Positions 1 to 21,319 of a DNA stretch of 21,319 nt are shown here, in pieces. The stretch's first letter is position 1. Each line of letters begins with the position of its first letter. The position numbers and the translations under genes are program-made. A model generated the notes under the pieces. That model had not been told where the DNA came from. It worked only from the letters and a program-made list of their open reading frames with translations, and did not search any database. Source of the DNA: a virus; the IMG/VR virus record IMGVR_UViG_3300032053_000625, positions 1 through 21,319 of that record; one strand, given 5' to 3'.

Positions 1-451
1 GAAAGTCTTCTAGCCCCATAACAGGAAGCATAGGGTAATATTCGTACGAGCCGAATATAAATTGTGCTCCCCCGGCAGTGATACGTAATACCCCTGTTGC
101 GTAATTGATCGATCCACCTGTACCAGTTCCACCGGTTGGAATTAGAATTCCGTTTCCAGCAGTATCTTTATAGGTAGTTCCATCTGTAACGCCTGTGATA
201 TTTATAGAACCTGGGACTATAGGAAAATTGGCAAGAGTAACTTGACCAGCAGTTAAATTAATTGTTCCATTCGTAATGGTAATTTGTCTTTTAAGCCTAC
301 CTAAGAGAGATGTTCCACGTTTTCGTTTAACCCTTCCTCTCCACTGATAAGCATTAAGCAAAACAGGAAAAGAATCATTGTCGAGCATAAATGGAGGGCG
401 ATCATTCCTAAGACCTCGATTGAATGGACCTAATACAATGTTCTCGCTCAT
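1..451 (-). CDS. Structural protein, partial (possible gp10-like tail/DNA-stabilisation protein)
   Basis: The reading frame opens with ATG at 451 and runs off the left edge after 150 codons, so the C-terminus is missing. The start directly follows the TAA of the fibre gene (TAAATG), so the two are probably translationally coupled. The N-terminus reads MSENIVLGPFNRGLRNDRPP, followed by a patch with LLNAYQWRGRVKRKRG and then a Gly/Thr/Ile-rich beta-like stretch. A phrase of the type 'n.GL...dpp..l....a..l.N...r.g.l.kR.G' is common near the N-terminus of P22 gp10-like and related tail-hub proteins. That is a resemblance from memory. Its place after the connector and fibre genes fits a virion structural role. 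Confidence 0.55.
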   Translation of the reverse strand, partial: MSENIVLGPFNRGLRNDRPPFMLDNDSFPVLLNAYQWRGRVKRKRGTSLLGRLKRQITITNGTINLTAGQVTLANFPIVPGSINITGVTDGTTYKDTAGNGILIPTGGTGTGGSINYATGVLRITAGGAQFIFGSYEYYPMLPVMGLEDF

Positions 452-1081
452 TTAATTCCCTATGGCTGTCCAGTAGAAACCAATATATGCACCTGAAGTT
501 GCATTGGTAGCGTAAAAAGAAAAACTAGTTGTAGAAAATGCACCTACTGAAACTGTTGTTGGACCAAGTGTACCAAAGACAAATGGTATAGGTGTAACTT
601 GAACATTAAAGCAATTAGCAGGAAAGTTTATGTTAGCTGTTGCAAACAAAACAGGGGTAAAAGCATTTAATGTATATGCCGGGGTTGATGCTCCATCAAT
701 TATACCCCATTGCATAATCAAACCACCCGGTAGAAAACTCCATCCGTTAATTGCTGCACTAGGATTATTTGAAGATGCACTTCCAGCTAGTTGGAAAACT
801 CCCAAACCGTTTTGCCAAAAAGGCCATGAATTTGCTACATTTTGATTTGCAAAAAGTACGCCATCTTGCGCTTGTAATCCAGGTGCTACTTGATTCTTCA
901 TGCTAACTTGACGATGGAAACCACCATCACCATTATTAAACCCTATGTTATCCAAAGTTGGATTGGTAGCACTCACAAAAATACGATTTACAGAGTTGGT
1001 ATTTTGATTCATCGCGTTTACGTCTTGAGATGGTAGATTAGGAGGGTTAGGAAGGTTTTCTGTATAAGTCAAATTTGGCAT
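452..1081 (-). CDS. Tail fibre tip protein with gp53-like C-terminal domain
   Basis: This 209-residue protein probably forms the distal, receptor-contacting part of a tail fibre. The N-terminal third (about 1-65) has the form NPPNLPSQD...NTNSVNRIF...GGFHRQVSM, typical of short phage fibre proteins. Residues about 113-209 (NGWSFLPGGLIMQWG ... STTSFSFYATN ... FYWTAIGN) match the shape of the 'putative tail fibre protein gp53-like, C-terminal' domain: a Leu-Pro-Gly-Gly-Leu-x-x-Gln-Trp-Gly opening and a Trp-x-Ala-Ile-Gly ending. The ATG at 1081 has an AGGAG site about 6 bases upstream, and the gene begins 8 bases after the connector gene. It is low in charge and rich in Asn, Thr, Phe and Gly, as expected of beta-structured fibre material. 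Confidence 0.75.
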   Translation of the reverse strand: MPNLTYTENLPNPPNLPSQDVNAMNQNTNSVNRIFVSATNPTLDNIGFNNGDGGFHRQVSMKNQVAPGLQAQDGVLFANQNVANSWPFWQNGLGVFQLAGSASSNNPSAAINGWSFLPGGLIMQWGIIDGASTPAYTLNAFTPVLFATANINFPANCFNVQVTPIPFVFGTLGPTTVSVGAFSTTSFSFYATNATSGAYIGFYWTAIGN

Positions 1082-1089
1082 ATTTTCTC

Positions 1090-2358
1090 CTAATATCCAT
1101 ACCCACCAGGGCCATTACTATTTGTCCACCCGGGACCTTTACTAAAAATTGTTGGAGTGCGAGTTGATGTAAATTGCCTCTGTGATCTCTTCCATACAAG
1201 CGTTTCTTGTTCTCGAAAAAGAGGCTCATAAAAGTTAAATTGCTCTACGTCTCCGGTATCGGAGAGGATCTTTCGAGCGGCTCCTCTAGCAATATATTCG
1301 CTCATATAAGCGAACTGTATAGAGGATTCAGTCGACAGATAAGCTGCCGGAGTAAGATAAGCATCAAGTTCAACAAGCCATTGCTGAGAAGGGGGTGATC
1401 GGAATGTAAGAACGTTGTTGTTATAAAGAACGGCTCTTGGCAATCCTGACGCAAAGAAATAACATTGAGCATTGATTTTAACGCCATTTGGTATAGCTTC
1501 TGGAAAGTAGAGATTCTCTATTTGTCCAGTAAGATAGTTAATAACGTTTTGAGTTGGGCTATAATATGGCGCAGGGCCATCAACAAGCGGAAGATTTCCA
1601 TTTGGCGCCTTCCCATTTTGAATTAATAGACCTAGATTTTGTGCTGAGTCTAAAAACACTCCGCTATCGCTTACAACGATGCTTCTTCCATCAGATCCAT
1701 TTGCAGTGATGTATACCGAAGGGTAAACATTCATGACAGGGATTTTAGATATGAAGTTATTTCCGTTTGTTTCATTACCTACAATGGCATTTATCTGCCC
1801 TGGGCTAATGAGAGGAGGATCAAGATAATCCGTACCGCCTATAAAGTTAGCTAGAGCAATAACGCCTGACATATCCACATGACCCCTTAACAAATAGTTA
1901 AAAGGGGTATTCAATGGATTTGGCATCACGTTATTTGGAGCTATAGGAAATTGAAACCTATAGGGTCCTTGGCTGCCGTCCCCTTGAATACTAGCGGTCA
2001 TTTGCTGCGTTATGTTTGGCCACATGCGGAAGAACTCTTGGCGTTGAGTATAGAAAGGAATCTCAACACCGTTTATATATACAGGTCCTTCGAAACCCTG
2101 ATAGACCGGGTAATATGATATGTTTTGTGGGCCTGGCTCTGTCTGCACCGTATACAACGGCATATTATATTGATCGTATCCGGGCTGTGTTTGAAACTGA
2201 TATCTAGTTTTCAAATCAAAAAGCTGAATACGTGCATCAACATCATTTATCACAAATCGGTTGATGTAATCAATTATGAGCGAATCAGTGATTTCGTCAT
2301 TAGAAGCACTCTTAATTATCCTTCGTACATATGTGATTACATCGCCTAAAGTGTTCAT
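1090..2358 (-). CDS. Head-tail connector (adaptor/stopper-like) protein
   Basis: This 422-residue protein lies between the head genes and the fibre genes. Its N-terminus (about 1-50: TLGDVITYVRRIIKS ... ITDSLIIDYINRF) resembles the helical opening of phage adaptor proteins of the gp6/P22 gp4 type, in which short helices dock on the portal ring. The middle is Asn/Pro/Gly-rich and probably beta-structured. The C-terminal part (AARKILSDTGDVEQFNFYEPLFREQE) is again helical, as in adaptors that end in a helix entering the portal clip. The start codon overlaps the stop of the preceding gene by one base (TAATG). No enzymatic motif is visible. A tail-hub role is possible. Confidence 0.55.
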   Translation of the reverse strand: MNTLGDVITYVRRIIKSASNDEITDSLIIDYINRFVINDVDARIQLFDLKTRYQFQTQPGYDQYNMPLYTVQTEPGPQNISYYPVYQGFEGPVYINGVEIPFYTQRQEFFRMWPNITQQMTASIQGDGSQGPYRFQFPIAPNNVMPNPLNTPFNYLLRGHVDMSGVIALANFIGGTDYLDPPLISPGQINAIVGNETNGNNFISKIPVMNVYPSVYITANGSDGRSIVVSDSGVFLDSAQNLGLLIQNGKAPNGNLPLVDGPAPYYSPTQNVINYLTGQIENLYFPEAIPNGVKINAQCYFFASGLPRAVLYNNNVLTFRSPPSQQWLVELDAYLTPAAYLSTESSIQFAYMSEYIARGAARKILSDTGDVEQFNFYEPLFREQETLVWKRSQRQFTSTRTPTIFSKGPGWTNSNGPGGYGY

Positions 2359-2942
2359 TAAAACCCATTAGCTCCCATGAAGACTGATTTACGAGTAGTA
2401 ACAGGCTCGCAAGTGATTCGCGATACCGTTTTCTTGGCTACCATAACACCGTTATAACTACCCATAGCGTCTCTATCAGTAGCTCTATTCTCATCCATTT
2501 CTAGTACATGGTGCTGGCATCTTCTAAGTTGTTCCGCAAGGTATCTAGGTCCCCATACAGGTTTGTTTACCGGAACTTCCCATTCTTCTGCAGGCATACC
2601 AGCGTAAGGTTTAGTCCAAAGTTCTACGTTCTCACCTATAAGCTCTTTGTTTTCGGCTGTGAAATGAACGTACTCTTTATCAAAGTTGTAAGACTCTCGG
2701 AATTTCTCGTTGAACTTTTCTTGAGATTGGATACTTCTTCTCGGCTTTAAATATATATCTTTTGCTCGAGCAATTTCATTTTGAGATAATTTAGTTTGAG
2801 GCTCTTGCTCAAGAACAGGTGCTTTATTCATTTCGTCTAGTGTTAAACTCTTGATTTGATCTTCGAAAGCTTCAAATTGCTGATCGGCCTTATCTAGTTC
2901 TGTTTCGCCAAGTCTTGATTTTGGAATTGGTTTATCTCTCAT
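2358..2942 (-). CDS. Conserved phage protein, probably virion-associated
   Basis: Start chosen at ATG 2942 (MRDKPIPKSRLG, 194 residues). An in-frame upstream start at 2981 would overlap the preceding gene by 32 bases, whereas 2942 lies 7 bases after that gene's stop with a weak AGGT behind it. Residues about 20-60 are acidic and helical. The C-terminal half is Trp/Pro-rich (WEVPVNKPVWGPRYLAEQL ... RRCQHHVL) and ends in a basic TTRKSVFMGANGF tail. I recognise no named family. Its position between FCCH-like structural genes and the connector suggests a virion or assembly component. Confidence 0.7.
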   Translation of the reverse strand: MRDKPIPKSRLGETELDKADQQFEAFEDQIKSLTLDEMNKAPVLEQEPQTKLSQNEIARAKDIYLKPRRSIQSQEKFNEKFRESYNFDKEYVHFTAENKELIGENVELWTKPYAGMPAEEWEVPVNKPVWGPRYLAEQLRRCQHHVLEMDENRATDRDAMGSYNGVMVAKKTVSRITCEPVTTRKSVFMGANGF

Positions 2943-2949
2943 TGTGTAC

Positions 2950-3372
2950 CTATGATATGTTAATAAATGCCCCAGGAACATACGTTCCTAAATTGAATCT
3001 ACCGCTAGAATTTTGGACACCTGTATTTGTGTCGCCTATTGCTAAGATCACCGGGTCATTTGTCTCGGATGCTGCTATAAAATCGTTTACGTCTATTGAT
3101 GAATCTATATCTGTTAAAACAGAAGTCGAAGAAAGGATAGCAATAACAAAACCTGTTTTTCCTGATAGCTGAGTACAACCATACCCGGGAGGTATCAATA
3201 ATTTGATCTGCTGCCCTATCACGTAGTCTTGATCTGTTGTTGTATCTACGATGGTTTGTCTACCTAATGTTATGTCGGAAATAACGAACCGTCTAGGCAT
3301 ATAATCCGTAGGGACAGGAGGAACATTTGCGTACAACGGTACTGGATATGAAATCACTGTCGATTGTTGCAT
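2950..3372 (-). CDS. FCCH-like structural protein, partial paralogue of the decoration protein
   Basis: Start chosen at ATG 3372 (MQQSTVISYPV, 140 residues); a GTG at 3408 would add 12 residues that look like untranslated leader. About 90 residues (ITLGRQTIVDTTTDQDYVIG ... DPVILAIGDTNTG.QNSSG) align with the second half of the upstream decoration protein (ITTGTTTTIDTTTAHNFVVG ... FPQIVAVGDINTGGVQISSG). The shared unit, with its 'hg(f/y)vvGq.v.f..p..yG' phrase, is what databases often label a ubiquitin-activating E1 FCCH-like domain in phage proteins. The gene is the first after a strong terminator, so its expression may be lower than that of the capsid genes. It is likely a head or neck surface protein. 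Confidence 0.7.
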   Translation of the reverse strand: MQQSTVISYPVPLYANVPPVPTDYMPRRFVISDITLGRQTIVDTTTDQDYVIGQQIKLLIPPGYGCTQLSGKTGFVIAILSSTSVLTDIDSSIDVNDFIAASETNDPVILAIGDTNTGVQNSSGRFNLGTYVPGAFINIS

Positions 3373-3428
3373 TACGCACCGTAATTTAAATTTAACTTTA
3401 AGTTGCACTAAAAAATTTTAAATTACAA

Positions 3429-3454
3429 TAAAAAGGCGCACCCTTAGATGCGCC
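3429..3454 (-). terminator. Rho-independent terminator after the decoration gene
   Basis: On the minus strand GGCGCA (3454-3449), an 8-base loop and TGCGCC (3440-3435) form a perfect 6-bp GC-rich stem followed by TTTTT (3434-3430). It begins 8 bases after the decoration gene's stop codon and would end or attenuate the packaging/capsid transcript before the neck and fibre genes. Confidence 0.85.
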
Positions 3455-3462
3455 AGTTATCA

Positions 3463-4593
3463 TTAAGGTAGGCTGATATCATGAAGATATGCTCTCCAAT
3501 AAATCACGTCTGAAGCTGCACCGACCAGAATAGCTGAGGCATCGCCTTCCGCTACACCTGCGCCGATTACAAAGCCTTGCGCCGTATTGTTGACGTAAGC
3601 TCCCTGTATAGCTGGACCATTTATTGTATTTACTCGTGTCGTACCGATAGGAATAGAATACGGTGGAGGATAAAGAGCTGATCCGCTAGAGATCTGCACT
3701 CCGCCAGTATTGATATCACCAACGGCCACAATTTGAGGAAATGAAAGCCCTACAAAACTTGTAAACGACTGGTTACTATCAAATGCTGTATACGCTGTAG
3801 AATCAACGTTTACAATCACTGTGTTATAATCCGTTACCGCAATCACATACCCATAAATCGGAGAACCTGGGATTGTTTGATTTGGCAACGAATTAAGCTC
3901 CACTGTCCCATATTGAGTAGGTACACGGAAGGCCACTTCTTGACCTACTACAAAGTTATGGGCTGTTGTAGTGTCAATCGTGGTTGTCGTTCCTGTTGTG
4001 ATAGCACTAATAAAATTTACACCCGGAAAGTATAAATAAGGATAAAGCACTTTCTTAAAGAACGCATCTTCTGTTGATGTTGCCGTATCATACGCAGTGT
4101 AGGCACTTTGGTTAGTGTTCCATGGTATTGTGAATGTTGTATCACCTGTTACAGTAACAGTAAAAGGCATTCCAGCTATTTGCTGCATACATGTTACGGC
4201 TGTTTGATACAAGTTATTCATAATTACAACATCGCCGGATTTTAACCCATGATTTGAAACTGAAGTTACAACAGCTGCAGCCGCCTTTGTTACAGTTGAA
4301 ATAGCCAGAGCTGCTCCATACTGAGTCAAATTGCCAGCTTCGAATGTTGTAATACCGAGTAAATCAACGGTATCCATTGTCAATTGGTTAGCTGCTTGAA
4401 AACGATCAATTACAGCGAAACCTTGACCCATGTTGAAGTCCCAATAAGCTTTAGGTACTCCATTATCGGCGCCTGAAGCTGCAGCAGAGTAGTTGATAAA
4501 TTCAACATAATCAGGTCTAAAAGGCAGATTAACTACCTGTGCTTGACCTGTAGATGTGAATTTTCCCTTCGCTAATCTTGAATATTCAGCCAT
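3463..4593 (-). CDS. Head decoration protein with two FCCH-like beta repeats
   Basis: This 376-residue protein is encoded directly after the major capsid gene. Residues 1-60 (SRLAKGKFTSTGQAQVVNLP) form a beta-rich opening. Two FCCH-like units follow: about 106-170 (VVTSVSNHGLKSGDVVIMNN ... TVTGDTTFTI) and about 196-275 (IDTTTAHNFVVGQEVAFRVP ... DYNTVIVNVDSTAYTAFD). A tail, about 285-304, is shared with the 140-residue protein encoded at 2950-3372. The C-terminus ends VIYWRAYLHDISLP. It starts at ATG 4593 with GGAGG 6 bases upstream, in the 12-base gap after the capsid stop. Position, strong ribosome site and repeat composition favour a major virion component such as a capsid decoration protein. 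There is no direct evidence of surface location. Confidence 0.65.
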   Translation of the reverse strand: MAEYSRLAKGKFTSTGQAQVVNLPFRPDYVEFINYSAAASGADNGVPKAYWDFNMGQGFAVIDRFQAANQLTMDTVDLLGITTFEAGNLTQYGAALAISTVTKAAAAVVTSVSNHGLKSGDVVIMNNLYQTAVTCMQQIAGMPFTVTVTGDTTFTIPWNTNQSAYTAYDTATSTEDAFFKKVLYPYLYFPGVNFISAITTGTTTTIDTTTAHNFVVGQEVAFRVPTQYGTVELNSLPNQTIPGSPIYGYVIAVTDYNTVIVNVDSTAYTAFDSNQSFTSFVGLSFPQIVAVGDINTGGVQISSGSALYPPPYSIPIGTTRVNTINGPAIQGAYVNNTAQGFVIGAGVAEGDASAILVGAASDVIYWRAYLHDISLP

Positions 4594-4605
4594 TTTTAAC
4601 CTCCA

Positions 4606-5577
4606 TTAAAATATGAATCCACTCTTGCGAGTAGACATAAGGTTTCTGATAGCTGTATCCTGAGTCAAAGCCTGTCCTTGAGGGAATTTAATCGCCAAAG
4701 TACAGTTTTGAGCCAACATTCCAGAGTAGTAAGGATCTCTATAGATCATCTTCATCGACATACCAGTTTGCTTAACGTGAGTAAGTGCCTGTTTACCTGC
4801 AACTGTGTTGTAGTAAAGGTCGTTACCATTAGCTGAACCACCTCTAATTACTGGAGCCTCAGAGCTTGTCAATATGCGAATATTGAACACGCTGCCATAT
4901 TCCGTAATCAAAGCACTGGCGTTATTGGAGTAGTCCCATTGGTTTTTAAAACCTTGTCCTGTCAAAGCGTCAAAATCGGTTTGAAGCTCGGTTGAACTTA
5001 GCATAAAATATCCGCTACGTACTGGGCCTGTACCAATCTTTGGGGTTCCTTCAATGCCGGACACAAACTTAAATGCGTTGTTGCAATCAAGTGTTGTAGC
5101 CACAAGGCTAAAGTCGGAAGTTCCAAAATTAGTTGGGTTATCACCATTAGAACCACCACCAGCATTTATCTGTGAAGCTGCGGAAATGATGTAATCCCTT
5201 AATATTAAGTCTTCTGCCTGACGCATCGAAACGGCTAAACGCTCCGACACCCAAGCCAAAACACCCTCTTGGTCTTGAAGTATAACCTGCTCGTTGATGA
5301 TACAGCCAGTACCGAAAAAAGCTACTTGTGCATCAATAACATCCCTTTGTGGAACTTGTGCAGGCGGATCTATACCGCTATTTCCAAGTTGAACAGTAGG
5401 TGGTTTTAATGCTCTTGGTCTCATGAAACGACATGTTGTTCCTCCGTGAGCCGGCATTGCTACTTTGTCCGCGATTGTAATGTAATTCATGGATGCAGTA
5501 GGAGTATATAACATACCCGGAGCCAAACTCTGAAGGATCATAGGACCAAGATTACCTGTATTTGTAATCTGATTCAT
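4606..5577 (-). CDS. Major capsid protein, N4-gp56 family
   Basis: This 323-residue protein has the features of the N4-gp56 family of HK97-fold capsid proteins: an N-terminal 'plTe'-like segment (SMNYITIADKVAMPAHGGTT), RFMRPRALKPPTVQLG, the helix region QVAFFGTGCIINEQVILQDQ ... AEDLILRDYI, and a C-terminal IYRDPYYSGMLAQNCTLAIK segment. Scaffold precedes it and decoration protein follows, the usual head-gene order. An AGG lies about 8 bases before the start in an otherwise AT-rich leader. The gene is preceded by about 190 bases with no gene, consistent with its own promoter or leader. Confidence 0.85.
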   Translation of the reverse strand: MNQITNTGNLGPMILQSLAPGMLYTPTASMNYITIADKVAMPAHGGTTCRFMRPRALKPPTVQLGNSGIDPPAQVPQRDVIDAQVAFFGTGCIINEQVILQDQEGVLAWVSERLAVSMRQAEDLILRDYIISAASQINAGGGSNGDNPTNFGTSDFSLVATTLDCNNAFKFVSGIEGTPKIGTGPVRSGYFMLSSTELQTDFDALTGQGFKNQWDYSNNASALITEYGSVFNIRILTSSEAPVIRGGSANGNDLYYNTVAGKQALTHVKQTGMSMKMIYRDPYYSGMLAQNCTLAIKFPQGQALTQDTAIRNLMSTRKSGFIF

Positions 5578-5765
5578 ATAATACCTGATTATATGGTTCG
5601 TGTGATATGGCGATCCGTGGACGAAGGCGTATTACGTCCGTTTTCGGTCATATCTATGGCAAGGATGCGAATTCCTCTTACGCGATATCATTTAACGCAT
5701 GACTGCGATGAGCATTTAACGCTTGCTTAAGCGAAATTTCAATTTAATAAAAATCATTTATTTAA
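5578..5765 (-). promoter_or_regulatory. Capsid gene leader with 24-base-spaced direct repeats
   Basis: This gene-free gap in a packed operon separates scaffold from capsid. It holds two exact copies of CATTTAACGC (plus-strand 5689-5698 and 5713-5722) spaced 24 bases, and a short GCTTAAGC-centred hairpin (about 5722-5737). A GGACG...CGTCC inverted repeat lies near 5617-5637. An AT-rich TTGATT ... TAAATT pair on the minus strand just after the scaffold stop could be a promoter, but it is weak. Extra capsid expression from this leader is an inference. Confidence 0.4.
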
Positions 5766-6428
5766 TCAACCAATTCCTAATCTACTTTTTAGCTGCTGCA
5801 TTTTTTCATATGCTGCTTTCTGTCCTTGATCGGAAAAATCGCCACCTGATACTTGATATGGGGATGATCCTACTCCGCTTGGCATGTAGTAGGGTGATTG
5901 CTGATTTTTATTAATAGTGTCTTGCATGGTCTGCTTTTGCTTCTTTTGGCCTTCGCTGTCAAGTCCGAGTTCTTTCATCGTATGGTATACTAGTTTCTGA
6001 GTCTCGAATGACTTTGGCATCTTTAGAATTGTATCGGCAAGCCTTGGATTCTTTTCAGCTAACTTATCTGACCCTTCAATCACCGCAAAGAAATCAGGAT
6101 GGTTTTCAAGCCATAGCTCTTGTCTTAGTTCTTCTTTAGCTGACTGCTTAGCGGATTCCATTGCTTTAGCGATTTGCGCATCTGTAGTCTGTCCATGCTT
6201 AGCTAGCTGCTTCTTTAACTTCTTAGGTGCGACATACGGTTCGTCATCTTCTTCCTCTTCTTCGTAATGTACCGGTGTAGACTTTTGTAATTGCTGGCTT
6301 TCTTGTGTCAAAGCTGCTATGCGAGCATCTTTTTCCTGTAATATCCTTTGATACATAGCTTCTTGTTTTCGGAAATTAAGCTCTTTATCGGATGGTTGAT
6401 CTTGATTTTCTTGCGCTTGATCTGTCAT
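5766..6428 (-). CDS. Scaffolding protein
   Basis: This 220-residue, highly charged and mostly helical protein sits immediately upstream of the major capsid gene. Residues about 12-48 form a coiled-coil stretch (FRKQEAMYQRILQEKDARIA), followed by an acidic run (YEEEEEDDEPY, about 55-65) and a basic KKLKKQLAKHG. The middle (LWLENHPDFFAVIEGSDKLA) resembles scaffold-like proteins found next to N4-gp56 capsids. The C-terminus is Gln/Ser/Gly-rich and ends in a basic helix (KMQQLKSRLGIG), the type of tail that binds coat protein. It starts at ATG 6428 with GAGGA 7 bases upstream. No protease motif is seen. Confidence 0.75.
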   Translation of the reverse strand: MTDQAQENQDQPSDKELNFRKQEAMYQRILQEKDARIAALTQESQQLQKSTPVHYEEEEEDDEPYVAPKKLKKQLAKHGQTTDAQIAKAMESAKQSAKEELRQELWLENHPDFFAVIEGSDKLAEKNPRLADTILKMPKSFETQKLVYHTMKELGLDSEGQKKQKQTMQDTINKNQQSPYYMPSGVGSSPYQVSGGDFSDQGQKAAYEKMQQLKSRLGIG

Positions 6429-6498
6429 GATTAAATCCTCGTTGACGCTGAGATGCGAATGTTTTTGTATATTAAAATTTTAAATGGTTTAAGGCAAT

Positions 6499-6651
6499 AT
6501 GGAAAATAATTATGAAGAGATTTTGCCATGCCCGGAAACGGTTTTCTGTCCTACGTGCAATATAATCATGATTAAAAATGTTAACGTTATACAACCACAG
6601 CTATGCTATGAATGCAGGAAGAACGCAGGAGATTGTTTGAATGAAGATTGA
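6499..6651 (+). CDS. 50-residue zinc-ribbon protein, plus strand
   Basis: A short gene on the opposite strand to the head operon encodes a protein with two Cys pairs, CPTC (residues 18-21) and CYEC (36-39), spaced as in a small zinc ribbon. The AAGG upstream (6491-6494) is a weak ribosome site. Its last 11 bases overlap the start of the next plus-strand gene, suggesting translational coupling. I recognise no family. A DNA- or protein-binding role is only an inference from the zinc-ribbon spacing. Confidence 0.6.
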   Translation: MENNYEEILPCPETVFCPTCNIIMIKNVNVIQPQLCYECRKNAGDCLNED

Positions 6652-7207
6652 AAGACTTGATGCGCATGATAGACTAGATCACTTAAAGAAAGATCAATCG
6701 AATGTGATTACGCAAGGGTGTGAGGACTGTTTGAAAACGAATCCCGATAGTTTGATGCTGCAAGAACGTTGCCATTATATATACATATTTGCGCATCCTC
6801 GCACCGCTGACGATGGGGTTAATAAAAGAATGCTATGGCAACCAAGGCTTAACAAACCAAAAGCTCAAACAAACTCGTATCTGTTCCGTGCTACTTCTAA
6901 GACCCATGAAATAGAAATCTGTTGGATGATACCTCCAAGAGAGCTTTGGGATGAATATAAGAAAGGGAATCTTGTTGAGCATCAAGAAGTGATTTGGAGC
7001 ATAGATCAGTTTTTACATAACCGCAAAGAGCTTGAGGAGCCATTTCATGATGATATCTCTTCAGAAAGATCAAAGCGAATATGGTTAGAAATTGCAGCTG
7101 CAAAAGAAGAAAAGATCAGGATTAAGAAAATGTGGGCATCAATCGAAGATTCTATGCAAGAGAGCGCGGGGCCTTTCCCATTTTCCTTGAAGAGCTTTTT
7201 GGACTGA
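6641..7207 (+). CDS. Conserved hypothetical phage protein, plus strand
   Basis: This 188-residue protein starts at ATG 6641 with AGGAGA 8 bases upstream, overlapping the zinc-ribbon gene before it. The core contains CEDC (residues about 27-30), then KRMLWQPRLNKPKAQTNSYLF and EIEICWMIPPRELWDEYKKG, followed by a charged helical C-terminus. The core phrase, with Pro-rich and aromatic positions, looks like a conserved small phage family without known function. Its 3' end overlaps, antisense, the last 56 bases of a minus-strand gene. It is placed head-on inside the morphogenesis module, as later-acquired 'moron' genes often are. Confidence 0.75.
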   Translation: MKIERLDAHDRLDHLKKDQSNVITQGCEDCLKTNPDSLMLQERCHYIYIFAHPRTADDGVNKRMLWQPRLNKPKAQTNSYLFRATSKTHEIEICWMIPPRELWDEYKKGNLVEHQEVIWSIDQFLHNRKELEEPFHDDISSERSKRIWLEIAAAKEEKIRIKKMWASIEDSMQESAGPFPFSLKSFLD

Positions 7208-7325
7208 GATAAGAGGATACGGTTTTAGCCATAGGGTTTTTAACACCCTCGCCCATATCTGTTCCACCAGGGCTTTTGTTGTTGGAAGGCGTATGAAAAT
7301 TCTTAGGTGGTTTTCCCTTTGACAT
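7152..7325 (-). CDS. Small basic hypothetical protein (57 residues)
   Basis: The frame runs from ATG 7325 to TAG 7152 and encodes MSKGKPPKNFHTPSNNKSPG followed by a Ser/Lys-rich tail. It starts 5 bases after the stop of the 83-residue gene; AGGAAGG lies about 12 bases upstream, a little far. The composition is basic and disordered. The 3' end overlaps the plus-strand 188-residue gene by 56 bases. Spacing and composition like its neighbours support a real gene. Function unknown. Confidence 0.5.
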   Translation of the reverse strand: MSKGKPPKNFHTPSNNKSPGGTDMGEGVKNPMAKTVSSYLSPKSSSRKMGKAPRSLA

Positions 7326-7330
7326 CTTCA

Positions 7331-7582
7331 TTAATAGCCTTCCTGGTCAAAACTCATAGTATCCACTCTACCCATTGGGATAACGTTATCAGCACCTTCT
7401 TTAAACGTTCCGATAGGTTGATTAATGCCCTCTCCATAATATGTACCAGCATTAACATAGCACGAGTGCCGTTGATCGTATTGCGGACAAGTAAAATCCC
7501 AAGGGGAATTCTTTCCATCCACCGGCTTGTCTTTAGGATGCTGTTCTTTAATCCTAGCCGGATCTTTGAAACCTAATTTCAT
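7331..7582 (-). CDS. Small conserved phage protein (83 residues)
   Basis: The start overlaps the stop of the upstream 47-residue gene (ATGA), indicating a translated operon. The sequence is polar and Gly/Pro-rich: KDPARIKEQHPKDKPVDGKN, SPWDFTCPQYDQRHSCYVNAG, TYYGEGINQPIG, and a C-terminal GRVDTMSFDQEGY. The SPWDF...PxYDxR.SCyVnAGt.YG pattern looks familiar from small proteins in phage structural clusters, but I know of no function. It may be a virion or assembly accessory protein. Confidence 0.65.
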   Translation of the reverse strand: MKLGFKDPARIKEQHPKDKPVDGKNSPWDFTCPQYDQRHSCYVNAGTYYGEGINQPIGTFKEGADNVIPMGRVDTMSFDQEGY

Positions 7583-7722
7583 GATCTCTTTCCTTTGTAT
7601 TCATCTAGAAGCTTTGAGGCTTCTCTGAATGATAGCTTAAATTTACGTTGAATGTAAGTAACGCTCACATTCCCGAACTTATGTAGGGCTAAATTTAGAA
7701 TCTTTCTTACTTCTTTTGTCAT
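7579..7722 (-). CDS. 47-residue FtsK-gamma-like winged-helix protein
   Basis: The gene runs from ATG 7722 to TGA 7579 and overlaps the next gene by ATGA. The protein is almost entirely one domain: KILNLALHKFGNVSVTYIQR, then KFKLSFREASKLLDEYKG. This mirrors the FtsK gamma domain (S-I/V-...-x-Q-R-x-F-x-I/L-x-x-x-x-A-x-x-I/L-I/L-E/D), the winged helix that reads KOPS sites and activates XerD. No clear Shine-Dalgarno is visible, so initiation may depend on another signal. A role in DNA binding is the best inference; a link to Xer recombination or chromosome dimer resolution is speculative. Confidence 0.6.
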   Translation of the reverse strand: MTKEVRKILNLALHKFGNVSVTYIQRKFKLSFREASKLLDEYKGKRS

Positions 7723-7748
7723 AGAGTCTGATAATAAGAGATTTTGTG

Positions 7749-7783
7749 AAAAAATATACCCTCACACATATGTCTAAGGGTAT
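7749..7783 (-). terminator. Terminator after the portal-linked gene
   Basis: On the minus strand ATACCCT (7783-7777) pairs with AGGGTAT (7762-7756), loop 14 bases, followed by TATTTTTTC. It lies about 43 bases after the 73-residue gene and separates portal expression from the small genes at 7.7-7.2 kb. Confidence 0.7.
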
Positions 7784-7825
7784 CAATTTTAATCTTCAAA
7801 CAAATATATGCTGAAAGATTTGACA

Positions 7826-8047
7826 CTAGTTTCTTTGACCTGGTCCGAATCTGTTCTTCATCGCTTGTCTGTTGTTTGCTTCTTGCTGAGATTTGATAGC
7901 CTCGCTTGTATCTTCATACATGCTAAGTTCTCCTACTCCATCAGCAGATGAAAAGCTTCTCTCTTTAGAACTCATTGGAAGGGGATTTTCCGATGAGCTA
8001 GACCCCATCCATGCTGAACGGTCATCAATTCTTCTTCCGCCACTCAT
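7826..8047 (-). CDS. Small hydrophilic protein following portal (73 residues)
   Basis: It begins 3 bases after the portal stop, with GAGGTAA close upstream inside the portal end. The protein is Ser/Arg/Asn-rich and predicted disordered, with a mid helix (MYEDTSEAIKSQQEANNRQA). No conserved catalytic residues are visible. Its place in the head operon suggests a virion or assembly accessory protein. Function unknown. Confidence 0.65.
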   Translation of the reverse strand: MSGGRRIDDRSAWMGSSSSENPLPMSSKERSFSSADGVGELSMYEDTSEAIKSQQEANNRQAMKNRFGPGQRN

Positions 8048-8050
8048 AAA

Positions 8051-10105
8051 TTACCTCATGTTAGCTTGTTGATTTACATTACCACTTTGTGGATTTGTCA
8101 TACTAAGTATTTGTTGTAAGAAATTATTAGAATCAGACTCGATTCTAGTTTCCATACCTTCTTGATCTTCTTTGTTTTCTTCTTGCGCTTGCATCATAGT
8201 AAGATCGGCTGCAGCCATTTTCGTTTCCATATCGCCGTATTGATCTAAAATCTGCACAAGTTTTTCTAGTGAGTCCATCTTAGTTTTGTTAGTCATAGCT
8301 TGATTTTGGGAGATCTTGGAGAGTCTCTCTTCTAATAGTCCCAATTTGCTTTCAGACTCGCTTACATCTCTCTTAGCAGAGGCTATATTTTTAGCTGCCT
8401 TACTATAGAGTTCTTTAAGTTTAGCATCTTCTACAGCGTGTTGTATCTCGGCTTGATCTGATTGCTGTTGCTGCATCGCTTGTTCTTTTTGTTCTAGATA
8501 AGGTACAAGCTCGCCTTTTCCAGTGATATTGAGATAAGGGATGATCTTGGATGCAGGGAACACTTCTCTTCCGAATGTTTGATTAATATCAAGCATAGAT
8601 TGAGCTTGGAGATTCTTTTGTGTCGGAGTAAGATTAGCGTTTTCGACTATAGTTTGATAATTGACAAAGATTTTGGAGAAGAAGAACGGTGATGGCTCTT
8701 CACCTAGATACAACTGTACTTTGTACTCATTCCAGTTGTTAAGGGCAATCTTAAGCATTTTATCGCCTAGAAGCTTGTCTGCGTAGTCCCATTGATCGAA
8801 ATACTTCTGGAATATCATTAGATTTGCAGCTTGCTTCATCATCGCCGTTAGACTTGATATCTGTTTGTCTTGTTGCCCAGACCAGTTTTCAAGGTTGATT
8901 CCGCATGTATCGAACATCAATGATTTCATTTGTTCAGCTAGTGCAAGATCGCTTTCTGGAATAGCCGTAGGAATTATTTTCTCAACATCTGTTAACTCGT
9001 AACCTTCGTTGATTAGTACATCCCACCCAGCTTGAGTCTTTTTAAGGTTGTCTTCATTAGCAACGGCTCCTATCTTACGCTTCCAACCGCTATTAATCAC
9101 TGCAGCTGCAATGTCGTTATTTGATATGACTTTCCAGTTAAATAATACCTGAGGACTACGCATAGGGTATATTAACGATCGAGTGCGAACACGATAATCA
9201 TTAAGGTGAGGATCATAATTCCAAAAATAAGGGATAGCTGGAAATCCAATGTCTCCAATTGGGTTCTCTCCTATATACATTAGTTTGTCATTAACTACTG
9301 TTGCAAGCTTCCAAACAGGAGCATTGACCTCTACCACTTCAAGATCAGGGATATTATATAGTAACATCTCGGTGTTAGCATGTTTTCCAAAATCGAAAAA
9401 CTGCTTGCGCTTTCTGCTGTAGAGTTTCTTTTTTTTGCCCTTCCACTTATACCAGATATAGCTCAGCACCATCAGGTCATTTTGTGCGAAATTATTGTTT
9501 TCAGGGAGAAAATAGAAAGATCCATAACCTTGCGGTGAACCACTCATAGGGCGTATTTGATCTATCTTGTTGGGAAATCTAAACTCGGCCTCTTCTTTGC
9601 TAATATACTCCTGGAACCAAATAAATTGAGCGTCTGAAAAGTCTGGTGCTCTAGCAAAAGGGTCTACGATAAAAGAGTTAAACTCCCAGATCTTTAGTTT
9701 AAGTTCTCCTTGAGCAGGATCAGCATCTGTAAAATCAAGGTAAGGTTGAGCCATACACATGCCAGATATTGCAGCAAGCTCTTTTGCTTTGCTTTTCTGC
9801 TCATGTATGTTGCCTACATTACAAGCGTGAGTGATTAAACCTGTATATTGATCTGTAGTCTGATTGTCGCTCCCGGGTGAGGCTTGGTACATGAAACCTT
9901 TGCGGTTTTGTCTCTCTATCCCGGTGATCATATTAATCGGCTGCTGGACTATGTTAAAATAGTACGCATCTTGACTCCAACCACCATTAAAATTACAACT
10001 ACGTGGATTTAAGCTCTGAACTCCAGCATAAAAGAGGGAATCAATTTGAGCTTCGTTCCACCTTGATTGTTCAATCGGTTGGTATTTTCCATAAAGATTA
10101 TCCAT
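8051..10105 (-). CDS. Portal protein (P22-like)
   Basis: At 684 residues this matches the size of P22-type portals (about 725). The portal ring forms the vertex through which DNA is pumped by terminase. The N-terminal part contains DAYYFNIVQQPINMITGIER, KLKIWEFNSFIVDPFARAPD and ISKEEAEFRFPNK, all typical of the portal body in this family. PAIPYFWNYDPHLNDYRVRT and DTCGINLENWSGQQDKQIS lie in the wing/stem region. The C-terminal 140 residues are helical and coiled-coil-like, rich in Gln, Lys and Glu, like a portal barrel. ATG 10105 has GAGG 4-5 bases upstream; the frame stays open upstream to TGA but offers no better start. Confidence 0.85.
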   Translation of the reverse strand: MDNLYGKYQPIEQSRWNEAQIDSLFYAGVQSLNPRSCNFNGGWSQDAYYFNIVQQPINMITGIERQNRKGFMYQASPGSDNQTTDQYTGLITHACNVGNIHEQKSKAKELAAISGMCMAQPYLDFTDADPAQGELKLKIWEFNSFIVDPFARAPDFSDAQFIWFQEYISKEEAEFRFPNKIDQIRPMSGSPQGYGSFYFLPENNNFAQNDLMVLSYIWYKWKGKKKKLYSRKRKQFFDFGKHANTEMLLYNIPDLEVVEVNAPVWKLATVVNDKLMYIGENPIGDIGFPAIPYFWNYDPHLNDYRVRTRSLIYPMRSPQVLFNWKVISNNDIAAAVINSGWKRKIGAVANEDNLKKTQAGWDVLINEGYELTDVEKIIPTAIPESDLALAEQMKSLMFDTCGINLENWSGQQDKQISSLTAMMKQAANLMIFQKYFDQWDYADKLLGDKMLKIALNNWNEYKVQLYLGEEPSPFFFSKIFVNYQTIVENANLTPTQKNLQAQSMLDINQTFGREVFPASKIIPYLNITGKGELVPYLEQKEQAMQQQQSDQAEIQHAVEDAKLKELYSKAAKNIASAKRDVSESESKLGLLEERLSKISQNQAMTNKTKMDSLEKLVQILDQYGDMETKMAAADLTMMQAQEENKEDQEGMETRIESDSNNFLQQILSMTNPQSGNVNQQANMR

Positions 10106-10231
10106 CCAGCCTCGAACGTTTGACTCGCTCGGCTCTTTTGTGTTGCTAAATGTCGGGTAAAAGAATGAAATAAATTCCCCCTGGTAAAATCACAATCTAA
10201 CCGAACAATTAAATTTTTTCAATATATGGAT
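10106..10231. other. Gap between zinc-ribbon gene and portal
   Basis: About 125 bases without a gene. It contains an AT-only inverted repeat (AAATTTTT ... AAAAATTT, near 10211-10238) partly inside the end of the zinc-ribbon gene. No T-tract terminator or convincing promoter is visible. Confidence 0.4.
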
Positions 10232-10570
10232 TTAAAAATTTGATATACGTTTTGTATTTTGCTTTTCTTCGCATGCTGGACAAGAGATTTTGTTGAATTT
10301 AAGAACGAAGTACATTTCGCCACATTTTTCACATCTATATGATTTTACTCTGGGTTTATTACTGAAATCCTTCTCCATTTCTAGCTTTATGCGTAAAGAT
10401 TTACATGACTCACGTAGAGAAAAAAGTGTATCTTGAGGTGAGAATTTACCTTTATTTAGCTGATATTCGATTTGATTGAGTAAGTTTATGATAAATAGAA
10501 TGTCGTACGTGTTTTCTTTAGGGGATGGATCAGGACAAGAGAAAAAATCAAATTGTTCGGGAATTTTCAT
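10232..10570 (-). CDS. Zinc-ribbon protein between terminase and portal (112 residues)
   Basis: The ATG overlaps the last base of the terminase stop (TAATG), so translation is probably coupled to TerL. The N-terminal 70 residues are helical (ILFIINLLNQIEYQLNKG). The C-terminus carries a treble-clef or ribbon-like pair, CEKC and CPAC, separated by 15 residues (about residues 80-100), followed by a basic tail. Small zinc proteins near terminase genes are often HNH-like, but no HNH histidine pattern is present here. Function unknown. Confidence 0.7.
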   Translation of the reverse strand: MKIPEQFDFFSCPDPSPKENTYDILFIINLLNQIEYQLNKGKFSPQDTLFSLRESCKSLRIKLEMEKDFSNKPRVKSYRCEKCGEMYFVLKFNKISCPACEEKQNTKRISNF

Positions 10571-11853
10571 TAGAATCTCCGGGGGCCAGCATTGAAACGA
10601 TTTGACATATACTCTTGCTCGTTATGAGTCTGTTTGTATGCGTTGTATGTCGCAACCTTATGAGTGTAAAGAATATAGCGAAGGCAATCTATGGCGTGAT
10701 CTGCGACCTTTATCGGAGCATCTTCACCTTTCTTTGCTGCTCTGTCGTCCCATACATACCCTTGTATCTCGCGTATCAAATTCTTGCAGCATGACATTAT
10801 AAAGACATTCCCCTTTCGCATCTCACTTGTCATATGATTGATACCCTCTAATACGTCATTATCGGCATCACAGCAAGCTATTCCTCTTCTACGTAACTCT
10901 GCTTTAAAAGCGGCTGCACTAGGATCTATGTACAGCTGCTTTACACCATAGGGATCTAAAAACTCTTTGAGATCATCCGCATATTCTGAATAGGTTTTTT
11001 GTCTACCCTCTTTAACACTGTCCCAATAGTATTCATCCTCTACCCACATCATTTTTCCCATTTGAGTAGATCTTCCAGTATGGACACCAACAACAAGACA
11101 AGCAAAAGCATTTTTAGTGCCAACGTCTACCCCTGCAATAAAATATTCCGCAGCCCGTGGAGGTCGTGAAACAACGTATATGTCTTTGTCAAAAAAGTCA
11201 AAAATAGCTCCTTCAGCCAGTACCCAAAGCCCGAGGTAGTTTCGCTTATAAGCCAGACCAGATAAAGAGTCACGAATACGCTGCTTATATGTTTCAGGAA
11301 CATACGGATTATCATCAAGAGTATAGTGTAGCGCATAATAATTAGGATCTCCTGCTTCAGCTTTATCTATCCAATGTTTGATTTTGTGGTCGGGATGGGA
11401 TGGGTTACATGTTGCTATTCCTACACTATGTTCAGATGATAGCCGAGTATCTATCATATCAATAATGGAGTTGGGATAGAGTGTTATTTCATCGCAGTAA
11501 CCGAGAGACCACGTTGACCCTTGGAAAGAGCCGATAGCCCCTTCGTCTTTCGCACCTAGAGCAGTAATTACCTTGTCTTTATATCTGAGCTTACCGTCCG
11601 ACCACGTGCAAAAGGGCTTAAATACACCGAAAATTGGATCTTCGAAAAGGAGCATGATAGCATTACGATATATAGTGGATGAGCTATGTCCTACCATATA
11701 GATTTTGCTATCAGGGCACATTTCAACGGCGTGCATAAATCGAAAAAGAGTGCCTATGGTTTTACCGCATCTAACAGAGCCGTGAGCGATATTCCACTTT
11801 CTTGTAGACTTGATAATAAATTGTAGTTGTTTTTTTGAGAAGGGTTCTTGCAT
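10570..11853 (-). CDS. terL: Terminase large subunit (ATPase and nuclease)
   Basis: This 427-residue motor protein packages DNA into the prohead. The ATPase domain shows Walker A HGSVRCGKT (24-32), Walker B LGYCDE (117-122, with D121 and E122) and a coupling motif ATCNP (147-151). The RNase H-fold nuclease domain follows: D243 in GVDVG, D310 in LYIDPS, and D385/D389 in DHAID. It resembles the terminase_3/6C, PBSX-like group. The gene follows TerS, with a plus-strand gene inserted between them. No clear Shine-Dalgarno is seen: the 27 bases upstream are shared with the divergent gene's leader. Confidence 0.93.
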   Translation of the reverse strand: MQEPFSKKQLQFIIKSTRKWNIAHGSVRCGKTIGTLFRFMHAVEMCPDSKIYMVGHSSSTIYRNAIMLLFEDPIFGVFKPFCTWSDGKLRYKDKVITALGAKDEGAIGSFQGSTWSLGYCDEITLYPNSIIDMIDTRLSSEHSVGIATCNPSHPDHKIKHWIDKAEAGDPNYYALHYTLDDNPYVPETYKQRIRDSLSGLAYKRNYLGLWVLAEGAIFDFFDKDIYVVSRPPRAAEYFIAGVDVGTKNAFACLVVGVHTGRSTQMGKMMWVEDEYYWDSVKEGRQKTYSEYADDLKEFLDPYGVKQLYIDPSAAAFKAELRRRGIACCDADNDVLEGINHMTSEMRKGNVFIMSCCKNLIREIQGYVWDDRAAKKGEDAPIKVADHAIDCLRYILYTHKVATYNAYKQTHNEQEYMSNRFNAGPRRF

Positions 11854-11864
11854 ATTGCTACGAT
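11835..11864 (+). promoter_or_regulatory. Possible promoter for the plus-strand gene between terL and terS
   Basis: TTGAGA (11835-11840) and TACGAT (11859-11864) are separated by 18 bases and lie 16 bases before the 65-residue gene's ATG. The -10 element matches consensus at only four of six positions. Confidence 0.3.
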
Positions 11865-11880
11865 AACAAAAGAGGAATTT

Positions 11881-12078
11881 ATGAGCGACAAAGAACCAAA
11901 ATTGACACGTGATGATCTTCTTAAAATGCTAGCAGAGCAAATACACTCAATAGATCGCTTGCCTAACCATGCCAAATTTAGTTTCGTTACAAATGCGGAT
12001 CTTGGCTATGCGTTGAGCATAATTTACGGTTTAGTGGATTCTTTATCTGTTGATAATGGGGCTTCAGGTACTCCCTGA
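11881..12078 (+). CDS. 65-residue hypothetical protein inserted between terL and terS, plus strand
   Basis: ATG 11881 is chosen over an upstream in-frame ATG at 11848 because AGAGGA stands 5-6 bases before it. The protein is helical: KLTRDDLLKMLAEQIHSIDR, then FSFVTNADLGYALSIIYGLV. There are no known motifs. It is divergent from terL (27-base gap) and its last 55 bases overlap the 3' end of terS in antisense. Transcripts of this gene would therefore be complementary to terS mRNA. Codon use and ribosome site look genuine. Confidence 0.65.
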   Translation: MSDKEPKLTRDDLLKMLAEQIHSIDRLPNHAKFSFVTNADLGYALSIIYGLVDSLSVDNGASGTP

Positions 12079-12437
12079 GCATTATTTATCTGAGCAACGA
12101 TAGAGGCTACAGCTTTGTGATCAGACTCGCTCATAGACACCTCTTCTTTTTGTTTTAATCTAACCTTACCCAACCATATTAAAAGAGTATTATCACCTTT
12201 ATCAGTTAAACCAAGAGCCTTCGCATATTGATGCGCTCTTAACAAAGAATCACCTTTTAATCTTTTTTGTTGAGCGTACGCCGAAAGTGACGACCCTTTT
12301 TCTTTCTGAAATCTTATATAAAGGATGTCCCTATCACATCCAAAATAACCTGCAATATCTGTGATAGTACATCCGGCAATAAGTAGATCGTCTACTTTCT
12401 TCCAATCGATATCGTATTTATTGTTCGGAGCAACCAT
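12024..12437 (-). CDS. terS: Terminase small subunit
   Basis: This 137-residue protein should recognise the packaging site and load TerL. Residues about 14-46 form a helix-turn-helix (DDLLIAGCTITDIAGYFGCD followed by RDILYIRFQKE), as in Terminase_2-like small subunits. A helical oligomerisation region follows (SLLRAHQYAKALGLTDKGDN) and then a Lys/Glu-rich, Ser-rich tail. The ATG overlaps the stop of the ParB-methyltransferase gene by one base (TAATG). TerL is encoded next. The last 55 bases overlap the plus-strand 65-residue gene. Confidence 0.75.
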   Translation of the reverse strand: MVAPNNKYDIDWKKVDDLLIAGCTITDIAGYFGCDRDILYIRFQKEKGSSLSAYAQQKRLKGDSLLRAHQYAKALGLTDKGDNTLLIWLGKVRLKQKEEVSMSESDHKAVASIVAQINNAQGVPEAPLSTDKESTKP

Positions 12438-13696
12438 TAAACTAACTCACCATTTTTCTTTATTGTGTAACTACGATTATTTTTTTCCATAAACCTCTTC
12501 CATCGATCAACGATAATGTCGCAATATGCAGGACTTAACTCAATACCATAACATATACGCCCAAGCTGCTCGGCTGCTATTAGTGTTGTTCCTGAGCCGA
12601 GGAATGGGTCGTAAACTCCCTCACCAACTGCGGTATTATTCCTCATAGGTCGAGCCATACATTCTATTGGTTTTTGGTTACTGTGAGCCGTGCGCTCTTC
12701 ACCGTCTTCTTTAGACTTTCCAAAAGCATTGAGAGAAGAAATTTCCCATATAGTAGATTCTTTTCTTGATCCCTGCCAATTATGCTGCTGTCCTTTCTTA
12801 AACGCGTACCAACAAGGCTCATGATGCCAATGATAATCACCTTTGGAAATAGCAAAATTTTGTTTAGACCAAATAATTTGTGATATAAGTTGAAACTCTG
12901 CTTCTTCCAAACTTTTTTGAACTTCTGCACATTTTGTCGCTGCATGCCAGACATAAACCACAGATCCCGTAAATAAATACCAAGCTAAAGACCAATTAAC
13001 TTTATCGTCATTTTGAACTTTTCCAAATGCTTTAGTATTTGATTTTTTTCCTCTTTTAGATCGCATAGCTTCACCGCCGTCTGACCAAGACGGATCATAC
13101 TCAACGCCATATGGAGGATCGGTTACCATCAATATTGGGGTTTGACCATTCAAAACTTTTTCTACGTATTCCGGTAAAGTGCTATCTCCGCATACAATAC
13201 GATGCTCATTAAGCTCATATACATCACCAAGCTTAGTCATAGCCTCTTCGTCTTTGCCCGGCTCTAAAACTTCCGAATCGTCTTCTTCCGTTTCACCTAA
13301 ATCTTGCACGTCATACTCTAACTGCTCAGGTGTAAACCCGGCTGCAAGTAAGTCTTCGATCTCATAATCCGCTGCTAGTATGTCGTAATCAAAAACCCCA
13401 AAAGTCTGATTGTCCTTAACCACCCTATCCTTGACCATCTCATCGCTTAAATCCTTCTCTATGATGCAGGGTATTTGCTTCCACTTCAATTTCTTGGCAG
13501 CCTGAACGCGTTGATTCCCAGCATATACTTGCAAGCATCCGTCTTTATCGTTGACTAATACAGGGCGAGACTGTAGGAAATTAGGGTCTTTAATCAAGCT
13601 ATCGCAAAGCTTAGTCATAGCCTCTTTCGTGATCTTGCGCGGATTACGTTCAAGCAATTTTAGCGACTTAATGTCAACGTTTTTGATCTCTTTCAT
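12437..13696 (-). CDS. ParB-like nuclease domain fused to DNA adenine/cytosine-N4 methyltransferase
   Basis: This 419-residue protein is a fusion seen in many phages. Residues about 5-130 are a ParB/sulfiredoxin-type domain with NPR (18-20), RPVLVN (44-49) and the AGNQRVQAAKKL motif (59-70). Residues about 160-405 are a beta-class amino-methyltransferase: motif IV TDPPYG (192-197), HSNQKPIE (338-345) and motif I DPFLGSGTT (363-371). It adds a methyl group to adenine N6 or cytosine N4; the target is not readable from sequence. As first gene of the packaging operon it could mark or protect DNA before packaging. No Shine-Dalgarno precedes the ATG, and a promoter lies so close that the mRNA may be leaderless. 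Confidence 0.88.
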   Translation of the reverse strand: MKEIKNVDIKSLKLLERNPRKITKEAMTKLCDSLIKDPNFLQSRPVLVNDKDGCLQVYAGNQRVQAAKKLKWKQIPCIIEKDLSDEMVKDRVVKDNQTFGVFDYDILAADYEIEDLLAAGFTPEQLEYDVQDLGETEEDDSEVLEPGKDEEAMTKLGDVYELNEHRIVCGDSTLPEYVEKVLNGQTPILMVTDPPYGVEYDPSWSDGGEAMRSKRGKKSNTKAFGKVQNDDKVNWSLAWYLFTGSVVYVWHAATKCAEVQKSLEEAEFQLISQIIWSKQNFAISKGDYHWHHEPCWYAFKKGQQHNWQGSRKESTIWEISSLNAFGKSKEDGEERTAHSNQKPIECMARPMRNNTAVGEGVYDPFLGSGTTLIAAEQLGRICYGIELSPAYCDIIVDRWKRFMEKNNRSYTIKKNGELV

Positions 13697-13702
13697 AGTT
13701 TC

Positions 13703-13731
13703 AGGATACGTATAAGGGATTTGTGTATCAA
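13703..13731 (-). promoter_or_regulatory. Leftward promoter of the packaging operon
   Basis: On the minus strand TTGATA (13731-13726) and TATCCT (13708-13703) are separated by exactly 17 bases. Transcription would begin at about 13697-13696, at the ATG of the ParB-methyltransferase, giving an almost leaderless mRNA. The -10 is four of six to consensus. Confidence 0.45.
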
Positions 13732-13755
13732 CTATTTCTTTTTTTCTTAAATCTC

Positions 13756-13784
13756 TTGCGTTAAATTATGAGCTATGTCATAAT
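13756..13784 (+). promoter_or_regulatory. Rightward sigma70-like promoter of the plus-strand mini-operon
   Basis: TTGCGT (13756-13761) and CATAAT (13779-13784) are 17 bases apart and lie about 37 bases before the first gene of the operon. This is one of the best promoter matches in the window, and it is overlapped by an inverted-repeat operator. Confidence 0.65.
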
Positions 13785-13795
13785 CAAGCTCATAA
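13766..13795. promoter_or_regulatory. Operator with three phased TTATGA/TCATAA half-sites
   Basis: TTATGAGCT (13766-13774) and AGCTCATAA (13787-13795) are perfect 9-base inverted arms. A third half-site, TCATAA (13778-13783), lies between them. The three hexamers begin at 13766, 13778 and 13790, a regular 12-base spacing, and they cover the -10 element of the rightward promoter. This is the geometry of repressor binding; the XRE protein encoded at the end of the same operon is a natural candidate ligand (inference). Confidence 0.6.
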
Positions 13796-13820
13796 ACAAA
13801 CCAAACAAAAGGACAAAAAA

Positions 13821-14042
13821 ATGGGATATGCAGGATGTGAAATAGAGTACGAGGAAGAAACTTTAGTGATGTATGAGGATCCTTTTTTGGCTCATAACAC
13901 TCGCGAGGGCGATCATTATTGTGCTCATGCCCAATCCGACGATGGCACAGTATACAAAGTGATGTGGGCAATAACCAATCACGAGTCAAACGACGGATCT
14001 GAGGCGTGCGACTGGGATACCTATAGAGTGGAGATGGCTTAA
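13821..14042 (+). CDS. Small acidic protein, first gene of plus-strand mini-operon
   Basis: This 73-residue protein is strongly acidic (CEIEYEEETLVMYEDP, CDWDTYRVEMA) with three Cys and several His residues. AAAGGA lies about 6 bases before ATG 13821. I recognise no family. The pattern HYCAHAQSDDGTVYKVMWAI suggests a small beta sheet. It starts a four-gene unit ending in an XRE regulator. Small acidic early proteins can be host-factor inhibitors or DNA mimics, but nothing here proves that. Confidence 0.7.
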   Translation: MGYAGCEIEYEEETLVMYEDPFLAHNTREGDHYCAHAQSDDGTVYKVMWAITNHESNDGSEACDWDTYRVEMA

Positions 14043-14216
14043 ATGTACGAAATGACAGAGAGAGAGGAGCGCGACTATCACGCGCTTCGTATAATAATGG
14101 AAGAGCACGACCTCGACATAGATGAGGCCAAGGATTTTCTCGCGGAGTTAGTGGAGGACGCAGCATATGTTTACGGTGAGTCGCTCTGTTGCGATGACAG
14201 AGATTTTGAAGATTAA
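14043..14216 (+). CDS. 57-residue acidic helical protein
   Basis: The frame opens with ATG at 14043 directly after the previous stop (TAAATG) and ends at TAA 14214-14216. The protein is helical and very acidic: MTEREERDYHALRIIMEEHD, then LDIDEAKDFLAELVEDAAYV. Tight coupling to the preceding gene supports translation. There is no recognisable domain. Confidence 0.65.
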   Translation: MYEMTEREERDYHALRIIMEEHDLDIDEAKDFLAELVEDAAYVYGESLCCDDRDFED

Positions 14217-14228
14217 CAAGGAGACAAT

Positions 14229-14420
14229 ATGTATTGGTTAAAAAATCACGGAGATACGATTGCCACGCTTGCAGTTTTTGCAGGATGTTTTTGGCATCTA
14301 AATGGAAAAATGAGCGATCGCTTGTCGGCAATCGAAAAAGATGTTGCGATAATTAAAACTGTTTTGATTATGAAAAATATCATGCCGAATGAGTTGGCAG
14401 TCAAAGAGGAAAAGAAATGA
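14229..14420 (+). CDS. Small membrane protein with one N-terminal helix (63 residues)
   Basis: AAGGAGA 7 bases before ATG 14229 is a strong ribosome site. Residues about 10-25 (TIATLAVFAGCFWHLN) form a likely membrane segment, followed by an amphipathic helix (KMSDRLSAIEKDVAIIKTVL) and a charged tail. The stop overlaps the XRE gene start (ATGA). The layout resembles small phage inner-membrane proteins. A holin-like or exclusion role is possible, though only one membrane helix is visible and no lysin gene is nearby. Confidence 0.7.
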   Translation: MYWLKNHGDTIATLAVFAGCFWHLNGKMSDRLSAIEKDVAIIKTVLIMKNIMPNELAVKEEKK

Positions 14421-14608
14421 AACCTGAAGAAATAAAAGCCCTTCGCAAAAAAATGCAGATGTCGCAAGAGAGATTTGCGGGCGATCTTGGAGTTACCACG
14501 CACACAGTAAATTACTGGGAGGCTGGTAAAGCGAAGCCAAATCAACTAAGCTTGCGGACGCTTAAAAATTATGCGAGTCTAAACAAAGACAAGGCGGTGG
14601 AGGAGTAG
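14417..14608 (+). CDS. XRE-family helix-turn-helix regulator (63 residues)
   Basis: This is a single HTH_3-type domain: EIKALRKKMQMSQERFAGDL, then GVTTHTVNYWEAGKAKPNQL, with the typical S-Q-x-x-F-A...G-V-x-x-x-T-V-x-x-W-E-x-G-x-x-x-P pattern. It is the last gene of the plus-strand mini-operon, coupled by ATGA to the membrane-protein gene, and its stop codon lies inside a terminator stem. It probably binds DNA as a dimer. Autoregulation through the half-sites at 13766-13795 is the simplest model. Confidence 0.88.
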   Translation: MKPEEIKALRKKMQMSQERFAGDLGVTTHTVNYWEAGKAKPNQLSLRTLKNYASLNKDKAVEE

Positions 14609-14627
14609 CCGAGGCTACTCTTTTTTT
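14603..14627 (+). terminator. Strong terminator of the plus-strand mini-operon
   Basis: GAGTAGCC (14603-14610) and GGCTACTC (14613-14620) form a perfect 8-bp arm pair followed by TTTTTTT. The TAG stop codon of the XRE gene is part of the left arm. Confidence 0.93.
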
Positions 14628-14647
14628 GCATCGCCGAAATTATTAAT

Positions 14648-14851
14648 TCAGTTCCACTCCGGGAACGTTTTTCGGTCACAATTTTCTTGCATAGACAATT
14701 TTTCGGCATTATCTAAAGATTCCATGCAAAGATCGAGAGCCTCAAAACATATGTCAAATCGTTTATTTACAAAAATGTCCATAATTTCGGCTGCTACGTT
14801 TAGCGCGTCCTCGTACTCCTCATCCGTAAATTCGTCGAAATCCTCTTCCAT
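14648..14851 (-). CDS. Acidic hypothetical protein (67 residues)
   Basis: This is the last gene of the rightmost minus-strand operon, convergent with the XRE mini-operon. The N-terminus is extremely acidic (EEDFDEFTDEEYEDALNVAA), followed by a helical Cys-containing part (FEALDLCMESLDNAEKL). It starts 11 bases after the lipoprotein stop; the ribosome site is weak. No family recognised. Confidence 0.6.
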   Translation of the reverse strand: MEEDFDEFTDEEYEDALNVAAEIMDIFVNKRFDICFEALDLCMESLDNAEKLSMQENCDRKTFPEWN

Positions 14852-14862
14852 GTAAAACTGCT

Positions 14863-15024
14863 TTACAGAGGCTTTACTGGAATACTCAAATCCGAGCGAA
14901 TAGAAGTTTCCGGCGTGTTAGTATCATCGATCATGTCCGAGTTAGATCCTTGCGCGTTTGCGAAGCTGCAATTATACGTGCACGCTGATAGCAAAAGCAT
15001 CGGAATAAAAATAAGTATTCTCAC
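14863..15024 (-). CDS. Small phage lipoprotein (53 residues)
   Basis: GTG 15024 overlaps the stop of the upstream gene (GTGA). The protein begins MRILIFIPMLLLSACTYNCS: a short basic n-region, a hydrophobic core and a lipobox LLSAC, with cleavage expected before Cys15. The mature chain (about 39 residues) is Ser/Asn/Asp-rich with a second Cys at 19. Such small lipoproteins in phages include Rz1-type spanins and Llp/Cor-type receptor-blocking proteins. This one is not Pro-rich and has no Rz partner in the window, so exclusion of superinfecting phage is somewhat more likely than lysis. It implies a diderm host. Confidence 0.65.
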   Translation of the reverse strand: MRILIFIPMLLLSACTYNCSFANAQGSNSDMIDDTNTPETSIRSDLSIPVKPL

Positions 15025-15203
15025 GCGATCCTCGCTTTTTGTTGAAACGCATTTTCAAGGCTAAAAATCCACGATTCTCTTTTTTTTGGCAGAGCCAAAA
15101 AACATTGGGCGCAGAGGTAATGCTCTGGAGGTGACCCCGGCTTAGGCTCAAACATAACTTTTGTGCACGATCGACATCCTGTCAAATTCACGTCAAATTT
15201 CAT
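15021..15203 (-). CDS. Zinc-ribbon protein (60 residues)
   Basis: ATG 15203 (MKFDVNLTGC) is chosen; a TTG three codons upstream is less likely. CRSC and CAQC are 17 residues apart and form a probable zinc site (residues about 10-33), followed by a helical tail with SLENAFQQKARIA. It overlaps the 3' end of the preceding gene by 11 bases and is coupled to the lipoprotein gene. Function unknown. Confidence 0.65.
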   Translation of the reverse strand: MKFDVNLTGCRSCTKVMFEPKPGSPPEHYLCAQCFLALPKKRESWIFSLENAFQQKARIA

Positions 15204-15396
15204 TTTTTTCAAGCTCTTTTATTCTTTTTTCCATTTCTTCAATAGTATCTACAAGCATCTTTATAGCATCGTCATATTTTCCAGACCTTGCCATCTCTGT
15301 AACTAGCGTCCTAAAGAGCGATGCCTCGGGCTGTGGCAACTGTACGCTATTACCGTACATATAAATTTGCTGTTTATTTACGTCAATATGATTCAT
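15193..15396 (-). CDS. Small helical protein (67 residues)
   Basis: ATG 15396 is chosen over a TTG at 15408 because GGAG lies 5 bases before it. The N-terminus MNHIDVNKQQIYMYGNSVQL is followed by a TPR/coiled-coil-like part (YDDAIKMLVDTIEEMEKRIK). No family recognised. It lies between the RusA gene and a zinc-ribbon gene. Confidence 0.65.
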   Translation of the reverse strand: MNHIDVNKQQIYMYGNSVQLPQPEASLFRTLVTEMARSGKYDDAIKMLVDTIEEMEKRIKELEKNEI

Positions 15397-15412
15397 AACA
15401 CTCCGCAAAAAA

Positions 15413-15491
15413 GTTGGGGAAATCGATCGAAATATTCAAAAAAAGGCTTAATGAATATTAAAACTGTCCTGTTTTTTCACTATTCCCCAAC
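15413..15491. repeat. Nested inverted repeats downstream of the RusA gene
   Basis: Outer arms GTTGGGGAA (15413-15421) and TTCCCCAAC (15483-15491) are perfect 9-base complements. Inner arms AATATTCA (15431-15438) and TGAATATT (15452-15459) are perfect 8-base complements. The right outer arm contains the last codons and stop of the RusA gene. No T-tract follows on the minus strand, so this is not a standard terminator. Confidence 0.5.
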
Positions 15492-15839
15492 AAAAATTTT
15501 AAACATTGCCTTTACTCCTCTCTCTTGTGCATACAAAAAAGTAATGCCCAAATCCTCATCATCTGCTCTTCCGTGGGCTAGTCCAGGGATGATTAAATTA
15601 GCAAGCCTATCACGTATGTTTTTACAAGCACCCTCGAAATTATCTCCATCCATCTTCTTTTGTCGGCTAGTGTAGATGCGAGTAATGGTTACGGTACATG
15701 GCACTTTGATTACTCTAGGCTCTTTTCTCCATTCTGCTATGAGGCGCAGAAAGTTATTCTTGTTCCTCTTATGTCCTTTCGTCCAGTGTTCCTGTATATT
15801 CGGCGACTGGATTTTAAAATCAACAAATAGCTCGATCAT
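15480..15839 (-). CDS. RusA-family Holliday junction resolvase
   Basis: This 119-residue protein should resolve four-way junctions formed during phage replication and recombination. The family signature is clear: KKMDGDNFEGACKNIRDRLA (residues 61-80), with acidic D64 and D66, N67 and K73, and then RADDEDLGI (91-99), giving the Asp cluster that binds metal. The length fits RusA (about 120). The ATG overlaps the previous stop (ATGA). It works downstream of the replication module encoded in the same operon. Confidence 0.88.
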   Translation of the reverse strand: MIELFVDFKIQSPNIQEHWTKGHKRNKNNFLRLIAEWRKEPRVIKVPCTVTITRIYTSRQKKMDGDNFEGACKNIRDRLANLIIPGLAHGRADDEDLGITFLYAQERGVKAMFKIFVGE

Positions 15840-15997
15840 TCGCCTTCTTCAGCCATCCTGACGAGGAATGCTGTCAAGGTCATTTCTTCTTTCGGCACCC
15901 GTGATCTTTCCTCAAGTTCTGATTCCTGAAGGGTCTCAATCAGATACTCGGCTATAGCATGCAAGATCTCTAGTTTTTCGCGATTTTTATTATCCAT
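15836..15997 (-). CDS. Small acidic helical protein (53 residues)
   Basis: The frame runs from ATG 15997 to TGA 15836 and is coupled to RusA by ATGA. The sequence is helical and charged: KNREKLEILHAIAEYLIETL, then QESELEERSRVPKEEMTLTA. An AGGGA stands just before the ATG inside the end of the upstream gene. There is no named domain. A partner or regulator of RusA is possible from coupling alone. Confidence 0.65.
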   Translation of the reverse strand: MDNKNREKLEILHAIAEYLIETLQESELEERSRVPKEEMTLTAFLVRMAEEGE

Positions 15998-16301
15998 CTT
16001 CCCTATTCCCAATCAAAATTAAAAGCCCGAGCTGATTTACTAAAGAAGCCATCCATATGCATCCTGAAAGGCCTAATGTTATAACAAAGTGTAACATATT
16101 CGGCTCAAAAATGCAGCATAAAATAGCAAAAAAAAAGATCAAAGAAATGACGCAAGCATTTAAAAATATCTGCTTTGTAAGCCGATCCTCCATCATGCGC
16201 TCAACGTTGTGAGTTCCGAGATTTCCTCGGCGCATCACGTACTCTAATGCATTGAGATTGCGTGATAAGCGATCAATGTCTGCTTGAGTGACTTGGTTCA
16301 T
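15990..16301 (-). CDS. Membrane protein with two transmembrane helices (103 residues)
   Basis: The N-terminal 45 residues are soluble and helical (ADIDRLSRNLNALEYVMRRG). Two hydrophobic segments follow, about 47-65 (NACVISLIFFFAILCCIF) and about 72-97 (FVITLGLSGCIWMASLVNQL ...). AAAGG stands 6 bases before ATG 16301. The long soluble head and two C-terminal helices are not a typical holin layout, and no endolysin is adjacent, so I leave the function open. Confidence 0.7.
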   Translation of the reverse strand: MNQVTQADIDRLSRNLNALEYVMRRGNLGTHNVERMMEDRLTKQIFLNACVISLIFFFAILCCIFEPNMLHFVITLGLSGCIWMASLVNQLGLLILIGNREDG

Positions 16302-16324
16302 ACTTAACCTTTATTTGCGCCATT

Positions 16325-16546
16325 TTAGTAATCCTGCCATTTCCACCCGCTTTCGTATTTAAAACCTTCCTTGACTATTTTTCCTTCAACGACAATATGC
16401 GCCCATTCAAAAAAAAATTGCAAATTTTCAACGTGTTTTTGAGCTTCTTCAATGGTTTCGTGGTATCCTTCAAAATTATGCCACCCTCCACTAGTGTTTT
16501 CATCTGTCCCTACAAAAAGCATAGGATTTAAAGAAATATCACTCAT
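16325..16546 (-). CDS. Hypothetical protein (73 residues)
   Basis: A small Trp/His-rich, acidic protein: GTDENTSGGWHNFEGYHETI, then EEAQKHVENLQFFFEWAHIV. The alternating pattern suggests an alpha/beta fold. It lies 9 bases after the 91-residue zinc protein. No family recognised. Confidence 0.6.
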   Translation of the reverse strand: MSDISLNPMLFVGTDENTSGGWHNFEGYHETIEEAQKHVENLQFFFEWAHIVVEGKIVKEGFKYESGWKWQDY

Positions 16547-16555
16547 CTTTTTCGC

Positions 16556-16831
16556 CTACTGCTTTCTTTTTTGCTTATCTTCCGCGAGACATTTGGCACA
16601 TTGCCACAAATAGTCTCCTTTCGTGTTTTGTCCATGCCAGGCTACGGTCATACTGCCCCCCTCATCTAAATACGTGCCATGCTCAATTGCGTATGGCACA
16701 GCGCAATCGATGCAGATACATCTAGACCAAGGATTCTTGTTTTTGTTAAAAGGCTGTATGCGGATATCTGGCTCTTTTTTCTCAAACTTCACTTCCGCCC
16801 CCTCAAATCCGGGCCTTGAAATTCGACCCAT
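16556..16831 (-). CDS. Zinc-ribbon protein overlapping the helicase loader gene (91 residues)
   Basis: ATG 16831 lies inside the 3' end of the helicase loader gene (43-base overlap), with AAGGAT 7-8 bases upstream. The Cys-rich patches CICIDC (about 38-43) and CAKC (about 79-82), with His between them, form a probable zinc site. The C-terminus is basic (EDKQKRKQ). Overlap with the loader suggests co-regulation. A replication or transcription accessory role is an inference. Confidence 0.7.
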   Translation of the reverse strand: MGRISRPGFEGAEVKFEKKEPDIRIQPFNKNKNPWSRCICIDCAVPYAIEHGTYLDEGGSMTVAWHGQNTKGDYLWQCAKCLAEDKQKRKQ

Positions 16832-17337
16832 TCAAAATCCTTAAATCGGCTATAAATTCGCTTTCCGTAATTTTTCAAGACTTCCTCGCGGTTTAGATTC
16901 GTCGTGAACACCGTTTGTTTTGCATTAGACCAACGATCGTCTATCAACTTGTACCATTCCCGCTCTAGACCTTCATTCGTCGTTTCTGTGCCAAAATCGT
17001 CAATAAACAGAAATTCGCATTCCGAAAACATTTCGATCAAAGCTTTCGTGTCCCCGAAATTCCGCTTGGCTTCAAGAAGCTTGTCCTCGAATTCGGTAGC
17101 CTTCATCCAGCGGATTTCGGCTTTTTTTTCTAGAAGCTCTCGAATTAATGAAAGTGAAAAATAAGTTTTTCCTGTCCCAGTACTTCCATGTAAAATTAGG
17201 CTGCATGGATTTAGCAGCCATTCTACAGAAAAATCAAACGTATTAAATTCTGTTCCATATTTTCCAAACTGTAAAACAGAAGCCGCGTGAAAGCGGCTCC
17301 CAATTCGATTATTTTTGCAAAAGTCTTCCCAATTCAT
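16789..17337 (-). CDS. DnaC/IstB-like helicase loader ATPase
   Basis: This 182-residue AAA+ protein probably loads the host replicative helicase on the phage origin. Walker A GSTGTGKT is at 51-58, Walker B FLFIDDFG at 109-116, sensor 1 TTN at 145-147, and an arginine-finger segment RIYSRF at 160-165. The N-terminal 20 residues (MNWEDFCKNNRIGSRFH) take the place of the longer helicase-binding domain of DnaC and are repeated almost intact in the mini-protein encoded at 17672-17848. The ATG overlaps the upstream stop (ATGA). It is shorter than E. coli DnaC (245). Confidence 0.88.
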   Translation of the reverse strand: MNWEDFCKNNRIGSRFHAASVLQFGKYGTEFNTFDFSVEWLLNPCSLILHGSTGTGKTYFSLSLIRELLEKKAEIRWMKATEFEDKLLEAKRNFGDTKALIEMFSECEFLFIDDFGTETTNEGLEREWYKLIDDRWSNAKQTVFTTNLNREEVLKNYGKRIYSRFKDFEWVEFQGPDLRGRK

Positions 17338-17675
17338 GGCTCACCCATAATTTCCTTATGCAATTCAGCAAATGGAGATGATCTTGCAGAATTTATTTCA
17401 CAAATTTTCTCAAAAGACACATAATCAGGATCATTAAAATGTTTCCATGCTTCTGACATGAGGACATTAAGTTCTAACTCTTGGTCTAATTTTTCATCAT
17501 CTGACATATTTTCTTGCTCTCTTTCCCAGAGAGAGTAAGATTTTCTTTCCTCTTTTTCAATTTCTCTATACTGCATATGTTGGAAATAATTGAGCAGGTC
17601 TTGACCACTTTTAATCCAAGGTGGTACGTAGGCACATTTTCTTAGGAAATTCTCTTTATCAAATTCATATTTCAT
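17334..17675 (-). CDS. Charged helical protein of the replication module (113 residues)
   Basis: Coupled on both sides by ATGA overlaps, to the chimeric mini-protein before it and the helicase loader after it. It is acidic and helical: CAYVPPWIKSGQDLLNYFQH, EIEKEERKSYSLWEREQE, DEKLDQELELNVLMSEAWKH. No known domain is visible. Its place between initiator and loader suggests a replication-complex accessory. Confidence 0.7.
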   Translation of the reverse strand: MKYEFDKENFLRKCAYVPPWIKSGQDLLNYFQHMQYREIEKEERKSYSLWEREQENMSDDEKLDQELELNVLMSEAWKHFNDPDYVSFEKICEINSARSSPFAELHKEIMGEP

Positions 17676-17848
17676 GCGTATTTCTCCATGCTTTCTATTT
17701 TTTGGTTTTTGGATAAATGGTTCTTAAGAGCTATCCTGTACTCTTTTGCAAAGCTCAATAAGTCTTCATCGAAAATGCTTGTCTCTAAGCTAACGCCGTG
17801 AAACAGGCTCCCAATTTTGTTGTTTTTGCAGAATTCTTGCCAAGTCAT
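17672..17848 (-). CDS. 58-residue mini-protein: loader-like N-terminus joined to initiator-like C-terminus
   Basis: Residues 1-17 (MTWQEFCKNNKIGSLFH) align with the first 17 residues of the helicase loader: 12 of 17 identical, about 80% at nucleotide level. Residues 35-48 (KEYRIALKNHLSKN) align with the C-terminus of the replication initiator (KEYKIAVKNHVSKN): 11 of 14 identical but only about 69% at nucleotide level. GTGAG precedes both this ATG and the loader's. The gene lies between initiator and loader, as expected after a tandem duplication of the pair with an internal deletion. It is coupled to the next gene by ATGA, so it appears to be translated and kept. A regulator of loader-initiator contact is the obvious hypothesis. 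Confidence 0.7.
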   Translation of the reverse strand: MTWQEFCKNNKIGSLFHGVSLETSIFDEDLLSFAKEYRIALKNHLSKNQKIESMEKYA

Positions 17849-17864
17849 GCTTACTCACTTATTT

Positions 17865-17902
17865 AAAAAACCCCTGCTTTCACATTTGTCGAAGGAAGGG
17901 GT
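17865..17902 (-). terminator. Terminator or attenuator after the initiator gene
   Basis: On the minus strand ACCCCT (17902-17897) pairs with AGGGGT (17875-17870), with short inner pairing, followed by TTTTT. It is about 20 bases after the initiator stop and would reduce read-through to the loader genes. Confidence 0.65.
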
Positions 17903-17922
17903 CATTTCTTTTTTTCCTTGAA

Positions 17923-18831
17923 TTATGCCGAAAACTCTACTTCGATAAATTTATTTCCATTTTTTGATACGTGATTTTTGACAGCAATTTTGTATTCCTT
18001 CTCAGCTTGTAGGAAGTCTTTTTTTAGAACTTCTATCGGGTTTCCTAGAGAAATCGGTACAAAAGTATTGATTTGCCAAATCTTCATATTCTGTTCTTTA
18101 ATACGCTCTTGATTGCTTAGAAACAGCTTTGGATGGTGAGTAGCATAGATCTCGTTGTGTTTAAGGGCAAGTAATTCCCACTTAGGCTTTGGTTTCTCTG
18201 CATATTCAGGAGGTGTTGGCTGATTGCAATGCCACACTAGCGTCTGAATAATCCCTTTCGTGGGGATATATTCTTCATGCTGGATGTATTTTACTGCAAG
18301 CTCCACTCGAATTTGCGGATAATCCGCGGTAAGTTGGACTTTTCTATGTTCGGGGATTTCTATTTCTTTCAAGCAATCATAAAAACCACCACCACCAACC
18401 TTTATTTTTTTTAGGGGTGTAGGGGTAGAACCAGATATTACTTTGTTACTTTGTTTATTTGTGTCCCGATCTTGTCCCGATCTTGTCCCGAATTCTGTCC
18501 CATTGTTTTGTAATAAATACTTCGTAGATATGCTGAAAACTGTTTTTGTGTGTCTCACTTCTTGTCCGCAAATTTTATTTATCAAAAATACGCTTAACAC
18601 TCGTTCCAGTGAAGTTTTTGGGATGTTGCAAAGTTCGGCTAAATGTCTGATTGTGCAACAAAATTCACCTTGCTTTAGGTTTATTTTTTTTCCATGGTCA
18701 TCGAAAATACGCTCTTTGAAACATGCATGATTCATCATAGTCATTATGACTTTCCAATAATTGGCAGGAGCATTTTCAAAACAAGGATGATCGAATAAGT
18801 CTCTAGATATCTGAATGAAACCGTTATTCAT
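17923..18831 (-). CDS. Replication initiator with N-terminal winged helix
   Basis: This 302-residue protein probably recognises the phage origin and recruits the loader encoded downstream. Residues 1-100 have the form of phage replication proteins of the O/DnaD-like type: FIQISRDLFDHPCF, YWKVIMTMMNHACF, then GEFCCTIRHLAELCNIPKTS and LERVLSVFL as a winged helix. A Gly/Thr/Asp/Arg-rich linker (about 108-140) is encoded by iteron-like DNA. The C-terminal part is helical with many Trp/Pro (LVWHCNQPTPPEYAEKPKPK) and ends with KEYKIAVKNHVSKN at about 278-291, a motif repeated in the 58-residue mini-protein. GGGAG precedes ATG 18831. The specific family assignment is uncertain; the role is inferred from fold and neighbours. 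Confidence 0.7.
   Translation of the reverse strand: MNNGFIQISRDLFDHPCFENAPANYWKVIMTMMNHACFKERIFDDHGKKINLKQGEFCCTIRHLAELCNIPKTSLERVLSVFLINKICGQEVRHTKTVFSISTKYLLQNNGTEFGTRSGQDRDTNKQSNKVISGSTPTPLKKIKVGGGGFYDCLKEIEIPEHRKVQLTADYPQIRVELAVKYIQHEEYIPTKGIIQTLVWHCNQPTPPEYAEKPKPKWELLALKHNEIYATHHPKLFLSNQERIKEQNMKIWQINTFVPISLGNPIEVLKKDFLQAEKEYKIAVKNHVSKNGNKFIEVEFSA
18462..18502. repeat. Iteron-like tandem repeats, candidate replication origin
   Basis: Four TGTCCC units start at 18462, 18473, 18484 and 18496 (spacings 11, 11, 12). The first two are identical 11-mers, TGTCCCGATCT. They sit in the interdomain-linker part of the initiator gene, flanked by T-rich DNA (18440-18461 and 18503-18521) that could melt easily. 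In lambda the origin iterons lie in the same place inside gene O. Period of one helical turn and location support an origin. Confidence 0.6.
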
Positions 18832-18874
18832 TAGGAACTCCCATTAAAATTATTGCTTATATTGCGCAAAATTA

Positions 18875-18902
18875 TTCATATGGGATATGCTGTGAGTTGT
18901 AA
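18875..18902 (-). promoter_or_regulatory. Promoter of the replication operon
   Basis: On the minus strand TTACAA (18902-18897) and TATGAA (18880-18875) are 16 bases apart, giving a start about 37 bases before the initiator ATG. The -35 element is at the centre of a 37-bp imperfect palindrome. A perfect TTGCGCAA palindrome lies at 18862-18869, near the expected start point. Confidence 0.45.
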
Positions 18903-18918
18903 CATCGCAGGATATCCC
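18882..18918. promoter_or_regulatory. 37-bp imperfect palindrome upstream of the initiator (candidate operator)
   Basis: Outer arms GGGATAT (18882-18888) and ATATCCC (18912-18918) are perfect. Inner CTGTGA/TCGCAG and GTT/AAC continue the symmetry with one mismatch, one wobble and one unpaired base. It covers the -35 region of the replication promoter. It could act as protein-binding DNA or as a hairpin in RNA read through from upstream. Confidence 0.5.
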
Positions 18919-18927
18919 AATATCTTT

Positions 18928-18957
18928 AAAACGCTCGCTCACCAAAGCGGGCGTTTT
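18928..18957. terminator. Bidirectional-type terminator hairpin between methyltransferase and initiator
   Basis: AAAACGCTCGCT (18928-18939) and AGCGGGCGTTTT (18946-18957) pair over 12 bases with one G-T wobble, loop CACCAA. The A-rich and T-rich ends give a T4 run on either strand. It lies about 84 bases after the methyltransferase stop. A 40-codon open frame crosses it on the minus strand (18972-18850), but the two dense palindromes make a non-coding reading more likely. Confidence 0.7.
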
Positions 18958-19040
18958 GCCTTTAATCATCATAGTTCTTTTACCCTATAGATTCAAGCGA
19001 AAGGACTCACGTTGAACCTCAAGGCTTTTTTTTGCTAGAA

Positions 19041-19778
19041 TTATTTTAACCCCATTAATATTTTGAAAGCTTCGCGACACTGAGCGGGCACTACGGCATT
19101 TCCAAGGGCGCGAGCTCTGTCCACCCTAAAGGGTATCCCATCATCCACTCCAAGAATTGGGGGTTTATTCTCTTCCCAATAAGATTTGGATAAAGCTCCC
19201 CTATTTTGTCTTGTAAGTCGTAACCGTGATCCTTCTTCAATCTGCTCGGACTGGGTGATCTGATAGGCTTGCTCGCTTGACTTGCCGTGGGAGTAGGCCA
19301 AACAAAACCATCTTTTCCGTATTTGTGGCGATCCTTCCTCTCTAGCTTCCTTAATAATCCATCTACAGCTATACCCGATGGAGGTAAGCGATCTAATAAC
19401 CCCCAATCCGCCCCTTGTGGTAATTGCGTTTGAGTTTTCCAAGAAGATAAATTTAGGCTTAATTTCGCGGCACAGCCTAACGATCTGGTAAAACAATCCG
19501 CTTCGCTCTCCTGCCAAGCCTTTTCCATTTCCAGCAACGCTAATATCCTGGCATGGAAAGCCACCAAATATGATATCGACGAGTCCCGTAAATTGCCCTC
19601 CTTGCAAGGTGTTAATGTTGTCCCAGATCGGAGCGTTATGTAAGCTTCCATCGGCCATTCTTGAAAGCAGGACTTTTTGACAATAGGGGTCAATTTCGCA
19701 ATATGCGATTGTTCTAGCCCACCCAGATAAAGCCACATCTATACCTCCAATACCGCTAAATAATGATAACCCATTCAT
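19041..19778 (-). CDS. DNA cytosine-5 methyltransferase
   Basis: Start chosen at ATG 19778 (MNGLSLFSGIGG, 245 residues), the usual opening of this family; a TTG at 19793 would add five residues. It transfers methyl from S-adenosylmethionine to cytosine C5. Motif I is LSLFSGIGGIDVAL (4-17), the catalytic loop GGFPCQDIS has Cys76, motif VI is ENS (114-116) rather than ENV, motif VIII is QIRKRWF (152-158), and motif X is RALGNAVVPAQ (223-233). The region between VIII and X, where target recognition sits, is only about 60 residues. It probably protects phage DNA from host restriction. A hairpin lies just upstream of the start. Most of the gene is also open in a second frame. Confidence 0.9.
   Translation of the reverse strand: MNGLSLFSGIGGIDVALSGWARTIAYCEIDPYCQKVLLSRMADGSLHNAPIWDNINTLQGGQFTGLVDIIFGGFPCQDISVAGNGKGLAGERSGLFYQIVRLCREIKPKFIFLENSNAITTRGGLGVIRSLTSIGYSCRWIIKEAREEGSPQIRKRWFCLAYSHGKSSEQAYQITQSEQIEEGSRLRLTRQNRGALSKSYWEENKPPILGVDDGIPFRVDRARALGNAVVPAQCREAFKILMGLK
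19091..19738 (-). CDS. Overlapping 215-codon frame inside the methyltransferase gene, possibly coding
   Basis: This frame is on the same strand as the C5 methyltransferase and open from ATG 19738 to TAG 19091. Its C-terminal half does not read like noise. It contains LPPSGIAVDGLLRKLE (118-133), GKDGFVWPTPTASQAS (141-156) and NPQFLEWMMGYPLGWTEL (192-209). From memory, phrases of the type 'WPTP.as' and 'lNP.fvEWlMGyP.GWt.L' recur at the end of phage proteins annotated as DNA methyltransferases. The last phrase is encoded by the same DNA as motif X (GVDDGIPFRVDRARALGNA). The N-terminal third shows nothing familiar, and translation may start internally (MEKAWQ, residue 71). No good ribosome site is seen at 19738. 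Confidence 0.4.
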   Translation of the reverse strand: MWLYLGGLEQSHIAKLTPIVKKSCFQEWPMEAYITLRSGTTLTPCKEGNLRDSSISYLVAFHARILALLEMEKAWQESEADCFTRSLGCAAKLSLNLSSWKTQTQLPQGADWGLLDRLPPSGIAVDGLLRKLERKDRHKYGKDGFVWPTPTASQASKPIRSPSPSRLKKDHGYDLQDKIGELYPNLIGKRINPQFLEWMMGYPLGWTELAPLEMP

Positions 19779-19798
19779 TTTTTCTTGATCCAACAGGA

Positions 19799-19836
19799 CA
19801 TGCGCAAACTTCGTGGTTTAGCACGGAGTTAGCATG
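19799..19836. promoter_or_regulatory. Hairpin in the leader of the C5 methyltransferase gene
   Basis: CATGC (19799-19803) pairs with GCATG (19832-19836), and AACTTCGTG (19807-19815) pairs with CACGGAGTT (19822-19830) with one G-T wobble, loop GTTTAG. It lies 20 bases before the methyltransferase ATG. C5 methyltransferases often repress their own synthesis, so an autoregulatory site is plausible. It could equally be an RNA element, or a weak plus-strand terminator given the T9 run at 19845-19853. Confidence 0.5.
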
Positions 19837-19877
19837 CCTCTTAATTTTTTTTTGTTTTCCATAATTCTTATATTTAG

Positions 19878-20052
19878 TATAATTTCCTCATGCCGATGCG
19901 CGAGGATATCGCGATTTCGTAAAGCAAGTTCCCCTAAGCGATACTCTCGGCATGAGTTGCTTAGCGAAAGGTCTTTGGATGGGTCGAAAGTATCTACTTA
20001 AACGACGCCTACTAAACGTATTAAGAATCTCCTTCATTTATGAAGGGGAGAA
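19878..20052 (+). ncRNA. Highly structured intergenic element, candidate small RNA
   Basis: No gene occupies 19837-20037. A TATAAT box (19878-19883) precedes a long stem: CTCATGCCGA (19887-19896) with TCGGCATGAG (19947-19956), GAG (19902-19904) with CTC (19944-19946), and TATCGC (19907-19912) with GCGATA (19938-19943), total 19 bp around a 25-base loop. A competing stem CTAAGC (19934-19939)/GCTTAG (19959-19964) would break it. A second hairpin uses GTCG/CGAC near 19988-20008, and a third hairpin (20029-20052) overlaps the end of the next gene. The strand is uncertain: I chose plus from the TATAAT box, which has no good -35. It matches no riboswitch, tRNA or tmRNA pattern known to me. Confidence 0.45.
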
Positions 20053-20250
20053 TGTCAAATGCTCTTTTTTTCTTTTTTCATAATCTTTAACTTTTGCTTC
20101 ATAATTTGTACGTCCGTTTTCTATAAAACTTGGCTTATCTTTCCTTTTTATTTCTAGTTGTCTAAACTCTTCTCCTTTTTCCATATCCTTTTTTTTCTTC
20201 TCTTTTGCAATTTTTTTGGAAAGTTCTCCGTAAACCTGTCTTTCTTTCAT
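20038..20250 (-). CDS. Lysine-rich helical protein (70 residues)
   Basis: AGGAAAT stands just before ATG 20250. The protein is highly charged and helical: YGELSKKIAKEKKKKDMEKG, then DYEKRKKEHLTFSPS, with about one third Lys or Arg. It may bind nucleic acid, but composition is the only evidence. Its last codons overlap the third hairpin of the structured element downstream. Confidence 0.6.
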   Translation of the reverse strand: MKERQVYGELSKKIAKEKKKKDMEKGEEFRQLEIKRKDKPSFIENGRTNYEAKVKDYEKRKKEHLTFSPS

Positions 20251-20329
20251 TTTATTTCCTTTTTTTCTTATTGCGCACTTTTCCGCAAAATCCTATATTG
20301 AGTTTGCACATTCCATTTTTGCCTAATCA

Positions 20330-20542
20330 TTATTTCACTTCTGACTCATTAGGCCGTGCATGAACCCACGGCCTTCTTCTCTCAACACCTTCGATAAAGT
20401 CTTGCATAAATCGCTTATATTGCTTCTTGTAGACCTCAATGCAGTCCCAACACACGCAGTCTTTTACATGTCGATCTGACGGTAAAATATAGAGAGTATC
20501 GCACTGTTTCTCGCATCTATCGCACTGTTCAACGGTTTTCAT
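20330..20542 (-). CDS. Cys-rich zinc-binding protein (70 residues)
   Basis: ATG 20542 overlaps the upstream stop (ATGA). CDRC (residues 7-10) and CVCWDC (about 29-34) suggest a zinc site, followed by a basic, aromatic helix (VYKKQYKRFMQDFIEGVERR) and a short tail. A 20-codon frame (20330-20268) is coupled to its stop by TAATG but is too short to call. Function unknown. Confidence 0.65.
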   Translation of the reverse strand: MKTVEQCDRCEKQCDTLYILPSDRHVKDCVCWDCIEVYKKQYKRFMQDFIEGVERRRPWVHARPNESEVK

Positions 20543-20766
20543 TTTCCCCTCTCCCTATAAAACTTGTTCTCTCTCAATCTTGTTAGATAGTCAAAGTTAA
20601 AGTTTGCGTGGTCAAGCACGTATTTTTCTTCGTAATCCCTAGCAAATTGTCTTGCTTCCTCTTCCGTTGGAAATGTCGTTGCAAAAGTTTTTATCCCCTT
20701 ACGTCTAAAAAGTAGTCGCCAACTGACATCGTCGCCCTTAAGTTTTCTCAAAAAAATACAAGCCAT
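20539..20766 (-). CDS. Small basic protein, possibly DNA-binding (75 residues)
   Basis: ATG 20766 is chosen; the codon before it is TTG. AGGG stands 4-5 bases upstream. The core SWRLLFRRKGIKTFATTFPT and EEEARQFARDYEEKYVLDH resembles the three-stranded arm-type or AP2-like fold found in integrase N-termini and small phage DNA-binding proteins: a strand with Arg/Lys, then 'f.t.eeA..fa...e'. No catalytic integrase domain follows, so it is a stand-alone protein. The family guess is tentative. Confidence 0.6.
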   Translation of the reverse strand: MACIFLRKLKGDDVSWRLLFRRKGIKTFATTFPTEEEARQFARDYEEKYVLDHANFNFDYLTRLRENKFYRERGK

Positions 20767-20846
20767 CAATCCCTAACTTTGCTATCCTCTAGCCAATTTT
20801 GTTTGTATTTTGAAAGTGGGGGTCGATAGTAGACTCCCTTTTCATT

Positions 20847-21035
20847 TTATTCCCCTAGCATTTCCCTAATCGTTACTTCCCCATCCGTAGCAATTTCTAT
20901 CGCTTTAGCTAGTCGTTTGCTAGGCTTTTTTAAACCCTCGCAGATCCGACCAAAATACGGAATGCTGTACTCTAATTTCGCAGCAAAATCTTTTTTTTTG
21001 ATTTTATTCACGTGCAAATAATCCCTCAATTCCAT
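20847..21035 (-). CDS. Cro/XRE-like helix-turn-helix regulator (62 residues)
   Basis: AGGGG lies about 6 bases before ATG 21035. The protein is one HTH domain: MELRDYLHVNKIKKKDFAAK, LEYSIPYFGRICEGLKKPSK, then RLAKAIEIATDGEVTIREML, with the YdaS/Cro-like ending 'kaIe.aT.GeVt..e(m/l)l'. It is the first gene of the leftward early region, divergent from a plus-strand gene across 126 bases with repeated TTGC/GCAA sites. This position fits a genetic-switch repressor. Confidence 0.85.
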   Translation of the reverse strand: MELRDYLHVNKIKKKDFAAKLEYSIPYFGRICEGLKKPSKRLAKAIEIATDGEVTIREMLGE

Positions 21036-21062
21036 GTTTACCCCTTGTGTTTTAGCTATATC

Positions 21063-21133
21063 TTGCCCGATCGCAATTTATTTTGCTAGAGCAATTAAAT
21101 GTGTTGCAAAAATGTTAGCACTTGCTTTATATT
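21063..21133. promoter_or_regulatory. Divergent control region with TTGC/GCAA operators and rightward promoter
   Basis: TTGC-N6-GCAA (21063-21076) and TTGCT-AG-AGCAA (21083-21094, perfect arms) are two dyads sharing the half-site TTGC; further TTGC copies occur at 21104 and 21122. A rightward promoter TTGCAA (21104-21109), 18 bases, TATATT (21128-21133) overlaps the third copy. The neighbouring Cro/XRE-like protein is the likely ligand (inference). Confidence 0.5.
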
Positions 21134-21161
21134 TAGACCATACAAACAAAGGAGGCCTACG

Positions 21162-21314
21162 ATGTGGGAGCTTGACGAAGAACGAAGAAAATTACTGATA
21201 CTGAAAAACATGATAGCAAATCAAAGAAGAGCGGTAGAAGAGCTAACAAGTTATGTGATCGAACTGCAAAACAGCCTCTTCTCTGAAGAAGAACTCAAAC
21301 AAATAGCGAGGTAA
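21162..21314 (+). CDS. 50-residue coiled-coil protein, plus strand
   Basis: ATG 21162 is chosen over 21099 because a perfect AGGAGG precedes it by 6-7 bases. The protein is one amphipathic helix (MWELDEERRKLLILKNMIAN, QRRAVEELTSYVIELQNSLF) with heptad Leu/Ile, ending EEELKQIAR. It is divergent from the Cro-like gene. Another ATG at 21317-21319, two bases after the stop, is probably the start of the next plus-strand gene, cut by the window edge. Confidence 0.7.
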   Translation: MWELDEERRKLLILKNMIANQRRAVEELTSYVIELQNSLFSEEELKQIAR

Positions 21315-21319
21315 AAATG

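Follow-up and report, generated by a model that had tools for sequence, protein, structure and literature searches.

A 58-codon gene of a tailed phage that joins the start of a helicase-loader gene in frame to the end of a replication-initiator gene

Phage genomes are mosaics, in which illegitimate or unequal recombination makes chimeric ORFs. The systems that come closest to the gene described here are the helicase loaders of the DnaC/DnaI type (E. coli DnaC, DnaI; PHROG 50) and a small phage protein that targets one of them. In DnaI, self-assembly is restrained by the linker, which docks on the AAA+ domain of the same protein. This site is also occupied by ORF104 of phage 77, a 52-aa inhibitor of S. 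aureus DnaI that is coupled genetically to the gene of a phage loader (PMC4887207). DnaC loses its binding to DnaB when it is cut down to a construct that runs from residue 53 to the C-terminus (PMC9912922).

The stretch of DNA that we analysed (the window) is a whole IMG/VR virus record of 21,319 bases. As a terminase, a portal, a major head protein, a methyltransferase, a DnaD-like initiator and a DnaC-like loader are all present, the window is from a tailed phage, and it is probably incomplete. The minus strand carries, in this order, a Dcm-like methyltransferase, the initiator, a 74-nt spacer, the 58-codon gene (the mini-gene), ORF113 and loader (Table 1). Overlaps of 4 nt (ATGA) connect the mini-gene to ORF113 and ORF113 to the loader. 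It had been predicted that the mini-gene lies between its two parents, and it does stand between the initiator and the loader, but ORF113 separates it from the latter. The stem-loop of the spacer (ACCCCTTCC...GCAGGGGT plus the T run; -13.6 kcal/mol, z -0.97) was rejected as a terminator, since it is absent from the terminator scan list and its folding energy does not clearly surpass that of shuffled sequences.

Table 1. Positions of the mini-gene, its parts and the neighbouring features in the window
Feature	Positions	Strand	Remarks
Dcm-like methyltransferase	19793-19041	-	
Replication initiator, DnaD-like/O-like, 302 aa	17923..18831	-	PHROG 2514, E 1e-7; C-terminal tail is the second parent of the mini-gene
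Spacer, 74 nt	17849..17922	-	Stem-loop, then T run; includes the ribosome site of the mini-gene
Mini-gene, 58 codons	17672..17848	-	Chimera: 5' end from loader, 3' end from initiator
Loader-derived part, mini residues 1-21	17786..17848	-	W..FC..N.IG...H linker motif; 62% identity over 21 aa
Initiator-derived part, mini residues 16-48	17705..17803	-	BLASTP E 1.4e-4; predicted helix 28-47 (low-confidence model)
ORF113, 113 aa	17334..17675	-	ATGA overlap with the mini-gene stop and with the loader start
DnaC-like helicase loader, 182 aa	16789..17337	-	Linker and AAA+ only; PHROG 50, E 1.6e-31

The mini-gene runs from an ATG start to a TGA stop and encodes 58 aa (MTWQEFCKNNKIGSLFHGVSLETSIFDEDLLSFAKEYRIALKNHLSKNQKIESMEKYA). 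An ungapped alignment of its first 21 residues with the first 21 of the loader has 13 of 21 identical (Smith-Waterman score 85); for residues 25-48, the counterpart is residues 268-291 of the initiator (score 73). The maximum score was 52 in 2000 composition shuffles for the loader comparison and 51 in 2000 shuffles for the initiator comparison, so that none of the 2000 reached either observed score. When every frame of at least 25 codons in the window was compared by all-against-all BLASTP, the mini-loader (E 2e-5) and mini-initiator (E 1.4e-4) pairs were both within the three best. The latter match has 49% identity over 35 columns with gaps and connects mini residues 16-48 to initiator residues 257-291 (counted from the ATGs). 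Judged from these alignments, the mini-gene is an in-frame chimera of a loader start and an initiator end; both similarities are well above chance, which bears out the central claim of the original prediction. That prediction had placed the copied segments at residues 1-17 and 35-48. Both segments are real, but the initiator-derived part is longer and meets the loader part at residues 16-21, where the loader has FHAASV, the initiator FVPISL and the mini-protein FHGVSL. This likeness is suggestive only, and is as might be expected for a junction at a short similar stretch.

The loader-like DNA starts about 15 nt before the ATG of the mini-gene, within the ribosome-binding region, and the Shine-Dalgarno match is fair (-5.0 kcal/mol; median for all ATGs, -2.9). 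The mini-protein is not a loader, as it has no P-loop. It has no Pfam match, and unlike the DnaC/DnaI-type loaders it has neither an AAA+ core nor Walker A/B motifs. In having the 5' end of one gene fused in frame to the 3' end of its neighbour, in an order that a single join gives, the mini-gene is like other phage chimeric ORFs, and the event belongs to ordinary phage recombination. It differs from them in that both parents are replication genes expected to cooperate and that the parts are kept at the protein level. Its interest lies in these segments of two partner proteins standing in frame and adjoining both parents.

No homologue of the mini-protein was found in 50,697 phage records or in a peptide scan of viral contigs, and plasmids gave one chance-level match only (E 8). 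No PDB sequence matched up to E 10, in a short search that can miss distant relatives. The mini-gene was present in none of 50 related viral contigs (0/50), where only its N-terminal part matched loader linkers, which served as the positive control. In these 50 contigs, the initiator was matched in 5, the loader in 16 and both in only 1 (G034), a visible exchange of replication modules among the relatives. Peptide scans of the viral contigs with the loader and the initiator gave no matches, the 5 stretches retrieved by a first linker DNA pattern were all unrelated, and a terminase scan of the genome collection gave only one short contig (L102), which lacks the replication region. A match of the mini-protein to PHROG 16090 (function unknown) appeared once at E 0.01 and was not reproducible, and the same family matched nothing in the window by genome search. 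Within the searched phages, plasmids and related contigs, the mini-gene is a singleton.

The origin of the N-terminal piece was examined in relatives, for which we took the 80 viral contigs whose related terminases matched best (61-89% identity in the best segment). In one of them, L044, a loader of 275 aa was found in which ILWPLFCETNGIGDIHHKVKF connects a zinc-finger-like domain at the N-terminus to the AAA+ core; it shows the linker motif independently of the pattern search that followed. Used as a DNA pattern, W..FC..N.[ILVM]G...H matched 13 loader loci, including a second locus from the contig of L044. Six motif residues were required by this pattern, so that their invariance in the 13 loci follows from the search itself. 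Although not required, E8 is conserved in the relatives' loaders, as are, mostly, P4 and D14. The window loader begins exactly at the linker. The upstream domain of the relatives' loaders is missing from it and did not turn up in the rest of the window; the Cys-rich orf91 (16556-16831), considered as a detached zinc domain, was rejected because it did not match a profile of the relatives' zinc domains.

In the structure model of the window loader (pLDDT 86; 90 for residues 1-10; Z about 19 to DnaC and IstB), the alignment runs from the first residues to E. coli DnaC at residue ~52, DnaI (2w58) at ~112 and IstB at 54, and residues 1-10 fall where the linkers of DnaI 2w58 and DnaC 6qel begin. 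As the loader starts at the linker and its model aligns to the linker starts of DnaC and DnaI, the copied piece (mini residues 1-21) is the interdomain linker of a DnaC/DnaI-type loader and not a helicase-binding domain. The proposal that the mini-protein carries both docking peptides is not supported on this point, the N-terminal piece being the segment before the AAA+ core. Since the DnaC construct from residue 53 to the end loses DnaB binding, the phage loader, which has the same extent, probably depends on a further protein to be brought to the helicase.

Loaders with a zinc-finger-like domain followed by a W..FCE.N.IG..H linker were seen in L044, L113, L116, L117, L119, L120, L122, L124, L127, L128 and L130-L132. 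At these loci the initiator, where present, is directly upstream, and in most of its tails a [KR]FAPSS-like motif is conserved, which is a candidate for the contact between initiator and loader.

The original prediction traced the locus to a tandem duplication of initiator and loader followed by a deletion, which was thought to give exactly the observed order. It does not, because such a history would leave ORF113 between the initiator and the mini-gene, and ORF113 is found only downstream of the mini-gene. The 74-nt spacer contains no remnant of a second or decayed ORF113, its similarity to this gene being not above shuffles, though a full loss is possible. We infer a simpler path, in which a single unequal join yields the observed order if the upstream partner was without ORF113. 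Loader codon ~16-21 would have been joined, out of register and in frame, to initiator codon ~257-262. The partners may have been two copies of the same cassette or two related phages, the upstream one having the arrangement initiator-loader and the downstream one initiator-ORF113-loader. The junction would have retained the loader start together with its ribosome site, and its other end would be an initiator-type stop overlapping the next gene by ATGA.

Both parental arrangements exist in relatives. The initiator is directly followed by the loader, with a 4-nt overlap, in L044, L113, L119, L120, L124 and L127, and by an ORF113-like gene in L025, where the ORF that comes right after the initiator has 176 aa and is similar in its middle to residues 1-42 of ORF113 (E 3e-4). 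Because the ATGA overlaps of the window match the 4-nt overlap between initiator and loader in the relatives, the mini-gene occupies the site expected for an initiator 3' end. K8, N9 and S14 are common to the mini-protein and the window loader, where the relatives have E8, mostly I/M/L9 and D/N14; the donor of the N-half was therefore close to the lineage of the window's loader. The synonymous divergence of the two halves is somewhat unequal (pS 0.63 for the N-half and about 1.06 for the C-half, at few sites), which would count somewhat against an in-frame junction gene as the explanation. An intermediate or sister locus of the mini-gene was not found. We had also considered the start of ORF113 (KYEFDKENF) as the last helix of an initiator; this was rejected, as a profile of the relatives' initiator tails misses the window initiator, the mini-gene and ORF113.

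The C-terminal motif was said to be kept despite many synonymous changes, and this was confirmed: its 15 codons contain 15 nucleotide differences, 11 of them synonymous and 4 amino-acid-changing. We observed 7 synonymous differences per 11.2 sites and 11 non-synonymous per 51.8 in the N-half (21 codons), and 14.3 per 13.5 and 14.7 per 58.5, respectively, in the C-half (24 codons). We simulated a mini-gene that drifts neutrally while the parent is under strong constraint, with the same time and an equal mutation rate on both lineages. Among the runs with the right nucleotide divergence, the observed protein conservation was reached by 0.14% for both halves, 1.5% for the C-half and 11.5% for the N-half. 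The seven residues common to the window and L044 loaders (W3, F6, C7, N10, I12, G13 and H17) are all kept in the mini-protein while 8 of its 21 positions have changed (P 0.015). A mini-gene drifting neutrally from a single duplication onwards is a poor fit to the simulations (P about 0.001). The data argue against a long-decaying pseudogene, and the earlier suggestion of selection is upheld to the extent that the protein sequence is better conserved than such drift would leave it. However, conservation does not prove selection on the mini-gene itself, since a recent join of diverged relatives would carry synonymous differences from the full-length genes and so show the same pattern.

We consider it most likely, though with considerable reserve, that the in-frame junction gene has been kept as a coupled upstream cistron. 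Ribosomes would start at the loader-type site, translate 58 codons and pass via the ATGA overlaps to ORF113 and then to the loader. The open frame would be kept because a break would uncouple the replication genes, and the peptide, with its linker helix and initiator tail helix, may also touch the loader. ORF113 has a fair ribosome site of its own (-6.4 kcal/mol), and coupling may therefore not be needed, which weakens this reading without removing it. An open frame alone also leaves the amino-acid conservation of the best 15 codons (4 changes versus 11 synonymous) unexplained. A neutrally drifting mini-gene is seldom this conserved (P about 0.0014 for both halves), which favours, as a possible but doubtful alternative, a small regulator. 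The linker helix would sit in trans in the linker pocket of the loader AAA+ domain and block loader self-assembly, and the initiator-type helix would recruit or compete for the partner of the initiator, so that helicase loading is timed or limited. The preservation of all seven shared linker residues and the confident model of loader residues 1-10, aligned to the linker start of DnaI/DnaC, point the same way, and the self-docking of the DnaI linker, with a 52-aa phage protein taking that site, is a precedent (PMC4887207). The model of the mini-protein alone, in contrast, is weak (pLDDT 65). It has helices at residues 3-9 and 28-47, of which the former, as a free linker helix, could dock on the phage or host loader, and the latter could make a second contact. 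Like ORF104, the mini-protein has less than 60 aa and is encoded near a phage helicase-loader gene, and its linker-like element could likewise occupy the linker site of a DnaC/DnaI-type AAA+ domain. In ORF104, however, the element is a C-terminal strand and the target is the host loader, whereas the mini-protein has an N-terminal helix that copies the linker of the phage's own loader, and it matched no PDB chain, the ORF104-DnaI complex 5he9 included. The regulator reading also has to face that the mini-gene occurs in one genome only within the searches made, and that the conservation could come from the full-length genes if the join is recent. We infer every step of a scheme in which the peptide acts, and the full scenario, in which a recombination accident made a mini-protein with an autoinhibitory linker and an initiator tail that serves as a trans linker-mimic regulator of helicase loading, seems unlikely.

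In another explanation, which we hold to be improbable, the mini-gene is a recent inert remnant. Two diverged relatives would have been joined late, and both the synonymous divergence and the protein conservation would date from the full-length parents. The visible exchange of replication modules among the 50 related contigs fits such a history, as does the failure to find a mini-gene homologue in the phage records, viral contigs and plasmids searched. Yet the 58-codon frame is uninterrupted and keeps the register of both parents, its start resembles that of the loader, and the stop overlaps the next gene; a remnant also predicts that one half is closer to another phage, and no such donor was found. 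If inert, the mini-gene would be a clear example of out-of-register recombination of a phage replication cassette with the operon still translatable. If functional, it would be a rare new regulatory gene beside both of its parents, from which one could retrace how a recombination junction gave rise to a regulator, and a natural linker in trans would test the autoinhibitory role proposed for the loader linker.

Other features were observed in the window and in further contigs. In L005 (13594-15426), the major capsid gene is split by about 0.9 kb, inside which an opposite-strand ORF (14086-14619) resembles a homing endonuclease of the LAGLIDADG type; the split gene gave no match to an Rfam intron. 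L008 (1-5500) and L009/L010 (G004, 38.9-44.6 kb) are diverged direct copies of a block at both ends of a 44.6-kb contig, and these end blocks contain a tail-type protein rich in repeats, together with small regulatory ORFs. In the window itself, 2950-3408 and 3463-4593 encode adjacent structural-type proteins with about 33% identity over 94 residues, another partial duplication in this genome.

Follow-up and report, generated by a model that had tools for sequence, protein, structure and literature searches.

The window analysed here, a viral record of 21,319 bases, contains a C5 cytosine methyltransferase gene (alpha) and, in the +1 frame of the same strand, a second open frame of 215 codons (beta), for which the conclusion that it encodes a conserved protein is very well supported. 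Alpha, with motifs I–VIII and X, and beta, with a target-recognition region and motif IX, are very probably two overlapping genes whose products, if beta is translated as predicted, would assemble into one two-subunit C5 methyltransferase similar to M.EcoHK31I.

The alpha frame extends over positions 19041..19793 of the minus strand and encodes 250 amino acids when read from a TTG start, with the ATG at 19778 being more likely to be the real start than this TTG. In the Pfam search, alpha matched PF00145 with an E-value of 7e-38, and motifs I, IV (PCQ), VI (ENS/ENV), VIII, and X were mapped in it, which identifies the product as a C5 cytosine methyltransferase; motif X (GVDDGIPFRVDRARALGNAVVP) lies at 19086..19151 (minus strand). 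No motif IX was recognisable in alpha, so that motif IX and a recognition region do not stand in this one chain, and about 50 poorly conserved residues separate motifs VIII and X. The absence of this part was judged from the extent of the Pfam match, which covers profile positions 1–185 of 324 in alpha, whereas in the single-chain enzyme L212 it covers positions 1–321. The PF00145 match of the phage alpha proteins mostly ends near position 160–190 (217 in L097), ahead of motif IX. It should be noted that the record also contains, at 12437..13696 of the minus strand, an ORF for a probable second DNA methyltransferase, in which an amino-methyltransferase with a DPPYGVEY motif seems to be fused with a ParB-like domain.

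Beta occupies positions 19091..19738 of the minus strand, starting with the ATG at 19738, and is supported by the list of open reading frames, codon shuffles, a match to PHROG 1008 (E = 6e-14), and the relatives described below. The sequence-only reading had correctly described this 215-codon frame, which is offset by +1 relative to alpha; its estimate of the chance of such a run, 61/64 per codon, was too crude, while the rarity itself was borne out, since shuffles that kept the alpha protein and codon usage fixed and permuted synonymous codons gave a mean of 62 codons for the longest open +1 run and a run of 215 in none of 5000 replicates. Both phrases that it had quoted from the translation are present, namely, WPTPTAS (19280..19300, minus strand), a target-recognition-like module with in-frame equivalents in single-chain enzymes, and INPQFLEWMMGYPLGWTEL (19112..19168, minus strand), which motif mapping and profile alignment mark as a motif IX-like segment. 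Its observation that the DNA of the latter phrase also encodes motif X of alpha was verified, the two motifs having the 40 bases at 19112–19151 in common. Compared with its relatives, beta of the window is shorter at both ends, without the basic C-terminal tail (RKKRSKS) and a few N-terminal residues.

The tblastn search with beta matched phage loci, in every case within a methyltransferase gene and in its +1 frame. The beta query from Acinetobacter phage ABMM1 yielded at least 599 confirmed stretches in viral contigs, and 80 loci were retained; they are the highest-scoring share of a larger set and are mostly metagenomic. Neither frame contained stops over approximately 240–350 codons in 79 of these 80 best loci of at least 599, versus 11–27 stops in the third frame. 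Since these loci had been picked by beta, a second retrieval was run with alpha proteins, blind to beta, and gave 82 non-redundant genes after the removal of duplicates and broken genes, with gene ends omitted from the stop counts. In the inner +1 frame of the 82 genes, 1 stop was counted, whereas synonymous-codon shuffles predicted approximately 396 (ABMM1 type, 73 genes: 1 stop, 329.8 expected; type of the window, nine genes with the window among them: none, 66.0 expected), these counts covering mutually related sequences and not independent events. The relatives, in which the sequence-only reading had proposed to look for stops in the second frame, keep it open. Stops in the other four frames (+2 and three antisense) occurred at 0.86–1.26 of expectation, and an overlap in an antisense frame was rejected, as all three antisense frames were near expectation. 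The large terminase was represented by only four relatives of the window gene as a control set, and flanking ORFs were used instead; the calibration on 241 neighbouring ORFs gave 2163 +1-frame stops versus 2184 expected. In 11 single-chain actinobacterial methyltransferases, 68 +1-frame stops were found versus 78.7 expected, i.e., no shadow effect. The depletion of stops is close to all-or-none and confined to one frame. Damaged beta frames were seen in L035 (three stops near the end) and L134 (one stop inside), and alpha was broken in L107 and L172.

The synonymous sites of alpha showed signs of selection on beta. The synonymous-site constraint in the enzyme frame, which had been suggested as a check, proved to be large: at 50–60% amino acid identity, synonymous codon identity over the null was 1.61 for alpha pairs (1.56 for the window family) versus 1.04 for control genes, in a pairwise comparison with 15 control pairs in this bin. 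Among close pairs, third-position changes relative to first- plus second-position changes amounted to 0.45 in alpha versus 1.66 in controls, with few pairs in the bins; a low ratio is expected because the third position of alpha would be the second position of beta. The identity of the shadow-frame protein in distant pairs was 0.454 versus 0.269 under the shuffle null. The profile of synonymous constraint had peaks at the start and in the motif IX/X segment and was lowest around two internal stretches. The TP of WPTPTA and the L, W, and M of LNPxWVEWLMG were kept as columns in beta and not in alpha. The second frame is consequently both open and under purifying selection beyond the constraint imposed by alpha, as in a conserved overlapping gene. 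That the frame is a passive by-product of the amino acids and codon use of alpha, with shadow similarity merely mirroring alpha homology, might have been suspected from the early database matches, all of which overlapped methyltransferase genes; however, a null holding the alpha protein and codon use constant predicts hundreds of inner stops where one was observed, synonymous sites are strongly constrained relative to controls, and some columns are conserved in the second frame only. A passive open frame was accordingly rejected by the calibrated shuffle null and is extremely improbable.

The nature of the C-terminal half of beta was clarified by enzymes in which the motifs are divided differently or not at all. 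In the mycobacteriophages Smooch (gp7/gp6) and Qobbit (gp83/gp82), the alpha frame stops once motif VIII has been encoded, and the PTP region, motif IX, and motif X lie in the second frame; the C5 enzyme is divided there between two overlapping ORFs, the second of which contains motif X (L195 798–1743 and L196 813–1827, respectively). Many other mycobacteriophage records contain two adjacent genes annotated as "DNA methylase". The relatives of the C-terminal ORF of Smooch and Qobbit in bacterial genomes were actinobacterial single-chain C5 methyltransferases, which have in one frame motifs I–VIII, at least one PTP module, the segment (L)xPxFxEWMMGxPxGWVT, and motif X. Such enzymes (L208, L209, L211–L213, L216, and L217) have the same PTP module and the EWMMGxPxGW motif IX as the phage proteins but differ in having all motifs in one frame and no conserved second frame. 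In a related methyltransferase of Saccharopolyspora kobensis (L218), the C-terminal part continues in another frame, possibly as a recent split or a damaged gene, and the methyltransferase copy of the E. coli PCP07014 prophage (L221 1501–2262) has an internal stop and is listed as a pseudogene. A profile of the C-terminal half of beta (WPTPTA ... NPxFxEWMMGYPxGW) was aligned by hhalign with exactly the VIII-to-X region of the single-chain enzymes (probability 96%, E = 2.4e-9), and a second beta alignment gave a similar result (95.6%, E = 1.2e-8). Thus, judging by profile alignment, the C-terminal half of beta is homologous to the VIII–X region of single-chain enzymes, motif IX included, and appears to be the enzyme's own missing part. 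The motif-IX region would then have moved out of frame, a point that goes beyond the sequence-only reading. The segment EWMMGYPxGW is presumably motif IX, given its position just ahead of motif X and general knowledge of the family.

Between 0 and 5 PTP modules were counted per beta, with a common spacing of about 29–47 residues, and this variation in number suggests that they are exchangeable recognition units. In the betas of L097, L184, and other loci, the module (W/L/F)PTPxA recurs as many as five times per protein at preferred spacings, a pattern resembling the multiple recognition domains of multispecific phage methyltransferases. Searches of Pfam and NCBIfam with beta matched no model, and sequence searches of the PDB gave no match. 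Two AlphaFold2 models of beta alone were poor (pLDDT 64 and 56; pTM 0.36 and 0.21), and Foldseek found no match for them in the PDB; such models fit a protein with an obligate partner but prove nothing. The N-terminal half of beta is conserved, had no detectable homologue, and may be a newly evolved scaffold.

The overlapping-gene option of the sequence-only reading was supported by the open frames of relatives, by synonymous constraint, and by conserved starts of beta's own. In the ABMM1 type, the ATG of beta lies four bases past the alpha start (ATGAATGAG); Asn2 of alpha was encoded by AAT in 69 of 69 genes, compared with 41% of Asn codons elsewhere, and this codon creates the ATG of beta. 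Some relatives have a beta ATG with no adjacent alpha start and with a purine-rich, ribosome-binding-like stretch upstream. In the window, L091, L092, and L181, beta starts later, at MWLYL, behind GGAGG (GGGGG in L091) derived from the motif I codons of alpha; in the window, this Shine–Dalgarno-like element (19744..19748, minus strand; codons GGA GGT) is located five bases upstream of the beta ATG.

These starts bear on the possibility that programmed frameshifting from alpha, rather than separate initiation, is the main source of the C-terminal half of beta, the product being a fusion of motifs I–VIII, the recognition region, and motif IX. The constant +1 offset and a join falling after motif VIII would suit such a mechanism, and in Smooch and Qobbit, with motif X also in the second frame, a frameshift would restore a normal enzyme. 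However, a fusion of the window type would be without motif X, which lies in the alpha frame; moreover, synonymous constraint is strong at the very start of beta (0.73 versus 0.34), and beta has ribosome-binding-like sequences of its own, in some cases with no alpha start beside its ATG. A frameshift product may occur but is not needed, and frameshifting as the main source is quite improbable. It is likewise unlikely that the conserved overlapping gene beta functions independently of methylation by alpha, for example as a regulator, an anti-restriction protein, or an inhibitor. The conserved N-terminal half without homologues and the phage annotations that give the beta frame alone, as a hypothetical protein, would be compatible with such a role, but single-chain enzymes possess, and alpha lacks, the region to which the C-terminal half is homologous. 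In addition, the alpha frame was open in all 80 best-scoring loci of the at least 599 found with the beta query, and no standalone beta gene without an alpha frame was found among these 80.

Two overlapping genes for one enzyme, the reading preferred here, have a counterpart among bacterial enzymes. In M.EcoHK31I, of which M.EaeI is a relative, the small subunit is encoded within the large-subunit gene in a different reading frame, and beta is similarly located in another frame of the alpha gene. C5 methyltransferases fold into two domains, of which the large one contains most of the motifs and the small one contains motif IX and the variable region (PMC3404938). The large subunit of M.EcoHK31I contains motifs I–VIII and X, and the small subunit contains motif IX alone, while in M.AquI motifs IX and X are both on the small subunit (PMC3404938). 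From this domain layout and these two splits, we infer the assembly of alpha with beta. Compared by description, alpha with I–VIII and X and a second polypeptide with motif IX correspond to M.EcoHK31I; the differences are that the genes described here are phage genes, that beta spans almost the whole alpha gene in many relatives, and that the PTP recognition-like modules are in beta, whereas the recognition domain of M.EcoHK31I was reported as predicted in the large subunit. M.AquI likewise divides the motifs of one enzyme between two polypeptides, but in the window motif X is on alpha; the M.AquI-like placement of IX and X together on the second polypeptide is seen in Smooch and Qobbit, which indicates that the split exists in more than one form. 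The M.EcoHK31I-like search for plasmid-borne restriction–modification relatives gave only five and four plasmid records. In a reading of the window, no restriction endonuclease gene was recognised next to the locus as a partner.

Database annotation reflects the overlap incompletely. The profiles of PHROG 1008, 26627, 27243, 35493, and 31772, built from phage proteins, match beta, and PHROG 1008 ("DNA methyltransferase") was matched by 63 of the 63 members of the beta alignment; these families are labelled "DNA methyltransferase" or unknown, and their annotation is silent on the frame and on the relation to the catalytic gene. The suspicion that out-of-frame annotations had created a false family was justified insofar as families from the second frame, PHROG 1008 among them, overlap methyltransferase genes and carry their name, but the second frame is not an artefact, because it encodes a conserved protein. 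Both frames are annotated as methyltransferases in Paenibacillus phage Genki, whereas in Vibrio phage 1.236.O and virus Rctr197k the beta frame alone is annotated. For L197 (1201–1899) and L198 (1231–1911), the open catalytic frame is absent from the public annotation, where the beta frame appears alone, as a hypothetical protein. A literature search of open papers found none describing the phage overlap; the two-subunit arrangement as such is known, and its proposed phage version is large and unrecognised.

In the mechanism proposed, the locus would consist of two completely overlapping genes for one enzyme. Alpha would be the catalytic polypeptide, with motifs I–VIII for cofactor binding and catalysis together with motif X, and beta, presumably with its own translation start in the +1 frame of the mRNA that encodes alpha, would supply through its C-terminal half the variable target-recognition region and the motif IX missing from alpha. 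The two most likely assemble into one active cytosine-5 methyltransferase, in which the PTP modules would set target specificity, and the assembled enzyme may shield phage DNA from restriction. A broader reading, to which we give about even chances, is that a very widespread group of phage C5 methyltransferases consists of two fully overlapping subunit genes, with the same nucleotides encoding motif IX in one and motif X in the other, that beta has swappable recognition modules of one to five PTP units, allowing new specificities to evolve in its frame with the catalytic frame accommodating the change, and that a single-chain enzyme was split by frame separation, its N-terminal shadow being overprinted into a new protein.

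It is uncommon for a long same-strand overlap, with one gene inside another, to be conserved in many phages, and the two products of this overlap probably belong to one enzyme. If this is true, many of the phage methyltransferases that annotation presents as complete are only halves of an enzyme, alpha would be inactive when assayed by itself, and hundreds of database entries lack one of the genes or take their name from the wrong frame. The group would then offer a testable natural case of a protein split by a change of frame, as well as a natural case of the evolution of recognition modules under double coding.
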